Shown here: positions 1-64,000 of the stretch, in pieces | Numbering within the stretch: the stretch's first letter is position 1 | How the letters are laid out: every line of letters begins with the position of its first letter | Program-made: the position numbers and the translations under genes | Origin: Gordonia sp. 'Campus' | Lineage (GTDB): Bacteria > Actinomycetota > Actinomycetes > Mycobacteriales > Mycobacteriaceae | Direction of reading: 5' to 3' | DNA length: 64,000 nucleotides | Assembly (NCBI RefSeq): GCF_022206305.1 | Contig: NZ_JAKOIW010000006.1 | Location: 25,756 to 89,755, forward strand | Notes under the pieces: model-generated | Seen by the model: only the letters and a program-made list of their open reading frames with translations | Database searches by the model: none | Told to the model about the DNA's origin: nothing

Positions 1-81
1 GCCGCGGCTGCCGACAAGTTCCTCGTCGGGGAATCCGACCTGCCGTCGCCGATCGTGCCGACGCAGGTCGCCCAGCGCTGA
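1..81 (+). CDS. C-terminal end of an unidentified protein (partial)
   Basis: An open frame enters from the left edge and ends in TGA at 79-81, giving 26 residues that finish ...PIVPTQVAQR. The codons have strong GC3 bias, as expected of a real gene here, but too little is visible to name a family. The next gene starts more than 100 bp downstream on the same strand. Confidence 0.5.
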   Translation, partial: AAAADKFLVGESDLPSPIVPTQVAQR

Positions 82-203
82 GCCGAGTCGCACCGTAGGG
101 AACTCCCGCTCATCCGCGAAGGGTGGGCGGGAGTTGTCGTCACCGGGGTGCCGATGAGTTTCGACGGCCCGCCGCGTCTGTACGGATGGATGAACCCATC
201 CGC

Positions 204-701
204 ATGGAACAAACGATGCCCGCGGGCATCGACGGAGAGAACGGCAGGCCCGTGATGACCGAGGCACCCGGAGCACGACTCACCCATACATTCCGCGCCG
301 CCCCTGAGCAGGTGTTCGATGCGTGGACGACACCGACGCTGTTCGCGACCTGGTGGGGTGGCAGCGCGATCGAGGTGCCGATCGACTCGGTCTCCCTCGA
401 CGCCCGCGCCGGCGGCACCTGGACGGCGACGATGATCCTCGGCGAGAACATGCCGGAGTTCCATTGGCGCGGCGAATACCTCGAGGTCGAGCGTCCGAGC
501 AGGCTCGTCCTGACCATGACGGACGAACCGGGTGCCGAGCGCGAAGTGCTGACCGCGGAGTTCGCCGCGGTCGACGGAGGCACCGAACTCCGCTTCAGTC
601 AGACCGGCGGCAACATCTCGCCCGAGGACTACGTACATGCCGCCGACGGGTGGCGTCGGGCATTCGAGGCGTTGGAGGCGCTGCTGCGCGGAGCAAGGTG
701 A
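204..701 (+). CDS. SRPBCC (AHSA1-type) family protein
   Basis: START/Bet v1-like helix-grip protein of the AHSA1 type, expected to bind a hydrophobic ligand in a cytoplasmic cavity; the ligand is unknown. The domain opens with THTFRAAPEQVFDAWTTP, followed by the WWGG turn usual in this family, the GGTWTATM strand and a long C-terminal helix (DGWRRAFEALEALL). The start is uncertain. In-frame ATGs lie at 186, 204 and 255, and the last (149 residues) is closest to the domain boundary. A 6-bp hairpin (GGATGG/CCATCC, 184-201) sits just before 204. Stand-alone gene; regulation not visible. Confidence 0.8.
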   Translation: MEQTMPAGIDGENGRPVMTEAPGARLTHTFRAAPEQVFDAWTTPTLFATWWGGSAIEVPIDSVSLDARAGGTWTATMILGENMPEFHWRGEYLEVERPSRLVLTMTDEPGAEREVLTAEFAAVDGGTELRFSQTGGNISPEDYVHAADGWRRAFEALEALLRGAR

Positions 702-965
702 TCAGGTCGCAGACGAGCCACGCCCGCCGGGTGGTCGCGGCAGTCGCGACTGGAGGTTCAGCGACCGGGGGCGCTCCCGAGCCGTTGCTCGAGCAGTGAT
801 CGACTGAAGCGATCTCACGTGCGACGGCGGGATCCAGACCTACTCGCGCAACCAGCGCCCGATCTCGGGTCGGACAGTGCTCTTGAAATTGAAGCGCTCC
901 TGGCTCTACGATCGCTCCGCACCCTGTGCAGCGCGCGCAGGCATGTCTGGAAGGAACTCTCAGTC

Positions 966-1244
966 GTGACTCAACACTCCCCACGCACCATGGACCGCGT
1001 GAGCATCGCGGGCGTCGCCGTGGCCGGCCTCGGTGCCGCTCATTTCTGTGCGCCTCAACTCTTCGCGCCGATCACCCAGCCGTTGTTCCCTGAGGACACG
1101 CGCGGGTGGACTTACCGGAACGGTGCCACCGAGACGGCGATCGGCGCGGGGCTCATCGCGTCGCGCACCCGCCCGGTGGCCGTCGCGGGGCTGGCTGCCT
1201 ACCTCGGCTTTCTCGCGTACCGGGTAGCACGCACGGTCCGCTGA
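966..1244 (+). CDS. small two-helix membrane protein, function unknown
   Basis: 92-residue protein. The GTG at 966 is preceded by AAGGA at a spacing of 10, which favours it over the in-frame ATG at 990. Two hydrophobic stretches are visible (VSIAGVAVAGLGAAHF and VAVAGLAAYLGFLAY), separated by a polar segment with YRNGATETAIG, a motif I associate with small actinobacterial membrane proteins of unknown function. It ends 3 bp before the CopD-like gene, so the two are probably co-transcribed and translationally coupled. Confidence 0.65.
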   Translation: MTQHSPRTMDRVSIAGVAVAGLGAAHFCAPQLFAPITQPLFPEDTRGWTYRNGATETAIGAGLIASRTRPVAVAGLAAYLGFLAYRVARTVR

Positions 1245-1247
1245 TCG

Positions 1248-2192
1248 ATGACAACCGCCGGAGCCGCCGACGATGTCCGTGCGCGATACATCCGGAGTGC
1301 GCTACCGATCCTCGCGCCGGCGGTCGCCGTCTCGACGGCGGTGGCTTCCGCGTTCGTATTCTCCTCCGCGGCAGGGAAGCTCGGTCCTGCGGGTGACGCA
1401 GCGGCACCCGTTGCAGCCGCGATGTGTGTCGGAGTCGTTCTTGTCGACTACTGGCTGCCGAGCGGCGAGCATCCCAGGCGAGTTTGGGGCCTGTTCGTGG
1501 CGTGGGCGGCGGCATGGTTTGTCTGTGCTCTCGTATCCCTTCTTGCCGAGGGCGCACAGATCGTGGGCGTTGCCGTCAGTCGACTGACCGTGGGCGAAGT
1601 GGGGGAGCTGCTGCATTCGACAAACTTGGGCCAGTGGGGTCTCGTCGGAGTCGTCTGTCCGCTGGTGCTCACGGTCATCGGGTCGGATGCGATGCGAGGT
1701 GGGACCGGTTGGCATCCGGCGCTCGTCCTCGGGGTCGCCGCGCTGGGGATCATCGCGTCGCCCCTCACCGGCCACCTCTCCCTGACCACGGCAGGCGCAC
1801 TGGTCATCTCCGCGCACGCGGTCGCCGCCGCCGTGTGGATGGGACCACTCCTGGCGGCCACCTCCTTGTTGTCGAGTTCGGCGGCCTGGTCTGGCGTTCT
1901 CCGGCGGTACTCCCGGGTGGCGTGGTGGTCAGCGTGGACTGTGGCCGCCAGTGGCGCGATGGCGGGTGTCGTGCGAATGACAACCGCGGAGGTGACACGC
2001 AGCTATCTCGTCCTGTTCGGACTCAAGATCGCAGTTCTCGTCGTGTTGTTCGCCTGCGGGGCGAGGGCGCGCCGCGTCTGGGTGGGTCGGCCGGACACCT
2101 CGAGCCGTACGTCCGTGCGGCGCGCAACCACCGAGTTCGCCGTCATGGCCGTCGCTGTCGGTATTGCCGCGACACTGTCGTCGACGCCGTGA
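1248..2192 (+). CDS. CopD-like copper resistance domain membrane protein
   Basis: 314-residue integral membrane protein with about eight hydrophobic segments. The CopD-like core is GHLSLTTAGALVISAHAVAAAVWMGPLLA, shown here in part: the HAVAAAVWMGPL stretch, an SRVAWWSAWTVAASG segment and a late YLVLFGLKIAVLVVLF helix match the usual H...W.G / S / Y..L..K pattern. CopD proteins are linked to copper uptake or handling. No periplasmic CopC partner is visible, so metal specificity is inferred only. The start lies directly after the preceding small gene with no clear SD, consistent with coupling. Confidence 0.75.
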   Translation: MTTAGAADDVRARYIRSALPILAPAVAVSTAVASAFVFSSAAGKLGPAGDAAAPVAAAMCVGVVLVDYWLPSGEHPRRVWGLFVAWAAAWFVCALVSLLAEGAQIVGVAVSRLTVGEVGELLHSTNLGQWGLVGVVCPLVLTVIGSDAMRGGTGWHPALVLGVAALGIIASPLTGHLSLTTAGALVISAHAVAAAVWMGPLLAATSLLSSSAAWSGVLRRYSRVAWWSAWTVAASGAMAGVVRMTTAEVTRSYLVLFGLKIAVLVVLFACGARARRVWVGRPDTSSRTSVRRATTEFAVMAVAVGIAATLSSTP

Positions 2193-2262
2193 AGACCTAG
2201 CCCACTAACTTCAACTTCTCATACCCAATGTCCGTGTTGTAAAACAGATGCGAGGTTCCCTC

Positions 2263-2707
2263 ATGCCACAACGCCCATCCGACCAGTCGGTCACGGTGCT
2301 CGCAGTGCTCGTCGTGTGGAACGTGATCTCCACGACGCTGCATTACGCACAACTTCGTCATGGCCGACGACTATCCGCCGGTGCCGTTCTTCCCCAACTC
2401 GCTGGCCTACCAGATCGGGATCGTGATCTTCTACCCCTTGCTGACCGGGCTCGGGATCTGGGGTTTCCTTCGCTACCGGTCCGGTCGGTACCGTTACGTC
2501 CCGGGTGCTCTCGTCGGTTATTCGATGCTGGGATTCTCCAGCATCGGGCATTTTCTGGGCGGCGTCCCCGACATCCCACCGTTCTTCATGGCGACCATCT
2601 CCACCGACTTTGCGGGCGGGCTCGGCCTGATCGTGTTCGCCGCACTCATCGCCAACCGTCACGGCCTGCCGATCGCAACCGAACGAGACGCCGCGGCCAT
2701 CGGATGA
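2263..2707 (+). CDS. four-helix membrane protein interrupted by a frameshift
   Basis: Two overlapping frames together encode one plausible ~150-residue membrane protein. The first (ATG 2263, SD GAGG 8 nt upstream) reads ...VLVVWNVISTTLHYA. The second continues as HNFVMADDYPPVPFF and runs through three more hydrophobic segments (IGIVIFYPLLTGLGIWGF, ALVGYSMLGFSSIGH, DFAGGLGLIVFAALI) to TGA at 2705. The join is at GCAC (2347-2350), where GCACAC would restore a single frame, so a CA dinucleotide appears to be missing. This is either a genuine mutation or a sequencing error. An ATG at 2360 could restart translation. Function unknown. Confidence 0.6.
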
Positions 2708-2724
2708 CCGAGCCCGAACCACGC

Positions 2725-3090
2725 CTACTCGTCGTCGAGTGACTGCGCCCAGGTAATCGCCCAGTTCTCGAGCGGGAGACCCACTTCAAGAAGGTCGCGG
2801 CCAATTTCGGTGAGAACGTAACCGTCGTCGGTGAGCTCGATGAGCTTCGCTTTCCGCAGTTCCTTGGTCCTCGAACTCAACGTCGCGGCCGCGACACCCC
2901 CTGCCGCGGTTTGCAGACCCCGGAATGTCACCGGTCCATCGCGTAGCGCCCACAGCACCGCGAGGCAATCTCGTCGACCCAGAAGGTCGAACAACGCCAT
3001 CAACGGCCGTCCTGTGCTCGAACCGCGAACCGGACGACCTGGGCGAGGGCTGTCAGCGGTCATAGTCGTCGATCGTAATCCGACGTCCAT
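2725..3090 (-). CDS. HxlR-family winged-helix transcriptional regulator
   Basis: 121-residue single-domain DNA-binding protein of the HxlR (MarR-like) type. The core shows FDLLGRRDCLAVLWALRDGP, then TFRGLQTAAGGVAAATLSSR (recognition helix) and the wing ELTDDGYVLTEIGRDLL. HxlR proteins usually repress an adjacent gene in response to aldehydes or redox signals, often through a conserved Cys; the single C near residue 43 could serve. The start at 3090 has GAGG 6 nt upstream; an internal ATG at 3063 is an alternative. It is convergent with the frameshifted membrane gene and divergent from the HAD gene, so either may be its target. Confidence 0.85.
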   Translation of the reverse strand: MDVGLRSTTMTADSPRPGRPVRGSSTGRPLMALFDLLGRRDCLAVLWALRDGPVTFRGLQTAAGGVAAATLSSRTKELRKAKLIELTDDGYVLTEIGRDLLEVGLPLENWAITWAQSLDDE

Positions 3091-3179
3091 CCCACGCCTC
3101 GTCGCGAGTGGGTCTGGTCTCCAGAGCCACCGGCGAAAGGTGTCAAGGCATCCCAGCGCGGAGTGACATCATCGGAGAC

Positions 3180-3830
3180 ATGGCTGATGGGCAGCGACTA
3201 CTTGCCGGCGTCCGTGCGGTGGTGTTCGACGTCGGTGAGACGCTGGTGGACGAGTCCCGCATGTGGAGCCTGTTGGCACGCGACGCCGGGGTCACGCCGT
3301 TCGCGCTCATGGGCATCATCGGCACGTTGATCGAACGCGGCGAATCCCATCGAAAGGCATGGGAGATACTCGGAGTCGATCGTCCGACGACGCCCGTGGC
3401 GGTCACCGCCGACGACTTGTACCCGGATGCCCTCGACTGCCTGGCGGCAGCGAAGGCGGCCGGTCTGTCGGTGGGCATCGCAGGCAATCAACCGGAATCG
3501 GTTGTTGCCCAGTTGCAGGCTCTGGGCTGCGACGTCGACGTGTCGGCCTCCTCGGCGGAGTGGGGCGTCGCCAAGCCCTCATACGAGTTCTTCACTCGGC
3601 TGGTGGGCGCGGTCGGCTTCACCGCGAGCGAGATCCTCTACGTGGGGGACCGGTTGGACAACGACATCCTGCCCGCCGCTCAGTGCGGTCTGCGCACCGC
3701 GTTGCTGCGGCGCGGGCCGTGGGGGCACAACCACGCCGATCGACCTCGCGCCGCGGCCGCCGACCTCCGCCTCGATTCGCTGGGCCGGTTGGCCGAGATG
3801 TTCGCGGAGTCGACGGGCAACGCAGGCTGA
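3180..3830 (+). CDS. HAD-superfamily hydrolase
   Basis: 216-residue haloacid dehalogenase-like hydrolase, probably a small-molecule phosphatase in the cytoplasm. Motif I is VVFDVGETLVDE: the nucleophile D17 is present, while the usual second Asp is Gly (DxGxT), a variant also found in active HADs. Motif II is around GIAGNQ, motif III contributes the Lys of AKPSYEFF, and motif IV is ILYVGDRLDNDI. A helical cap lies between motifs I and II. The ATG at 3180 is preceded by GGAG. Substrate cannot be read from the sequence. Confidence 0.85.
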   Translation: MADGQRLLAGVRAVVFDVGETLVDESRMWSLLARDAGVTPFALMGIIGTLIERGESHRKAWEILGVDRPTTPVAVTADDLYPDALDCLAAAKAAGLSVGIAGNQPESVVAQLQALGCDVDVSASSAEWGVAKPSYEFFTRLVGAVGFTASEILYVGDRLDNDILPAAQCGLRTALLRRGPWGHNHADRPRAAAADLRLDSLGRLAEMFAESTGNAG

Positions 3831-3924
3831 ATGAACGCTGCGGCAAGATGACTACAAGTCATGGGTAAGTCGGTCAGCGCACAGTGATTGCAGCAGTTCA
3901 GCAACCACGACGCAGGAGATCCCC

Positions 3925-4608
3925 ATGACAGACCGTTCATCATCACCCTCGGCCGTATCGTCTGCCCCGGACCTCACGGGTATGAAGATCGCCCACCGCG
4001 GCATGCTCGACGACACGCGCCGATTCGCGGAGATCGTCTCCCGCATCGCCGCCGGTGAACCGTGCGGTCCGCGTCGTCGGAAGGCGATCGTCGACTATCT
4101 GAGGCAATTGTGTGTGTCGATCCACCATCACCACACGATCGAGGACGAGGTGGTGTGGCCCATCCTGACGGCGTCGGCGGGGGCGGCGGTCGACGTCCAC
4201 GATCTGGAAGACGACCACGCTCAGCTGGATGCAGTGCTCGCCACACTCGATGCCCACACGGCGGCGTTCGCGCGTGCCGCGGCCGACGGCACCGGTGCAG
4301 CGACGGATCTGGCCGCGACCCTCGATCAGGCGCACCAACTGCTGAGCGAGCACATCGCCGACGAGGAGGAGGTGGTGTTCCCGATCGTCGATCGCTACGT
4401 CAGCGTCGCGGACTGGGATCGCGTCGAGAAGGCCGCCCGCAGAGGGTCGAACATGCGCTTCGAGGCGCCCCGGGTGCTCCGACACGCTGACGAGCGCGAG
4501 CTCGCGAAGATGAAACACGAAGCGGGGCCGCTTGTTCGCGCGCTGCTCTCACTGCTTGCACGCAGCTTCGACAAGCGAGAAGCAGTCATCGCCGGCCCAA
4601 GTCGGTGA
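3925..4608 (+). CDS. hemerythrin HHE domain protein
   Basis: 227-residue protein with a hemerythrin-like four-helix bundle, expected to carry a di-iron site for oxygen, NO or redox sensing. Ligand motifs are visible: the first H in KIAHRGMLDD, HHHHTIEDEVVWP, a central DDHAQLD, and H...DEEEVVFP. The C-terminal ~60 residues form an extra helical region. An AGGAG sits 7 nt before the ATG. Its last 23 bp overlap the end of the convergent regulator gene. A second, unrelated hemerythrin gene lies at 53763-54263. Confidence 0.88.
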   Translation: MTDRSSSPSAVSSAPDLTGMKIAHRGMLDDTRRFAEIVSRIAAGEPCGPRRRKAIVDYLRQLCVSIHHHHTIEDEVVWPILTASAGAAVDVHDLEDDHAQLDAVLATLDAHTAAFARAAADGTGAATDLAATLDQAHQLLSEHIADEEEVVFPIVDRYVSVADWDRVEKAARRGSNMRFEAPRVLRHADERELAKMKHEAGPLVRALLSLLARSFDKREAVIAGPSR

Positions 4609-7600
4609 GCCCGGCCCGAACCGCGGCCTGCACCTGTTCGGCGGTCCGGCGATGGTCCGCCGCCGCGGCCCTGTCGCCGAGCAGGTCCGCGAGCTCGGCG
4701 AGCACGACGTCCATCGGACCGAAGGCCACCGATCCCGAGTTCAGGCCGGCGACCGTGCCCGACCACTCACGCAATTCGGCGTACAGCTCGGCGGCCGCCT
4801 CGGTCATCTCGAGACGGACGAGGGCACGCGCATGGAAGACTTCCATTGCCGTCCAGTAGAAGTCACGACTGATCGGTGGCGCGGTCGAGGCAACACGGCG
4901 TGCCTGCTCGGGTTGGCCTGCGTCGAGCAACGCGACGACGTAGACCCACGAGATCATCTGAGGTGCAACCTCACCGACCACTGCGAGAGGTTCGACGAGG
5001 TGCGCGAGCGAGCCTCGGAACCAGCCGACGACCATGTCTCCGACCAACCCGATCTCGGCTGAGTTGACCGCCCCCGCAGTGCGTAGGCGTTCGGTGAGAT
5101 CGCGGTACTCGCGCTCGGCCCGGTCGATGTCGCCTCGGAGCACCTCCAGCACGGCGGAGAATGCGGACAACACGACCACGAGTTCGCCCGCCCGCCCGCT
5201 CGACGCCGAGCGCAGACCCTGCTGCACCTCTGCGACAGCTCCGGGAAGGTCGGTCTCCGCGGCCCGCGCCAGGAATGAGAAGAAGTGTGCCGCAGCCTGA
5301 TACGCCAGTATCCCGGAATCGCTCGCGACTCGGGCGAACTGTTGGGTGTACTCCGGCAGTGCCCGGCTGAGGTCCGGCCCCAGGGCCGTGTACACACGCG
5401 CATTCCATGCCGCGCACAGTGCCTCGGGGCTGCCGACGTGGGTCGCGGCCACCACGGCCTGCTCGGCCAACTCGATGGCCTGCCGGTCGTCGATACCTTC
5501 CAGCTCGAAAACCGCCGACACCAGCAGGTGTACCCGATCCTCACCCGTGGCGCGGGCAAGGGCATCCGTCATCGCCACGATCAGCTCCGTGTCGGCAACG
5601 CGTTGGCGGCGGGTCGTCCAGATGACCGGTGCACGCCACGACGTCAGCGCAGCCATGATCAGTTCATCGTCACCCAGGTCCTGCGCGACGGTGAGGGCCT
5701 GACGGCGTCGCGACCGGGCCTCGTCGGTGTCGTCCCCGCGGAACGCCAGGGCTGTCACCAGATGCGTCAGCGCCACGACGAAGGCCGACCGTCCGCCGGC
5801 TGCGGCGTCCGGGCGTGCGTGTCCGGCCAGCTCATGCAGACGTACGGCCGAGCTCCACAAGTCCGCCGAGTCGGCCTTGAAGTCGGTGTGGAACCTCGCG
5901 AGAGCGGCGAGGGTCACCAGTTCGATGGCGTGATCGACCGTGTCCGAGGTGGCGCCGAGTGCGGCGTGATGGGCGAGTTCATCCGAATCGACCCCGCCCG
6001 TCTGTTCGAGGTAACGCACGATCTGCCAATGCAACCGACGCTTGCGCAGAGCCGGAACGCTGTCGTAGACGGCGTCCCGGACCAGGACATGGACGAAGCG
6101 GATCTGTTCGGCGTCGGCCGTCAGCAAGCCGGCGGTCGTGGCCGTGTCGACGGCATCGAGGACCGCGTCCTCGGCGCCGGCCTGGTCGGCGGATCTGCCC
6201 CACAGGGCGAGGACGCCGTCGATGGGCGCGGTGCGACCGAAGAGCGAGGCCAACCGGAGCACGGTGGCAACCTCGGCCGGGAGTCGTGAGATGCGCTGCA
6301 GAAGAACGTTCTTGACGCCGCTGGGTACCGTCTCGACAGCGTGCGACGACCCACGGGACGCGACGAGCTTGGCCAGCTCTCGCACGAACAGGGGATTGCC
6401 GTCGGTCCTCTCGCGCAGCAGATCGAGCAGGGAGGCATCGTCGGTGTCGAGCCCCACCGATATCGCCAGTTCGCGAATCCCGTTGTCGGACAGACCCTTC
6501 AGGTCCATGTGCTCGGCGGTCACCGCGGCGAGAGACGCGGTGGTCGCGAGGAGGTCCACGCCGGATTCCGACGCCCGGTAGGTCACCATGAGCAAGACCG
6601 GCGCCCTGGCCATCCAGGTGGCGAGTTGGCGCAGCACCTGCAACGTGGCTCCGTCGGCTCTGTGTGCGTCGTCGAGGACGAGTGCAGCCCCCGGCGAGTC
6701 CGGGCTTGCTCCGCATGACTCCGCCACCCGCCGGGCGATGTCGAAGGTACTGTCCGGTCCGGTACCGGATGCCCGCTCGTCGGACTCGAGTTGCTGCAAC
6801 ATCTCTCGCCATGCCCACGCAGCAGGGGCGCCGTCGACCTCGGGACAGTGGCCGATGGCCGTGGTCCACCCGCTCGAACGGAGACGGCCGGCAAACGACT
6901 GTGCGAGGGTGCTCTTGCCGCCACCCGCTTCCGCACTCACCCACACCACGCGGAGGCCGGACGCGATCACGCCCTCGGCGTGCCCGAGCAGGGACGTCAA
7001 CTCCTCCTCGCGGCCGGCGGGCTCGCGATGATCAGATGGGGCGCGTTCGATGGGTGTCGATCTCCGCGGTGTCGGCACCGGGGATGAGACCGCGGCGTCG
7101 AGTGCAGGCGACTGCTGGAGGATGTCGCGTTCCAGCTGTTGGATCGCCGGAGCGGGGTCCACCCCGAGCTCGTCTGCGAGATACGACCGCAACCTGCGCA
7201 GGGTGGACAGGGCGTCCGCCTGTCGGCCGAGCCGGTACTGCGCCAGCGCCAGCAGCCGGAAAAACTCTTCCCTCGCAGGTTGGTCGTCGCACTCCGCGGA
7301 GAGCACCTGCACGGCCTGTGCCGCACGACCATGGTCGACTGCCAATGGCGCCCACTGCTCGATCGCCGACCGTCGAAGGTCCGACAGCCGGGCGACTTCG
7401 GGTTGCGCCCAGCTCTCCGCCGAATGGGCGCCGTAGGGTTCGCCGCGCCACGAACCCAGAGCGGCATCGAGTCTTTCGAGTCGGGCCGCGGTAACGGCGT
7501 CCTTGTCTCCGTCGCCGACGACGACGGCCTCGAACTCCCACGCGTCCACACTGTCTGCCGGCAGATGCAACGCGTAACCGGGTTGCTCACTCACGAGGAT

Positions 7601-7896
7601 GGTCGCCGGCGCCCGGGGAGGCCGGGACGGTTCGATGACGCGGCGCAGGTTCGACACCTGGACCTGGAGGCCCGCAAGTGCCTTGGGCGGAGGTTCGCCG
7701 TTCCAGAGGTCGTCGATGAGCCGGTCGGTCGAGCCACCCGCCCGCGGCCCGCCACGAGCCGCGCCAGGACTGCTCGCTGCCGACGCGGGCCGAGGTCGAC
7801 CGGCTCGGAACCCAGTGTGCACGTGACGGGGCCCAGTACCGAGATCCGCAGCGCCGGACGGGCGTCATCGCTGCGACGCGCCTCCCGAGCCGCCAT
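4586..7896 (-). CDS. SARP/BTAD-type regulator with AAA ATPase domain, frameshifted near its N-terminus
   Basis: About 1,103 residues if the frame is repaired. The N-terminus (from 7896) reads LRISVLGPVTCTLG and VDLGPRRQRAVLARLVAG, a typical SARP winged-helix opening. The frame then breaks near 7732-7738, and the next frame continues with STDRLIDDLWNGEPPPKALA, the expected sequel. A BTAD helical domain follows (RRSAIEQWAPLAVDHGRA; ARLSDLRR; ELGVDPAPAIQQLERDIL), then an ATPase with Walker A SAEAGGGKSTLAQ and Walker B ALVLDDAHRAD, and ~500 residues of TPR-like helices. No C-terminal LuxR helix-turn-helix is present. One missing base explains the break. If it is real the DNA-binding domain is disconnected; a downstream start at 7822 would give a protein without it. 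Confidence 0.8.
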
Positions 7897-8091
7897 GTGC
7901 CATCCGTCCTTTCGCCGACACCGTCAGCCTAACGGCGTCTCGCGGCGGCCGCGGCTCGCCTCATGGGTCAGACGGTCGCCTGCGTTCGCTGGGTGTTGTG
8001 AGTCCTGCAACGCGTTGTCCCCGAGCCCGTCCTACACTCGCCCTATCGCTTCCGCTCCGGTGAGCGGGTGAGGGTGAAGGGAACGGGGACC

Positions 8092-8979
8092 ATGCGTCGG
8101 ATCGTCGCAATCACGTGCGCGGTGCTGTGTGCGGTGCTGAGTGGGGTCGGCGTCGCGGCTCCCGGAGCAGGAGCCGCCCCGCGCGGGTGCCCTGAGATCT
8201 ACGTTCTCGCGGTTCCGGGGACATGGGCCAACGGCGTCAGTCCGGGCCTGCTCGGGGACGTCACCTCAGGCCTCGGTCCCGAGACCCGCGTGCAGTTCGT
8301 CGGATACGACGCCACAGCGTTCCCCTGGGAGAAGGCGATCTACGGCAAGTCCAAGGCGCAGGCCGTTGCGAACACCACCGGTCTCGCCCTGCAGATGGTG
8401 CGTCGGTGCCCGGGGACCCGCATCGCGCTGGTCGGCTACAGCCAGGGCGCAGACGCGGCCGGGGACCTCGCATCCGAGATCGGCACCGGCCGCGCGGCGA
8501 TCCGGCCCAGCCAGGTGGCCGGGGTCGTGCTGATCTCCGATCCGCGACGGTCGAGGGAGGACAACCTCGTCGGACCGCCGCTGCGCGGTGAGGGCAGCGG
8601 CGGGCCGCGTCTCGACGGGATGGGGTGGGTCCTGCCGCGGGCATTCACGATCTGCGAGCCCACCGATGTGTACTGCAATGTCCCGCGCGACTACTACCTC
8701 ACGCGCATCGTCGGCTACCTCGCCGAGACCAGCGACCCCACCCCCAGTCAGATCGCGCAGTACCAGGCCGAGGCCGGGGCGATCCTGACCGAACTGCTGA
8801 CCCTCGGCGGTCCCGGCGAGATCGTGCAGGAGCTCGGCGACGACCGCGCCCGCGATCAGATCGCATCGTTCAATCGGTTCCTGCAGTCGGGATCGCACGG
8901 CTCCTACGGCGACTTCGAGGTGAAGCCGGGCGTCACCGCGGTGACGTGGGCCAACCGGTTCCTCGCCGGCCTGGCCTGA
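8092..8979 (+). CDS. secreted cutinase-family hydrolase (Culp6-like)
   Basis: 295-residue exported serine esterase. A signal peptide is clear (MRR then a hydrophobic run, with A-rich cleavage near residue 29). The mature part begins CPEIYVLAVPGTWANG; the PGTW signature resembles the mycobacterial envelope lipase/thioesterase Culp6 rather than plant-type cutinases. The nucleophile is S117 in GYSQGAD, and a late His occurs in SGSHGSYG. The ATG at 8092 is chosen because it directly precedes the signal peptide and has an AAGGGA upstream; a GTG at 8068 is in frame. Likely role: cell-envelope lipid hydrolysis (inferred). Confidence 0.85.
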   Translation: MRRIVAITCAVLCAVLSGVGVAAPGAGAAPRGCPEIYVLAVPGTWANGVSPGLLGDVTSGLGPETRVQFVGYDATAFPWEKAIYGKSKAQAVANTTGLALQMVRRCPGTRIALVGYSQGADAAGDLASEIGTGRAAIRPSQVAGVVLISDPRRSREDNLVGPPLRGEGSGGPRLDGMGWVLPRAFTICEPTDVYCNVPRDYYLTRIVGYLAETSDPTPSQIAQYQAEAGAILTELLTLGGPGEIVQELGDDRARDQIASFNRFLQSGSHGSYGDFEVKPGVTAVTWANRFLAGLA

Positions 8980-9100
8980 GTCAACCGACAAGCTCTGACC
9001 TGCGGCGCGGGTGCCGGATTCGGACATCCGGCTAGAGTGGCGTCGACGTGGTCGCCGTCCGGCGGTGGCCTGACCGCCCTCGGACAGACGGACGCCATCC

Positions 9101-9778
9101 TTGCCAACGCATCCCGCCATACTCGCCGCGACCGACCCAGCCCAAGGCCACGGCGGCTTCATCGGCTGGATCCTCGACCTGATGGACACGCTGGGCGAGG
9201 TCGGCGTCGGCGTGGCGATCCTGCTCGAGACCTTCCTCCCGCCCATCCCGTCGGAAGCGGTCCTGCCCGGCGCCGGGTTCCTCGCCTACGAGGGCCGGAT
9301 GAACGTCTGGCTAGCGTGGCTGGCTGCGACCGTGGGATCGGTGATCGGCGCCTGGATCTGGTACGCGATCGGTGCAGCGCTGGGCCGCGACCGCACGCGA
9401 CGTCTGGTCGGTCGGCTGCCGCTTCTCGACTACGACGACTTCGACAAGGCGGAGGCCTACTTCGTGAAGTGGGGCGGAGTGGCCGTCCTGCTCGGCCGGT
9501 GCGTTCCCTTGGTGCGCTCGTTCGTCTCGATCCCCGCCGGCATCGAGAAGATGCCGTTCTGGCGATTCACCGCCTACACGACGCTGGGCTCGGGCGTGTG
9601 GAACGGACTGTGGGTCGGACTCGGATTCGGCTTCGGTCCCGCCATCGCGCCGGTCCTCGACCGGTGGAGCGGTCTGCTCTCCAACATCGTGCTCGTACTA
9701 CTGGCGCTTCTGGTGGCGTGGTTCGTCGTGAAGCGGATTCGGCGACGGCGCATGCGCGCCTCGCATGTCACCGACTGA
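9101..9778 (+). CDS. DedA/SNARE-associated family membrane protein
   Basis: 225-residue DedA-family (VTT domain) inner-membrane protein; the family includes undecaprenyl-phosphate and lipid flippases. Hallmarks: ILLETFLPPIPSEAVLPGAGFLAYEG near the N-terminus (quoted only in part elsewhere), a GAWIWYAIGAALGR re-entrant region, GRCVPLVRSFVSIPAG with the conserved Arg, and a final hydrophobic segment ending in a basic tail (RIRRRRMRA). The only start in a sensible place is TTG at 9101, with a weak GGA upstream. Single gene. Confidence 0.85.
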   Translation: MPTHPAILAATDPAQGHGGFIGWILDLMDTLGEVGVGVAILLETFLPPIPSEAVLPGAGFLAYEGRMNVWLAWLAATVGSVIGAWIWYAIGAALGRDRTRRLVGRLPLLDYDDFDKAEAYFVKWGGVAVLLGRCVPLVRSFVSIPAGIEKMPFWRFTAYTTLGSGVWNGLWVGLGFGFGPAIAPVLDRWSGLLSNIVLVLLALLVAWFVVKRIRRRRMRASHVTD

Positions 9779-10069
9779 CCCACCGGCGACGGGCGGTCGT
9801 TCACGCAAACGAATTGCAACCATCGATGCTGGTAGAGGCCGCGTCGCTCCCACGACGGTAACGATCACCGTGTCACTATCGATCTAGCCGACGTATGCGG
9901 CACTCGCCACCCCCGACCATCGGGGCGCGGTGTTCAAGCGTGTCGGCCTCGCCGGGGGACGTGGCGGAAGCCACTCGAAAGTGCGGCGACACGACTCGAA
10001 TCAGCCGCTACAGTAGAACAAAGTTCCAGTCCGTTGTAACGAATATGAAGCACCAGGAAGTGATTGGTC

Positions 10070-10234
10070 ATGAAGTTGGCTGACACAATTCACTCGCCCC
10101 GACGGGGCTCACTGTTGAACTCGCTCACCGGTGGACGACTCGGGGGCCGTCGCGAAGACACGACGATGTTCCCTGCCGAGGCCGAACGACTGATCACCCC
10201 CGCCGAACTCAGACGGTTCGGCGTCCGTTCGTAG
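10070..10234 (+). CDS. small 54-residue protein of unknown function
   Basis: A short frame with a good Shine-Dalgarno (AGGAAG, 9 nt before the ATG). The protein starts MKLADTIHSPRRGSLLNS and ends PAEAERLITPAELRRFGVRS. It is basic, with no membrane segment or Cys motif. Codon use is GC-rich in the third position. No family recognised. It stands alone, directly upstream of the structured-repeat stretch, with a possible -10 (TACAGT) about 50 bp upstream. Confidence 0.5.
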   Translation: MKLADTIHSPRRGSLLNSLTGGRLGGRREDTTMFPAEAERLITPAELRRFGVRS

Positions 10235-10279
10235 CGGGCCCGTCGCTCACGTTCTTCGTTCCCGCTGTATCGGTGGGCG

Positions 10280-10403
10280 TCGTCGTCGACCGAGAAGAAG
10301 CTGCCCTGTAGAGAAGCGCTACTTCGGTGCCAGCTGCGCTAGTTGTAAGTAGCGCCGGTGACCCGAACTAGCGCTTATGCGTGCCGGCTCTCCTGGGGGC
10401 CGG
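10280..10403. repeat. structured repeat, copy 1
   Basis: Inner inverted repeat GCGCTACTT (10316-10324) and AAGTAGCGC (10347-10355), with a small stem CAGCT/AGTTG inside its loop. A second partner for the same left arm, AGCGCTTAT (10370-10378), matches AGAAGCGCT (10312-10320) with one mismatch. A separate hairpin CCGGCTCT/GGGGCCGG (10384-10403) follows. Confidence 0.85.
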
Positions 10404-10618
10404 TTGTTGTGGGGTCCTCGGTCCAGCGAGCAGGAGTCTCGCGGTTCATTCGTGCACTCGAACGGGGTGTCCGCGGCTGGGCCGCGAAATCTCGTCCATC
10501 TCAGCATGGCTCGAGGGCAATATGCCCTTCCTGCGTCGTGAGGTGGACGGGAATTACGCGCGAATCAAGTCGGACATCCGCGACGTCGGTTCCGCTTGCA
10601 CCTGCGGATCCCCATGGC

Positions 10619-10740
10619 CGTCGTCGTCCGAGAAGAAGCTGCCCTGTAGAGAAGCGCTACTTCGGTGCCAGCTGCGCTAGCTGCAAGTAGCGCACATGAC
10701 CTCAACCAGCGCTTCTGCGTGCTGGCCCTCCTAGGGGCAG
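10619..10740. repeat. structured repeat, copy 2
   Basis: Same design as copy 1: inner pair GCGCTACTT (10654-10662) with AAGTAGCGC (10685-10693), competing outer pair AGAAGCGCT (10650-10658) with AGCGCTTCT (10708-10716), and a following hairpin (10722-10740) in which a C-G pair of copy 1 is U-A. The central CAGCT-GCGCT-AGCTG stem is perfect here. Confidence 0.85.
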
Positions 10741-10868
10741 ATGTCTCGGGGGCCTGCCGCCGCGCGCGAAGTGTCGTTCCTCTCGGCTTTGGGTTGGACG
10801 GGAACTACGCGTGAATTAAGTCGGGCATCCGCGACGTCGGGTCCGCCGCACCTTGGGGGATCCCGCGG

Positions 10869-10968
10869 CCGTCGTCGTGCGAGGAGGAGCTGCCCTACAG
10901 AAGCGCTACTTTGGTGCCAGCTGCGCTAGCTGCAAGTAGCGCACATGACCTCAACCAGCGCTTCTGTC
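10869..10968. repeat. structured repeat, copy 3
   Basis: Inner pair GCGCTACTT (10903-10911) and AAGTAGCGC (10934-10942); outer pair AGAAGCGCT (10899-10907) and AGCGCTTCT (10957-10965), both perfect. The second hairpin of copies 1 and 2 is replaced by an unrelated CCGCG/CGCGG stem. The copy ends about 40 bp from the stop codon of the S4 gene. Confidence 0.85.
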
Positions 10969-11007
10969 GACCGCGGGGCTCAATCGCGGCCCAGGGGTTC
11001 CCGCGCC

Positions 11008-11253
11008 TCAGGAGTCGGAAGGCTCCGCGTCCTCGGAGGCCACGCGCACGCTCATTCCGCCGACCGCCACCACGTCGCCGACCGTCAGCTGACGGCCGCG
11101 GCGGGCCTCCACCTCGTCGTTGACCGTGACCAGCCCGTCGGCGATCACCTCTTTGGCCTCCGCGCCCGATTCGATGAGGTTGGCCAGTTTGAGGAACTGG
11201 CCGAGGCGGATGGAGTCGTCCTTGATCGTCACGTCGTACACCGCCCTGATCAT
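11008..11253 (-). CDS. S4-domain RNA-binding protein
   Basis: 81-residue stand-alone S4 domain of the YbcJ/YaaA type, expected to bind structured RNA (rRNA-related in known members). Visible motif: [20 protein letters not shown] followed by [20 protein letters not shown], the classic alpha-L S4 fold, ending in an acidic tail. The ATG at 11253 gives the family's normal length; upstream in-frame codons are not plausible. It is transcribed toward the structured repeats and away from lysX. Confidence 0.85.
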
Positions 11254-11384
11254 GCCCGCACACCGACCGGCAGGCCACCTCGACGCCGCGTCACCCCCGA
11301 CCATCCGGCCCGCCGGTCCGACACAGATCTGTGCCGGACGGGGCCAATCCGCGTGGAGTGCCGGGACATACCGCGACGGCCGTC

Positions 11385-11390
11385 TACCGT
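11385..11390 (+). promoter_or_regulatory. -10 hexamer of a likely leaderless lysX promoter
   Basis: TACCGT lies exactly 6 nt before the lysX ATG, so the predicted transcription start coincides with the start codon; no Shine-Dalgarno is present. Confidence 0.5.
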
Positions 11391-11396
11391 TTACGC

Positions 11397-14300
11397 ATGG
11401 CCACCGACACCCCCCTCGCGCCGGTCGACCCCACCGCCCGCGACGGACACCACGACGTCCCGCCGCGGACACCCACCGCAGCCGATCGGCGATCGCTCGC
11501 ACTGTTGGACAACATCAGACGCCCCACCGGGTTCGGGAGCAACGCGCCTCATGTGGCCGGCACGGTCGTCGGTGTGCTGGCCGCAATCGCCTTGATCTCC
11601 AGCCTCTTTCCGGCGATCCGGCACCTGATCCACGACCCACGGCGCTACGTCGACGACTACATCATCACGTTGCCGGACACCAGCTTCGCCTGGGCGTTCG
11701 TTCTCGCGCTCATCGCTGTCGCGTTGTCGGCGCGTAAGCGGATCGCCTGGTGGATCAGCGTCGTCTACCTCGTGCTGTTCATGGTGGCCAACGTGATCTA
11801 CCTGGTGCCCTCGCTCGAGGACGATCTCGGTGTCACGTCGTGGGATCGCGCCAACATCTACATCGGTCTCGTCATCGACGCGATCGCACTGATGTTCCTG
11901 CTCGCGACCTACCGGCAGTTCTACACACGGGTCCGCAAGGGCGCGATCCCGGCCGCGTTCGCCACCCTCATCGCCGGTCTCGCTGTCGCCACCCTGCTGG
12001 GATGGGCACTCGTGTGGGCGTTCCCGCACACCCTGACCCGCGGCGATCGCCTGCCCTATGCGTTCAACCGGGTCGTGGCCTTCGGAGCCATCGACCAGGA
12101 TGCGTCCTTCGACGGCAGGCACACCCACGTCCTGGTCAACGGTCTGCTGGGGTTGTTCGGCGCGCTCGCGCTGATCGCGGCCGCGTTCGTGCTCTTCCGC
12201 TCGCAACGACTGCGCTGGCTGATCACCGCCGAGGACGAAGCCCTCATCCGCGCGCTGATCACCCGCTTCAACGACGACGATTCGCTCGCCTACTTCTCGA
12301 CGCGCCGCGACAAGGCGGTGGTGTTCTCACCGGACGGCCGGGCGGCCATCACCTATCGGGTGGAGGTCGGCGTCGGCCTGGCGGGCGGCGACCCGATCGG
12401 CGACCCGGAGTCGTGGCCCGACGCCATCGCCGAATTCCTCACGCTGTGCGAGAAATACGGCTGGCACCCGGCCTCGATGGGCTCGAGTCCGCGCGGCGCG
12501 GCAGCATACGACGCCGCCGGCTTCGTCTCGCTCAACATCGGTGACGAGGCCATCCTGCACACCCGCGAGTTCAGTCTCAGCGGCCCGATGATGAAAGCGG
12601 TCCGGCAGGCGGTCACCCGCACGCGCAGAGCCGGTGTGACCGTTCGCATCAGGCGGCACTCGGAGATCGGCGACCCGGAGATGGCACAGATCGTCGCGCG
12701 CGCCGATGACTGGCGCGACACCGACGAGGAACGCGGCTTCGCCATGGCGCTCTCGCGCATCGGGGATCCCGCGGACGGCGACTGCCTGCTGGTCGAAGCG
12801 GTGATGGACGAGGGCACCGATCACGAAAAGGTCGTGGGCATGCTGTCGTTCGTCCCGTGGGGGCGTCGAGGCGTCTCGCTGGACCTCATGCGCCGCGACC
12901 GACACGGGCCCAACGGTGTCGTCGAGACGATGGTCGCCGAATTGTGCCGCGACTCCGAGCAACTGGGGATCACCGAGGTGTCCCTCAACTTCGCCGCGTT
13001 CCGCGCGTTCTTCGAGCAGGGACCGCAGATCGGCGCCGGACCCGTGATGCGCATGGGGTACTCGGTCCTGATGTTCGGATCGCGCTTCTTCCAGATGGAG
13101 TCGCTGTACAAGTCCAACGCGAAGTATCTGCCGGACTGGCAGGCGCGGTACCTGTGCTTCGAGGACAGCCGCATCTTGCCGCGTGTCGGGCTCGCCGCGA
13201 TCGTCACCGAAGGCTTCATCACGCTGCCCCGTTTCGGCCGTGCCAAGCACTACACCCAGGGTCCGCCGTCGATTCCGCCGGGCGTCGACGCCCCTGCCCT
13301 GATCGCCGAACTCGAGACCGAGGCATCGACTCCCGAGGGCGCCGTCATCCACCGCCCGGAGCAGGTGCGGGTCCGGCTGGACAAGATGGACCGTCTGGTC
13401 GAGCGGGGGTTCGACCCGTACCCGCCTGCGGATGAGCCCACCCACACGATCGCGCAGGCGAAAGCCGAACCGGAGGGCACCGTGGTGACGGTGGCCGGTC
13501 GCGTCACCCGCCTCCGCGACTTCGGCAAGGTGGTGTTCGCCGACGTCCACGACTGGTCGGGTGAGGTGCAGCTCCTCGTCGAGGACTCCCGTGTCATCCC
13601 CGGGACCCCGGATTTCGGCACCGATGTCGATCTCGGAGACCTCGTACAGGCACGCGGCGTGGTCGGCTCCAGCCGGAAGGGTGAGCTGTCGATCCTCATC
13701 GACGCCTGGCGGATCAACGGCAAGTGCCTGCGCCCGTTACCCGACAAGTGGGCGGGACTGACCGATCCGGAGGCGCGCGTCCGGCAGCGATACGTCGACC
13801 TCGCGATCAACGAACAGAGCCGCAAGCTGCTCGCCACGCGGAGTCTGGTCGTGAAATCGCTGCGCGACTTCCTCGCCGCCCGGGGCTTTCTCGAGGTCGA
13901 GACGCCGATCCTGCAGCAGATCCACGGCGGCGCCAACGCGACGCCGTTCCAGACGCACATCAACGCCTACAACCTGGACCTGTATCTGCGCATCGCACCG
14001 GAGCTCTATCTCAAGCGGCTCTGCGTGGGCGGCGTGGAGAAGGTCTTCGAGATCGGTCGCAACTTCCGCAACGAGGGTGTCGACTTCAGTCACAACCCGG
14101 AGTTCACCAGCCTCGAAGCCTATGAGGCGCACAGCGATTACCTGAAGATGCTGGATCTCACCCGCGAGATGATCCAGCATGCGGCCACCGCTGCCTACGG
14201 TGAACCCGTGATCGTGCGGACCGACGCCGACGGCAACGAGGAGCGCGTGGACATCTCGGGTGAGTGGCCGGTGAAGACCGTCCACCAGGTGGTGTCCGAG

Positions 14301-14810
14301 GGGGCGGGGGAGGAGATCACCCCCGAGACCTCCGTCGAGACCCTGCGTGCCGTGTGCGACCGCCTCGAGATCAACCACCGTCCAGACTGGGACGCCGGCC
14401 AGATCGTGCTCGAACTCTACGAACACCTCGGCGAGGACAAGACCACGTTCCCGACCTTCTACACCGACTTCCCGACGTCGACGTCACCGCTGACGCGCGC
14501 CCATCGCAGCAAGCCCGGCGTCGCCGAACGGTGGGACCTCGTGGCGTGGGGCGTGGAACTCGGCACGGCCTACACCGAGTTGACCGATCCGGTGGAACAG
14601 CGCCAACGTCTGACCGAGCAGTCGATCCTCGCCGCGGACGGTGACCCCGAGGCGATGGAACTCGACGAGGACTTCCTCCAGGCGCTGGAGTACGCGATGC
14701 CCCCGACCGGCGGGCTCGGGGTGGGCGTCGACCGGGTGGTCATGCTGATCACCGGTCAGTCGATCCGGGAGTCCCTGGCATTCCCCCTCGCCAAGCCGCA
14801 GGACGCCTAG
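11397..14810 (+). CDS. lysX: bifunctional lysylphosphatidylglycerol synthase / lysine-tRNA ligase LysX
   Basis: 1,137-residue fusion. Residues ~50-280 form the MprF-like membrane part with about six helices. Residues ~290-590 are the DUF2156 lysyl-transferase domain ([35 protein letters not shown]). Residues ~640-740 carry an OB-fold anticodon-binding domain ([20 protein letters not shown]). The rest is a class II lysyl-tRNA synthetase with motif 2 ([20 protein letters not shown]) and motif 3 ([12 protein letters not shown]). LysX charges tRNA-Lys and moves lysine onto phosphatidylglycerol, giving resistance to cationic peptides. Its size is close to mycobacterial LysX (~1,170). The start at 11397 is supported by a leaderless-type -10. 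It is convergent with lsr2. Confidence 0.96.
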
Positions 14811-14825
14811 TCGGGGACCCGACCG

Positions 14826-15185
14826 TCAGTGGTTGTCGTTGAATGCGTCGATGATCGACTGCGGGATACGGCCTCGGGCCGACACCTCGTACCCGTTGTC
14901 GATGGCCCACTCGCGGATCTGGCGTGACCGTTCCGGAGAGGATGCCGACCCTGTCGACCCGCGGGTCGGCAGGGGGCCGCTGCCGCGAACCGGCGTGGCC
15001 TTGTCGATGTACTTGTTGATGTCCTTCTCGAATCGCGCGAGATTCGCGGTCCGGAGGTCGAGCGCGTAACGAGCGGCCCGACGTCCTGGCAGTTTCACCT
15101 CGAATTCGACGCGGTGACAGTCGTCGTCGCCGACCGGTTTCCCGTCGAAATCGTCGACCCACTCGACTCGAGTCGTCTTAGCCAT
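14826..15185 (-). CDS. lsr2: Lsr2 nucleoid-associated protein
   Basis: 119-residue Lsr2/H-NS-like xenogeneic silencer. The N-terminal dimerisation domain begins MAKTTRVEWVDDFDGKPV and contains the strand EFEVKLPGRRAARYALDLRT. A flexible linker precedes the DNA-binding domain IREWAIDNGYEVSARGRIPQ, with the AT-hook-like RGR that reads the minor groove. The start at 15185 matches the family N-terminus; an upstream ATG (15194) is less likely. A GAAAGG precedes it, and the promoter region is AT-rich (TAGAAT on the minus strand near 15220). Lsr2 sits next to the lysyl-tRNA synthetase gene in other Mycobacteriales too. Confidence 0.95.
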   Translation of the reverse strand: MAKTTRVEWVDDFDGKPVGDDDCHRVEFEVKLPGRRAARYALDLRTANLARFEKDINKYIDKATPVRGSGPLPTRGSTGSASSPERSRQIREWAIDNGYEVSARGRIPQSIIDAFNDNH

Positions 15186-15556
15186 CACCCACACCTTTCA
15201 CGACCCCGACCTCCAGATTAGCGATTCTAAATACCACCCTAGTTCACCGAACGGCGATGGCGTCGGGTCCGAGGCGCGGGCCGACCCGCGGATCGTCGGC
15301 CGGTTATGAGTCCAGGGTGCCACCGATTGCGCTACAACACGCCGAGTTCTGTAACGACGAGGGCGCGCAGGACGACATAGACACCGACCCCCGACGTAGA
15401 ACGAGAGGACCCCGATGGCGGTCGAGGAGCCCACCCGCATGTCCCGATGGACGCGCCGTCTCTGAATGGACAGGGCCCGCCACGCCCATCACGGCTACGA
15501 CACATCGTCGTCGCCGGAACCCGTGTCACTTCTCCGACCCCGTAGCATCTGAACCC
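15186..15556. other. divergent intergenic region between lsr2 and sigK
   Basis: 371 bp. The lsr2 side (15200-15240) is the AT-rich promoter patch. The central part has open frames extending the sigma-factor frame upstream but no recognisable protein. The right end carries TAGCAT (15543-15548), 8 nt before the GTG of the sigma factor. No repeat or RNA gene seen. Confidence 0.6.
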
Positions 15557-16171
15557 GTGGCGCCGGACGAGAGCAACACGGTCGCGGAGGCCGTCCCGGG
15601 GGGAGGGGGCGATGCGCAGCATCTGCGCGCGCTCCTCGCCTCGGTGTCCGTCGGGGATCGGGACGCATTCGCGCGTCTCTACGACCTGACCAGTTCGCGT
15701 ATCTACGGTCTCGCCGTCCGCATCGTGCGCGACCGGGAGTATGCCCAGGAAGTGGTCCAGGAAGCCTATCTGCAGTACTGGCTGAAGGCCGGTGACTACG
15801 ACCCCTCGCGCGGATCGGTGATCACCTGGATGATGACCATCGCCCACCGCCGAGCCGTCGACCGCGTCCGCAGCGAGACCACCCAGACCGAGCGGTTGTC
15901 CGAGTACGGGGTGCGAGCCGCGGAACCCGAAGCGCCGCGCAACATTCCGCTCGAGACGGTGGTTCGGGCGGCCGAGTCGGGAGTCCTCCGCACCTGCCTC
16001 GGACAACTCACGCAACTACAGCGGGAGAGCATCGAGATGTCGTACTTCGGAGGACTGACCTATCCGGAGGTGGCCGAGCGGACGGACACGGCGCTGCCCA
16101 CCACCAAGTCCCGGATCAGGGACGGGCTCAAACGTCTGCGCAAGTGCATGGAGTCGCAGCGCGAGCGCTGA
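15557..16171 (+). CDS. sigK: ECF RNA polymerase sigma factor, SigK type
   Basis: 204-residue group 4 (ECF19/SigK-like) sigma factor. Region 2 reads DAFARLYDLTSSRIYGLAVR...AQEVVQEAYLQYW and WMMTIAHRRAVDRVRSE; region 4 is LTQLQRESIEMSYFGGLTYPEVAE followed by LPTTKSRIRDGLKRLRKCM, each quoted in short pieces. SigK in mycobacteria controls exported redox and antigen genes and is held by the membrane anti-sigma factor RskA. No RskA gene is adjacent here, so control must come from elsewhere. The GTG at 15557 is preferred over a much longer upstream extension because family homology begins just after it. Confidence 0.85.
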   Translation: MAPDESNTVAEAVPGGGGDAQHLRALLASVSVGDRDAFARLYDLTSSRIYGLAVRIVRDREYAQEVVQEAYLQYWLKAGDYDPSRGSVITWMMTIAHRRAVDRVRSETTQTERLSEYGVRAAEPEAPRNIPLETVVRAAESGVLRTCLGQLTQLQRESIEMSYFGGLTYPEVAERTDTALPTTKSRIRDGLKRLRKCMESQRER

Positions 16172-16223
16172 GAGTCTCGGTACCGGGCGACCGGGCAGCT
16201 CGAAATCGGGCACACTGGTTCGG

Positions 16224-17150
16224 GTGCAAGAGTCCTCACCCGCCGCAGACGGCTCCGCGCCGGGTGTGTTCGTCACCGCCGGTGACCATCGACTACATGT
16301 GCTCGACGAAGGGTCCGGTCCGCCGCTCCTGCTGATGGCGGCGCTGGGAAGCAACTGGTTCGACCTCGATCCCCTGGTGGCCAGGTTGGCGTCGTCGTGG
16401 CGCGTCCTGCGGTACGACCGGCCCGGGTACGGCCTCTCGAGTCCCGTCGGCCGACGCCATCACCCGTCGCTGCTCGGGGAGGTGGAACGGATGGCTGCGG
16501 TGCTCGACGCGCGTGGCGTCCGCGAACCCGTTGTCGTGGTGGGTCATTCGCTGGCGTCCCTCTACGTGGAGGCGTTCGCGCGGCAGTATCCGGAGCGGAC
16601 TGCGGGCGTGGTCGTGCTCGACGGTTCGTTCGCGCTCGTGCCATGGCGTCTCGTCCCGTTGTCGTTCCGAATCGGCAACGCCCACCGACTGATCGGGGCG
16701 GCGCGAGCGGTCACGAGTCGCGTGGGCATCCGCCGCTGGCCGAGTCTGCAGGTCTGGACCCGGGTGGTGCCCGCACCACCGGAGGGACGCGGTGAACTGC
16801 AGCGGCGGTGGAGCGCACGGATCTTCGGGCAGCCGCCGCATCTGCTCGCGCTCCTCGTCGAGAACGCCGCGTTCGGGGCGATGAACCAGACGCTGCGGGG
16901 GCTGCGGCGTGACAGACCGATGCCCAGGGTCCCGATAATCGTGGTCGTCGCGTCGTCGAACCTGCCCGGGTGGCGGGAGTTCTGGGAGTGGAAGCAGCAG
17001 CGGTATGCGAGGGTGCTGGACGCCCAGGAAGTCGCCGTGCTGCCCCGCGCCCGGCATTTTCTCGTCTCGGAACGGCCCGACGACGTTGCCGAGATCATCG
17101 ACGACGCGTGCCGACCGCGGATCGACCACGGTGACCCTACCCGCGAGTAA
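16224..17150 (+). CDS. alpha/beta-fold hydrolase
   Basis: 308-residue alpha/beta hydrolase without a signal peptide. Oxyanion region PPLLLMAALGSNWFDLDPL, RYDRPGYGLSSP, the nucleophile elbow VVVGHSLASLY (S109), and a late catalytic His in PRARHFLVSERP. The lid region (residues ~130-210) is Arg-rich. Substrate unknown. The GTG start is preceded by CACACT 7 nt upstream, a weak -10-like hexamer, and no SD. Stand-alone gene between sigK and rraA. Confidence 0.8.
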   Translation: MQESSPAADGSAPGVFVTAGDHRLHVLDEGSGPPLLLMAALGSNWFDLDPLVARLASSWRVLRYDRPGYGLSSPVGRRHHPSLLGEVERMAAVLDARGVREPVVVVGHSLASLYVEAFARQYPERTAGVVVLDGSFALVPWRLVPLSFRIGNAHRLIGAARAVTSRVGIRRWPSLQVWTRVVPAPPEGRGELQRRWSARIFGQPPHLLALLVENAAFGAMNQTLRGLRRDRPMPRVPIIVVVASSNLPGWREFWEWKQQRYARVLDAQEVAVLPRARHFLVSERPDDVAEIIDDACRPRIDHGDPTRE

Positions 17151-17171
17151 CCAGCTACTTGCGGTTACACC

Positions 17172-17177
17172 TAAACT
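17172..17177 (+). promoter_or_regulatory. -10 hexamer of a likely leaderless rraA promoter
   Basis: TAAACT ends 6 nt before the rraA ATG at 17184, placing the predicted transcription start on the start codon. No SD is present. Confidence 0.55.
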
Positions 17178-17183
17178 GGTCGC

Positions 17184-17672
17184 ATGAGTGAGCTGACCTT
17201 CACCCCGACGGCCGACCTCGTCGACGAGATCGGCGCCGACGTGCGTAGCTGCGACACCCAGTTCAGGCAGTTCGGCGGCACCCGTGAGTTCGTCGGCCGG
17301 GTGACGACCGTCAAATGCTTCCAGGACAACGCCCTGCTCAAGTCGATTCTCGGTGAATCCAACCCCGGGGGCGTGCTGGTCGTCGACGGGGACGCCTCGG
17401 TACACACCGCCCTGGTCGGCGACATCATCGCCGAGCTCGGCCGGTCCAACGGCTGGGTCGGGATCATCGTCAACGGGGCCATCCGCGACGCCTCGACCAT
17501 CGGCGGGATGGCCATCGGTGTGAAGGCGCTGGGCACCAACCCGCGCAAGTCCACCAAGACCGGTGCCGGTGAGCGCGACGTCCCGCTGACGATCGGCGGC
17601 GAGACCTTCACTCCCGGCGACGTCGTGTACTCCGACGACGACGGCATCGTGCTCGTCTCGCCGGATAGCTGA
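17184..17672 (+). CDS. rraA: RraA family protein (regulator of ribonuclease activity A-like)
   Basis: 162-residue RraA-like protein, full length. Family motifs: [52 protein letters not shown], and the conserved [18 protein letters not shown]. In enterobacteria RraA binds RNase E and inhibits it; many actinobacterial members instead resemble HMG/CHA aldolases, so the biochemical role is not settled by sequence. It appears leaderless. It lies 50 bp upstream of gabD2 on the same strand. Confidence 0.9.
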
Positions 17673-17725
17673 CCTCGACAGTCCTGTCCGTTCCATCCCG
17701 ACCGCCCGCGCTGAGGAGCACCGAC

Positions 17726-19279
17726 ATGCCGAAGCCCACCACCGACTACTTCGCTCGCCTGGGTGCGCTCGTCGCCATCGACGACGCCGCGAGTCGACCC
17801 ACCCGTTCCGTCCTGGAAGCCTTCAGCGGCACCGAGATGGCGACGATCCCGGTGGCGACCGCCGCCGACCTCGAGGCTGCCGTGGCACGGGCCCGGCAGG
17901 CGCAGGAGGGGTGGGCGGCGCGCACACCGGCCGAACGGGCTGCCGTCATCGACCGCTTCTCCGACCTCGTCCACCGCAACTCCACGGCGCTGATGGACAT
18001 CGCGCAGGCCGAGACGGGCAAGGCCCGTATCTACGCGCAGGAAGAGGTCATCGACGTCGCGATCACCGCGCGGCATTACGCGACGAACGGGCCGAAGCTG
18101 CTGGCCGACCGCAAGGTGAAGGGAATGCTGCCGGGCGCGACGAGTGTCCGAGTTCGCTACCTCCCCAAGGGCGTGGTCGGCATCATCAGCCCCTGGAACT
18201 ACCCGCTCACGCTTGCCGCCTCGGACGCCGTGGCGGCACTCATCGCCGGCAACGGCGTCGTGATCAAGCCCGACAGCCAGACCCCGTACTGCGCACTGGC
18301 ATTGGCCGAACTGCTCTACGAGGCGGGCCTGCCGCGCGAACTGTACGCCGTGGTCCCGGGCCCCGGAGGCGTTGTGGGACAGGCGATCATGGCCTCGACC
18401 GACTACGTGATGTTCACCGGGTCGTCGGAGACCGGAGCCACCCTCGCCGAACAGGCCGGGCGTCGGCTGATCGGGTTCTCCGCCGAACTCGGTGGCAAGA
18501 ACCCGATGGTCGTCACCGCCAGCGCCGACATCGCGAACGCGGTTCGTGGTGCCGCCCGCGCGGCCTTCTCGAACTCCGGGCAGTTGTGCATCTCGATCGA
18601 GCGGATCTACGTCGACAAGAAGATCGCCGACGAATTCGCCGACCGCTTCGCGGCCTTCGTGTCGTCGATGACGCTGTCGGCGTCCTACGACTTCAGCGCC
18701 GACATGGGTTCGCTGGCGTCGGCCGCGCAGATCGACACCGCCGAGGCACACGTCGAGGATGCCGTCGCCAAGGGTGCGAAAGTGCTCGCGGGCGGCAAAC
18801 GCCGCGCCGATCTCGGGCCGTTCTTCTTCGAGCCGACGGTCCTCGCCGACGTCACCGACGACATGGTGTGCTTCGGCAACGAGACCTTCGGTCCGGTCGT
18901 GTCCATCTACCCCGTGGACTCCACCGACGAGGCCATCAAGCTCGCGAACGACACCGACTACGGCCTCAACGCGAGCGTCTTCGCGGGAAGCAGTGCCGAA
19001 GCGCAGGCCGTCGCCGAGCAGTTGCGCGCCGGAACCGTGAACATCAACGAGGGTTACGCCGCGGCCTGGGCCTCGACCGCGGCGCCGATGGGCGGCATGG
19101 GCATCTCCGGGATGGGGCGCCGCCACGGCGACGAGGGTCTGCTCAAGTACACCGAGCCGCAGACGATCGCCGAGCAGCGCTTCATCGGCATCGACCGTAT
19201 GCCCGTGGTCCCCACCAGCATCTACCGCGCGATCACCCCGACCGCAGTGCGCGCGCTGAAGTATCTGCCCGGACGCTGA
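17726..19279 (+). CDS. gabD2: succinate-semialdehyde dehydrogenase (NADP+), GabD2 type
   Basis: 517-residue aldehyde dehydrogenase. Landmarks: the NADP-binding region GVVGIISPWNYPLTLAASDA (residues ~150-170), FTGSSETGATLAEQAG, the general-base Glu in SAELGGKNP (~254), the catalytic Cys in NSGQLCISIE (~288) and the ETFGPVVSIYP loop. The overall sequence matches the mycobacterial GabD2 branch, which oxidises succinic semialdehyde to succinate to complete an alternative TCA route. A GAGGAG lies 8 nt before the ATG. Followed by a palindromic element, probably marking the transcription end. Confidence 0.92.
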   Translation: MPKPTTDYFARLGALVAIDDAASRPTRSVLEAFSGTEMATIPVATAADLEAAVARARQAQEGWAARTPAERAAVIDRFSDLVHRNSTALMDIAQAETGKARIYAQEEVIDVAITARHYATNGPKLLADRKVKGMLPGATSVRVRYLPKGVVGIISPWNYPLTLAASDAVAALIAGNGVVIKPDSQTPYCALALAELLYEAGLPRELYAVVPGPGGVVGQAIMASTDYVMFTGSSETGATLAEQAGRRLIGFSAELGGKNPMVVTASADIANAVRGAARAAFSNSGQLCISIERIYVDKKIADEFADRFAAFVSSMTLSASYDFSADMGSLASAAQIDTAEAHVEDAVAKGAKVLAGGKRRADLGPFFFEPTVLADVTDDMVCFGNETFGPVVSIYPVDSTDEAIKLANDTDYGLNASVFAGSSAEAQAVAEQLRAGTVNINEGYAAAWASTAAPMGGMGISGMGRRHGDEGLLKYTEPQTIAEQRFIGIDRMPVVPTSIYRAITPTAVRALKYLPGR

Positions 19280-19303
19280 GGACTCTGGCCCAACTCAATC
19301 GAT

Positions 19304-19375
19304 GTCGCACGCGATCTCGATCCGTACCCGCGACCTCGATCGAGGTCGCGTAGCCGGAACGAGGTCGCATGCGAC
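19304..19375. repeat. double palindrome element A
   Basis: 72-bp imperfect palindrome. Its centre (19329-19350) is a perfect 22-bp palindrome with core CCTCGATCGAGG. Outer arms 19304-19324 and 19355-19375 pair at 18 of 21 positions, the mismatches being mostly transitions. It may act as a terminator for gabD2. Related elements lie at 48746-48819 and 63828-63893. Confidence 0.85.
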
Positions 19376-19488
19376 GTCACTTCCTCGGCGCCGTGTCGGC
19401 GGTTGTCGCGCTCCTGCGTGTGAGCGCGGCTACGGTAACCGTGTGACTCGGAGCCGACGCATGCGCAGAGACCCCGTCAATCGACACC

Positions 19489-19671
19489 GTGGGGCTTGAC
19501 ATCCGCGGTGCGACGGCCGCGCACACCGCGATCCTCGGCAGTGGGCGGTATGCCGTCGAGGCGCTGGCGAACCTGGACGCCGTTCCCGTGTCGGGGGCGA
19601 CGGTGATCGTCGGGGCACCTCGGTTCGCCGGTGGCACAGGCGGTCCGGCGCGCGTCCTCGCGACGGCATGA
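19489..19671 (+). pseudogene. C-terminal remnant of a cyclase-family (kynurenine formamidase-like) protein
   Basis: 60 codons encode GLDIRGATAAHTAILGSGRY, then ...VEALANLDAVPVSGATVIVG and APRFAGGTGGPARVLA. This matches the C-terminal end of cyclase/arylformamidase proteins (LANLD.VP..GA.V.VGAP...GGTGGPARV). The upstream ~200 residues of such an enzyme, including the HxGTHxD metal site, are absent, and no such frame exists in the 200 bp before it. It is a truncated relic. The next gene starts 14 bp downstream. Confidence 0.65.
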
Positions 19672-19685
19672 GGGAGGAACGATCG

Positions 19686-20543
19686 ATGACAACCCGGATC
19701 GACGGTTTCACACGCGGAATGCACACGTTCGACGTCGTCGACACCGGGCCGATCGACGGAGAACCCGTACTGCTCCTCCACGGGTTCCCACAGCGCGCCT
19801 CGTCGTGGGAGAGGGTCGTCCCGCTGTTGCACGACAAGGGTTTCCGCACGATCGCTCCGGACCAGCGCGGGTACTCACCCGGAGCCCGACCGACGAGACG
19901 GCGGGAGTACCGGCAGTCGGAACTGGTCGCGGACGCGCTCGCGCTCCTCGATGCGGCCGGGATCGAGCGGGCCCACGTCGTGGGACACGACTGGGGGTCG
20001 GCGGTCGCCTGGACGATGGCGGCGCATCATCCCGACCGGGTGCGGACGTTGACGGCCTTGTCTGTCCCACACCCGGGTGCCTTTGCCCAGGCCATGCCGC
20101 GAGGCCAGCTCCGCCGCTCCTGGTACATGCTGGCCTTCCAGATCCCGGTGGTTCCGGAGCGTCTCCTCGGATGGGCGATGCGCACCCAACCGGACTTCGG
20201 CGCCCGGATGGGGCTCCCCGAGCCGTTCGCCTCGCGGGTCGCCGACGAGATCGGGGAGTACGGCGCCCTGCCGGGAGCTCTCGGCTGGTACCGCGCGATG
20301 TTCCTCCGCGACAGCGGGGCGGCTCCGAGACGCGTGCGCGTCCCGACCACCTTCGTGTGGGGCGACGCCGACATCGCCCTGGGCAGGGTCGGGGCCGAAC
20401 TCACCTCGGGGTGGGTCGAGGCGCCGTACGAGTTCATCGTCCTGCACGGCGCCGACCACTGGCTGCCCGAATCGCGGCCCCGGGACGTCGCGGAGGCGAT
20501 CCTGGACCGGGTCACCCGGTCCGACGAGCACGCATCCGGATGA
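19686..20543 (+). CDS. epoxide-hydrolase-like alpha/beta hydrolase
   Basis: 285-residue alpha/beta hydrolase. The HGFPQRASSW oxyanion motif and the nucleophile elbow VVGHDWGSAVAW place Asp (D102) rather than Ser at the catalytic position, as in epoxide hydrolases and haloalkane dehalogenases. PDQRGYSPGARP is the usual loop after strand 4, and HGADHWLPES carries the catalytic His. The ATG at 19686 has GGAGGA 7 nt upstream, better than the in-frame ATG at 19668. The substrate is unknown. Confidence 0.85.
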   Translation: MTTRIDGFTRGMHTFDVVDTGPIDGEPVLLLHGFPQRASSWERVVPLLHDKGFRTIAPDQRGYSPGARPTRRREYRQSELVADALALLDAAGIERAHVVGHDWGSAVAWTMAAHHPDRVRTLTALSVPHPGAFAQAMPRGQLRRSWYMLAFQIPVVPERLLGWAMRTQPDFGARMGLPEPFASRVADEIGEYGALPGALGWYRAMFLRDSGAAPRRVRVPTTFVWGDADIALGRVGAELTSGWVEAPYEFIVLHGADHWLPESRPRDVAEAILDRVTRSDEHASG

Positions 20544-20843
20544 CGGGATACGCCGCCGAGGTGTGACCCGGCTCTCCGGTGGGTAATGGCTTCGGCGTGG
20601 TTCCCATCTCACACGGTCGGCCCGGGACGTCAGCCGAGGCCGCGGTCAGCTCCCGGAGTGCCGTAGTGCGTCCGGTTCCGTTGCGCGACCGCGGATTCCG
20701 GCGAGTGAGCGCCTGCCCGGTGCCCGAGGACGTATGGTCGGCGTACAGCTCGGGTTCGACTATGCAGCAGCGCGTAGGAACGAGAGACTATCCACGACCA
20801 CCCGGACGAGGTCTCGTGACAAGAATCGATTCCCCACTGGCGC
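20544..20843. other. intergenic region upstream of the desaturase operon
   Basis: 300 bp between convergent-free neighbours on the same strand. It must contain the promoter of the reductase-desaturase pair, but no clear -35/-10 pair or inverted repeat stands out. No gene or RNA is visible in it. Confidence 0.5.
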
Positions 20844-21947
20844 GTGCCCATGGCTGAGCGCGGCGCAACTCCCAAGGTATCGCCGTTGCGGCGAGGTTTC
20901 CTCGGTGCGATCCGGCACCTGTTCAACCCCCTTCACCCCGACGACTACCTCGAACTCATCAACCCGCTCTGGACCACGCGCGAGCTGCGTGGCCGGGTGG
21001 AGGAGGTCCGTCCGGAGGGCGTCGACGCGTCGACCGTGTGGATCAGGCCGGGTTACGAATGGCCCGGCCACCTACCGGGGCAGTACGTCCGGCTCGGCGT
21101 GGTCATCGACGGCGTGTTCCATTGGCGTGCATATTCTTTGACGTCAGACCCCGAGCCACGAGACGGGTTGATCTCCGTGACCCCGAAGCTGGTCGAGGAG
21201 GGGACGGTGTCGCCGTACCTGGTCCGCGGGATCCGGCCGGGTGAGATCGTCCGGCTGGGCGAGATCGAGGGAGTCTTCACTCTTCCCGATCCGCTCCCGG
21301 CGAAGATGCTGTTCATCAGCGCGGGCAGCGGGATCACACCGATCATGAGCATGCTGCGCGACCTCGACCACCGCGATCGCCTCGACGACGTGGTCGCCAT
21401 CCACTCCGCGCACAGCGACGACCAGGTCATGTTCCGGGCCGACCTCGAGTCGATGGACGACCGCCAGGACGGCTTCGACCTCATCCTGCGGATCACTGGC
21501 CGGGATGGTCGCGTCAAGGCCTCCGACCTCGACGAACTGTGTCCCGACTGGCGTGAGCGGGAGACGATGTGCTCCGGTCCGAGCGAGATGCTCGACGCGC
21601 TCGTCGAGCACTGGGAGTCCGAGGGCGTCGCCGACAAGATCCATCTCGAGCGGTTTCAACCGATCATCGGTGGGAATGCCGGGGAGGGGGAGGGCGGCAC
21701 AGTCCGGTTCCTGCGCAGCAAATCCGAAGCGGCGTGCGAGCCGGGTACCCCGATCCTCGTCGCGGGTGAGGAGAACGGTCTGGAGCTCAAGTTCGGCTGC
21801 CGGATCGGTATCTGCCACACATGTACGGGAGTGCTCAAACAGGGCAACATCCGCGATCTACGCACCGGCGAGGTGAGCTCCCCGGAGGGGCAGAGCATCC
21901 GTATCTGCGTCAACACTGCCGAGGGCGACGTCGATGTCGACCTCTGA
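20844..21947 (+). CDS. ferredoxin reductase partner of the acyl-CoA desaturase (Rv3230c-like)
   Basis: 367-residue electron-transfer protein. FAD domain motif HWRAYSLTSDP, NAD(P) Rossmann motif FISAGSGITPIMSML, and a C-terminal plant-type [2Fe-2S] ferredoxin domain with FGCRIGICHTC and a distal Cys in IRICVNTAEG. In mycobacteria the equivalent protein passes electrons from NADPH to DesA3 for oleate synthesis. The neighbouring desaturase begins 15 bp downstream, so an operon is certain. GTG at 20844 and ATG at 20850 are both possible starts. Confidence 0.92.
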   Translation: MPMAERGATPKVSPLRRGFLGAIRHLFNPLHPDDYLELINPLWTTRELRGRVEEVRPEGVDASTVWIRPGYEWPGHLPGQYVRLGVVIDGVFHWRAYSLTSDPEPRDGLISVTPKLVEEGTVSPYLVRGIRPGEIVRLGEIEGVFTLPDPLPAKMLFISAGSGITPIMSMLRDLDHRDRLDDVVAIHSAHSDDQVMFRADLESMDDRQDGFDLILRITGRDGRVKASDLDELCPDWRERETMCSGPSEMLDALVEHWESEGVADKIHLERFQPIIGGNAGEGEGGTVRFLRSKSEAACEPGTPILVAGEENGLELKFGCRIGICHTCTGVLKQGNIRDLRTGEVSSPEGQSIRICVNTAEGDVDVDL

Positions 21948-21962
21948 CCGGAAGGACACCAT

Positions 21963-23363
21963 ATGACAGCCACCGATTCCGGCCGGCGTGTGACGAGCCC
22001 GCTGGCCCACCTGGACGCCGAGACCATCGAGCGCCTGGCCGAGGAGTTCGACGCGATCCACGACGAGGTCTACGGCGACCTCGGCGACCGCGACCGTCGG
22101 TACATCAAGACGGTCATCGCCACCCAGCGTCAGCTGGCCGCGCTGGGCAGGATCGTGCTGCTCAACTCGCGGTCGAGAGGCGCGTGGGTCGCGGGCACCG
22201 CATGCCTGGGCATGGCCAAGATCCTGGAGAACATGGAGATCGGCCACAACGTCATGCACGGCCAGTGGGACTGGATGAACGATCCGTACATCCATTCGTC
22301 GGTGTGGGACTGGGACACCGCGTCGACCGCCGAGGCGTGGAAGCACTCGCACAACTACATCCACCACACCTTCACCAACATCCGCGGCAAGGACAAGGAT
22401 CTCGGGTACGAGATCATGCGGATCGACCCGAACCAGAAGTGGCATCCCGTCTACCTGCTGCAGCCGTTCTACAACCTGCTGCTGACCGCGTTCTTCGAGT
22501 GGGGCGTCGCACTCCACGACCTCGATCTGGAGGCGATCCGCCGCGGGGAGAAGCCGACGTCCGAGCTGATCGCCGATCTGAAGGGCATCGCGGTGAAGAT
22601 GCGCCGGCAGGTCGTCAAGGACTACATCGGCTGGCCCGCGATCAGTGCGGGGGCGTTCCTGCTCACCCAGGCCGCGACCCGCGGCGGCATCCGCCAGCCG
22701 GCGACGTCCCGGATCGGCACCATGCTGCGTCGTGTCGGCGGCAAGCGGATCAGCTCCGTGGCCGACGCCGCCGACCGCGCGCTGCCGGGAGCCGAGAGTA
22801 CCTTCCTCCGTACGCTGACCGCGGATTTCACCGCGAACATCATCCGGAACGTGTGGGCGCACGCCATCATCTTCTGCGGTCACTTCCCGGACCAGACATA
22901 CACATTCAGCCAGGACGAGGTCGAGGACGAGACCCGCGGTGGTTGGTATGTCCGACAACTGGTGGGTGCGGCCAACATCGAGGGGAGTCCGCTGTTCCAC
23001 GTCATCAGCGGCAACCTCGGTTATCAGGTGGAGCACCACCTGTATCCCGACATGCCGAGTACGCGGTACTCGGAAGTGGCCCCCAAGGTGAAGGACATCT
23101 GCGAGCGGTACGGATTGCCCTACAACACAGGACCTTTCGGTCAGCAGTGGGGCCAGGTGCACCGGACCATCGCGCGGCTTGCCCTCCCGGGCGGACAGGC
23201 ACGACCCAAGCCCGGTCCCTATCGTCGTCCGCCGCACTCCAGCGTCGGCGAGCCCCGCGTCAGTGAAGCCGCTCGGTTCCGGGGTCGACTCCCCGCCGAG
23301 CATCCGAATGCCGGTCCTGAGCACGAGTCGGGAGGCGTCGAGGTGTCGCCACCGCCGCGCTAG
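21963..23363 (+). CDS. membrane acyl-CoA delta-9 desaturase (DesA3-like)
   Basis: 466-residue membrane fatty acid desaturase. The three histidine boxes are visible: GHNVMHGQW, SHNYIHHTFTN and YQVEHHLYPDMPS; together they bind the di-iron centre that inserts a cis double bond into stearoyl-CoA. Two hydrophobic regions flank the boxes. A basic, Pro-rich tail of ~50 residues (from RPKPGPYRRPP) extends past the catalytic part and is probably disordered. Co-transcribed with the reductase just upstream, its electron donor. Essential class of enzyme for membrane and mycolate precursor lipids. Confidence 0.92.
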   Translation: MTATDSGRRVTSPLAHLDAETIERLAEEFDAIHDEVYGDLGDRDRRYIKTVIATQRQLAALGRIVLLNSRSRGAWVAGTACLGMAKILENMEIGHNVMHGQWDWMNDPYIHSSVWDWDTASTAEAWKHSHNYIHHTFTNIRGKDKDLGYEIMRIDPNQKWHPVYLLQPFYNLLLTAFFEWGVALHDLDLEAIRRGEKPTSELIADLKGIAVKMRRQVVKDYIGWPAISAGAFLLTQAATRGGIRQPATSRIGTMLRRVGGKRISSVADAADRALPGAESTFLRTLTADFTANIIRNVWAHAIIFCGHFPDQTYTFSQDEVEDETRGGWYVRQLVGAANIEGSPLFHVISGNLGYQVEHHLYPDMPSTRYSEVAPKVKDICERYGLPYNTGPFGQQWGQVHRTIARLALPGGQARPKPGPYRRPPHSSVGEPRVSEAARFRGRLPAEHPNAGPEHESGGVEVSPPPR

Positions 23364-23372
23364 CGGCCGGCG

Positions 23373-24104
23373 TCAGCGCAGGACGCGGCGGAGGACGACG
23401 AAGACGACGAACGCGACCGCCGCCGCGATTCCCGCGTAGGCCGGCGTCAGGTTGATGGTCGCCGGCTCGGTGGGTGCACCCGACCGCAGCTGCGCGAAAG
23501 TCGCACGCGCGGCATCGGATTCGGCGACCACGTCGACCGCCGGGCGGTCCGGGGTCGACGGGGCCTCGGGTGCGGGCGGCGCCGACTTGGGCGGGGTCTT
23601 CTTCGCAGGTGCCTTCTTCGACGCCGACTTCTTGGCGGGTGCGACGCCCGCGGCCGCCTTCTTCGCCGGTGCCTTCTTTGCCGGAGCCTTGCCCGCCGGG
23701 GTCTTCTTGGCCGCCTTCTTCGCCGGCGGCTTGTCGTCGCCGGTTCCCGCCGACGCCTCGGCCTGTGCGACCTCCGGGGCGGGGGCACCCTTCTCCGGGT
23801 CTGGCTTCGCGGGCGACGCGGACTTCTCGGCGACAGGCTTCTTCTCGAGGCCCGGCTTCTTCGCCGGTGCCTTTTTCGCGGGAGCTTTCTTGGCCTTCTT
23901 CTCGGGAGCCTTCTTCGCGGCCGGTGCCGGCGTCTCCGACGGTGTGCCGGATGCTGCTGTCGCGGGTTGCGAAGTCTCGGAACCGGACTCGCCCGGCATC
24001 GGGAACAGGGTCTGCTCGCCGGTGTCGGGGGTCGTACCCGGCGACGGCGCGTTGTCGGAAGGCGCGCCCTCGGACGGCGTGTCGTTCGGCTCCGGTTCGG
24101 TCAT
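23373..24104 (-). CDS. lysine/alanine/proline-rich tail-anchored protein (histone H1-like repeats)
   Basis: 243 residues. The first ~60 are acidic and Ser/Thr/Pro-rich. Residues ~60-180 are dominated by AAKKAPEKK / KKAPAKKAPAKK type repeats like those of histone H1 and of mycobacterial HupB tails. A short acidic segment (VVAESDAARATFAQLRSG) follows, then a single C-terminal membrane helix (YAGIAAAVAFVVFVVL) ending RRVLR. The domain arrangement predicts a protein anchored by its C-terminus with a strongly basic cytoplasmic arm that could bind DNA, RNA or anionic lipids; this is inference. GGGAG precedes the ATG. Confidence 0.8.
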   Translation of the reverse strand: MTEPEPNDTPSEGAPSDNAPSPGTTPDTGEQTLFPMPGESGSETSQPATAASGTPSETPAPAAKKAPEKKAKKAPAKKAPAKKPGLEKKPVAEKSASPAKPDPEKGAPAPEVAQAEASAGTGDDKPPAKKAAKKTPAGKAPAKKAPAKKAAAGVAPAKKSASKKAPAKKTPPKSAPPAPEAPSTPDRPAVDVVAESDAARATFAQLRSGAPTEPATINLTPAYAGIAAAVAFVVFVVLRRVLR

Positions 24105-24243
24105 TCGGCGCTCCCTCGGTGTGTCCTGCGCGCGCCCGATGAGGAACCCGGGCGCGCCGCGCGACGCGTGGTGACCATCCTAGTGGGTCTGCTCTGGGCC
24201 GCCACGAGGGTCGGCGAGCATCCCACGCGTCGCGGGCGTGTGG

Positions 24244-24936
24244 TCAGGAACGGACGCCGAGACGGGCGAGGATGTCGGCGTCGATCGCCACGAGTTCGCT
24301 GTCGATCGACTGATGAGCGGTCCGGCGCTGGCCGGCCGACATGGTCTCCGCGGTCTCGACCGCGATGGTCAGGTTGTCGAGACGCTTGGTCATCGCGGCG
24401 ACGAAGTCCTTGGCGTCGGGACTCGTGTCCTGCGCGACGACCTTCTCCAGGGCCGTGCGGGTGGTCGCGATGCGTGCCGACAGCGTCGCGCCGTGACCGC
24501 TGTACTGGCGCAGCACCTCTGGGGAGACGCCGGCGCGGCTGGCCTGCAACGCCGAGATCTGTGCCCGACCAGCGACGGCGGCGCGGTAGACGATGGGGGC
24601 CGCGATCGGCGCGACGAGGCGCGCGACGGTGAGGTAACGCTTCACGCTGGTCGGGCTCAGTGCCTTGGCATCGGCCACGGCCTTCGCCTCCGCGGTCAGC
24701 TTCTCGGCTTCGGCCTTGCTCATCTTCTGCTGAGACTTCGCGAGCTGCTTGGCGGTCTTGCGCTCGGCCTTCATCTCCTTCTGGAAGTATTTGTGCTCGG
24801 TCTTGCGGCGAGCCTTCTGTTCCTTCCGTCGGGTCTTGGCGTCGAACTTCGCCTCGAGCTTGGCTTTTGCCTTGAGAGCCTTCGCCTCAGCCTTGCGCTG
24901 AGCACGAGTCCTGCCGTCGGAGGAGAACAATCCCAT
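24244..24936 (-). CDS. DUF6474 family protein
   Basis: 230-residue actinobacterial protein of unknown function. Residues ~10-95 are a highly charged, Lys/Ala/Arg/Glu-rich probable coiled coil (RAQRKAEAKALKAKAKLEAK, KTRRKEQKARRKTEHKYF). A hydrophobic patch (RLVAPIAAPIVYRAAVAG) follows, then a helical C-terminal domain. The ATG at 24936 has GAAAGG 7 nt upstream; longer in-frame extensions lack a start signal. I associate it with the family found beside espR in mycobacteria. The Lys-rich tail-anchored gene follows 139 bp downstream on the same strand. Confidence 0.8.
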   Translation of the reverse strand: MGLFSSDGRTRAQRKAEAKALKAKAKLEAKFDAKTRRKEQKARRKTEHKYFQKEMKAERKTAKQLAKSQQKMSKAEAEKLTAEAKAVADAKALSPTSVKRYLTVARLVAPIAAPIVYRAAVAGRAQISALQASRAGVSPEVLRQYSGHGATLSARIATTRTALEKVVAQDTSPDAKDFVAAMTKRLDNLTIAVETAETMSAGQRRTAHQSIDSELVAIDADILARLGVRS

Positions 24937-25108
24937 CGAATGACCTTTCGCTGCTGCCGAGAAGACCGCTGCGACTCCCCGGTCCGCTCGCTCCGGTTCG
25001 GGCGCTCGTGCTGCTCCCGCCGCCGGCCGTGCGTGATAACAAGTACAAGCATGACATGTGGTTGTATCCGACCACGTGTCCGACCGCTCGAGCCGAGAAA
25101 GGGATGGC

Positions 25109-26761
25109 GTGGCCCCTGTGGTGTTGTCGCCGCGCGATCTGGCCGGTTGCGAGCATCGGGTGGCGCTCGATTTCTCCCACGACCGACGACCGGGCACCGA
25201 ACCCGACCCGCCGGGGGTGCAGCGTCGTAAGGAGGCAGCCGCCGATCATCGGGCGGCTGTCCGCGAACTGCTCCGTGCGGTCCACAGCGACCAGCCCGGA
25301 GCATTCGTCATCGTCGATCCGGGGATGACCAGCGCCGACCGGGTGGCCGCCACCCTGCGCGCCTGCGACAGCGGGGCATCGTGGATCTGGAACGCGACGC
25401 TGCCGACCGACGAGACACACGGCCGACGCGGCCACGCCGAGCTGCTCGTGCGGCGCGGCGACGGGTACATCCCCGTCATCGTCGTCAATCACCGGGTGAC
25501 TCAGCCCGCGAAAACGGCGCCGGACCCGGCCGGCCGGCCGCCCACGCTCGTCACGAGTCCGTTCTGGACGTGGGCGCCGTCGCCGGATCCCTATCGCACG
25601 GGGAGGCCCAACCGGCGAGACAATCTGCGCCTCGCGCAGCTGACCGCGATGCTCGTCGAGATGGGCAGGGCGTCGTCGGCCGACCGGTCCGAGTTGCGCG
25701 GTGGCGTGATCGGCGTCGATGCCGACTGCATCGTCGTCCACGACACCGGGGCGATGCTGGACGACTACCAGCAGGTCCTCGACCATCGACTGGCCATCGC
25801 GGCCGGGAGGGTCGAGACCGGCCCCCGGCGGATCTCCGAGTGTCGGTCGTGTCCGTGGTGGGTCAAGTGCGGGCCGGAGCTCGAGGCCCGGCACGACGTG
25901 AGCCTGGTCGCGACCGGAAACCAGGGCGCGGTGCTGATCGACGCCGGGATCACCACGATCGACCAGCTCGCCGCCCAGCGTGGCGCGCCGCCGGAGGGTT
26001 GGCCGGGCGCGGTGCGGTTCGGGGACGCCGTCATCGGCGCGATCGCGTGGCTCACCGGTACCGAACTGGTGCGCCGGCTCGACTCGCCCCGGGTTCACCG
26101 CGCCGACATCGAGATCGACGTCGACATGGAGAGCTACGGCGAGCACGGCGCATATCTGTGGGGCACGCTGCGCACCGATACGACCGATGAGTCCGTACCG
26201 GTCGTGTACCGCCCCTTCGTGACCTGGGACCCGTTGCCGACGCGCGACGAAGCGCGCTCGTTCGCCGAGTTCTGGGGATGGTTGATGGCCGAGCGGGCCG
26301 CGGCTCACGATGCCGGTCAGACCTTCGCGGCGTACTGCTACTCGCAGCAGGCGGAGAACCGGTGGCTGCTCGGTTCGGCCGACCGCTTCGCCGGCGAACC
26401 GGGGATACCGTCCCGCGCCGAGGTCGAGGCGTTCATCGGATCACCGGAATGGGTCGACATCTACGAGGCGGTCGGCGAGAACTTCATCTGCCCGCACGGC
26501 AAGGGGCTCAAGCGGGTCGCGCCCGTGGCCGGTTTCGCCTGGCGGGACGAGGACGCGAGCGGTGAGGCCTCGATGGAGTGGTACCGGGCGGCAGTCGCTC
26601 TCGGTGGGGGCCGCGCCGACGAGGGGCAGCGTACCCGGCTCCTCGAATACAACGAGGACGACGTACGTGCGACGAAAGTGTTGCGCGAGTGGATCTCTGA
26701 CGGGGCGGCCGAGCAGGCTCCGCACGAGCGCGACCTGCTCGCGCGCCAACCCGCCGAGTGA
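25109..26761 (+). CDS. TM0106-family RecB-like nuclease with RNase H-like domain
   Basis: 550-residue predicted nuclease. The N-terminal half has a RecB/Cas4-like PD-(D/E)XK core (HAELLVRRGDGYIPVIVV, with the D and the VVNHR strand) and a Cys cluster SECRSCPWWVKC typical of Fe-S-bearing Cas4-like nucleases. The C-terminal half is a YprB-type RNase H-like domain starting IEIDVDMESYGE and ending in LLEYNEDDVRATKVLREW, the DEDD exonuclease signature. Likely role: DNA or RNA processing/repair; substrate unknown. Start GTG 25109 has AAAGGG 6 nt upstream. Stand-alone, divergent from the DUF6474 gene. Confidence 0.85.
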   Translation: MAPVVLSPRDLAGCEHRVALDFSHDRRPGTEPDPPGVQRRKEAAADHRAAVRELLRAVHSDQPGAFVIVDPGMTSADRVAATLRACDSGASWIWNATLPTDETHGRRGHAELLVRRGDGYIPVIVVNHRVTQPAKTAPDPAGRPPTLVTSPFWTWAPSPDPYRTGRPNRRDNLRLAQLTAMLVEMGRASSADRSELRGGVIGVDADCIVVHDTGAMLDDYQQVLDHRLAIAAGRVETGPRRISECRSCPWWVKCGPELEARHDVSLVATGNQGAVLIDAGITTIDQLAAQRGAPPEGWPGAVRFGDAVIGAIAWLTGTELVRRLDSPRVHRADIEIDVDMESYGEHGAYLWGTLRTDTTDESVPVVYRPFVTWDPLPTRDEARSFAEFWGWLMAERAAAHDAGQTFAAYCYSQQAENRWLLGSADRFAGEPGIPSRAEVEAFIGSPEWVDIYEAVGENFICPHGKGLKRVAPVAGFAWRDEDASGEASMEWYRAAVALGGGRADEGQRTRLLEYNEDDVRATKVLREWISDGAAEQAPHERDLLARQPAE

Positions 26762-26784
26762 GAGCGTCCGGCTCCGACCGACCG

Positions 26785-27789
26785 TCAGGGTCGCATCGAG
26801 CGCAGTGAGTCGAGGAACGCGCCGCTGCCGAACAGCGCCACCGCCCCGAGAAGGAGCAGTGCGCCCGGCGCGACGCCGACGAGGAAGGTGCGCATCGCCG
26901 TCAGGGTCGAATCGTCGGTCGGCCCGGGCGAGGCCTGGGGTGGCCCGTTCGTCGGGCCCTGCGCGCTCCCGGTCGTCGCGCGGTTGTCGTCGTCGGTGTT
27001 ATCTGAGTTGTTATCTGAGTTGTTGTCGTCGGTGTTGTTGTCGTCTGGGCTGGGGATGACCGTGTCGCCATCGCGGGCGTCGGCGGGACGTGGATCGAGT
27101 CGGTCGACCGTGGGTGCCTGACCCGGGCCGCTCGGAGTGGTCCCGGGTTCCGGGCCCGATGGTGTCCCGCTCGGCGGGTCGGCGGTCGGGACCTCCCGCG
27201 GACCCGGTGGGATCCCGTCGGGGTCGGAACCGCTGGTTTCCGACGACGGGCCGGTCGTCGACGGCGGTGACGTCTTCGGGGTGCGGCTCCGGCGGGTCGT
27301 GGTGTCGGGGTCGGCGCCGCCGCTCGACGTGGTCTCGGTCGTCTCGGTCGTCTCGGTCGTTTCAGTCGTCTCGGTGGACGACTCGCAGTCGTCGCCGTGG
27401 CCCGGATGCCACGGATGGCTCGGGGAGTGCTCGCCGGTCGTTTCCGCGTCGGTCGTCGCTGTGTCGGTTGTCTCTGTGTCGGTTGTCTCGGCGCTTGCCG
27501 ACCCGGAAATGTCGGGATCGTCCTCCGGGTCGGTCGAGTCCGTGCCCGTGGCGTCGACATCGGTCGGGTCGCCGTCCGTGGACTCGGTGTCGGTGTCGGT
27601 GTCGGCGCCGGTCGGGTCGTCGAACATCCCGGCCGAGTCCGAGTCGCCGGCTGCTGGATCGGACGGGGCCGTCGAGGCGACGCCGGGCGCGAGGCAGATG
27701 AGTGCGCACACGGTGACGACGGCGACGAGTGCGGCGAGGGTACGTCGCGCAGAGCGGTCCGACGGAGGAGTGGGGACGCGGTGGGTCAT
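26785..27789 (-). CDS. secreted low-complexity Thr/Asp/Pro-rich surface protein with C-terminal membrane anchor
   Basis: 334 residues. A signal sequence (TLAALVAVVTVCALICLAPG) near residues 17-37 is followed by ~250 residues of low complexity: Asp/Thr-rich (TDTDTESTDGD), a run of TETTETTETT units, Pro/Gly/Ser-rich blocks and an Asn/Asp block (DDNNTDDNNSDNNSDN). A C-terminal helix (FLVGVAPGALLLLGAVALFG) ends the protein. This is the design of an O-glycosylated, cell-wall-spanning mucin-like protein. The DNA of the TTE block (27330-27370) is itself tandemly repeated. No enzymatic domain. Function unknown. Confidence 0.75.
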   Translation of the reverse strand: MTHRVPTPPSDRSARRTLAALVAVVTVCALICLAPGVASTAPSDPAAGDSDSAGMFDDPTGADTDTDTESTDGDPTDVDATGTDSTDPEDDPDISGSASAETTDTETTDTATTDAETTGEHSPSHPWHPGHGDDCESSTETTETTETTETTETTSSGGADPDTTTRRSRTPKTSPPSTTGPSSETSGSDPDGIPPGPREVPTADPPSGTPSGPEPGTTPSGPGQAPTVDRLDPRPADARDGDTVIPSPDDNNTDDNNSDNNSDNTDDDNRATTGSAQGPTNGPPQASPGPTDDSTLTAMRTFLVGVAPGALLLLGAVALFGSGAFLDSLRSMRP

Positions 27790-27936
27790 CGTTCGTCAGG
27801 CGTACAGTCGGTGGGGTAGATCGAGGCGCGAGAAGCGCGTGCAGGGCGGCGTCGTGTCGCGTGCCGGAGCCGAATGTTCACCAGCCCGATGCGTGTCGGC
27901 AACCCATGACCCCCAACAATGTGAAGAACGCCACAC

Positions 27937-27948
27937 TAACGATCGTTA
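27937..27948. promoter_or_regulatory. 12-bp perfect palindrome, candidate operator
   Basis: TAACGATCGTTA is a perfect palindrome in the 292-bp gap between the surface-protein gene (start 27789, minus) and the XRE gene (start 28082, plus). It is about 150 bp upstream of the former. It resembles a TetR-type half-site pair, but the binding protein is unknown. Confidence 0.4.
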
Positions 27949-28012
27949 CACCATCTTCACAGGTGATACGCACTGAGTGTGACGGTCCGGTACTTTCTGA
28001 TCGTAGCGACCG

Positions 28013-28063
28013 TTGCCACGGCCGTGTACAGCGGGCTTTAATGTTTGCAAATTCAAATTTTGC
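28013..28063 (+). promoter_or_regulatory. promoter and AT-rich candidate operator of the XRE-ImmA-membrane unit
   Basis: TTGCCA (28013-28018), an 18-nt spacer and TTTAAT (28037-28042) form a good vegetative-type promoter. Directly downstream lies an AT-rich dyad GCAAA/TTTGC (28047-28063) in otherwise GC-rich DNA, positioned where an autoregulatory XRE repressor would bind. Confidence 0.5.
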
Positions 28064-28081
28064 GTTTCGGAGAAGAGTGTC

Positions 28082-28657
28082 ATGACTTCAGGAGGGGCGG
28101 AGAAGCCTATGGGCGACACCGGACGCACCGACTCCGATCGTTCGAAAACGGGCGAGTCGGATGCTCTCGATCCCGGGCTGTTCGCCCGGCGACTCGAGGA
28201 ACTGTTCCGGACCGTTCCGGGTCCGAACGGTCGGGCGTACAGCGCCAAGGCGATCGCGGCGCGATCGACCGAGCGGGGGTTCAGGCTGGGGGAGTCGTAT
28301 CTCAGTCAACTGCGGTCGGGGAAAGCCAAGTCCCCGTCGTTCCGGACGGTGGAGGGCATCGCGGCCGCATTCGGCGTCGATGTGCACTACTTCCTCGAGG
28401 ACCGGGCGGCGCAACGGACCCGCGACGAGATCGATCTGATGCGGTTGCAGGCCGACACGAACGTGCAGTTGGCGGCATTCCGGCTGGCCGGGCTGTCGAG
28501 CGATTCGGTCACAGTGGTCAACGAGCTGATCAAGGTGCTGCGTGAGCAGCAGGGTCTGCCGAAGGATCCGCCGGACGTCATCGCCGCGGGACTCAGCGAC
28601 AGCAAGCCGTCGGCCGACTCGCGACTCCGCGTCGTCGGAGACCGTCCGGAGGACTGA
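28082..28657 (+). CDS. XRE-family (EspR-like) transcriptional regulator
   Basis: 191-residue regulator. After a charged, disordered ~30-residue N-terminus comes FARRLEELFRTVPGPNGRAY, then SAKAIAARSTERGFRLGESY, LSQLRSGKAKSPSFRTVEGI and AAAFGVDVHYFLED, an XRE helix-turn-helix closely similar in layout to mycobacterial EspR. The remaining ~80 residues are helical and could dimerise. GGAGAAG precedes the ATG; an internal ATG (28112) is possible. It heads a unit with an ImmA/IrrE peptidase and a seven-helix membrane protein, which suggests a repressor inactivated by regulated proteolysis, as in ImmR/ImmA systems (inference). Confidence 0.85.
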   Translation: MTSGGAEKPMGDTGRTDSDRSKTGESDALDPGLFARRLEELFRTVPGPNGRAYSAKAIAARSTERGFRLGESYLSQLRSGKAKSPSFRTVEGIAAAFGVDVHYFLEDRAAQRTRDEIDLMRLQADTNVQLAAFRLAGLSSDSVTVVNELIKVLREQQGLPKDPPDVIAAGLSDSKPSADSRLRVVGDRPED

Positions 28658-28826
28658 CCTCCGCCGATCGCTCGGGAAACGCTCGCGAATCTGGACCGAG
28701 GGGTGTCGGCCCAGGACGAAGCGCCACGACGACGAGCGCGGTGGAAGACGGTCGAGGTGTGCGTGACTCGACGTTCTTTGTGGACGTGGATCGCGTCATT
28801 GCGGGTGCGCATGATTCGATGAGCCC

Positions 28827-29333
28827 ATGCGTCGGTCGGAACGTGCGCTACGCGCGCTGGTTCGCTCCACGTTGAGAGGGCTCGATCTCGATCTGCCTCT
28901 CGACGTGACGCAGCTGTGCGATCGCTACGGCGAACGCCGCGGCCGCCCCATCCGTCTCATCGCCCACCCGCTGCCCGCCGGGGTGCCCAACGGGATCTGG
29001 TTGGCGGCGTCCGACGCGGACTACTTCTTCTACCAGGCGAACACCTCGCGGCTGCACCGCGACCAGATCGTCATCCACGAGTTCGGCCATCTCGTCGCCG
29101 GGCACCAGATTCTCGGCGAGGTCGGCTCCGGGGGCGCGCTGACCTCAGACGAGTCGGACGCGGCTCTACGTCGCACCTGCTACGCCGACGACCCCGAGTG
29201 GGAAGCCGAGATGCTGGCGTCGATGATCCTGAGCTGGGCGGAGGACGCTCGCACCTCCGTCGGGAGCACCGCATCCCACGAGGAGTTGCGCGGTCTGCAG
29301 AGACTTCTCGGCGGGCACCGGGGTTGGTTGTGA
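28827..29333 (+). CDS. ImmA/IrrE-family metallo-endopeptidase
   Basis: 168-residue cytoplasmic zinc peptidase. The HEXXH motif is HEFGH at residues 84-88 within IVIHEFGHLVAG, and the third ligand Glu is in DDPEWEAEMLASMIL (~126-128). The N-terminal ~60 residues have the helical fold usual for the family. ImmA and IrrE cleave XRE-type repressors (ImmR, DdrO). The EspR-like protein encoded 170 bp upstream is the obvious candidate substrate; the membrane protein 8 bp downstream may control the step. No SD is evident. Confidence 0.88.
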   Translation: MRRSERALRALVRSTLRGLDLDLPLDVTQLCDRYGERRGRPIRLIAHPLPAGVPNGIWLAASDADYFFYQANTSRLHRDQIVIHEFGHLVAGHQILGEVGSGGALTSDESDAALRRTCYADDPEWEAEMLASMILSWAEDARTSVGSTASHEELRGLQRLLGGHRGWL

Positions 29334-29340
29334 GCCGGGG

Positions 29341-30516
29341 ATGATGACGAGCGCTGTCGAGGGCGGGGGTCCGATGGTCGTACACGTGGCGTCGGGTGTC
29401 GATGTCGGGATCGGGGCGGTGAACGCGGTCGCCGCGGTCGTCTTCGCCTTCGCGTTCTGCTGGCGGCTCGATCAGATCAGGCGTGGCGGGTGGGGGCTGC
29501 AGCCCTTGGCGATGATGGTGGCGGTCGCGGCGTTGACGCTGGCGTTCGTCGTCGTCGACGACTCAGTGGCCGATGCGCTGAACGCCGTCGGGTTCGCGGG
29601 TGCGTCGCGGGTGGCGTTCTATGCACTGCTCGCGATCGGTGTCGCGGCGCTGGTCGTCGTGTTCTTCTTCCCGGGACAGGTGACCCGCGAGCGCCGGGCA
29701 GGGTGGGAGGCGCTGCCGCTGGTGATGTCGCTGATCGGTCTGCAGGTCACCATGCTGGTCATCCCCGTCGAGATCCGGACCGCGACGATCGACGAATGGA
29801 CGGTCCAGAACTGGGGCTTCGCGCTCTTCATGCTGATCGCCAGCGGGTACCTCACCTATGGTTTCCTCGCCTGCGTCAACAGCGTGCGCAAGTTCTTCGC
29901 GACCGCGGACGGTTATCTCCGGGTGTCGCTGGGACTGCTGATGACGGGGCTGGGTTGCCTCGCGGTCGGGGCGGTCTGCCAGATCGTGTTCGTCATCGTG
30001 TCCGCCACGAACGTCGTCCGCTCACCGTGGCTTCTCACGACCAACCGGGTCGTCGCGGTCGTCGGGGTCATCGCGTTCCTGCTGGGGATCAGCTATCCGA
30101 TGGTCTACGCCCGGGTGCAGACAATGGCCGCGAACCGGCGCCGGCGTCGTCTCGACGCCGAACTCGAGCCGCTGTGGCGGTTGCTGACCGGGGCCGTACC
30201 CGAAGTGGTCCTTCCGGAGCCCGGACACCACACCCCCACGACCCGGTTGCACCGCCGGGTCGTCGAGATCCGAGATGCGTTGACACAGATCAGCGGTCAT
30301 CTGCCGCCCGTGTTCGAGTACGCCGATCCCGAGGTGCAGTCGCGGTTGTTGGTGTCGGCTGTCGACGAGCATGCACGCGCAGGGGCCGGCGGAGGCGCCG
30401 TGCGCGACCTCCTCCCCGCCGAAGGAGACGGTCTGGAGGGCGACGCGGCGCCGCTCGTCGACATCGCGCGTGCGCTGGGCGCCCGCCGGGGAGCAGAAGA
30501 GCCGGCCGACCGCTGA
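29341..30516 (+). CDS. MAB_1171c-type seven-helix membrane protein (putative transporter/sensor)
   Basis: 391 residues: about seven transmembrane helices in residues 20-256 (for example AVVFAFAFCW, PLAMMVAVAALTLAFVVV, VAALVVVFFFP, VVGVIAFLLGISYPMVYA), then a ~135-residue cytoplasmic tail with DAELEPLWRLLTGAVPEVVL and RLHRRVVEIRDALTQISGHL. This is the pattern of proteins labelled MAB_1171c family putative transporter. In actinobacteria these recur beside XRE and ImmA/IrrE genes. Sensor, transporter or anchor roles are all unproven. ATG 29341 lies 7 bp after the peptidase stop; 29374 is an alternative with a G-rich leader. Confidence 0.75.
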   Translation: MMTSAVEGGGPMVVHVASGVDVGIGAVNAVAAVVFAFAFCWRLDQIRRGGWGLQPLAMMVAVAALTLAFVVVDDSVADALNAVGFAGASRVAFYALLAIGVAALVVVFFFPGQVTRERRAGWEALPLVMSLIGLQVTMLVIPVEIRTATIDEWTVQNWGFALFMLIASGYLTYGFLACVNSVRKFFATADGYLRVSLGLLMTGLGCLAVGAVCQIVFVIVSATNVVRSPWLLTTNRVVAVVGVIAFLLGISYPMVYARVQTMAANRRRRRLDAELEPLWRLLTGAVPEVVLPEPGHHTPTTRLHRRVVEIRDALTQISGHLPPVFEYADPEVQSRLLVSAVDEHARAGAGGGAVRDLLPAEGDGLEGDAAPLVDIARALGARRGAEEPADR

Positions 30517-30565
30517 ACGGTCAACCGGCTCCTGCTATTCGTCGACCCGTCGGGTCGAGTCGGGA

Positions 30566-31327
30566 TCAGCGCGGCGCCATGCGGATGGCGCCGTCCATCC
30601 GGATCGTCTCACCGTTGAGGTAGTTGTGTTCGACGATGAACTCGGCGAGCTGTGCGTACTCGTCGGGCTCGCCGAGGCGCTGCGGGAACGGGATCGCCTC
30701 GGCGAGGGTCTGCTGGAACTCCGGGGTCACGCCGGCGAGCATCGGGGTGCTGATGGTGCCGGGGGCGATGGTGCAGACACGCACGCCGATGCGGGCGAGG
30801 TCGCGAGCCGCGGAGATGGTCATCGCGTGCACGCCGCCCTTCGATGCGGCGTAGGCGATCTGGCCGATCTGGCCCTCGAAGGCCGCCACCGAGGCGGTGT
30901 TGATGATGACGCCGCGCTGGCCGTCGCCGTCGATGGTGGACTCCTCCTGCATGCGGTTGGCGGCCAGCCGCATGACGTTGAAGGTGCCGATCAGGTTGAT
31001 GTCGATGACCTTGCGGAACAGGTCGAGCTCGTGCGGCCCCTTCTTGCCGAGGATGCGCGCTGCCCAGCCCACGCCGGCGCAGTTGACCGCAACGCGGAGG
31101 GGCGCGCCCGACTCGGCGATCGTGTCGATGGCTGCCTGGACCTGGTCCTCGTCGGTGACGTCGGCGGCGACGAGGGTGACTCCGTCGGTCGGCGCGGCCT
31201 TGTCGATCGAGGCCTGCAGGTCGAGGCCGAAGACCGTGGCGCCGGCAGCGGCGAATCGCCGTGCGGTGGCTGCGCCGAGGCCCGAAGCCCCGCCGGTGAC
31301 CAGAACGGAAGCGCCTGAAACGTCCAT
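30566..31327 (-). CDS. short-chain dehydrogenase, 3-hydroxyacyl-CoA dehydrogenase type-2 like
   Basis: 253-residue SDR. The cofactor motif TGGASGLG (residues ~12-19) is at the N-terminus, NCAGVG marks strand 4, and the catalytic set includes S in INTASVAA and Y/K in YAASKGG. The C-terminal GAIRMAPR end and IAPGTISTPML match the HSD10/3-hydroxy-2-methylbutyryl-CoA dehydrogenase branch, which oxidises short hydroxyacyl-CoAs in isoleucine and fatty acid breakdown. The ATG at 31327 has AAAGGA upstream. Convergent with the membrane-protein gene. Confidence 0.88.
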   Translation of the reverse strand: MDVSGASVLVTGGASGLGAATARRFAAAGATVFGLDLQASIDKAAPTDGVTLVAADVTDEDQVQAAIDTIAESGAPLRVAVNCAGVGWAARILGKKGPHELDLFRKVIDINLIGTFNVMRLAANRMQEESTIDGDGQRGVIINTASVAAFEGQIGQIAYAASKGGVHAMTISAARDLARIGVRVCTIAPGTISTPMLAGVTPEFQQTLAEAIPFPQRLGEPDEYAQLAEFIVEHNYLNGETIRMDGAIRMAPR

Positions 31328-31464
31328 GTGTGAAGTAGTCCTTTCGAGGTACCCGACCCGTCTGTCGCCGGTGGGCGTCACCGGCTCCGGCGACGCGGCA
31401 CCGGCCGGTGCTGCATTTCGACGATAGTCAGACCTCGTGCGGGGGCCTCGATCAGCCCCACGAT

Positions 31465-32157
31465 TCACCGAACGAGCGCTCGGGTCGTCTCGGCCGCGAG
31501 ACGATGTTCGCGGCGGATGAGCACGACGCCGACACCGATGATCACGATGACCGCGGTGATGGTGCCCGCGATCAGGGGCACCGACGCGCCGATCAGACCG
31601 TCGATCACGAGCCAGGCCGCGAAGACGAAGAACAGGATGGCGGCGCCGATCGCGATGACACGCTCGGGAAGATGACGACCGAGCAGGACGCCGAGCCCGA
31701 TGGCCAGGGCGTCCGCGGCGACCATGCCGAGGGTCGAGCCGATCCAGACACCGAACCAGTCGTTGTCCGTGGCCAGGGTGATCGTGGCGAGCATGGTCTT
31801 GTCGCCGAGCTCGGCGAGGAAGAACGCCGACATGACCGCGAAGAACACCGACGCGCCGACGCGGGTGGCCCGGGTGGCCTCCTCGTCGTCGAGGCGGTCG
31901 CCGCGCAATGTCCAGAGCCCGAAGACCAGCATCGCGAGGCCACCGAGGATCGAGAGCAACGCGGTGGGTATCGACATCCCGAGAAAGTGGCCGAAGAAGA
32001 CCGATACGGCGTGGACGGCGGTCGTGGCCACGGTGATCGCGAGGAGAACGACCCACCACCGGTAGCGCAGCGCATAGGTCATCGCCATCAACTGCGACTT
32101 GTCGCCGAGTTCGGCGACGAAGATGACGCCGAAGCTGAGCAGGAGGGCGGTGAACAC
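31465..32157 (-). CDS. TMEM165/GDT1 (UPF0016) family divalent cation transporter
   Basis: 230-residue, six- to seven-helix membrane protein. The two signature motifs ELGDKS (residues 16-21, VIFVAELGDKSQL) and ELGDKT (~115-120, FFLAELGDKTML) are intact, defining the GDT1 family that moves Mn2+ and Ca2+ against protons. A hydrophilic Arg/Asp-rich loop links the halves. The GTG start is 7 nt from TAACCT on the minus strand, so the mRNA may be leaderless. That hexamer lies inside a DtxR-like dyad, suggesting metal-responsive control. Confidence 0.9.
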   Translation of the reverse strand: MFTALLLSFGVIFVAELGDKSQLMAMTYALRYRWWVVLLAITVATTAVHAVSVFFGHFLGMSIPTALLSILGGLAMLVFGLWTLRGDRLDDEEATRATRVGASVFFAVMSAFFLAELGDKTMLATITLATDNDWFGVWIGSTLGMVAADALAIGLGVLLGRHLPERVIAIGAAILFFVFAAWLVIDGLIGASVPLIAGTITAVIVIIGVGVVLIRREHRLAAETTRALVR

Positions 32158-32162
32158 GATCG

Positions 32163-32181
32163 CCAGGTTAGTGAGACCTAA
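32163..32181 (-). promoter_or_regulatory. DtxR/IdeR/MntR-like metal box overlapping the GDT1 -10
   Basis: The 19-mer matches the iron-box consensus TWAGGTWAGSCTWACCTWA at 13 of 19 positions, with both half-sites AGGTTAG and ACCTAA intact and the mismatches at one edge and in the centre. A symmetrical GGTTAG/CTAACC pair is also present. It covers the predicted -10 TAACCT, so binding would block transcription. Confidence 0.5.
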
Positions 32182-32296
32182 CCCCGAAGTTCAACTCCGG
32201 GCAGACCCGTATCTTCGCAGGTAGGGAGGGCAAATCAGATTGTTCGGGTACCCGTATCAGAACTGTTCGGGCGGCCGTGGAGGGCCGTCGCAGCTC

Positions 32297-32818
32297 CTAT
32301 GCGACGAGGAGCATGGCGAGGACCGCGGTGTCGGGATCGGCATTCGGGTCTATGCCCACCTGGTTGCGGAGGTTCACCACGGTGCCGTCGGCCTCCGCCT
32401 CGGCCCATCCCGCGCGGTGTTCCAGTCCCAGCTCGGGCAGGCCGGGCAACAGGACACAGCCCGATGCCACCTGCGAGCACTCGGGCAACGACGGCCGGGT
32501 CTGTGACGGCGGGTGCAGCATCACGAGCGCCGGCGGATTGTTGAGGAACCGCCCGGCCTCGACGAAGCTGTCGTCGACGACGTTGCCGATCGCGACCATC
32601 ATCCCCACGGTGTCGGCGTCGCTGCGCTCGGGCCGTTCCTCGACCACGCCGAAGATCGTCGTCGTCGGCAGGATTCCGGGGCGGCAGGCGATCCGTACCG
32701 AGCCGACGAGCGTCTGTGTCCATTCGAGAGTCGACTCGGGCCACCGACCCGAGATGAGGATTCCGTTCAGCGTGCCGTCGTGCTGGAACGGGGTGAGGCC
32801 GATCGGGACCGACTGCAT
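32297..32818 (-). CDS. hypothetical protein, function unknown
   Basis: 173-residue soluble protein starting MQSVPIGLTPFQHDGTLNGI, with no signal peptide or membrane helix. The sequence alternates hydrophobic strands and short loops (GILISGRWPESTLEW, RIACRPGILPTTTIFGVVEE, GNVVDDSFVEAGRFLNNPP), suggesting a beta-rich domain. I do not recognise a family. GGAGGAGGG lies upstream of the ATG at 32818, a strong start signal. It is divergent from the ECF transporter gene across a 209-bp gap. Confidence 0.65.
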   Translation of the reverse strand: MQSVPIGLTPFQHDGTLNGILISGRWPESTLEWTQTLVGSVRIACRPGILPTTTIFGVVEERPERSDADTVGMMVAIGNVVDDSFVEAGRFLNNPPALVMLHPPSQTRPSLPECSQVASGCVLLPGLPELGLEHRAGWAEAEADGTVVNLRNQVGIDPNADPDTAVLAMLLVA

Positions 32819-33027
32819 GTTGCCCTCCTCCGATCCGGGTGGGGGACCTGCGGTTTCGCGAACAGGCCCGAAGCCCGACCCGGTGAGAAAAGAATCCACC
32901 CGGCACGTGACGCCGACAACTCGAATCACCGTGTTGTGATGGTTCTTTAACATGCGAACGACCGACGACGGCGTCGAGCGTGGGCTGGGGGAGTCGAGTC
33001 GGGCGGCACACCAGGCACACTGGACCG

Positions 33028-35175
33028 GTGAAGAACTCGCCCGCGCTGCGGCCCATGGAGTTCGCGTCCGTCGCGATCTTCGGCGGCCTGACCGTCGCCG
33101 CGGTGGTCATCGCGTCGGTCATCCCGCTCGCCCAGGCGGCCGGATTGCTGGCACCGGTCCCGCTCGCACTCATCGCCGCCCGGACGCGACCCCGCGCTCT
33201 CGTCACCGCCACGGTCGCGACCACCGCCGTCGCGTTCGCCATGGCCGGGACCGGCGCGATGGCGACCGTCCTGGGTTCGGCCCTGGTCGGCGGTCTCGTC
33301 GGGGACATCAAGCGTCGCGGCCGGGGAGCGGGCGCTCTCGTGATCGCCACCCTCGTCGCGTCCCCGCTGATCGGCGGCATCTCGGTTCTGGTGCTGCTCG
33401 TACTGGTCCCGTTGCGCACGCTCACGATCGAGGCGATGACCAACTCCATCCACGGCGTCGCGAAGTGGTTTCACGGTTGGGGCCCGACCGGTGGGATCGC
33501 CGACGCGCTCGACGCGATGGGCCGCAGCATCGCCTCGCACTGGTGGGTGTGGGTCTGGGTCTCGGGCACCGTCGGCACCGTGATCTCGCTGCTGGCGGCC
33601 TGGTGGATCCTCGGGTCGGTGATCGCCCGACTGCGCGATGTACCGAGCGAGGACACCCTCGACGCGCAACGCCCGGGCGGCGCCGACGACTTCGCTCCCG
33701 CGGCTGGAGATGCGGTGGCGCCGCTGCCCCTGGTGGCCGAAGGCATCGGCTTCGCCTACTCGGCGGGGGCGCGGCCCGTGCTCCACGACATCGACCTGCG
33801 GATCGACCGCGGCGAGTTCGTCGCGGTGGTCGGGGCCAACGGTTCGGGCAAGTCGACGCTCGCCAAGATCCTCGCCGGGCGCGCTCCGACGACCGGCTCG
33901 GTGCACCGGCCCGGCCTTCCGGGACTCGGGGTCCACGGAGGCACCGCACTGGTCCTGCAGCGTCCCGAGATCCAGATGCTGGGTTCCCGGGTCGCGGATG
34001 ACGTCGTGTGGGGACTCCCGCCGGGCGTCGACGTCGATGTGGATGCACTCCTCGACGAGGTCGGCCTGGCGGGCCTGGGTGACCGGGAGACCACCGATCT
34101 CTCGGGTGGCCAGCAACAGCGGTTGGCGATCGCGGGAGCGCTGGCCCGGGAGCCGCAGCTGCTGATCGCCGACGAGGTGACGTCGATGGTCGATCCGGAC
34201 GGGCGTGGCCAGTTGCTCGCCCTCCTCGCCGCTCTGCCGGCCCGACGCGGGATCGCCGTCGTACTCATCACCCACCGCGGCAGCGAGGCCGCAGCGGCCG
34301 ACCGTGTCATCCATCTCGACGCCGGCCGACTCGTCCCCCATCCCCCCGAATGGATGCCGGGCCCGTCCGCCGAACTCGACGGTGCCGGCGACCCGCGGGC
34401 ATCGAGTCCTGCGAACGGCAGGGCGGAGACCGCGGGGATCGGCGGTCCACTGCTCGTGCTCGATCAGGTCGGTTACGCCCATCTACCGGGGTCGCCCTGG
34501 GAGGTCGTTGCTCTCGAGGGCATCTCGCTGACCGTGTACCGCGGTGAGGGACTGCTGATCGTCGGTGGGAACGGGTCGGGCAAGACGACGCTGGCGTGGA
34601 TCATGGCGGGACTCCTGCGACCCGGGACCGGAACGTGTCACCTGTTGGGGGTGTCCGGAAAGATCACTCCGGCAGCAGGATTCGACGCCGGTGAACCTGT
34701 GACCGACCATGTCGGCGCCGTCGGACTGGGATTCCAGCACGCGCGCCTGCAGTTGCAGAAGGTCACCGTCGCCGACGAGATCATGGCGGCCGGCGGCGAA
34801 AAGGTCGGTACCGCCGAGGTGGCGCGCGTGCTCGAACTCGTGGGGCTGCCGCGCCAGATGGCCGCCACCAAGGTCGACGCGCTGTCCGGCGGGCAGATGC
34901 GGCGGGTCGTGCTCGCCGGTCTCATCGCCCGCAACCCCGACATGCTCGTCCTCGACGAACCGCTGGCCGGTCTCGACCCGCCCGCCCGCGACGAGATCGT
35001 CGCACTGCTGGCCCGACTCCGTGCCGGCGGCATGACCATCGTGATCATCTCGCACGACTTCGAATCCCTGGATTCGGTGTGCACCAGGCGCGTCCGCCTG
35101 GTGGACGGTCGGTTGCTGCCGGATTCGCATCAGCCGATCGACGAGGCTCCGAGATGGGAAGGGGGCGTCCGATGA
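33028..35175 (+). CDS. fused ECF transporter: membrane S-like domain plus two ATPase domains
   Basis: 715 residues. Residues ~1-200 contain about six membrane helices with short loops, resembling an ECF substrate-binding (S) component. Two ABC ATPases follow. The first has Walker A VGANGSGKSTLAK, signature LSGGQQQRLAIAGAL and Walker B LLIADEVTSMVD; the second has VGGNGSGKTTLAW, LSGGQMRRVVLAGLI and MLVLDEPLAGLDPP. It therefore unites S, EcfA and EcfA' in one chain; EcfT is the next gene, overlapping by 4 bp. The layout resembles mycobacterial Rv2326c/Rv2325c. Substrate (vitamin or metal) unknown. GTG 33028 with CACACT 6 nt upstream and no SD. Confidence 0.88.
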   Translation: MKNSPALRPMEFASVAIFGGLTVAAVVIASVIPLAQAAGLLAPVPLALIAARTRPRALVTATVATTAVAFAMAGTGAMATVLGSALVGGLVGDIKRRGRGAGALVIATLVASPLIGGISVLVLLVLVPLRTLTIEAMTNSIHGVAKWFHGWGPTGGIADALDAMGRSIASHWWVWVWVSGTVGTVISLLAAWWILGSVIARLRDVPSEDTLDAQRPGGADDFAPAAGDAVAPLPLVAEGIGFAYSAGARPVLHDIDLRIDRGEFVAVVGANGSGKSTLAKILAGRAPTTGSVHRPGLPGLGVHGGTALVLQRPEIQMLGSRVADDVVWGLPPGVDVDVDALLDEVGLAGLGDRETTDLSGGQQQRLAIAGALAREPQLLIADEVTSMVDPDGRGQLLALLAALPARRGIAVVLITHRGSEAAAADRVIHLDAGRLVPHPPEWMPGPSAELDGAGDPRASSPANGRAETAGIGGPLLVLDQVGYAHLPGSPWEVVALEGISLTVYRGEGLLIVGGNGSGKTTLAWIMAGLLRPGTGTCHLLGVSGKITPAAGFDAGEPVTDHVGAVGLGFQHARLQLQKVTVADEIMAAGGEKVGTAEVARVLELVGLPRQMAATKVDALSGGQMRRVVLAGLIARNPDMLVLDEPLAGLDPPARDEIVALLARLRAGGMTIVIISHDFESLDSVCTRRVRLVDGRLLPDSHQPIDEAPRWEGGVR

Positions 35176-35924
35176 CGATGCGCACCGTTCCGCTCCGGCA
35201 GGTGCCGGGCGACTCGTTCGTGCACCGGCTCTGGGCCGGAACCAAACTGGTGATCGTGCTGATACTCGGCATCATGACCTGGGTGCTGCCGTCCTGGCCG
35301 GCCCTGGGCATGGTTGCCGCGGTGGTGGTGCTGACCGCGCTGCTCGCCGGAATCCCGTTGGGCGCCATCCCACGTCCGCCGTGGTGGTTCTGGGGACTGA
35401 TCGGGATCGGTGTCGCGGTCAATGTCTCGTTCGCCGGCCTGCCCGGCGCGTTGGTGTTCCTGCGTGCGATCACACTGGCACTGGTCCTGGTCGCGAGTTC
35501 GATCCTCGTCATCTGGACGACGCCCATGGCCGACGTGGCCCCGGCGCTGGCGCGGCTGATGCGCCCGCTGCGGTGGCTGCGTCTGCCCGTCGACGAGTGG
35601 GCGGTGGCGATCGCCTTGTGCCTCAGGGGTCTTCCGCTCCTGATCGAAGAACTCCGCATGTTGCGGGCGGCCCACCGCCTGCGTCCCACGGCCCGGGGTC
35701 GCAGCGATCATCCGTCGGCCGAGATGGGGATCATGGATCTCATCACCGCGGCGATGTCGTCGGCATTACGACGCAGCGCGGAGATGTCCGAGGCGATCAC
35801 CGCGCGCGGCGGAACCGGACGACTGACCGCCCGCCCCGCCGGACCCGGACGCGCGGATGCCCTGGCGCTCGTCGTGATCGTGCTGGCATGCGCGGTGGCG
35901 ATCGTGGTGACCCTGGTGCTCTGA
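35172..35924 (+). CDS. ECF transporter transmembrane T component (EcfT/CbiQ family)
   Basis: 250-residue membrane protein with five hydrophobic segments. The cytoplasmic coupling region contains the EcfT Ala-Arg-Gly type motifs (RMLRAAHRLRPTARG and EAITARGGTGR) that dock on the two ATPase domains. The ATG overlaps the stop of the preceding gene (ATGA), so both parts of the transporter are translated together. A strong bidirectional terminator hairpin follows at 35951. Confidence 0.88.
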   Translation: MTMRTVPLRQVPGDSFVHRLWAGTKLVIVLILGIMTWVLPSWPALGMVAAVVVLTALLAGIPLGAIPRPPWWFWGLIGIGVAVNVSFAGLPGALVFLRAITLALVLVASSILVIWTTPMADVAPALARLMRPLRWLRLPVDEWAVAIALCLRGLPLLIEELRMLRAAHRLRPTARGRSDHPSAEMGIMDLITAAMSSALRRSAEMSEAITARGGTGRLTARPAGPGRADALALVVIVLACAVAIVVTLVL

Positions 35925-35950
35925 GGACGCGTCGAGACATCGAGACAACG

Positions 35951-35986
35951 AACGGCGCCGGTCACTCGAAAGTGACCGGCGCCGTT
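35951..35986. terminator. bidirectional terminator between ecfT and sodA
   Basis: A perfect 16-bp stem (35951-35966 with 35971-35986; arms start AACGGCGCCGG) around a CGAA tetraloop lies between convergent genes. No long T run follows, as is common in actinobacteria. Confidence 0.85.
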
Positions 35987-36006
35987 GGCTGTTCGGTGAC
36001 GTCCGC

Positions 36007-36636
36007 TCAGGCGGGGACGACCAGGCCGCTGCCCTGGCTCTTCGCGCGGGCGAGACGCTCGCCGGCGTCGGCCCAGTTCACGACGTTCCACCAGGCCTTG
36101 ACGTAGTCCGGCTTGACGTTCTGGTAGTCGAGGTAGAAGGCGTGCTCCCACATGTCCAGCATCACGACCGGGATGATCGCGGCCGGGATGTTCCCGCTCT
36201 GGTCGGTGAGCTGCAGGATGACCAGCTTGCCGCCGATCGTGTCGTAGCCCAGGATCGCCCAGCCCGAACCCTGCAGAGTGGTTGCGGCAGCGGTGAAGTG
36301 GGCCTTGAACTTGTCGAAGCCACCGAACTGCTCGGTGATGGCGGCCGCTAGGTCGCCGTCGGGCTCGCCGCCACCGTTGGGCGACAGGTTCTTCCAGAAG
36401 ATGGAGTGGTTGGTGTGACCACCCAGGTGGAACGACAGGGTTGCGGAGAGTCCGTAGACCTTGCCGGCGATGCTGTCGTCGTCGCGGGCTGCGGCCAGCT
36501 TCTCCAGGGTGTCGTTGGCGCCCTTGACGTAGGTGGCGTGGTGCTTGCTGTGGTGGAGCTCCATGATCCTGCCGGAGATGTGCGGTTCCAGTGCCGCGTA
36601 GTCGTAATCGAGATCCGGCAAGGTGTATTCAGCCAC
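36007..36636 (-). CDS. sodA: superoxide dismutase (Mn/Fe type)
   Basis: 209-residue Mn/Fe superoxide dismutase converting superoxide to O2 and H2O2. Starts [20 protein letters not shown]. Metal ligands: the His in [13 protein letters not shown], the His in [13 protein letters not shown], and D and H in [13 protein letters not shown]. Full length, no signal peptide; mycobacterial homologues are exported despite this. The GTG at 36636 has GAGAGGAA 7 nt upstream. Glu/Gln and His residues around GGGEPDGDL match the mycobacterial form. Confidence 0.96.
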
Positions 36637-36828
36637 GATGTTCCTCTCTGAGGTGCTGCTCGTTTTCCCTGTCCACGCGCGGAACCGGCTGCTGTGCCGG
36701 GCCGCGCGGATACTTCCACCCTTCCGCAGAGCATGGGTGATTGCAACAATCCGGACGCAGAAAACATCAAGTGCGGTTGAGATATCGAAGCGGCACAAGG
36801 GGTCGCGCGCGGAGGACGGCGCGGGGCT

Positions 36829-36981
36829 TCAGATCAGTGTGAGCGCAAGGATGACGACGAGCAGGGCGAAGATGCTCACCGCGATGGTGCGACAGCTTTT
36901 CGCCACGTCGTAGTTGACGCGCGGGGCGGTGCGGGACGGCTGCAGGGCCCCGCGCAGGTCTCCGGTCGCGTGCGTCGCCAT
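36829..36981 (-). CDS. 50-residue single-helix membrane protein
   Basis: Short protein MATHATGDLRGALQPSRTAP followed by RVNYDVAKSCRTIAVSIFAL and a hydrophobic end (LVVILALTLI). It has one C-terminal membrane helix and a basic N-terminal half, so it is probably a tail-anchored cytoplasmic-face peptide. A GAGAGG lies upstream of the ATG. Family and function unknown. A CRP-like site lies 65-80 bp upstream, between it and divergent msrA. Confidence 0.6.
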   Translation of the reverse strand: MATHATGDLRGALQPSRTAPRVNYDVAKSCRTIAVSIFALLVVILALTLI

Positions 36982-37044
36982 CGTCGCCTCTCGTTGCCGG
37001 TCAGGACCCACCCCGTCTTCGGACCCTACCGTCGTTCGCAACGT

Positions 37045-37060
37045 AGTGACCGGTATCACA
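37045..37060. promoter_or_regulatory. CRP/GlxR-like site between the 50-residue gene and msrA
   Basis: AGTGACCGGTATCACA fits GTGA-N6-TCAC exactly. It lies about 65 bp upstream of the minus-strand small gene and 120 bp upstream of msrA. Confidence 0.45.
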
Positions 37061-37167
37061 CCAGCCGGGATGTGACCGCCATCATAAACAGACTGGAACG
37101 ATTGACTCAACTCGTGTCAGACCACCACCCGGGATTCGACGCCGGTCTCGGCGCGGGGTGACGCGCG

Positions 37168-37173
37168 TAGACT
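37168..37173 (+). promoter_or_regulatory. -10 hexamer of a likely leaderless msrA promoter
   Basis: TAGACT ends 6 nt before the ATG at 37180; no SD is present. Confidence 0.55.
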
Positions 37174-37179
37174 CGGCTC

Positions 37180-37893
37180 ATGTCTTGGCTCGACCAGCTC
37201 TTCTCCGGCAGCTCGCGCAAGCAGGAACTCATCGCAGCCGACGCGGCACTACCCGGCCGGCCCGGCGAGATCACGATCCCCGGCACGCACCTGGTGCTGG
37301 GCACGCCCATGCGCGGACGGCCGGAGGCCGACGGGTCGTACGCCGACGGGGGTATCGGGCGGTTCGAGGACGGTCTCGCGGCCGTCATCCTGGCCGGCGG
37401 TTGCTTCTGGGGCATCGAGGAGATCTTCTGGCAGGTCCCCGGTGTGCACACCACCGCCGTCGGATACGCGGGTGGGTTCACGCCGAACCCGACCTACGAG
37501 GAGACGTGCACCGCCCGTACCGGACACACGGAATCGACGCTCGTCGTATTTGATCCCGCCGTCATCGACCTCGAAGGCATCCTCAAGATCTTCTGGGAGT
37601 CGCACGACCCGACGCAGGAGATGCGTCAGGGCAACGACATCGGCACCCAGTACCGATCGGCTGTGTACACGCTGTCCGACGACGATGCCGCGGTGGTACG
37701 CCAAACGGCTGCGACGTTCCAGACCGCGCTCGATGCGGCTGGGCAGGGCGCGATCGCCACCGAGATCGCGCCACTCGCCGAAGCCGGGGACGGCCGGTTC
37801 TACTACGCCGAAGACCACCACCAGCAGTACCTCGCCAAGCATCCACACGGATATCGCTGCCACGCCGCGACCGGCGTCGGTTATCCCGGCTGA
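37180..37893 (+). CDS. msrA: peptide-methionine (S)-S-oxide reductase
   Basis: 237-residue MsrA, reducing methionine-S-sulfoxide in proteins. The active-site motif is GGCFWGIE with C75 as nucleophile, followed by [12 protein letters not shown] and [18 protein letters not shown], which carries the resolving Cys. The ~65 residues before the catalytic core are longer than in the minimal enzyme, with [20 protein letters not shown] and an [11 protein letters not shown] strand; such extensions occur in actinobacterial and E. coli MsrA. Probably expressed from a leaderless mRNA. Lies beside sodA, consistent with an oxidative-stress theme. Confidence 0.93.
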
Positions 37894-37944
37894 CGTGACC
37901 TCGCCGACGCTGCGCGCGGGACGCGGGCGACGCCGGGTGTCGCC

Positions 37945-39018
37945 GTGAGCGAGGCGATCACGCTCCGACAGTGGAACCGGACACTCCTCCAACGGCAGCA
38001 CCTTCTCGCCCGGGTCGACGAGGACGCCATCGAGGTGCTCGACCGCTGCGTCGGGATGCAGTCGCAGGACCCGCGGGCGGCGTTCTTCGGGTTATGGTCG
38101 CGGATAGCGGATTTCGAGCCCGCGGAGCTCGATGAGTTGATGATCGATCGCGAGGTCGTGCGCATCGCACTCCTTCGTTCCACGGTGTTCCTCCTCGACG
38201 CCGAGGACGCGCGCTGGATTCGCCCGCTGGCGGGGCCGATCTTGCAGCGCGAACTCGACCAGGCATACATACCTCGGCTGACGTCGGCCGATCCGTCGCG
38301 AGTGCTCGACGACGCCGCCGGCCTCCTCGCGGGCCGCGAGGTCACCGGCGCTCAGCTCGGAAAGGAACTGGCCGTACGACATCCCGGGGAGAACCCGTCC
38401 ACCCTGACCGGCATCGCGCGATGTGGGTTGCCGCTGGTCCAGGTGCCGCCGCGAGGTCTGTGGCGAGGCCACGGCAGCCCCACCTACCGTCTCTTCGACG
38501 AGTGGGTCGGGCCGGGTGAACCCGCTGTGGTCGACGACGACGCGCGTGCGGATCTGATCCGGTTGTATCTCCGGGGATTCGGGCCGACGACTGTCAAGGC
38601 CATCCAGATGTGGTCCGGGCTCACCCGGTTGCGGCCGCTCGTCGAGAAGATGGAGGCCGACTGGGAGCTCGTGCGATTGACCGGCCCCCACGGAGAGGTG
38701 CTCTTCGACCTCGACGGATTGCCGGTCGCCGACCCCGATCTCCCGGCACCGGTACGTCTGGTCGCTCCGTTCGACCATGTGATCGGTGCGCAGGCCGACC
38801 GAATCCGCGTGGCCGAACCGGAGATGTATCGGCGCACCGTGACCCCGAACGGCAGGTCGCCCGGATTCGTGTTCATCGATGGGTTCCTCAGTGGTACCTG
38901 GCATCTGGGGGACGACGAGGCGCCCCGGGTGGAATTCCTGCGTCCCGTGAGCGACGCCGAGCGTCGAGAGGTCGACGCGGAGGTCGAGCGTCTACGCGAC
39001 TTCCTGGCGTGCACCTGA
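37945..39018 (+). CDS. winged-helix DNA-binding protein, AlkZ-like (HTH_42)
   Basis: 357 residues of the YcaQ/AlkZ winged-helix family, which includes DNA glycosylases that remove bulky alkylated bases and interstrand crosslinks. The near-N-terminal VGMQSQDPRAAFFGLWSR carries a Q-x-Q motif, the catalytic element of AlkZ. Three winged-helix-like units follow, with YLRGFGPTTVKAIQMWSGL and APFDHVIGAQADRIR as typical signatures. Start GTG 37945. It follows msrA by 51 bp and may share its transcript. Glycosylase activity is inferred. Confidence 0.8.
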   Translation: MSEAITLRQWNRTLLQRQHLLARVDEDAIEVLDRCVGMQSQDPRAAFFGLWSRIADFEPAELDELMIDREVVRIALLRSTVFLLDAEDARWIRPLAGPILQRELDQAYIPRLTSADPSRVLDDAAGLLAGREVTGAQLGKELAVRHPGENPSTLTGIARCGLPLVQVPPRGLWRGHGSPTYRLFDEWVGPGEPAVVDDDARADLIRLYLRGFGPTTVKAIQMWSGLTRLRPLVEKMEADWELVRLTGPHGEVLFDLDGLPVADPDLPAPVRLVAPFDHVIGAQADRIRVAEPEMYRRTVTPNGRSPGFVFIDGFLSGTWHLGDDEAPRVEFLRPVSDAERREVDAEVERLRDFLACT

Positions 39019-39032
39019 TCGGTGCGCGGCCC

Positions 39033-39779
39033 TCAGTCGCCGGTGCGCGGATTGCGTGCGGTGATGCAGTAGAGCATGCCGACCGGGTCGGCCATGACCG
39101 TCCAGTGCGGGAAGTGCTCGACCACCGTCGCACCCCACCCCTCGTGGCGCGCGACCTCGTCGGCCACCGAGTTGGTGGCGAGATCGAGGTGGGCTCGGGC
39201 GGGCTCGTCGTCGACGCCATCCTGCTTGCGCTGCAAGAGGATTCCGAGGGTCACCGACGGGTCGCGGCGCAGGCCGACCAGCTCGGGATGTCCACGTTGC
39301 GTCGCCGGAGTGTCGAGTAGCTCGGTCCAGAAGGCGACTTCGGCGTCGAAGGCGCGGTGCGGGACGTCGATGCACAACTGGTCCACGATGCTGATCGCAC
39401 CGCCGGGGAACCGGATGGGTCGTGAGCGCCCTGATTCGCCGGTCCAGGGGACGAGGCAGAAGACGAAACCGGCCGGCGAGGCGAGTGTGAGGTGGGTGCC
39501 GGCATCGCGGACCGATGTCGCCCCCAGCGCCAGCGCCTCGGCAGCTGCGACGCCCGGGTCGGGGGTGTGGATGTCGAGGTGAATCCCGCCGGGCCCGTCG
39601 GCGATGCGCTGGACGCGGAGATGCGCGTCGCCGTTGAAGGGTTCGAGTGAGGCGAACTCCCGGTGGTCCCCGCGCGGCGGGGACACGGTGCTGCCCGCGA
39701 TCGCACGCCAGAAGGTCACCTCGCTACCGAAGACGTCGGCGGGGAAATCGAGGAATGCGCTGAGCCACCTCACCTGCAC
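39033..39779 (-). CDS. VOC (glyoxalase/bleomycin-resistance) family protein with two domains
   Basis: 248-residue protein built from two tandem vicinal-oxygen-chelate domains. The first has GIHLDIHTPDPGVAAAEALA and ASPAGFVFCLVPW, the second ARAHLDLATNSVADEVARHE and MADPVGMLYCITARNP. Single-chain VOC proteins of this type often bind a metal or a small ligand; the exact activity is unknown. The GTG at 39779 is 7 nt from TAGACT on the minus strand (39787-39792), suggesting leaderless expression, and makes the length right. Divergent from the S49 peptidase gene, whose promoter is arranged the same way. Confidence 0.8.
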   Translation of the reverse strand: MQVRWLSAFLDFPADVFGSEVTFWRAIAGSTVSPPRGDHREFASLEPFNGDAHLRVQRIADGPGGIHLDIHTPDPGVAAAEALALGATSVRDAGTHLTLASPAGFVFCLVPWTGESGRSRPIRFPGGAISIVDQLCIDVPHRAFDAEVAFWTELLDTPATQRGHPELVGLRRDPSVTLGILLQRKQDGVDDEPARAHLDLATNSVADEVARHEGWGATVVEHFPHWTVMADPVGMLYCITARNPRTGD

Positions 39780-39875
39780 CCGGCAGAGTCTACGGTGCGC
39801 GAACGGCTCGAAGGTCCACCGCGCGACACCGATCGCCCGAAACCGACGGTCGGTGTGCGTCGTTAGACTCGGTGA

Positions 39876-40739
39876 ATGACTGCAGGAGTGCTGGGTGCGA
39901 TGGGCAAGAAGTTCGCGAGATCGCGTGCCGAGCAGGTTGCGGTGGTCCGTCTCGACGGCCCGATCGGCATGGCCGGGATGGGCAGGCCCGGGGTCAACAC
40001 CGAGTCCGTCGAACCCGTTCTGAAAAAGGCCTTCGCCACCGAACGGCTCCGTGCCGTCGTCGTCGTCATCAATTCGCCGGGCGGTTCCCCCGCGCAGTCC
40101 GAGTACATCGCCGAACGCATCCGACAGCTCTCCGCCGAGAAGGGGGTGCCGGTCCTCGCCTTCTGCGAGGACGTCGCGGCCTCCGGGGGCTACTGGATCG
40201 CCTGCGCCGCCGACGAGATCTTCGCGGCGCACACCTCGATAGTCGGGTCCATCGGAGTCGTGTCGTCGGGGTTCGGCTTCTCGGCGGTGCTCGATCGGTT
40301 CGGTGTTCAGCGGCGGCTCTACGCGACCGGGGACAACAAGGCTCGTCTGGACACGTTCTCGCCCGAACAGCCCGGAGACGTCGAATGGCTGAAGGGGCTG
40401 CAGGGGGAGTTGCACGAGGCGTTCATCGCGTGGGTGCGCCAGCGCCGCGGGAAGAAGCTCGTCGCGAGTGACGAGGACCTCTTCAACGGCGACGTGTGGA
40501 TCGGGCGCCGGGCAGCCGAACTCGGGATCGTCGACGGCATCGGCGTGATGCGCTCGGTGGTGGCCGAGAGGTATCCGGACGCCGAGATCACCATCGTGGA
40601 CACCCCGAGGCCGCTGCTGATGCGGCTGGTCGGCAATCAGACGTCGGTGGCGGGAGTCGCGGAGAGCGTCACGTCGGGCGTGCTGACCGCACTCGATCAC
40701 GCGCCGGCCATGCGAACCGCGCTTCTCCACCGTCGCTGA
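39876..40739 (+). CDS. S49-family signal-peptide-peptidase-like protease
   Basis: 287-residue SppA-like serine protease. The nucleophile S103 is in EDVAASGGYWIA and the general-base K155 in TGDNKARLDTF; the 52-residue spacing equals that of B. subtilis SppA. INSPGGSPAQSEYIAERI forms the substrate-binding turn. No membrane helix at the N-terminus, so it is probably soluble or peripherally bound. Likely role: degrading cleaved signal peptides or short membrane peptides. TAGACT (39864-39869) lies 6 nt before the ATG, so a leaderless mRNA is likely. Confidence 0.88.
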   Translation: MTAGVLGAMGKKFARSRAEQVAVVRLDGPIGMAGMGRPGVNTESVEPVLKKAFATERLRAVVVVINSPGGSPAQSEYIAERIRQLSAEKGVPVLAFCEDVAASGGYWIACAADEIFAAHTSIVGSIGVVSSGFGFSAVLDRFGVQRRLYATGDNKARLDTFSPEQPGDVEWLKGLQGELHEAFIAWVRQRRGKKLVASDEDLFNGDVWIGRRAAELGIVDGIGVMRSVVAERYPDAEITIVDTPRPLLMRLVGNQTSVAGVAESVTSGVLTALDHAPAMRTALLHRR

Positions 40740-40779
40740 GCCCGTTAGCAGACCTGTTTCGGGAGTTTCCCCAAGGGGT

Positions 40780-41049
40780 TTGTCCCCACGTTATCCACAG
40801 ATGTTCTTCTGTGAAGTGGAACTACACGGGATTCGGACGACTGCACTGTCGTGAATTATTTACGCGCACATCGGGCCAAACCCGTGACGGCTGTCACATC
40901 GTTCGGGCCACTGGCCAGCGTTTTTCCACAATTCCACAGTCTCATCCCCAACTTGACGGTCAGATCCCGTGCGTCGGACATTTGTCCAGCGCGGGCATGT
41001 GGATAAGTTTATGTAGACCGACATAGCGGAGCTGACGGGGTTGTCCACA
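40780..41049. promoter_or_regulatory. cluster of DnaA boxes in a non-origin intergenic region
   Basis: Within the 382-bp gap between the S49 gene and the rhodanese gene lie three perfect DnaA boxes: TTATCCACA (40791-40799), its reverse complement TGTGGATAA (40998-41006) and the actinobacterial form TTGTCCACA (41041-41049). Near matches: TTGTCCCCA (40780-40788), TTTTCCACA (40922-40930), AATTCCACA (40930-40938) and TTGTCCAGC (40982-40990). An AT-rich patch (GTGAATTATTTA) is at 40851. No dnaA or dnaN is near, so this is not the usual origin. Confidence 0.65.
40883..40898. promoter_or_regulatory. CRP/GlxR-like site
   Basis: CGTGACGGCTGTCACA fits GTGA-N6-TCAC. It lies inside the DnaA-box cluster, about 230 bp upstream of the rhodanese operon. 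Confidence 0.4.
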
Positions 41050-41121
41050 TCCCGCCCGTGAGCGGCGCCGCATGGTGCGTCGTGCACACGCGCCACCGCA
41101 CCGGCCCATGTCTGTGCCACC

Positions 41122-41487
41122 ATGGAAATCGTGACCATGGGCGACATCACGCAGGTGCCGGTGACCGATCTGCCGAACGACTTCACCGGGAAGACCGATG
41201 CGGTCATGCTCGACGTCCGCGAAGACGACGAATGGGCGGCCGGGCACATCCGCGGCGCCGTCCACATCCCCCTCGCGGAGGTCCCGGGCCGGATCGACGA
41301 ACTCGATCCAGACCGCGACCTGTACGTGGTGTGCCACTCGAGCGGCCGGTCGATGCGCGTCCTGCAGTACTTGTCGAACGTCGGTTACGACGGGATCTGC
41401 GTACGCGGCGGGATGCTGGCCTGGCAGGAGCACGGAAAGCCCGTCGAGTACGGCTCGTCGGGGCCCGAGGGCGACGCCCCGCGATGA
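41122..41487 (+). CDS. rhodanese-like domain protein
   Basis: 121-residue single rhodanese domain, a sulfur-transfer or sulfide-handling enzyme. MLDVREDDEWAAGHIRGAVH and PLAEVPGRIDEL are classic, and the catalytic C71 is in YVVCHSSGRS with the six-residue active-site loop. Starts at 41122 or at the internal ATG 41137. It is first in a three-gene operon with 4-bp ATGA overlaps (rhodanese, DUF4328, GDPD). Confidence 0.88.
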   Translation: MEIVTMGDITQVPVTDLPNDFTGKTDAVMLDVREDDEWAAGHIRGAVHIPLAEVPGRIDELDPDRDLYVVCHSSGRSMRVLQYLSNVGYDGICVRGGMLAWQEHGKPVEYGSSGPEGDAPR

Positions 41488-42509
41488 TCGACCTGTGTCC
41501 GCGGTGCCGCATCCAGGCGCCGCATCGTCCCGGACGCGAGCGCTGCCCCCGATGCGGTGGCCCGCTCAGCGTCGTGGACGACACCGGCCGGACGTCGGCC
41601 GCGCAGGTGGGTCAGGTACCGGCGCACGGCCCGGGACGCCCACGGCCGACACCGCCCCCCGGACGCGGTGCGGCTCCGGCACATACCGGCGGGCTCTACC
41701 GCAGCCGTGACGTGCGGTGGATCGCGCGGCGTCCACCCGAGGCGATACCCGCCCGACGCGGCTCCGCGGGCTACCGGGGGCCCCGTCTCATCCCGAGATA
41801 CGTGTACATACCCGCCTGGGGACTCCACGACGAACCGTCCGACCCGGCGGAGGCGCACCGGCAGCTCGACGCGTCCCGCGCCCGCCTGGTGCTCGCGTTG
41901 ATGGTCGTCGGCACCGCACTCGCGGTGTCGGCGGCGGTGCATCTCGTCCGCTACATCCTGCTCGTCGTCAACAGGGACGCTCCGCTGCCCGAGTGGCTGA
42001 TCGTGGCCTCGGATTGGCTGACGATCTTCTCCGGGGTCGTCGCGTTCCTCGGATTCGTCCTGGCCACTTGGGCGTTCATGCGCTGGGTGCTGGATCTGCG
42101 TGCCGACACCTACGAGTCGGCCGGGCTGATCGACCCGCGCCGACCAGGGTGGGTCGCGGCACTCGCGGGGGTTCCCGTTGTCAACCTCATCGGCGCGCCC
42201 TTGGTGCTGAAAGAGGTCGCCGCTGCTCGGGACGGCGGTGCCGACAACGCACTCGTGGACAGGCGGCTCCGCAAGCTGTGGGTTGCATGGCTCCTGGTGA
42301 ATCTGACCGCCGCACTCGCCATCGTGGCCCGGCTCGTCGCCTGGCGGTCCGAGTCGTTGCAGACCGGAGCGAACGCCCTGACCATGGTCATCGTGAGCGC
42401 GGCGGTCTCCGCCGCATTCGCGTTCTGGATGGCACGCCGGATACGGATGTTGTTCGATGCCGCTGCGGCGGTCCCGGTCCCGACGAGACGGTGGGTGGCA
42501 GTCGGATGA
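41484..42509 (+). CDS. DUF4328 membrane protein with N-terminal zinc ribbon
   Basis: 341 residues. A Cys4 zinc ribbon (CPRCRIQAP...RCPRCGGPL) is followed by ~90 residues rich in Pro/Arg, then at least four membrane helices (LVLALMVVGTALAVSAAVH, WLTIFSGVVAFLGFVLATWA, LLVNLTAALAIVARLV, VSAAVSAAFAFWMARRI) with WPG-like loop VAALAGVPVVNLIGAPLVLKE typical of DUF4328. Function unknown. Overlaps both neighbours by 4 bp. In mycobacteria an equivalent membrane gene sits next to a GDPD gene. Confidence 0.8.
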   Translation: MIDLCPRCRIQAPHRPGRERCPRCGGPLSVVDDTGRTSAAQVGQVPAHGPGRPRPTPPPGRGAAPAHTGGLYRSRDVRWIARRPPEAIPARRGSAGYRGPRLIPRYVYIPAWGLHDEPSDPAEAHRQLDASRARLVLALMVVGTALAVSAAVHLVRYILLVVNRDAPLPEWLIVASDWLTIFSGVVAFLGFVLATWAFMRWVLDLRADTYESAGLIDPRRPGWVAALAGVPVVNLIGAPLVLKEVAAARDGGADNALVDRRLRKLWVAWLLVNLTAALAIVARLVAWRSESLQTGANALTMVIVSAAVSAAFAFWMARRIRMLFDAAAAVPVPTRRWVAVG

Positions 42510-43315
42510 GCGCAGGCGCGAACACGGGCGCGGCCGAGAAGGTCTCGCGATCGGGTAAGCCCGCGGTGGTCGCGCACCGAGGGGCCTCGGGCGACTGCCC
42601 CGAACACACTCTCGCGGCCTACGAACTCGCCCTCGCCCAGGGGGCGGACGGACTCGAGTGCGACGTACGGCTCACCGCCGACCACGAACTCGTGTGCGTT
42701 CACGACCGGACCATCGACCGCACATCGGACGGCACGGGCATCGTCAGCGAGATGACGCTCGACCAGCTGCGCGAACTCGACTTCGGCAGCTGGCACGCCG
42801 CCGGCGGACCGGCGTCGATCCTCACGCTGCGCGAACTGCTGACGCTGACCCTGGACTGGCGTCGGCCGGTCCGCTTGTTCATCGAGACCAAACACCCGGT
42901 GCGCTTCGGCAGCCTCGTCGAGCAGAAGCTCCTCGAGATCCTGCACGAGTTCGGGGTGGCCACCCCGCCGTCGGCCGATCACAGTCGTGCAGTGGTCATC
43001 TCGTTCTCGTCCGCGGGGGTGTGGCGGATTCGGCGCCACGCTCCGATGCTGCCGACCATCCTGCTCGGGGACACCGCGCGCGTCCTCGGTGGCGGTGCGG
43101 CGACGGCGGTCGGGGCCACGGGCATCGGGCCCTCGGTGATGACGCTGCGCCAGTACCCGGATCTCGTGGACCGCGCGGCGGCGGCCGGTCGTGTCACCTA
43201 CTGCTGGACGGTCGACGAACTCGTCGACGTGCAACTCTGCGCAGACCTCGGCGTCCGATGGGTCGCCACCAACCACCCGGCCAAGGTGCGCGACTGGCTG
43301 GTCACCGTCGACTGA
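42506..43315 (+). CDS. glycerophosphodiester phosphodiesterase
   Basis: 269-residue GDPD enzyme releasing glycerol-3-phosphate from glycerophosphodiesters. Catalytic HR is in VVAHRGASGDCPEHT and the second His in CVHDRTIDRTSDG; GLECDVRLTADHELV supplies the E-D metal ligands and LFIETKHPVRF the Lys. No signal peptide, so the protein is cytoplasmic. It resembles mycobacterial GlpQ1, which is next to ferritin there as here. The ATG overlaps the stop of the upstream gene. Confidence 0.9.
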   Translation: MSAGANTGAAEKVSRSGKPAVVAHRGASGDCPEHTLAAYELALAQGADGLECDVRLTADHELVCVHDRTIDRTSDGTGIVSEMTLDQLRELDFGSWHAAGGPASILTLRELLTLTLDWRRPVRLFIETKHPVRFGSLVEQKLLEILHEFGVATPPSADHSRAVVISFSSAGVWRIRRHAPMLPTILLGDTARVLGGGAATAVGATGIGPSVMTLRQYPDLVDRAAAAGRVTYCWTVDELVDVQLCADLGVRWVATNHPAKVRDWLVTVD

Positions 43316-43384
43316 CCCTCGACCGACCGCTTCCCACCCGCACGACCTGTCAGCTGCCCCGTGCCCACATGAGAGAGTGGATGA

Positions 43385-44308
43385 ATGGGCAAGAAGAGCA
43401 AGCGGGGTAGCGGACCACGTCCGGGAAGCAATCGAGCCGAGCGGGTGGCCGCACGCAAGGCGCGTCAGGCCGCGGCCCTCGCGCCGCCACCACGCCCCTT
43501 CGCGGGACTGGCGTCCGAGTGCGACTTCGTCGCATTGCGCACTTTCGTCGCCTCGGCGACCGCGCGGCTGGAACTCGCCGAGCCCGCCGATAGTCGGAAC
43601 GAGGTCTCGATCGTCACCATCCTCCCCGGGGCGGTGCCGGCACTGGCACGCGAAGCCGATGGCGCCACAGAGGGTTTCGTGGGATTGCAGACGGACCCCG
43701 ACCGCTCGGCACTCACCGTCGAGCTGGCGGCGGCCGTCGCGTGGGCCGCGCACGCCGACGCGGGCAGCGAGTTCGATCTCGACTCCGCCGACGAGGCCCC
43801 CACTCTCGACGAAGTGCTGAATACCGATGCGACGCTGGACATCACGGTGCACCAGGACTTCGGTTGGTGGTTCGTGGAGGGCACCGACGTGCCGCCGGAG
43901 ATCGCCGCGATGTTCGAGCGCGCCAACGAGTCGGTGTTGCCGACGGCGCGGCTCGTCGTCGACAGCGGAGCCGGGGCGCCCTGGTGGGTCGATGCGGGAG
44001 AACGTGCTCACCTGCGATGGATCCGACCCGAACCCGAGGACGACCTCATGTCGGCGATGGCGCGTCTGCATGCCGCGGGTCGGCTGACGATGGGTGAGGG
44101 GTCACGGTTCGCCGGATCGTTCCGCACTCATGGCCTGCTGGTCCCCGTGTTCGATCTCGACAACGAGATGCACCACGAGGAGTGGTACGCCGGTCTCAAT
44201 CAGCTTGATCAGTACCTCGGCGAGGCGCTCGCGGACACCTCGCCCCTGACCATCGACCAGCGGAGCTCGCGCGACGGCATCCGTGGCCGCCAGGTCACGC
44301 TGCGCTGA
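43385..44308 (+). CDS. DUF5926 family protein
   Basis: 307-residue actinobacterial protein of unknown function beginning MGKKSKRGSGPRPGSNRAER, a basic Lys/Arg-rich N-terminus probably binding nucleic acid or the ribosome, then PFAGLASECDFVALRTFVAS and long acidic regions (EDDLMSAMARLHAA; DNEMHHEEWY). No membrane helix. Homologues occur throughout the order at similar length. Weak GAGAG before the ATG. Ends just before the nested inverted repeat. Confidence 0.8.
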   Translation: MGKKSKRGSGPRPGSNRAERVAARKARQAAALAPPPRPFAGLASECDFVALRTFVASATARLELAEPADSRNEVSIVTILPGAVPALAREADGATEGFVGLQTDPDRSALTVELAAAVAWAAHADAGSEFDLDSADEAPTLDEVLNTDATLDITVHQDFGWWFVEGTDVPPEIAAMFERANESVLPTARLVVDSGAGAPWWVDAGERAHLRWIRPEPEDDLMSAMARLHAAGRLTMGEGSRFAGSFRTHGLLVPVFDLDNEMHHEEWYAGLNQLDQYLGEALADTSPLTIDQRSSRDGIRGRQVTLR

Positions 44309-44351
44309 TCATCAATTTCCTGAGGTGGGAGGAGTGCGCGACCACTACGCC

Positions 44352-44447
44352 CCCTGAGGTGCGAGGAGCGAAAGCGACGAGCCTCGAAGGGCAGGGCGAG
44401 ATCGTACTCGCCGGCCCTTCGAGGCTCGCTTCGCTCGCACCTCAGGG
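44352..44447. repeat. nested inverted repeat between convergent genes
   Basis: Three stems nest in 96 bp: CCCTGAGGTGCGAG with CTCGCACCTCAGGG (44352-44365 / 44434-44447), GAGCCTCGAAGGGC with GCCCTTCGAGGCTC (44379-44392 / 44414-44427), and GGCGAG with CTCGCC (44395-44400 / 44407-44412). A partial direct copy (CCTGAGGTGGGAGGAGTGCG) precedes it at 44319. It lies where two convergent genes end, so it may act as a terminator, but its size and composition resemble a dispersed repeat element. Confidence 0.85.
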
Positions 44448-44471
44448 TGCGGAGTACGACAGTGGCTACCG

Positions 44472-45008
44472 TCAGATGTTGCCGCCGGCGGCCGGGGGAG
44501 CGGTGGCGTCAGAGGTCTTGTCGCCGTTGAACTCCCGTTCGACGAAGTTCTCCAGGTCGAACAGGTTGCCGTTGCAACGCTCGGCGATCGTCTGCAGCGT
44601 CGTCATCGTGGCGACCTCTTCGACCTGCTCCTTGAGGAACCACTGCACGAACTGCTCGCCGAGGTAGTCGCCGGTGTCGCGGGCCGACTTTGCGAGGTCT
44701 ACGACCTGCTGCGTGACCGTCTTCTCTTGTGCCAGAGCGAGATCGATCGGTGCGCGGTAGCTCTCGAACCGATTGTTCGGCGCCGGGATGCCCGGGATCT
44801 CGACCTCCATGTCGCGGTCGAGGAAGTACTGCACGATCATCATCGCGTGATTGCGCTCCTCGACTGCCTGGCGGTAGAAGAGCTTTGCCAGCTGCGGCAT
44901 GTCGTTGTTGTCGAAATAGGTGGCGACCGCGATGTACTGCTGCGAGGCGTAGAACTCGTTGCTGATCTGGTCGTGCAGGAGCTGATGGAACTTGGTGTGT
45001 TCGGTCAT
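44472..45008 (-). CDS. bfrB: ferritin
   Basis: 178-residue ferritin-like iron-storage protein (heme-free BfrB type). The ferroxidase residues are in NEFYASQQY (E18), AVEERNHAMMI (E51, H54) and the later E/Q residues of VEEVATMTTLQ. A C-terminal tail of ~15 residues (DKTSDATAPPAAGG) is variable. It stores iron in 24-subunit shells and protects against oxidative damage. ATG at 45008 starts the family sequence MTEHTKFHQLLHDQIS. A probable iron box lies 53-71 bp upstream. Confidence 0.92.
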   Translation of the reverse strand: MTEHTKFHQLLHDQISNEFYASQQYIAVATYFDNNDMPQLAKLFYRQAVEERNHAMMIVQYFLDRDMEVEIPGIPAPNNRFESYRAPIDLALAQEKTVTQQVVDLAKSARDTGDYLGEQFVQWFLKEQVEEVATMTTLQTIAERCNGNLFDLENFVEREFNGDKTSDATAPPAAGGNI

Positions 45009-45060
45009 GCGCCCCATCGTAGGGATCAAAAATGGCCTGTACCAGCAAGTTCAGGCTTAC

Positions 45061-45079
45061 TAAGGCAAGTCTCGCCTGC
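45061..45079 (-). promoter_or_regulatory. candidate iron box upstream of ferritin
   Basis: The 19-mer matches TWAGGTWAGSCTWACCTWA at 13 of 19; its core AGGCAAG-T-CTCGCCT is a near-palindrome. Position 53 bp upstream of the start would suit an activator, as IdeR is for mycobacterial bfrB. Confidence 0.4.
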
Positions 45080-45093
45080 GTTTGGCAACCCTT

Positions 45094-46482
45094 CTACGGC
45101 TTGCCCCCGGCGTCGACGAGGAGGCCGTCGGGAATCGGTTGACCAGCGCGGAGGAGGGCGAAGAACTCTTCGGTCTGCTCGTTGACCGGCAGCGCCAGAC
45201 CCTCGTCGGTGAACGTGCTCTCACCGGCGGGCGTCGTCGTGGTGATGGGGTCACGCAGGGCGAACATGAGGGACGCCAGATTCCAGATGTGATCTCGCTC
45301 ATCGACGGTGAGGGCGTCGATCGCGCCGCCGATGAAACCGAAGAGGCGGAACGGGTTCAGCAGCACCGTCGGACTGGTTGCGCGAGACACCAGCGCGGCG
45401 AGGAACTTTCGCTGATTGATGACGCGCTCGAGGTCCGCGCGCGGGAAGGCGCGCGTCCGCACGAGTCCGAGGGCCTCCCGGCCGTTGAGGCGATGGCAGC
45501 CCTTGGCCAGCCGCAGGCCCGCCTTGGGGTCGTTGAGCGGCTGGTCGATGCACATGTCGACGCCGCCCACCGAGTCGACCAGGGTGTCGAATCCGCCGAA
45601 CCCGATCTCGGCGTAGTGGTCGATACGTATGCCGGTGAGATTCTCGACCGTCCGCACCAGGAGTGCGGGCCCGCCGATGCTGAACGACGCGTTGATCTTC
45701 AGGCTGCCCTGTCCGGGGACCTCGACATAGAGGTCGCGCGGGATACTCACCACGACGGCTCTGCCACCGCCCGGCGGATTGTGGACGAGCATGATCGTGT
45801 CCGTTCGCGAGCCGTCGGCGTCTCCGGTGGCCAGATCGCGACGCTGTTCGTCGGTCAGGTCCGACCGTGAATCCGTGCCGACGATCAGCCAGTTGGTCCC
45901 GGGAGTGTCCGACGGGCGTCCCGCATAGGCGGGTAGCGCGTCGATGCGGTCGAGTTTCGAGTCGTAATAGAAGAGCAGCCCGATGCTTCCGAGGACGACG
46001 ACGAGCAGCAGGATCATCATGATCTTTCCGACACGCACCGCGCGGCCGCCCTTGGGCCTCGGCCGGCGAGGCGATCGCGGCGGTCGCGTGGGTCGCGGCG
46101 GCGCGGACGGTGGCCCTGGTGGACGGCCCTGATCGCGCCGATCGTTCCGCACCGGCCCGCGGGACCGGTCGCCCGCCGGGATCGGTTCGGGTTTCTGAGT
46201 GGGTGCGTAACCCCCGGCGGCACCGGCACCGGCACCGGCCGCCGGGTTCGGTCGTGGGCCGGGCGCGCCCTGCTGGGGTCCTCGTCCGGGGACCGGGCCG
46301 CGTGCGGGGATCCGCGGCATCGCCTGGGGGTGGGGGGACGGTCCGCCCGCGGCCGGCGGCGGTCGGTGGCCGGCTGCTCCGGGTACCTGTCCCGGGCGCG
46401 GTGGTGGGCCCGCAGGGCGCCCGGGCGGCATCGGCGGGCCGGGGCGAGGACGCCGGATCATCGGCGGGTCCTGCTCGTTCAT
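45094..46482 (-). CDS. LytR-CpsA-Psr (LCP) family cell-wall ligase
   Basis: 462-residue membrane enzyme. Residues ~1-145 are cytoplasmic and Pro/Arg/Gly-rich (a disordered tail); one helix follows (MMILLLVVVLGSIGLLFYY); the extracellular LCP domain contains GTDSRSDLTDEQRRDLATGD, SRTDTIMLVHNPPGGGRAVV, VSIPRDLYVEVPG and EALGLVRTRAFPRADLERVI, with the Arg/Asp set that binds polyprenyl-pyrophosphate. LCP proteins attach arabinogalactan to peptidoglycan. The ATG at 46482 is 7 nt from TACATT on the minus strand, suggesting leaderless expression. Similar to mycobacterial Rv3840, also next to ferritin. Confidence 0.88.
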   Translation of the reverse strand: MNEQDPPMIRRPRPGPPMPPGRPAGPPPRPGQVPGAAGHRPPPAAGGPSPHPQAMPRIPARGPVPGRGPQQGAPGPRPNPAAGAGAGAAGGYAPTQKPEPIPAGDRSRGPVRNDRRDQGRPPGPPSAPPRPTRPPRSPRRPRPKGGRAVRVGKIMMILLLVVVLGSIGLLFYYDSKLDRIDALPAYAGRPSDTPGTNWLIVGTDSRSDLTDEQRRDLATGDADGSRTDTIMLVHNPPGGGRAVVVSIPRDLYVEVPGQGSLKINASFSIGGPALLVRTVENLTGIRIDHYAEIGFGGFDTLVDSVGGVDMCIDQPLNDPKAGLRLAKGCHRLNGREALGLVRTRAFPRADLERVINQRKFLAALVSRATSPTVLLNPFRLFGFIGGAIDALTVDERDHIWNLASLMFALRDPITTTTPAGESTFTDEGLALPVNEQTEEFFALLRAGQPIPDGLLVDAGGKP

Positions 46483-46594
46483 CCCATCAAATGTACGCAT
46501 GGGAGGTCGTCCCGGACGTCGGCCGGAGGGATGTGCCGAGGATCGCGCGGCCGGCCAGGTCTCGTTTTCGGTCGAACGGGGTACAGAAGGCGCC

Positions 46595-47953
46595 ATGACC
46601 GACAAGCAGGTCGCCGAGACGGGCGACACCGCGGACGACCGCGAGACCACTCCGCTGCGCCGTGCCATCACCGGCAAATTGCTCTTCCTGTTCATCCTCG
46701 GTGATGTCCTCGGCGCCGGGATCTACGCGCTGGTGGGAGAGGTGGCCGGCGAGGTCGGCGGTGCGATCTGGGTTCCGCTGGCCCTTGCCCTGGCGATGGC
46801 CATGCTGACCGCGGCGTCATACGCCGAGCTCGTCACGAAGTATCCGCGGGCCGGAGGTGCCGCGGTGTTCGCACGACGGGCGTACGGCCATCCGCTGGTC
46901 TCGTTCCTCGTCGGCTTCTGCATGCTGGCCGCCGGGGTGACGAGCGCAGCTGGCCTGGCCCTCGCCTTCGCGGGGGACTATCTGCAGGTCTTCCTCGACG
47001 TGCCGACGACGCTGGCCGCCCTCGTGTTCCTCGTCGTGATCGCAGCACTCAACGCGCGCGGGATCACCGAGTCCCTGCGCGCCAACGTGGTGATGACCGT
47101 GGTGGAGGTCTCGGGCCTCGTGCTGATCATCGTCCTGGCCGGGATCGTGCTCGGACGCGGCGACGGCGAGCCGCATCGTGTCATCGAGTTCACCGAGGAC
47201 ACCACCCCGGCCCTCGCGGTGCTGGGCGCCGCGCTGCTCGCCTACTACTCGTTCGTCGGCTTCGAGACCTCGGCCAACATGGCCGAGGAGGTCCGCGACG
47301 TCCGACGCGTCTACCCGAAGGCGCTGTTCGGCGCGCTGCTCACCGCCGGTGTCGTCTACGTACTGGTGGGGCTCGCGGTGTCCGTGGTGGCGCCGCCGGA
47401 GCGTCTCGTCGAGTCGTCGGGTCCGCTCCTCGAGGTGGTCTCGATCGCCGACGTCGGGGTTCCGGACAAGCTGTTCTCGCTCATCGCGCTGATCGCCGTC
47501 GCCAACGGAGCCCTCCTCACGATGATCATGGCGTCGCGGTTGACCTTCGGGATGTCGCGCGAGGGACTGTTGCCGGCGACCCTCGGCCGCGTGCTGCCCG
47601 GTCGGCAGACCCCGTGGGCGGCCATCCTCGCGACCACCGCGGTCGCCATGGTGCTGTCGGCGACCGGGACCGTCGCCGCGCTCGCCGAGACCGTCGTGCT
47701 GCTGTTGTTGTTCGTGTTCATCAGCACCAACGTCGCTGTGCTGGTTCTGCGTCGGGACCGCACGGACACCGACCACTTCCGGGCCCCGACCATCGTGCCG
47801 GTGCTCGCGGTCGGCACGTGCATCGTCCTCATGACCCAGCAGAGCGCGACCACATGGCTGCGCGCCGGCATCCTCATCGCCGTCGGGCTGGCCCTTTACC
47901 TGCTGGCGCGCGCCACCGGTTCGGGCGGCAAGACGGCGCCCCGCGAGGACTGA
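46595..47953 (+). CDS. APC-superfamily amino acid permease
   Basis: 452-residue membrane transporter with about twelve helices. The first helix has FILGDVLGAGIYALVGEVAG, the APC substrate-binding break GAGIY; later motifs are AAGVTSAAGLALAFAGDYL and YYSFVGFETSANMAEEVRDV, shared with YfnA/CAT-type permeases. Substrate probably an amino acid or polyamine. AGAAGG precedes the ATG. Ends at a strong hairpin. Confidence 0.85.
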   Translation: MTDKQVAETGDTADDRETTPLRRAITGKLLFLFILGDVLGAGIYALVGEVAGEVGGAIWVPLALALAMAMLTAASYAELVTKYPRAGGAAVFARRAYGHPLVSFLVGFCMLAAGVTSAAGLALAFAGDYLQVFLDVPTTLAALVFLVVIAALNARGITESLRANVVMTVVEVSGLVLIIVLAGIVLGRGDGEPHRVIEFTEDTTPALAVLGAALLAYYSFVGFETSANMAEEVRDVRRVYPKALFGALLTAGVVYVLVGLAVSVVAPPERLVESSGPLLEVVSIADVGVPDKLFSLIALIAVANGALLTMIMASRLTFGMSREGLLPATLGRVLPGRQTPWAAILATTAVAMVLSATGTVAALAETVVLLLLFVFISTNVAVLVLRRDRTDTDHFRAPTIVPVLAVGTCIVLMTQQSATTWLRAGILIAVGLALYLLARATGSGGKTAPRED

Positions 47954-47970
47954 TCGGGGACCACGATCCG

Positions 47971-48007
47971 GTTGCGGTTGTTCCCGGTATCCGGGAACAA
48001 CCGCAAC
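47971..48007. terminator. bidirectional terminator between the permease and the cold-shock-like gene
   Basis: A perfect 17-bp stem (arms 47971-47987 and 47991-48007, GTTGCGGTTGTTCCCGG) with a TAT loop separates two convergent genes. Confidence 0.85.
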
Positions 48008-48041
48008 GCGATCGGCAGGCGCCTCGACGACACCCGGCGGC

Positions 48042-48647
48042 TCATCGAGCCCGTATGTTGTTGGCGCGGAACGGGTATCCATCCTGGCCCGGGGCCTCGT
48101 ACTGGAACTCGACGGGTTGCCCGTGAGCGAGCGTGCGATAACCGGCGCCGACGATCGCACTGAAGTGCGCCCACGCGCCGCCGGGGGTGGCCTCGGAGTC
48201 GAGCACGCCCCAGCCCTCCTCGTCGCGCCAGAACCGCACGGTGCCAGAGGTGTTGGGCCGCAGTGAGGTCTCCGGTGGCGTCACGTCCGCATCGTCGACG
48301 ATCGTTTCCTCGATGGTCGTGAGCCCATCGGGGCCGGGTGAGCCGACACTGTGCCAGAGCGCACCCCGGTAGGCCCCCCGCGGCATCGCCGGCGCGGACG
48401 ACTGGGATGGCCACACCGCCAAAGCGACGTAACGGCAGCCCTTCTCGCGCGGAGAGGCGATCGCGTGGTCGAATTCGACGGCGGTTCCCGGACGTAACCC
48501 CGGCCGGAACATCCCGTCCAGGTCGACAACGGCGCGCAACCGGACGACGGAGGACTCCACGTAGACCGTTCCCGACAGCGTCGATGACTCGATGACGCCC
48601 CAGCCTGCGTCGTGGTGCCATTCGCGGATCGTCCCGGTGTCGGTCAT
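48042..48647 (-). CDS. protein with two tandem degenerate cold-shock domains
   Basis: 201 residues. The C-terminal half reads GTVRFWRDEEGWGVLDS, AWAHFSAIVGAGYRTLAHGQ and VEFQYEAPGQDGYPFRANNI, the cold-shock pattern with RNP1-like EGWGVL and RNP2-like AWAHF. The N-terminal half repeats it more loosely: GTIREWHHDAGWGVIES, VYVESSVVRLRAVVDL, GTAVEFDHAIA. Aromatic RNP residues are partly changed (KGFGFI becomes GWGV). Likely binds single-stranded nucleic acid; function unknown. The two domains are linked by ~60 residues. Confidence 0.7.
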   Translation of the reverse strand: MTDTGTIREWHHDAGWGVIESSTLSGTVYVESSVVRLRAVVDLDGMFRPGLRPGTAVEFDHAIASPREKGCRYVALAVWPSQSSAPAMPRGAYRGALWHSVGSPGPDGLTTIEETIVDDADVTPPETSLRPNTSGTVRFWRDEEGWGVLDSEATPGGAWAHFSAIVGAGYRTLAHGQPVEFQYEAPGQDGYPFRANNIRAR

Positions 48648-48745
48648 CGCACCACCGTAGGTGGAGGGAGCATTCCACGAAACCGAATATCCACGGCGCG
48701 GACCGGAATTTGCGCGACGGGGCCGGATTGCGGCGGGTGGAATGC

Positions 48746-48819
48746 GGTCGCACGCGACTTGATTCCGTCCGTGCGACCTCGATCGAAGTCGCGTCGACGA
48801 ACCGAAGTCGCGTGCGACC
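48746..48819. repeat. double palindrome element B
   Basis: 74 bp between the cold-shock-like gene and the MpaB gene. Outer arms GGTCGCACGCGACTT (48746-48760) and AAGTCGCGTGCGACC (48805-48819) pair perfectly over 15 bp; inside lies a 20-bp near-palindrome GCGACCTCGATCGAAGTCGC (48773-48792). Same plan as elements A and C. Confidence 0.85.
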
Positions 48820-48881
48820 TCAATTCGGGGGGCGGAGGCAGTGAGCGGGGGGCTCGGGAGTCGAGGGTGGGTCCGCGACCC

Positions 48882-50126
48882 TCAGCGCTCCGCGAGCGAC
48901 CCGATCTCCGGTGCGTCCGGACCGAAGTGGCGGTACAGCGCGCGACGGCGGGCACGAGCGCCCATCCATTCGAGGTAGCGGGGACCTGCAGGGGTGCGTG
49001 CGATCAGTTGGTAGGTGATCGCGTTGCGAGCCCAGGCGAGACCGAAAGCCCAAGGGAGAGTGGGTCGTAGGCCGAGATCGCGCATGCCGCGAACGCCCAG
49101 GAATCCCTGCAGCATGCTGAGCAGTCGCGCGCGGGTGTAGTGGGCCGACAGTCCGGGCAGCCGGCGGTAGTGCAGTTTCCGCTGCGCGTCGACGATGGCG
49201 GTGGTCAGTGCGGCGCCGGCGTCGGTGACGTCGTGCTGGGCGAGCAGGACCGCGTAACTCAGCTGATGCTGGTCGCGTTCGGCGTCGAAGAGCCAGTCCT
49301 CGTCGACGCCGATGAGCCATCCGACGTACTTCCAGAGATGCATGAGGGCACGCGATTCGTCGCGGCTGACGGGAACGCCGAGAGCTCGGACTCCCATCAT
49401 GAGGGCGCCGCTGAAGAGGTTCAGGGTCGCGGCGAGGTCGGACTGGTTGATCGGCAGGCCCCACTGCTCGACGTCCCAGCGGCCGTTGTGCTCGTAGCGT
49501 TCGTTGACCAGCGCATGCATGAGGCGGACATGTACGGTGAGCCGCCAACCCTCGCCGGTCCGGTGCATCCCGCCCGGTTCGCCGACGGCGATCGCCCAGG
49601 TCTGTGTCTCGCCGAGGCGCCGGATCACCGTGTTGCCGGTCAGGCCGCCGGTCGCCACGAGCAGGTCCGCAGGTCCGCCGAACCGGTAGCCGCCGATGAG
49701 CGACAGCTGGAGGAGGACGTCGTTGGCGTTCTGCCCGAAGCGGCGATAGACGGCGGCACCCCGCTCGCACAGTTCGGGGTCGACCCAGTCGGGAGTGTCC
49801 TCGACCATCGCGAAGAATTCACGCAGCACCGCGGGTGCGTCCGCCGGCATGTCCCCGGACAGTGCGCTCTCGAACTGCCGCATGGTGACCCGACCCGCGG
49901 AGTCGCGGGGCAGGCGCATCGCACGCACGAGAGCGGCGGCCGGCTCGTCACGCGTGAGGTAGCGGCGTCCGAGATCGGCGAGCTCGGCTTCGGACGGCTC
50001 GCGGAGCCGGTTGTAGACCTTCAACATCTTGCCGATCCGGCGGCCGCGAGCCTCGGCGGCGCGGTGTCGCCGGGGGACTGGCGGATGGTCGGCCCGAGCC
50101 CGGCCGGTGTGCGCATCGACGGTCAT
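48882..50126 (-). CDS. oxygenase MpaB family protein (DUF2236)
   Basis: 414-residue member of the DUF2236/MpaB family, which includes MpaB oxygenases and the latex-clearing Lcp heme enzymes. Conserved features: RLTVHVRLMHALVNERYEHN, WGLPINQSDLAATLNLFSGA, MHLWKYVGWLIGVDEDWLFD (His and Trp near the heme site), and LGETQTWAIAVGEPGG. No signal peptide, unlike secreted Lcp, so it is cytoplasmic. The start has TAGATT exactly 6 nt upstream on the minus strand, so the mRNA may be leaderless. The phased tandem array begins about 50 bp further upstream. Confidence 0.8.
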   Translation of the reverse strand: MTVDAHTGRARADHPPVPRRHRAAEARGRRIGKMLKVYNRLREPSEAELADLGRRYLTRDEPAAALVRAMRLPRDSAGRVTMRQFESALSGDMPADAPAVLREFFAMVEDTPDWVDPELCERGAAVYRRFGQNANDVLLQLSLIGGYRFGGPADLLVATGGLTGNTVIRRLGETQTWAIAVGEPGGMHRTGEGWRLTVHVRLMHALVNERYEHNGRWDVEQWGLPINQSDLAATLNLFSGALMMGVRALGVPVSRDESRALMHLWKYVGWLIGVDEDWLFDAERDQHQLSYAVLLAQHDVTDAGAALTTAIVDAQRKLHYRRLPGLSAHYTRARLLSMLQGFLGVRGMRDLGLRPTLPWAFGLAWARNAITYQLIARTPAGPRYLEWMGARARRRALYRHFGPDAPEIGSLAER

Positions 50127-50175
50127 GAGACGAATCTATCGAATCATCTCACGGTGTCAACGGGTTGGACTGGGT

Positions 50176-50334
50176 GCACGGTCGACGGGAAAGGGCGCAC
50201 GGTCGACGGGAACCAGCGCACGGTCGACGGGAACCAGCGCACGGTCGACGGAAATTGACGCACGCTCGACGGGAAAGGGCGCACGGTCGACGGAAATTGA
50301 CGCACGGTCGACGGAAAGGACGCACGGTCGACGG
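50176..50334. repeat. eight-copy tandem array with 21-bp phasing
   Basis: The core GCACGGTCGACGG starts at 50176, 50197, 50218, 50239, 50260 (one G to C change), 50281, 50302 and 50322: seven spacings of 21, 21, 21, 21, 21, 21 and 20 bp. The 8-bp spacers belong to three types (GAAAGGGC, GAACCAGC, AAATTGAC), with a shortened AAAGGAC after the seventh copy. Each core contains the palindrome GTCGAC. The array is between the CPBP gene stop and the MpaB gene start. Confidence 0.95.
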
Positions 50335-50346
50335 GTGCGTGGCCGC

Positions 50347-51144
50347 TCAGCCGACCCAGGACAGATGGTCGCGCAGCAGCGCGTACCCGATGAAGGCGAC
50401 GACGTCGATCACCGCATGGGCGACCACGAGCGGCCAGGCACGGCCGGTGACCTGGTAATACCGTCCGTAGACGACGCCCATGACCAGGTTGCCGACCCCG
50501 GCCCCGAACCCCTGGTAGAGGTGATACCCGCCGCGCAGGATCGCGCTCGACGCCAGTGCCTTGCCGTCGGACACGCCCAGTTGCCGCAGGCGCGTGATGA
50601 AGTACGCGACGACGACGATCTCCTCGGCGGCGGCGTTGCCGATCGCAATGAGGATCAAGACCGGCCACTCCCACCACGTGTCGGCCTGGCTCGGCACGAG
50701 GCTCGCGTTGAGACCCAGGGCCCGCGCCACCGCGACGAGCACCAGACCGGGAAGTCCGATGATCGCCGCGAGGACCAGTCCGGCGGGGATGTCGCGGCGC
50801 GGTGTCCAGCGACCGAGCCCGACCTTGCGCAATCCGAGTCCGCTCCGCCACAGGAGGTAGACGCCGAGCGATGCGATCGCGAACAGCCGGAGCCCGGACA
50901 TCACCTGCCGAATCGCGTCGATGAGGTCGAGATCCGAGCGACTGGGGTTGAGCGCGACGGTCTGCTGCCCGATCCCGCCCGCGAGTTCGGCCTCGAGGAG
51001 CGCGAGCGCCGCCGACAGCGCGGAGAAGGCGAACGTCAGGACCCCGACGATGATCAGTTCGACGACGATGCCTCGTCGTTCGATGCGGTCGGTCACGACC
51101 GGGATGCCGTGGGGCGGCGGTTTCAGGTACTCGCGCAGGGCCAT
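50347..51144 (-). CDS. CPBP-family intramembrane metalloprotease
   Basis: 265-residue membrane protein of the CAAX-protease/bacteriocin-processing (CPBP) type. The catalytic EE pair is in NAAAEEIVVVAYFITRLRQL and a second motif RGGYHLYQGFGAGVGNLVMG supplies the His-rich site; AHAVIDVVAFIGY is the third. About eight helices. Substrate unknown; some members process prenylated proteins or give self-immunity to peptides. Transcribed toward the tandem array. Confidence 0.88.
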   Translation of the reverse strand: MALREYLKPPPHGIPVVTDRIERRGIVVELIIVGVLTFAFSALSAALALLEAELAGGIGQQTVALNPSRSDLDLIDAIRQVMSGLRLFAIASLGVYLLWRSGLGLRKVGLGRWTPRRDIPAGLVLAAIIGLPGLVLVAVARALGLNASLVPSQADTWWEWPVLILIAIGNAAAEEIVVVAYFITRLRQLGVSDGKALASSAILRGGYHLYQGFGAGVGNLVMGVVYGRYYQVTGRAWPLVVAHAVIDVVAFIGYALLRDHLSWVG

Positions 51145-51219
51145 GCGGGCCAGCCTAGGACCCCGCGATCGGTAGCGATAATGCGCAGATGACGCGCATT
51201 GTCGCTACGAAATCCCCGG

Positions 51220-51972
51220 TCAGTCGGGCATCGAGTTGAGGAACGGGCAACCCGCCAGATTGCGAAGTGCGCGCGACAGTTCGAAGACGTCGGAGACCGG
51301 CCGCGCGAACGGCAGGCGGACGTCGGAGTCGCCCTCGAGGCCTTCGATGCGGAACCGGATGCCGAAGCGGTCGAGACCCAGCGGTCGAACCCGGCCGCGA
51401 CGAAGGTTCTCGGGCAGCTTGCGCACGAGTTGGCCGACGATGTCGGCGTGATCGGAGTCGAGGTGCTCGAGCCAACTGCCCTCGTGTTCCCAGAACGGGT
51501 CGGGATCGGCGTCGGCGAGTTCGGTGGCCGAGACCGATGCCGCGCCGTCGGACGACGCGATGACCGCGGTGTCGACCTGCAGCCGCAGCATCGACGCACC
51601 GTGACCGATGTCGAGAAGGCCGTCGTCGGGATGTTCGGCGGCGATCTCGATGGCGAGGTCGCGCTCGAGGTCCCGCGGGACCGCGTGCAGCGTGCCGTTC
51701 AGCCAGATCACCGAACGGACGCGTTCCCGCAGGTCGATGGGCGCCCAGTCGGTCACCTCGAGCATCGCCGGGACTCCCTCGGCGTCGTCGACGGCCCGCA
51801 TGGCGTCTCCGGAGGTGGGCACGAGCACGAAGGCCTGCGACTCGAAGAGATGGACGACGTCGACCGGTGTCGCGTCGGCACCTTCGACGGCCAGGATCGC
51901 GGACCCGACCCGACGACATGCCGTCTGGATCATCTCGGCATCCGTCGGGCGGTCGGTCGTCGTTTTCGTCAT
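51220..51972 (-). CDS. DUF2470 domain protein (iron-linked)
   Basis: 250 residues with a DUF2470 (HugZ-like C-terminal) fold, visible around ALRNLAGCPFLNSMPD at the C-terminus and HLFESQAFVLVPTSGDAMRA, LEVTDWAPIDLRERVRSVIW. DUF2470 modules occur in heme-degrading and iron-responsive proteins. ATG 51972 has GGAGAGA 6 nt upstream. A strong iron box lies 42-60 bp upstream, and the gene is divergent from pheA, as is the IdeR-regulated Rv3839 in mycobacteria. Confidence 0.82.
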   Translation of the reverse strand: MTKTTTDRPTDAEMIQTACRRVGSAILAVEGADATPVDVVHLFESQAFVLVPTSGDAMRAVDDAEGVPAMLEVTDWAPIDLRERVRSVIWLNGTLHAVPRDLERDLAIEIAAEHPDDGLLDIGHGASMLRLQVDTAVIASSDGAASVSATELADADPDPFWEHEGSWLEHLDSDHADIVGQLVRKLPENLRRGRVRPLGLDRFGIRFRIEGLEGDSDVRLPFARPVSDVFELSRALRNLAGCPFLNSMPD

Positions 51973-52013
51973 GACTGTCTCTCCGGTCGGCGTCACGGGG
52001 ACGCGTGCTGTTG

Positions 52014-52032
52014 AAAGGTAACCCTAACCTAA
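52014..52032 (-). promoter_or_regulatory. DtxR/IdeR iron box upstream of the DUF2470 gene
   Basis: The site agrees with TWAGGTWAGSCTWACCTWA at 17 of 19 positions counting W and S, and the minus-strand reading TTAGGTTAGGGTTACCTTT contains a -10-like TAGGGT. Binding of an iron-loaded repressor would block that promoter. Confidence 0.7.
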
Positions 52033-52120
52033 ATTCTCTGGGTGCAGGCGTCAACGGGGAAAGTGTGGGCGCGCAACCGCCCATCCGAGGCCGTGCAGCG
52101 ATGTCCACTAGGCTCGGGTG

Positions 52121-53089
52121 GTGCCTGTGATCGCGTACTTCGGACCCCCCGGAACCTTCACCGAGATGGCACTCGATGCGATCCTCGACGCGCACGATCC
52201 GACTCACGGCGGCCCAGACCTGTCGGGGACCGTCGACCGGGTCCCCGCACAGAGTCCCGCCGCGACCATCGAGATGATCCGAAGAGGCGAAGCCGACTTC
52301 GGGTGCGTGCCGATCGAGAGTTCGCTGGAGGGTTCGGTTCCCGCGACCATGGACGCGCTCGTACCCCCCGCTGCGGACGGGCCCGCCGGTCGGGTGCAGG
52401 CATTCGCCGAGACGGTTCTCGACATCTCGTTCACCATCGCCGCGGCCGAACCCGTCGAAGCCGCCGACGTCCGCACGATCGCCGCCTACCCGGTCGCCTC
52501 GGCCCAGGTGCGGCAACGGGTCGGTGAACTCTTCCCGAACGCCCGGTTCGTCACCTCGGGTTCCAATGCCGCAGCAGCGCAAGATGTTGCGGCCGGGAAG
52601 GCCGACGCGGCGGTCACCACCGGGCTCGCGGCCAGATTGTCCGAACTCGTCGTCCTCGCCGACGGCGTCACCGACGCCCGGGATGCGACCACGCGGTTCC
52701 TCCTGGTGGGCCGGCCCGGAATCCCGACGCCGAGTACCGGCGCCGACCGGACCTCGGTCATCCTCGATCTGTCCAACGAACCGGGTAGCCTGATGGCGGC
52801 GATGAACGAGTTCGCCTCACGCGGAATCGATCTCACCAGGATCGAGTCCCGCCCGCAGCGCGACGAGGCGCAAGGTCGCAGCATCGCGGGCCGGTACCGG
52901 TTCTTCCTCGACGCCGTCGGCCACATCGACGACGCCGCGGTCGCCGAAGCCCTTGCCGCACTGCATCGTCGATGCGAGCGGGTGGTGTTCCTCGGGTCGT
53001 GGCCCGCGGTGCGGACCACCGGAGCGGCTCCACCCGATCACACCGAATCCCTTGTCTGGGTCGAGTCGATGCGTCGAGGAGGTATCTGA
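52121..53089 (+). CDS. pheA: prephenate dehydratase
   Basis: 322-residue enzyme converting prephenate to phenylpyruvate in phenylalanine synthesis. Catalytic domain: AYFGPPGTFTEMALDAIL, CVPIESSLEGSVPATMDAL, and the TRF motif DATTRFLLVG. The C-terminal ACT regulatory domain has EPGSLMAAMNEFASRGIDLT and RIESRP (the ESRP phenylalanine-binding motif). TAGGCT lies 6 nt before the GTG at 52121 but only 3 nt before the GTG at 52118, so 52121 is the better start and the mRNA is probably leaderless. The mutase gene overlaps its stop by 1 bp. Confidence 0.95.
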   Translation: MPVIAYFGPPGTFTEMALDAILDAHDPTHGGPDLSGTVDRVPAQSPAATIEMIRRGEADFGCVPIESSLEGSVPATMDALVPPAADGPAGRVQAFAETVLDISFTIAAAEPVEAADVRTIAAYPVASAQVRQRVGELFPNARFVTSGSNAAAAQDVAAGKADAAVTTGLAARLSELVVLADGVTDARDATTRFLLVGRPGIPTPSTGADRTSVILDLSNEPGSLMAAMNEFASRGIDLTRIESRPQRDEAQGRSIAGRYRFFLDAVGHIDDAAVAEALAALHRRCERVVFLGSWPAVRTTGAAPPDHTESLVWVESMRRGGI

Positions 53090-53748
53090 TGGCACGCCTG
53101 CACCTGGTCCGCCACGGCGAGACCACCGCCAACGTGATGCGTAGGCTCGACACCGCCCTGCCCGGCGCCGCACTGACCGATTTCGGTGCGCGCCAAGGTG
53201 TTCGATTCGGACTCGAGCACGCCCTCGAACAACCCGCTGTGCTGCTCAGCTCACGCGCCCTCCGGGCCCGGCAGACGGCCGAATTGATCGGCTCGGTCTG
53301 GGACGTCGAGACCGCCGCGGTCGACGGCGTGCACGAGGTCCAGGCCGGGGACCTCGAGGATCACACCGACCGTGAATCCTACGAGGTGTTCCACGGCATC
53401 ATGCAGCGCTGGCACGACGGCGACCTCGACGCTCGTATCCCCGGCGGCGAATCGCTGGCGATGGTCTACGACCGTTACCTGCCGACGGTCGAGGATCTCG
53501 CCGACATGTATCTGACCGGGCCGGACCAGCGAGATGTCTACCTGGTGAGCCACGGCGCGGCCATTCGGCTGATCGCGGCGCGGTTGTCCGGCATCGACTC
53601 CCGCTTCGCGGCCGCCACCCACCTCGGCAACACCGGTTCCATCGAACTCGAATACGCAGACGGAGTGTGGGTGTGCCGGAGGTGGGGGGCGAAGTCGGCG
53701 CCGTTCGAGGTCGTCGACGAGCCGTTGGTCGACGAGCCGATGGGTTGA
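53089..53748 (+). CDS. histidine phosphatase (phosphoglycerate mutase-like)
   Basis: 219-residue member of the histidine phosphatase superfamily. The nucleophile His is in LVRHGETTANVMRR; the second catalytic His in LVSHGAAIRLIAARL; the phosphate-handling Arg in SRALRARQTAELIG. Full length. In mycobacteria the same gene follows pheA. The substrate is not known; glucosyl-3-phosphoglycerate phosphatase is one possibility from related proteins. A strong GAGGAGG precedes the ATG, which overlaps pheA. Confidence 0.88.
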   Translation: MARLHLVRHGETTANVMRRLDTALPGAALTDFGARQGVRFGLEHALEQPAVLLSSRALRARQTAELIGSVWDVETAAVDGVHEVQAGDLEDHTDRESYEVFHGIMQRWHDGDLDARIPGGESLAMVYDRYLPTVEDLADMYLTGPDQRDVYLVSHGAAIRLIAARLSGIDSRFAAATHLGNTGSIELEYADGVWVCRRWGAKSAPFEVVDEPLVDEPMG

Positions 53749-53762
53749 GGTCGGAGGCGCGG

Positions 53763-54263
53763 TCACTTGATGATCGCGTCGACCGTCTTCTTCAACGCCG
53801 AAGGTTGCGACGGGCGGCGGGGCGCCTTCTCCCTACGACGCAGCATCTCCTCACCGATCGCCTGAAGTTCCTTGCGGCCGAGCGCTTCCCGCACCTTGGG
53901 GAACCACTCGTCCTCTTCTTCTTCGATATGGTGTTCGACGTTCTCGATCAGGACCGTGGTCTTGGCGTCGAAGCGCTCGGCATCCGGGCTGAGTGCGGCG
54001 AGTTCGACGACGAGGACGTCGGCAACATGGTGCTCCTCGTACGACTCGAGGATGTCGTCCTCGAGGTCCGGGACGCGTTTGCGGATCTCCGGGTACATCA
54101 CCTCGTTCTCGATGTAGGTGTGCACCGTCAGGGCCTCGATGATCTTGTCGACGATCTTGCCCTTGGTCTTGGTGGCGTTGGGTCCCTGCGACTTGAAGTC
54201 GCGGAACAGTTTGCGGATCTCCTTGTGGTCGTCCCTGAGGATGACGATGGCGTCTGAGGACAT
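53763..54263 (-). CDS. hemerythrin-domain protein
   Basis: 166-residue four-helix hemerythrin-like protein. Ligand motifs: IVILRDDHKEIRKLFRDF, HTYIENEVMYPEIRKR, ESYEEHHVADVLVVEL, and EHHIEEEEDEWFPKVREALG; the last is unusually acidic. A basic C-terminal tail (PRRPSQPSALKKTVDAII) follows. Probable di-iron sensor or redox protein. CAGGAG precedes the ATG by 8 nt. Convergent with the mutase gene. Confidence 0.88.
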   Translation of the reverse strand: MSSDAIVILRDDHKEIRKLFRDFKSQGPNATKTKGKIVDKIIEALTVHTYIENEVMYPEIRKRVPDLEDDILESYEEHHVADVLVVELAALSPDAERFDAKTTVLIENVEHHIEEEEDEWFPKVREALGRKELQAIGEEMLRRREKAPRRPSQPSALKKTVDAIIK

Positions 54264-54394
54264 GGACGTACTCCTGAGATAGAGGGGCTGCTCGATCTGC
54301 ACTCCCTCATACCGCGTTCGGGTCCCGCTCAAACATCGGGCGACGGCGCCGACATCCACCCTTCGGCGAGCCGGGCGACCCGCTGACGTGCGGC

Positions 54395-54745
54395 TCAGCC
54401 CCAACCGTTGGCGTGCAGCCAGTCGTCGTCGATGCCGAAGTGGTGCGCGATCTCGTGGACGACGGTGACCGCGACCTCGTGCACGACCTCGTCGCGGGAA
54501 TGGCACATCGCGAGGAGCGGGGTGCGGTAGATGGTGATGGTGTCGGGCAGGTAGCCACCGTAGTCGTGGTCGCGCATCGTCAGTGCGACACCGTGATACA
54601 GCCCGAGGATCTGCGGCTCGTCGGGATTGAACGGCTCGACCAGGATCACCACGTTGTCGATGGCGTCGGTCAGTTCCGACGGGATGGTGTCCAGCGCGTC
54701 GGAGACCAGCCCGTCGAACTCGTCGTCGGACATCGTCACGGCCAT
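54395..54745 (-). CDS. metallopeptidase family protein (zincin-like)
   Basis: 116-residue small zincin with HEIAHHFGI (HExxH...) near the C-terminus (VTVVHEIAHHFGIDDDWLHA) and the strand PDTITIYRTPLLAMC. The family is conserved in actinobacteria, but the substrate is unknown. The ATG at 54745 lies 4 bp after the stop of the septum-formation gene, so the two form an operon and are probably coupled. An internal ATG (54733) could be used. Confidence 0.85.
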   Translation of the reverse strand: MAVTMSDDEFDGLVSDALDTIPSELTDAIDNVVILVEPFNPDEPQILGLYHGVALTMRDHDYGGYLPDTITIYRTPLLAMCHSRDEVVHEVAVTVVHEIAHHFGIDDDWLHANGWG

Positions 54746-54749
54746 CGGG

Positions 54750-55958
54750 TCAGCCCGCCGGCGCCGGGACCTCGTCGGGGTTCGGCGCGATCCCCGGCGG
54801 CAACGGAACGGGAGTCGGGAGCGCGCGGCCGGGCGGTGCCTCCGGCGGCGCCACCGGGGCTCGACCGTTGATCAGCAACGCCCCACCCTTGGCGTCCCCG
54901 ACGATGGTCGCGAAACCGCGGCGTTTGTCGGGAAGGCCCAGATAGCAGACGACCTTTCGGCTGCCCGCGAGCCAGCTGGGTTCGCTCAGCACCGACCACT
55001 GGACGTTGAGGGTGGTGGCGTCGAGGGCCTTCTTGCCGCCGACGAAACGTTCGGCCTGCACGGGGCAGATCGAGCCGAGGTAGTTGTTCTGGGCACCGGT
55101 GGCGGGCCACGGCTTGTTCGACATCCGGTCGCCGAAGCGGGCCGACATGTCGACGATGCCGGTCGTCTGGAACGCATGCGGCTCAGCGCAGTTCACTGCG
55201 AAACCGGTGGGGGCGCGGGTCTCGGGGTCGATGCCGACACACGTGCCCTCGGGCCAGACGAACGACTGGTTCTGATCGGCGACGCGGCCGGAGAACTGCG
55301 CGGGCTGCCCGTCGGCGCCGTTCTCCTGGACACCGCAGCGCAATTGCCGCGCGCCCTTGTCCCATTGCGCCTGTGAGGGGTACATCATGCCGACCGCGAA
55401 GCGTCCCTGCGGGTCGAGACGGCCCTGGAGATACTGGTCGACGATGACGGGGCACTGCTCGTCGCGGATCGTCGCGAATCGCTCCGCACCGGGCCACGGC
55501 GCGTCCTCACCGAACTCGGCGCCCGGGACCAGAGCGGTGTCCACGCCGCCGGCCACCTCGAACCGGTGCTTCTGCTCGCAACCGACCTTCAGGGGCTGAC
55601 CCGGGTTGCCGGCCGGCCAGTCCAGGCAGTCGCCGGACACCGATTTGGTGAAGGCGTTGTCGGTGAGACGCTCGCCCTCGCCGATGTCACTGCCGCCGAC
55701 GCTGCCGCTGTCGTCGAAGACGCCCATCGCAAAAGCGATACCGCCTGCGACGAGGGCTCCGACGACGATCGCGGCGAGGACCACGTACACCGGGTTGCGG
55801 ACCGGGCGCCCGGGCCGCCGGCGTGTTGCCGACGCGGAGTCGTCGAGTGTCGCCGACGCGGAGTCGTCTGGCGTCGTCGCGGCCGGTGACCACTGGTCGT
55901 CGGCTGCGTGGCCGTCCGTTGGGTCGGGGCGAGTTGGGTCGGGGTCGGGCGCGTTCAT
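54750..55958 (-). CDS. septum-formation family membrane protein
   Basis: 402 residues. An acidic, Pro/Ser-rich cytoplasmic N-terminus is followed by a single helix (NPVYVVLAAIVVGALVAGGI) and a large extracellular Cys-containing domain (CLDWPAGNPGQPLKVGCEQK; CPVIVDQYLQGRLDPQGRFA; CVGIDPETRAPTGFAVNCAE; CPVQAERFVGG; VVCYLGLPD). At least seven Cys are spaced for disulfide pairs. It matches the septum_form family around the Rv3835 position in mycobacteria. Role at the division site is inferred from the family name only. Ends in a Pro-rich tail. Confidence 0.82.
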   Translation of the reverse strand: MNAPDPDPTRPDPTDGHAADDQWSPAATTPDDSASATLDDSASATRRRPGRPVRNPVYVVLAAIVVGALVAGGIAFAMGVFDDSGSVGGSDIGEGERLTDNAFTKSVSGDCLDWPAGNPGQPLKVGCEQKHRFEVAGGVDTALVPGAEFGEDAPWPGAERFATIRDEQCPVIVDQYLQGRLDPQGRFAVGMMYPSQAQWDKGARQLRCGVQENGADGQPAQFSGRVADQNQSFVWPEGTCVGIDPETRAPTGFAVNCAEPHAFQTTGIVDMSARFGDRMSNKPWPATGAQNNYLGSICPVQAERFVGGKKALDATTLNVQWSVLSEPSWLAGSRKVVCYLGLPDKRRGFATIVGDAKGGALLINGRAPVAPPEAPPGRALPTPVPLPPGIAPNPDEVPAPAG

Positions 55959-56011
55959 CGGGATCCATCATGCCTGGCCGGGTCGGCCGGGCACAGTCCC
56001 CGGTTGCGTCG

Positions 56012-56758
56012 TCACGCCGGTTCGGAGGCGAGCAGGCGCGCGGCGAGTCCGGTGAGTTCTGCCCGGAACTCCTCGTACCCGGCTCGCAGGCGGTCGCCCG
56101 GCCACCCCGGCGGCAGGAGGTCGGCCGGCAGGAGCGGGTCGCGGAGGATGTGGCGTACCACGGCCGCCGCGACCTCGAAACGGTCGGCGACGGTGGGCGC
56201 GGCAGCCAGCGCCAGGAGCAACTCCTCGGCCGATTCGGCCCACGACGCCGGTGCGAACAGGCGGCCGACGAGCTCCGCGGGCGGTTCGTCGGGGACGGCG
56301 CGAAACATGCTCAGGCGTCGTCGTGTCCCGGGTGCAAAGTCGACGTCCAGGTTCGCCGGCCGGGACCAGACGCCCTCCCTGAGCTCGCCGAACCTGGCGC
56401 GGAGGAGCGCGTCGCGGAGCCCCGCCCGGTCGGACGAGGTATCCGAACCCACGGTGACGACGGCGAGATCCCACCGACCGTCCCAGTCGCGCGTGGCCGG
56501 GTGCAGGGCGTCGTCTTGTCGGCGCTGCCGTTCGACGAGGCGCGGTGACAGGCGGTAGAGGTCGTCGGCACGTTCGAGGTCGCCCGCCGCCACGAGTCGG
56601 GTGAGCGCCACCCGGACCGTGGATTGGCGAACGCCGAGTTCGGTGGTCAGCGCCAGGATCCGCCGCACCGGGGCCTCGGGCCGGTCCATCCCCAACAGGC
56701 CGCTGAGGATGACCGATCGCGCCGTCAGTCGGGGGATGTCCACGGGTGCGCCGGCCAC
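56012..56758 (-). CDS. PaaX-family transcriptional regulator
   Basis: 248-residue regulator. The N-terminal winged helix reads LTTELGVRQSTVRVALTRLV and AAGDLERADDLYRLSPRLVE; the middle domain starts TRDWDGRWDLAVVTVG; the C-terminal domain is the PaaX-C type (FEVAAAVVRHILRDPLLPAD, LLPPGWPGDRLRAGYEEF). PaaX proteins sense phenylacetyl-CoA or related CoA esters. It is divergent from the acyl-CoA dehydrogenase and crotonase genes, its likely targets. TAGCAT lies 6 nt before the GTG start, so it may be leaderless. Confidence 0.88.
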   Translation of the reverse strand: MAGAPVDIPRLTARSVILSGLLGMDRPEAPVRRILALTTELGVRQSTVRVALTRLVAAGDLERADDLYRLSPRLVERQRRQDDALHPATRDWDGRWDLAVVTVGSDTSSDRAGLRDALLRARFGELREGVWSRPANLDVDFAPGTRRRLSMFRAVPDEPPAELVGRLFAPASWAESAEELLLALAAAPTVADRFEVAAAVVRHILRDPLLPADLLPPGWPGDRLRAGYEEFRAELTGLAARLLASEPA

Positions 56759-56802
56759 CCTCCGATGCTAGCCAGGGTTCCGGGGCGCCGGCGACGACGA
56801 CG

Positions 56803-56844
56803 GGTATTACACAATGCAAGCGAATGATGAAGAAGTGTAATACC
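56803..56844. promoter_or_regulatory. inverted-repeat operator between paaX-like and acyl-CoA dehydrogenase genes
   Basis: Perfect 10-bp arms GGTATTACAC (56803-56812) and GTGTAATACC (56835-56844), 32 bp centre to centre (about three helical turns). The right arm contains TAATAC, a likely -10 of the dehydrogenase promoter. The PaaX-like protein is the obvious candidate ligand. Confidence 0.75.
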
Positions 56845-56878
56845 GTGACGAGGACACCCCACCGGAGAAAGGCCCGGC

Positions 56879-58528
56879 ATGCCCACACACGCCGTCACCA
56901 ATCAGGTCCCGGAACTCGTCGACCACGACGTGGCCGACCATCCCGCGATCACCGAAGCCGTGCACCGGGCGGGTGCCGACCACATGCTCGAGGAGTTGCA
57001 CCGGATCGGCCGACTGGCCGGCGGCGCGGAGGCGATGCGATGGGGCGACCTCGCCGAAGCCCATCCGCCGGAGCTCCGAACGCACGACCGATACGGGAAC
57101 CGCATCGACGAGGTCGAGTACGACGCGGCCTATCACCACCTGATGCGAACGGGCATGGGCTTCGGGCTGGGCGGCGCCGCATGGGCGGACCCGAGTCCCA
57201 CCGCGCATTTCGAACGAGCCGCGAAGTCGAGCGTGTGGGGGCAGGTCGATGCCGGGCACGGCTGCCCGTTGTCGATGACCTACGGTGTCGTCCCCGCACT
57301 GCGGGCGAACCCGGAGATCGCGAAGTCCTATGAGCCGCTGCTGATCTCGTCGGTCTACGATCCGGGTTTGCGGGCGCCGCTCTCGAAGGCGGGTCTGACG
57401 GCAGGCATGTCCATGACCGAGAAACAGGGTGGTTCCGACGTTCGCGCGAATGCGACGACAGCGGTTCCGCAGCGGGACGGAACGTACCGGATCACCGGGC
57501 ACAAGTGGTTCACCTCGGCGCCCATGAGCGATGTCTTCCTCGTCCTGGCCCAGGCTCCCGGTGGCCTGTCCTGCTTCTTCGTCCCCCGGGTCCTGCCCGA
57601 CGGGAGCCGGAACACCTTCCTGCTCCAGCGACTGAAAGCAAAGCTGGGCAACCACTCCAACGCCAGCAGCGAGGTGGAGTACGACGACACCGTGGCGTGG
57701 CTCGTGGGTGACGAAGGACGCGGCGTGCCGACGATCATCGAGATGGTCAACATGACCCGCCTCGACTGCACGCTCGGATCCGCGACGAGCATGCGCGCCG
57801 GGGTGGCCCAGGCGGCCCACCACGCGAGCCATCGAACCGCGTTCGGCGCGACACTCGTCGATCAACCCCTGATGCGCAACGTTCTCGCCGACCTGGCGGT
57901 CGAATCCGAAGGCGCGACGATGGTCGCGCTGTGGCTTGCCGAGCTCACGGACAAGGCCGCGGCGGGCGATGACCGAGCCGACTCGCTGCGACGGATCGCG
58001 TTGGCGATCAGCAAGTATCACGTGTGCAAGCGGGCCCCCGCCCACGCCGCCGAGGCGCTGGAGTGCCTGGGCGGCAACGGATACGTGGAGGAGTCCCGTA
58101 TGCCGCGGTTGTATCGAGAAGCGCCGCTCATGTCGATCTGGGAGGGTTCGGGCAACGTCGCGGCGCTGGATGTGTTGCGCGCCATGGCCAGACAGCCGGA
58201 GACACTGACGGTCCTCCTCGACGAGATCGAACATGCGGCGGGCGCCGATCGGCGCTTCGATTCCGCGGTGTCCGACCTGCGACGCGGCCTCGCCGACCTG
58301 GAGGACTTGCAGTACCGCGCCCGTCGGGTGGTCGGCTCGATGGCGCAGCTGCTACAGGCCTCGCTGCTGGTGCGACACGGCCACCCGGCGGTCGCCGACG
58401 CGTTCGTCGCCGGTCGGCTGGGCAACGATCGGAACGATGTCTACGGCACCCTGCCCCGCGGTGTGGACACCGCGGCGATCATCGAACGCGCGACTCCGAA
58501 GACGGCGGAGGCGCACGCGCATGGGTGA
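56879..58528 (+). CDS. acyl-CoA dehydrogenase, AidB/isovaleryl-CoA type
   Basis: 549-residue FAD-dependent dehydrogenase of the AidB branch (longer than ~380-residue standard ACADs). Signatures: GMSMTEKQGGSDVRANATTA (FAD and substrate loop), YRITGHKWFTSAPMSDVFLV, and RMPRLYREAPLMSIWEGSGN followed by VAALDVLRAM, which carries the active-site Glu region E-G-S-G-N. The final ~100 residues form an additional helical domain. Probably oxidises a branched-chain or aromatic-derived CoA ester. GGAGAAAGG precedes the ATG, in front of which lies the PaaX operator. The crotonase gene overlaps by 8 bp. Confidence 0.9.
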   Translation: MPTHAVTNQVPELVDHDVADHPAITEAVHRAGADHMLEELHRIGRLAGGAEAMRWGDLAEAHPPELRTHDRYGNRIDEVEYDAAYHHLMRTGMGFGLGGAAWADPSPTAHFERAAKSSVWGQVDAGHGCPLSMTYGVVPALRANPEIAKSYEPLLISSVYDPGLRAPLSKAGLTAGMSMTEKQGGSDVRANATTAVPQRDGTYRITGHKWFTSAPMSDVFLVLAQAPGGLSCFFVPRVLPDGSRNTFLLQRLKAKLGNHSNASSEVEYDDTVAWLVGDEGRGVPTIIEMVNMTRLDCTLGSATSMRAGVAQAAHHASHRTAFGATLVDQPLMRNVLADLAVESEGATMVALWLAELTDKAAAGDDRADSLRRIALAISKYHVCKRAPAHAAEALECLGGNGYVEESRMPRLYREAPLMSIWEGSGNVAALDVLRAMARQPETLTVLLDEIEHAAGADRRFDSAVSDLRRGLADLEDLQYRARRVVGSMAQLLQASLLVRHGHPAVADAFVAGRLGNDRNDVYGTLPRGVDTAAIIERATPKTAEAHAHG

Positions 58529-59573
58529 GCCGGAGCCCGGGCCGGGGACCCGTCCGGCGCAATGGCGCGACGATCTTCGCCGCGGCGACGATTCGCTGTT
58601 CGACGGACGCTCGGCGACCGGGCCCGACGTCGACTACCGGACCCTCACCTATGAGGTCACCGGACGGATCGCCCGCATCACGTTCAACCGTCCCGATCAG
58701 GGCAACGCGATCACGGTCGACACACCCGTCGAACTGGCCCACGCGGTGGAACGGGCGGATCTCGACCCCGACGTCCACGTGATGGTCGTGTCCGGCCGCG
58801 GCAAGGGTTTCTGCGGCGGATACGACCTGTCGATCTTCGCCGAGAACGGGGGCGATCCGTCGACGGCCGTCGACTCCCCGACGGGCACCGTCCCCGGCTC
58901 ACGAACCGGCACCGTTCTCGATCCGGTGGTCCAGGCGCGCAACCACGATCCAGCAGGCACGTGGGACCCGATGGTCGACTACGCGATGATGAGCAGGTTC
59001 AACCGCGGCTTCTCGTCCCTGCTCCACGCCGACAAACCGACCGTGGCCAAGCTGCACGGGTTCGCCGTGGCCGGTGGCACCGACATCGCGCTGTATGCCG
59101 ACCAGATCATCTGCGCCGACGACACCAAGATCGGTTACCCGCCGACGCGGGTGTGGGGCATCCCCGCGGCCGGGATGTGGGCGCACCGGCTCGGCGATCA
59201 ACGGGCGAAACGCCTTCTGTTCACCGGAGATTGCCTCTCCGGAAGGCAGGCTCACGAGTGGGGCCTCGCCGTCGACGCGCCGCCCGCGGAGGAACTCGAC
59301 GAGCGGACCGAGGAGCTGCTCGAACGGATCTCCCGCGTTCCGGTCAACCAACTCATGATGGCCAAGCTCGCGATGAACAGTGCCCTCTTCGCTCAGGGCG
59401 TGGCCAATTCGGGCATGATCAGCACCGTCTTCGACGGCATCTCGCGACACACGCGGGAGGGTTACGCCTTCCAGCAGCGCGCCGCGACAGTCGGGTTCCG
59501 TGAGGCGGTGCGCGAACGCGACGAGATCAACGGCGACTGGAAGCGGGGACGATCCGAACCCCTCGACGGGTGA
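58521..59573 (+). CDS. crotonase/enoyl-CoA hydratase family protein
   Basis: 350-residue crotonase-fold enzyme. Substrate-binding motifs are RITFNRPDQGNAIT (near residue 60), SGRGKGFCGGYDLSIFAENG (oxyanion loop) and GFAVAGGTDIALYADQIICA with the GG turn; PPTRVWGIPAAGMWAHRLGD and AKRLLFTGDCLSG follow. An insert of ~45 residues after the first oxyanion loop (GDPSTAVDSPTGTVPGSRTG) makes it longer than typical 260-residue hydratases. Acts with the preceding dehydrogenase in acyl-CoA oxidation; hydratase versus related activity cannot be told. Confidence 0.9.
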   Translation: MGEPEPGPGTRPAQWRDDLRRGDDSLFDGRSATGPDVDYRTLTYEVTGRIARITFNRPDQGNAITVDTPVELAHAVERADLDPDVHVMVVSGRGKGFCGGYDLSIFAENGGDPSTAVDSPTGTVPGSRTGTVLDPVVQARNHDPAGTWDPMVDYAMMSRFNRGFSSLLHADKPTVAKLHGFAVAGGTDIALYADQIICADDTKIGYPPTRVWGIPAAGMWAHRLGDQRAKRLLFTGDCLSGRQAHEWGLAVDAPPAEELDERTEELLERISRVPVNQLMMAKLAMNSALFAQGVANSGMISTVFDGISRHTREGYAFQQRAATVGFREAVRERDEINGDWKRGRSEPLDG

Positions 59574-59593
59574 CGTCCGGTGATCGCAGACGG

Positions 59594-60565
59594 CTAGCGG
59601 GATTCGGGCACGAGGTCGGCGTCATCCGGTGCGGAGAGCGTCAGCACCGCTTCGGCGATCCGCGGGTCCCGTTCCAGCTCGGTTTCGAGGGCACGTAGCG
59701 AGACCGCGACCGAGGACTCGACCTCGTCGCCGGTGAAATCGACCGCGGCGACGAGGAACAGCTGCACCGGGCCGGTGTATTCGACGTGTAGGTAGGTCAC
59801 GCGGTCGATGTTGCTGTGCGAGAGCAACTCTCGTAGAACGTGCTGCCGGGCGGTCTCGTCGACGGCCTGACCGAGCAGGAAACGCCGGTTCTGGTTGATC
59901 AAGACGATGGCAACGACCCCCAGCAGGATGCCGACCAGGATGGACCCGAGCGCGTCGTAGGTCGCCGACCCGGTGACTTGATGCAGCAGCACGCCGACGA
60001 AGGCGATCGCGAGACCGATCAGAGCCGCCGCGTCCTCGGCGAACACGGCGCGCAGCGTCGGGTCCGAGGTGCGGAAGACCTGGCGGAGGAGGCCGATCCG
60101 GCGCTTCTCGGCGCCTCGTCGCGCCTGCTGGTAAGACCGCACGAACGAGAGGCCCTCGAGGATGGCCGCGACCCCGAGGACGGCGTAGGCCACTGCGTAG
60201 TCGGTGGCCGGCTCCGGCGAGATCAGTTCGGTGATCCCGTGTTGTACCGATACCGCGGCGCCGACTGCGAACAATCCGAACGCGGCGAACATCGACCAGA
60301 TGTATGCCTCGCGACCGTACCCCTGCGGGTGATGGGTGTCGCGAGGCCTGCGCGCGCGCCGCTCGGCGATCAGCAGCAGGATCTCGTTGCCTGTGTCGGC
60401 CCACGAGTGAGCCGCTTCGGCGACGAGAGACGCCGAACCGGTGAGCATCGCCGCCCCGGTCTTGGCCACCGCGATCAGCAGGTTGGCGAAGAAGGCGATG
60501 ATTACCGTCAGAAAGCTCTCACTGGGGCCACCGGATTCACCCTGCGGTTCGGTCGGGGAGGACAC
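59594..60565 (-). CDS. cation diffusion facilitator (CDF) transporter
   Basis: 323-residue six-helix metal/proton antiporter. Metal-site motifs: AEAAHSWADTGNEILLLIAE (helix 2, H-x3-D) and VFAEDAAALIGLAIAF (helix 5, D). The soluble C-terminal domain ends VEYTGPVQLFLVAAVDFTGD. Exports Zn2+, Fe2+ or Mn2+; the metal is not decided by sequence. GTG at 60565 gives the family start; the upstream sequence in frame is Arg-rich and unlikely to be coding. Divergent from the ankyrin gene across 63 bp. Confidence 0.88.
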   Translation of the reverse strand: MSSPTEPQGESGGPSESFLTVIIAFFANLLIAVAKTGAAMLTGSASLVAEAAHSWADTGNEILLLIAERRARRPRDTHHPQGYGREAYIWSMFAAFGLFAVGAAVSVQHGITELISPEPATDYAVAYAVLGVAAILEGLSFVRSYQQARRGAEKRRIGLLRQVFRTSDPTLRAVFAEDAAALIGLAIAFVGVLLHQVTGSATYDALGSILVGILLGVVAIVLINQNRRFLLGQAVDETARQHVLRELLSHSNIDRVTYLHVEYTGPVQLFLVAAVDFTGDEVESSVAVSLRALETELERDPRIAEAVLTLSAPDDADLVPESR

Positions 60566-60615
60566 CGCACCAACTCTGGCACGTTCCGGCGTCGGCCGGG
60601 TGCGTGAACGGTCCC

Positions 60616-60621
60616 TAGACT
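60616..60621 (+). promoter_or_regulatory. -10 hexamer of a likely leaderless ankyrin-gene promoter
   Basis: TAGACT ends 7 nt before the GTG at 60629; no SD is present. Confidence 0.5.
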
Positions 60622-60628
60622 CGCGCGA

Positions 60629-61054
60629 GTGGAGCACCCCGCCGACAAATCCTCACCGACTCCGGACTCGACCCCGCCGCCGAGCCCGGAGGTCGTCGAA
60701 CTGGCCGGCCGACTGTTCGACATGGCGCGGTCCGGCGACACCGCCGCCCTGAGCGGGTACCTCGACGCCGGTGTTCCGGCGGATCTGCGGAACCAGTCCG
60801 GTGATTCGCTGCTCATGCTCGCCGCCTATCACGGGCACGCGCCCGCGGTCGAGATACTGCTCGAGCACGGCGCCGACGCCGACCTCGCCAACGACAAGGG
60901 ACAGACGCCACTCGCCGGAGCGGTGTTCAAGGGTTTCGACGACGTCGTCCGACTCCTCGTCGACGCGGGTGCCGACCCGTATGGCGGGACTCCGTCGGCC
61001 GACGCCGCCGCGTCCATGTTCGGGCGTGCGGACCTGCAACGGTTGTGGAGCTGA
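60629..61054 (+). CDS. ankyrin-repeat protein
   Basis: 141-residue protein with about three ankyrin repeats: DTAALSGYLDAGVPADLRNQ, GDSLLMLAAYHGHAPAVEIL and NDKGQTPLAGAVFKGFDDVV, each ending in a turn with a long helix pair. Cytoplasmic, no membrane segment. Ankyrin proteins mediate protein-protein contacts; the partner is unknown. Lies between the CDF gene (divergent) and serS (66 bp downstream). Confidence 0.85.
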   Translation: MEHPADKSSPTPDSTPPPSPEVVELAGRLFDMARSGDTAALSGYLDAGVPADLRNQSGDSLLMLAAYHGHAPAVEILLEHGADADLANDKGQTPLAGAVFKGFDDVVRLLVDAGADPYGGTPSADAAASMFGRADLQRLWS

Positions 61055-61120
61055 TCGGCCGGGCTCGGCCGAGGTGGCGTGATCCGGTCGACACGTCGTC
61101 CTCAAGTAGGGTTTGAAGGC

Positions 61121-62380
61121 GTGATCGACCTGAAGATTGTTCGCGACAACCCCGATCTGGTCCGGGACTCACAGCGCACCCGCGGCGAGGACCCGGCCCT
61201 GGTGGACGCCCTGCTCGACGCCGACGCGGCTCGGCGGGCCGCCATCGTCGATGCGGACGCACTGCGATCCGAACAGAAGGCCCTCGGCAAACAGGTCGGC
61301 AAGGCGCAGGGAGACGAGAAGCAGGCGCTCCTGGCCAAGGGCAAGGAGCTCGCCGAGCAGGTCAAGGCCGCGGTCGCCCGCCAGTCCGAGGCCGACGAGG
61401 CCGCGGCCAAGGCCCACCGCGCGATCTCCAACATCGTCGCCGACGGTGCACCCGCGGGCGGCGAGGACGATTACGTGGTCCTCGAGCACGTCGGCGAACC
61501 CCGCGAGATCGAGAACCCGCGGGATCACCTCGAGATCGGCGAGGCACTCGGTCTGCTCGACATGGAACGCGGCGCGAAGGTCTCCGGTTCGCGGTTCTAC
61601 TTCCTCACCGGCCTCGGCGCCCAGCTGCAGCTCGCCCTGCTCAACATGGCCGCGGCGAAGGCGACCGCCAACGGTTTCACGCTGATGATCCCGCCGGTGC
61701 TGGTGCGCCCGGAGGTCATGGAGGGCACCGGCTTCCTCGGCGCGCACGCGGACGAGGTCTACCACCTCGACAAGGACGACGATCTGTATCTGGTGGGCAC
61801 CTCCGAGGTGCCGCTGGCCGGCTACCACATGGACGAGATCCTCGACCTGTCCGACGGCCCGAAGCGGTACGCCGGGTGGTCGACCTGCTTCCGACGCGAG
61901 GCAGGCAGCTACGGCAAGGACACCCGCGGCATCATCCGCGTGCACCAGTTCGACAAGATCGAGGGCTTCATCTACTGCCGCCCCGAGGACGCCGAGGCGG
62001 AGCATCAGCGCCTGCTCGGGTGGGAGAAGGACATGCTCGCCGCCATCGATGTGCCCTACCGGGTGATCGACGTGGCCGGGGGCGACCTCGGATCGTCGGC
62101 GTCCCGCAAATACGACTGCGAGGCATGGGTTCCGACGCAGGGCACCTATCGCGAGCTGACCTCGACGTCGAACTGCACCACCTTCCAGGCGCGTCGGCTC
62201 TCGATCCGTTACCGCGACGAGAACGGTAAGCCGCAGACCGCCGCGACCCTCAACGGCACACTCGCGACGACCCGCTGGCTGGTCGCGATCCTGGAGAACC
62301 ATCAGCAGCCCGACGGCTCGGTGCGGTTGCCCGACGAACTCGCCCGGTTCGTCGGCACCGATGTGCTGACCTCGCGGTGA
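61121..62380 (+). CDS. serS: seryl-tRNA synthetase
   Basis: 419-residue class II aminoacyl-tRNA synthetase. N-terminal coiled-coil arm ([20 protein letters not shown] and [20 protein letters not shown]). Catalytic motifs: [29 protein letters not shown] (motif 2) and the C-terminal [18 protein letters not shown] (motif 3). Attaches serine to tRNA-Ser and to tRNA-Sec. The GTG at 61121 starts [20 protein letters not shown], the family N-terminus. TAGGGT is 8 nt upstream and GAAGG also close by. Confidence 0.96.
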
Positions 62381-62394
62381 ACTGAGCGCGCGTC

Positions 62395-63330
62395 GTGACC
62401 TCCGGCATCGTCATCGCCGTGATCGGTTCGTTGGCGTTCGCCGCCGCGGCGGTTCTCCAGGCGCTGGGCGCCGAGCAGGTCGCCCAGCGTGCGGCCGTCC
62501 GCGAGGAACGACGCCGATCGGCATCGGCCCACCCGTCGTTGCGTTCGACAGCGGCCACCATGCTCACGGTGCCGTTCCTCGTCGGGTTCGTGTTCGACAT
62601 CATCGGTTTCGTGGCGACGATCGCGTCGGCGCGGTTGATACCGCTGTTCTTGTCGCAGACGATCATCTCCGCGCGCCTCGTGGCCACCGCCCTCCTCGCC
62701 ATGGTGGTCCTCAAGGTCGGACTCACACTGCGCGACTGGATCTCGGGCGGGGTCGTCGTGCTGTCGCTGGTGCTGCTCGCGGTGTCGGCGGGACGCGAGG
62801 GGGTCGAGCACACGGACTGGATGCACTGGGCTGTCCTGATCGCGGGTCCGGCGCTCATCGCCCTGGGAGTGATCGTGATGCGGCGGTTGCGGAAACACAT
62901 CGCCGCGGTGACCGGCTTGATCGCCGGCGCCGTGTTCGGTGTGATGGCCGTGGCGTCACGCATCGTCGACGGACTCGACCCGCTCGACCTGCCTGTCCTG
63001 TTCACCGATCCGGCGCTGTATGCGTTGCTGCTCAGCGGAATCGGCGGCTTCTACCTGTTCACGGTGGCGCTGCAGACCGGATCGGTCAACGGTGCGGCGG
63101 CAGCGCTCGTCGTGGGCCAGACGGTGTTGCCGGGTGCGGTGGGTATCGCGTTCCTCGGCGATGTCACCCGCGCCGGGTGGGGACCCGTCGCGATCATCGC
63201 GTTCGCCGCCGCGGTTCTCGGCGGAGTCGTGCTCGCGTCCTCGGGTGCGGTGACGGCGGTCGAGACCGCCGACGCGACCAATGCGCCTCGCGGATACGGC
63301 CATTCGCCGCGGGAGAGCGAGCGACGATGA
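62395..63330 (+). CDS. DMT-type multidrug/metabolite membrane transporter-like protein
   Basis: 311-residue membrane protein with about nine to ten helices. EamA-like features: SGIVIAVIGSLAFAAAAVLQ and LVGFVFDIIGFVATIASARL, and a second half repeating the pattern (FYLFTVALQTGSVNGAAAAL, VVGQTVLPGAVGIAFLGDVT). Basic hydrophilic loop (VREERRRSASAHPSL) between helices 1 and 2. Substrate unknown. GTG at 62395, 14 bp after serS. Confidence 0.75.
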   Translation: MTSGIVIAVIGSLAFAAAAVLQALGAEQVAQRAAVREERRRSASAHPSLRSTAATMLTVPFLVGFVFDIIGFVATIASARLIPLFLSQTIISARLVATALLAMVVLKVGLTLRDWISGGVVVLSLVLLAVSAGREGVEHTDWMHWAVLIAGPALIALGVIVMRRLRKHIAAVTGLIAGAVFGVMAVASRIVDGLDPLDLPVLFTDPALYALLLSGIGGFYLFTVALQTGSVNGAAAALVVGQTVLPGAVGIAFLGDVTRAGWGPVAIIAFAAAVLGGVVLASSGAVTAVETADATNAPRGYGHSPRESERR

Positions 63331-63374
63331 CTGTGGGCACGACGTGACGCCGGCGAGGGTGCCGGGCGCTGCGC

Positions 63375-63819
63375 GTGCGGTGGCGTCTGCCTGGCACGAT
63401 CTGGAAGCAGTTCGCGGAAGCAATGGCGTTTTTCGATCCCGAACTCTGTGCCGAGCTTCCCGCCCCGGCACGACGGTGGCTGTGCGCGTCCCTCGCGACC
63501 GGCACACCCCTGGCCCGACGAGTCCGGATCACGATGACCGGGTCGATCAATCTCCGTGCGTGGCGACCCTTCCGGGCCGAACAGTTGATCGTCCCCGGAC
63601 ACGGATTCATCTGGGCTGCCCGCACCCGGGTGGGCGGGTTGCCGGTCAGCGGATTCGACCGTTTCACCGGCACCGAGGGTGAGATGCGGTGGAAGATGGC
63701 CGGGCTCATTCGACGGCATCACGATCCCGACGCACTGGGTCGCACGATGGGAAGAACGCTCAGGTGCAGGGAGTTCGGAGTTCTTCCGCGCCGACGTCGT
63801 GCGTGCTGAGTTCGGCTAG
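63375..63819 (+). pseudogene. DUF6920-like protein with internal deletion and frame change
   Basis: The first ~115 codons read LCAELPAPARRWLCASLATG, PLARRVRITMTGSINLRAWR, PFRAEQLIVPGHGFIWAART and EGEMRWKMAGL, the normal N-terminal half of the family. The frame then loses similarity. A different frame encodes SFDGITIPTHWVARWEERSG and FFRADVVRAEFG, ending in TAG at 63817-63819, which looks like the family C-terminus. Roughly the middle third of a ~220-residue protein is missing. The intact-looking reading frame ends in a random 35-residue tail (to 63809). Confidence 0.65.
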
Positions 63820-63827
63820 AGTCCCGA

Positions 63828-63893
63828 CCGATGAACCTCGTTTCGACTGCTGGACCTCGATCGAAGTCCAGCAGTCGAGTCGAGGTTCATCGG
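63828..63893. repeat. double palindrome element C
   Basis: 66-bp near-perfect palindrome: outer arms CCGATGAACCTCG and CGAGGTTCATCGG (63828-63840 / 63881-63893), inner 36-bp palindrome centred on TCGATCGA with arms TCGACTGCTGGAC / GTCCAGCAGTCGA. Shares the core CCTCGATCGAAG with element B. Confidence 0.85.
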
Positions 63894-63927
63894 TGGGCTC
63901 ACCGGGTGACGGCCGGGTGTCCGCGTC

Positions 63928-64000
63928 TCACATGATCGCGGCGAGGACCCGGTCGAGGGCCCGATGTGTGCGCTCGCGAGCTGTGGCGTCGTCGGGATGC
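63928..64000 (-). CDS. C-terminal end of an unidentified protein (partial, minus strand)
   Basis: An open frame runs from the right edge to TGA at 63928-63930 and ends ...ERTHRALDRVLAAIM, a helical, charged C-terminus of the kind seen in TetR-like regulators. Too short to assign. Confidence 0.35.
   Translation of the reverse strand, partial: HPDDATARERTHRALDRVLAAIM

Follow-up and report, generated by a model that had tools for sequence, protein, structure and literature searches.

What kind of element is repeated three times in the long gap between two convergent genes of Gordonia sp. 'Campus', and what could it do there? The gap lies within the stretch that was analysed as a whole, hereafter the window (64,000 nucleotides; positions 25,756 to 89,755 of contig NZ_JAKOIW010000006.1), and a sequence-only reading of the window had proposed a family of small structured RNAs or regulatory RNA switches. 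On one side lies a small gene of 54 aa (MKLADTIHSPRRGS..., 10071–10235, plus strand), conserved across Gordonia both in position and in sequence, with 54-93% identity in syntenic loci. On the other side, the gene of an S4-domain RNA-binding protein (11008–11253, minus strand) is present in 59/59 Gordonia genomes. The 3′ ends of both genes face the repeats across a gap of about 770 nt, and the S4 stop codon is located 40 nt from the end of the last copy.

The three repeated palindromic copies are real. They share a unit of 71 nt, which we call family A, and lie on the plus strand at 10310–10380, 10648–10718 and 10897–10967, with scores of 78.1, 82.8 and 82.7 bits under our covariance model R1; such scores (78-83 bits, E of about 1e-19 to 1e-20) are far above chance. 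Identity to copy 2 is 87%, 100% and 97%, respectively; copy 1 was additionally recognized by its fold, with the inner hairpin GCGCTAGTTGTAAGTAGCGC, and copy 3 by its gene context. The inner arms GCGCTACTT/AAGTAGCGC are identical in all three copies, as had been described, and copy 1 does show the change from CAGCT/AGCTG to CAGCT/AGTTG (G-C to G-U). In copies 2 and 3 the outer stem AGAAGCGCT/AGCGCTTCT pairs without a mismatch, whereas copy 1 has one (AGCGCTTAT), and the additional hairpin said to follow copies 1 and 2 forms a clean stem after copy 1 only, while that of copy 2 folds differently and none is found after copy 3. Absent from that earlier description is a second palindrome, family B, of which a full copy (GCGAAATCTCGTCCATCTCAG ... 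GAGGGCAATATGCCCTTC ... GAGGTGGACGGGAATT; 10483–10564, plus strand; model R2, 86.8 bits) separates A copies 1 and 2; a remnant that has lost its inner hairpin (10762–10812, plus strand) was recognized from the alignment of the tandem units.

Together these elements make up a tandem array (10281–10975) that direct repeats and alignment divide into three units: unit 1 (A and B, about 10281–10618), unit 2 (A and the B remnant, about 10619–10867) and unit 3 (A only, about 10868–10975). Units 1 and 2 match across 153 nt at 81% (direct repeat D1), and the stretches preceding copies 2 and 3 match across 112 nt at 79% (direct repeat D3). Most simply, the three A copies would be tandem duplications of one segment. 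Since they share flanks and belong to one array, the base-pair differences among them are few and non-independent.

Gene order around the site is conserved across the Gordonia loci compared, and the window's dedA-type protein is 86% identical to that of the G. lacunae locus. In the other loci (n=11), 6 to 132 nt separate the small gene from the S4 gene, except in G073, whose gap of 345 nt is occupied by a palindromic repeat of another kind. None of the relatives' syntenic loci compared (n=11) carries family A at this site, thus the window array is specific to its lineage. G073 and G. lacunae have a further repeat family in this gap, made up of CTCCCTGAGGAGCGAGCTTGCGAGCG and units related to it (L114:1158-1504, L025:10590-10668), and similar units are also located after purB in several species.

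To what extent does family A form a conserved structure beyond this array? In the family fold, an outer stem of about 13-18 bp is followed by an internal loop with a CAG/CTG step and by an inner GCGC hairpin. Across the ten copies that served as input to the covariance model, outer and inner stems are paired in 94.7% of cells, against 24-45% in slid controls, and double changes occur in 5/19 pairs, which agrees with the earlier view of a structured non-coding family with compensatory changes. Across 78 non-redundant copies, the two-tier hairpin is paired in 89% of cells. The outer stem, with T-A/G-C and C-G/T-A exchanges, supplies the top two covarying column pairs, three pairs of the inner stem rank within the top eight, and three more high-ranking pairs are nested between the stems, marking the CAG/CTG step. 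Most top covarying pairs thus lie within or are nested in the two-tier hairpin, some neighbouring-column pairs also being high, and the p-values are empirical, with phylogeny left out of the model, which sets them apart from an R-scape test. These data support a single two-tier hairpin as the structure that family A forms.

The mutually exclusive folds from which a switch had been proposed did not survive this comparison. The covarying fold pairs segment 1 with 4 and segment 2 with 3, and the proposed stem between segments 1 and 3 is not the conserved one. In the 78 copies, this alternative inner stem is paired in 73% of cells, is mismatched at variable columns and shows no strong covariation; in copies 1, 2 and 3 the two-tier fold is more stable than the best fold containing this stem by 8.5, 3.4 and 10.6 kcal/mol. 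The overlap of the stems arises because both tiers in the window genome carry the same GCGCTA word. Read on the sense strand of the gene, tandem sites have 33 G-U against 25 A-C mismatches, a ratio without RNA-level bias that agrees with an RNA as well as a DNA reading of the hairpin.

A covariance-model search, which the sequence-only reading had suggested, did reveal further copies: family A is found in 14/59 Gordonia genomes and at 16 sites in the window genome, the genome-wide counts being model matches under stricter filters and hence lower bounds. Apart from a weak match in G080, the genomes bearing it are those closest to the window by their S4 protein, which suggests that the carriers form one clade, as judged by the similarity of this protein rather than by a genome tree. 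Family B is more widespread (46/59 Gordonia genomes) and was not found outside Gordonia in a 121-genome sample of the order. In the window genome, three of the four strong family B copies have an A copy no more than about 110 nt away (10483–10564; L097, L098, L105). Weaker A-like two-tier palindromes were detected in two other genera, in one genome each (G100, G125), one genus being of the same family and the other of a different one, suggesting that the two-tier format may extend beyond Gordonia; the palindromes themselves (L196 and L197) differ in sequence from family A. Neither family matched Rfam at gathering score or at any value up to E 5. Phage and plasmid records gave no match to the window region, and a phage or plasmid origin of family A was rejected for lack of any matching record.

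For the position of family A relative to genes, gene calls came from a scorer of codon usage that had been trained on the window, and their boundaries are approximate. Among the 84 family A sites mapped, the flanking genes are convergent at 50, tandem at 24 and divergent at 7; the remaining 3 sites overlap a called gene. Convergent gaps are enriched (odds ratio 8.4) and divergent ones depleted (0.15), with placement p-values that are indicative only, as the sites are partly orthologous. The facing stop codon lies within 40 nt at 65/84 sites (18% expected from random intergenic placement in the same loci) and within 20 nt at 54/84 (10% expected); the median distance is 10 nt, the element typically sitting 1-30 nt past the stop, and gaps of 77-100 nt are often nearly filled by it. 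Family B also prefers 3′ ends, farther from the stops (median 47 nt). This placement of family A is that of a terminator or 3′-end hairpin serving both directions. Since the copies lie where genes end, in most cases in convergent gaps, they point to 3′-end hairpins and not to the discrete small-RNA genes that had been envisaged, and no promoter-like site was found near the window copies.

With regard to the type of terminator, a stable hairpin shortly past the stop is what a canonical terminator has, and family A provides it; the canonical U-tract is missing. A run of at least four T (TTTT within 12 nt) after the hairpin was seen on 0/127 transcript-sense sides, and a scan of the window stretch for canonical terminators found none. 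What family A does match is the description of "I-shaped" terminators, namely a hairpin that lies no more than 50 nt from the stop and has no poly-U. We also considered a transposon with A copies as its terminal repeats, as some A copies lie 0.9-1.6 kb apart; the genes between them are ordinary ones and each A follows a stop codon, and this candidate was rejected.

Sites shared between species show how the element behaves over time. Common flanking genes group 60 of the 84 sites, some groups merging neighbouring sites of one genome. After uvrA, family A is found in ten species, its nearly invariant arms set within variable spacers, the arm sequence GCTGCAACGGAAGTGGCGATT being strongly conserved. 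The uvrA gap of the close relatives G030 and G067 holds no element, some other species have short uvrA gaps with no hairpin, and in G036, G076, G078, G032 and G027 the same spot is taken by unrelated perfect or near-perfect stems of 14-19 bp that exceed all 40 shuffles. After purB, family A is private to the window genome among the genomes compared (flanking proteins checked), and other species carry different palindromes there. That unrelated sequences adopt one shape at a given gene end argues for the 3′-end shape as the feature that matters. The empty uvrA gaps of some relatives, together with the window site lacking the element in others, indicate that family A is not essential. In the uvrA gap of G021, a segment of two genes (L091:2840-4402) is bordered on either side by an A copy, the two copies being direct repeats, as if the segment had been inserted at, or recombined through, A; one of its genes encodes a TetR-like regulator and the other a membrane protein. 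In the serC/gltA region, species-specific accessory genes (AbiEi-like or esterase) are each followed by their own A (L088, L090, L092, L095, L096).

How could such a hairpin act without a U-run? According to a review, mycobacterial genes mainly rely on I-shaped terminators that lack poly-U and lie no more than 50 bp from the stop, and Rho-dependent termination is dominant overall (PMC12288462). Work on the I-shaped class cited there includes Unniraman 2001, Mitra 2008 and Ahmad 2020. In M. smegmatis, expression of a reporter fell in the presence of a hairpin without a U-tract, and only when the hairpin was in one orientation (PMC5335608). On the other hand, Czyz 2014, as cited in PMC5335608 and PMC12288462, is quoted for a requirement of mycobacterial RNA polymerase for a U-tract in vitro. 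It is because of placement, with the sources in conflict on the need for a U-tract, that we favour a role in marking 3′ ends. We lean, with moderate confidence, to the view that family A serves as a 3′-end mark for transcripts coming from either direction, either as U-less I-shaped terminators or as mycobacterial-type 3′-end hairpins. Nascent RNA from either flanking gene would be transcribed through the element and fold into the family A hairpin, which might stall or release RNA polymerase without a U-run, and/or halt 3′-to-5′ trimming following Rho-dependent release. At the window site, one A and one B element would have entered the gap that separates the small ORF from the S4 gene, and tandem duplication would then have raised A to three copies. 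Counting against a 3′-end signal are the seven sites between divergent genes, the lack of T-runs, the unbiased G-U counts and the fact that relatives can dispense with the element.

The main rival is a mobile palindrome, REP-like or MITE-like, selfish or neutral, that is tolerated at 3′ ends: its copies would be spread by some enzyme or by recombination and survive where they are least harmful, their pairing being kept for that enzyme and not for transcription. The many related copies, the tandem array, the G021 insertion between two A copies and the G-U counts without strand bias would all fit such an origin, as would the window and purB sites, which hold A in the window genome only among those compared. 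We nevertheless regard it as rather unlikely. The Y1_Tnp domain (PF01797, TnpA-REP) of RAYT-type transposases was found in 0/59 Gordonia genomes, control genomes being positive, so that a RAYT/REP system proper was rejected, and no phage or plasmid record carries the element. Moreover, A persists after uvrA in ten species, and in others unrelated hairpins occupy the same spot.

A further reading is a repeat that spreads independently of any transposase, one Gordonia lineage having spread the hairpin as a bidirectional 3′-end signal that a dedicated factor reads, with modules swapped over time between lineages, so that other palindromes stand at the same gene ends elsewhere; we consider this distinctly improbable. 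Also improbable is a site that acts as DNA, a cruciform or a binding site for a nucleoid, gyrase-like or repair factor where the supercoils of convergent transcription meet. Convergent placement, the near-symmetric sequence, the missing sense-strand bias and the conserved arm at uvrA would be expected of it, but 24/84 sites follow stops in tandem gene pairs, and unrelated hairpins at the same place in other species point to structure over a bound sequence. The RNA switch or small structured RNA family proposed at the outset is very improbable, given that, apart from the GCGCT bases common to two stems in the window genome's copies, its alternative stem is neither conserved nor favoured, the elements lie at 3′ ends and not in 5′ leaders, and Rfam offers no match.

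Bidirectional 3′-end marking, should it hold, bears on a disputed question, namely how actinobacterial transcripts end without U-tracts. For this question family A offers natural experiments: its copies are many, some of them carry compensatory changes, and uvrA, purB and the window site can each be compared between species that have the element and species that lack it. A word of caution also follows for similar surveys, since repeated structured-RNA candidates of GC-rich genomes may be 3′-end palindromes.

Among known systems, TRIT (RNIE, Gardner 2011) is a family of repeated terminators dispersed at Mycobacterium tuberculosis gene 3′ ends. TRIT hairpins are canonical, with a U-tail. Family A is likewise a dispersed 3′-end repeat, in a related genus, and is set apart by the lack of a U-tail. 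A TRIT model receives mention in PMC3526491. REP/BIME elements resemble family A as short dispersed extragenic palindromes with 3′ and convergent placement; however, they come with RAYT transposases, whereas in Gordonia no Y1 transposase was found and several positions of family A are kept between species. In Neisseria and Pasteurellaceae, uptake motifs arranged as inverted pairs have been co-opted as terminators and are, like family A, repeated genome-wide and enriched between convergent genes, but the uptake signal is 9-11 nt long and generally exceeds 1,000 copies (PMC1852404), whereas family A is a 70-nt unit with tens of copies. Family A also resembles the I-shaped terminators of mycobacteria, a group of the same order; these too are GC-rich hairpins that lack poly-U and lie no more than 50 nt past the stop. 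As far as the cited accounts describe them, those are individual hairpins, whereas family A is one two-tier repeat family that serves many genes and, unlike them, is often common to two convergent genes. Our limited literature search retrieved nothing relevant on a Gordonia repeat family of such kind, although one may exist, and within that scope family A is a previously undescribed family of a known kind.
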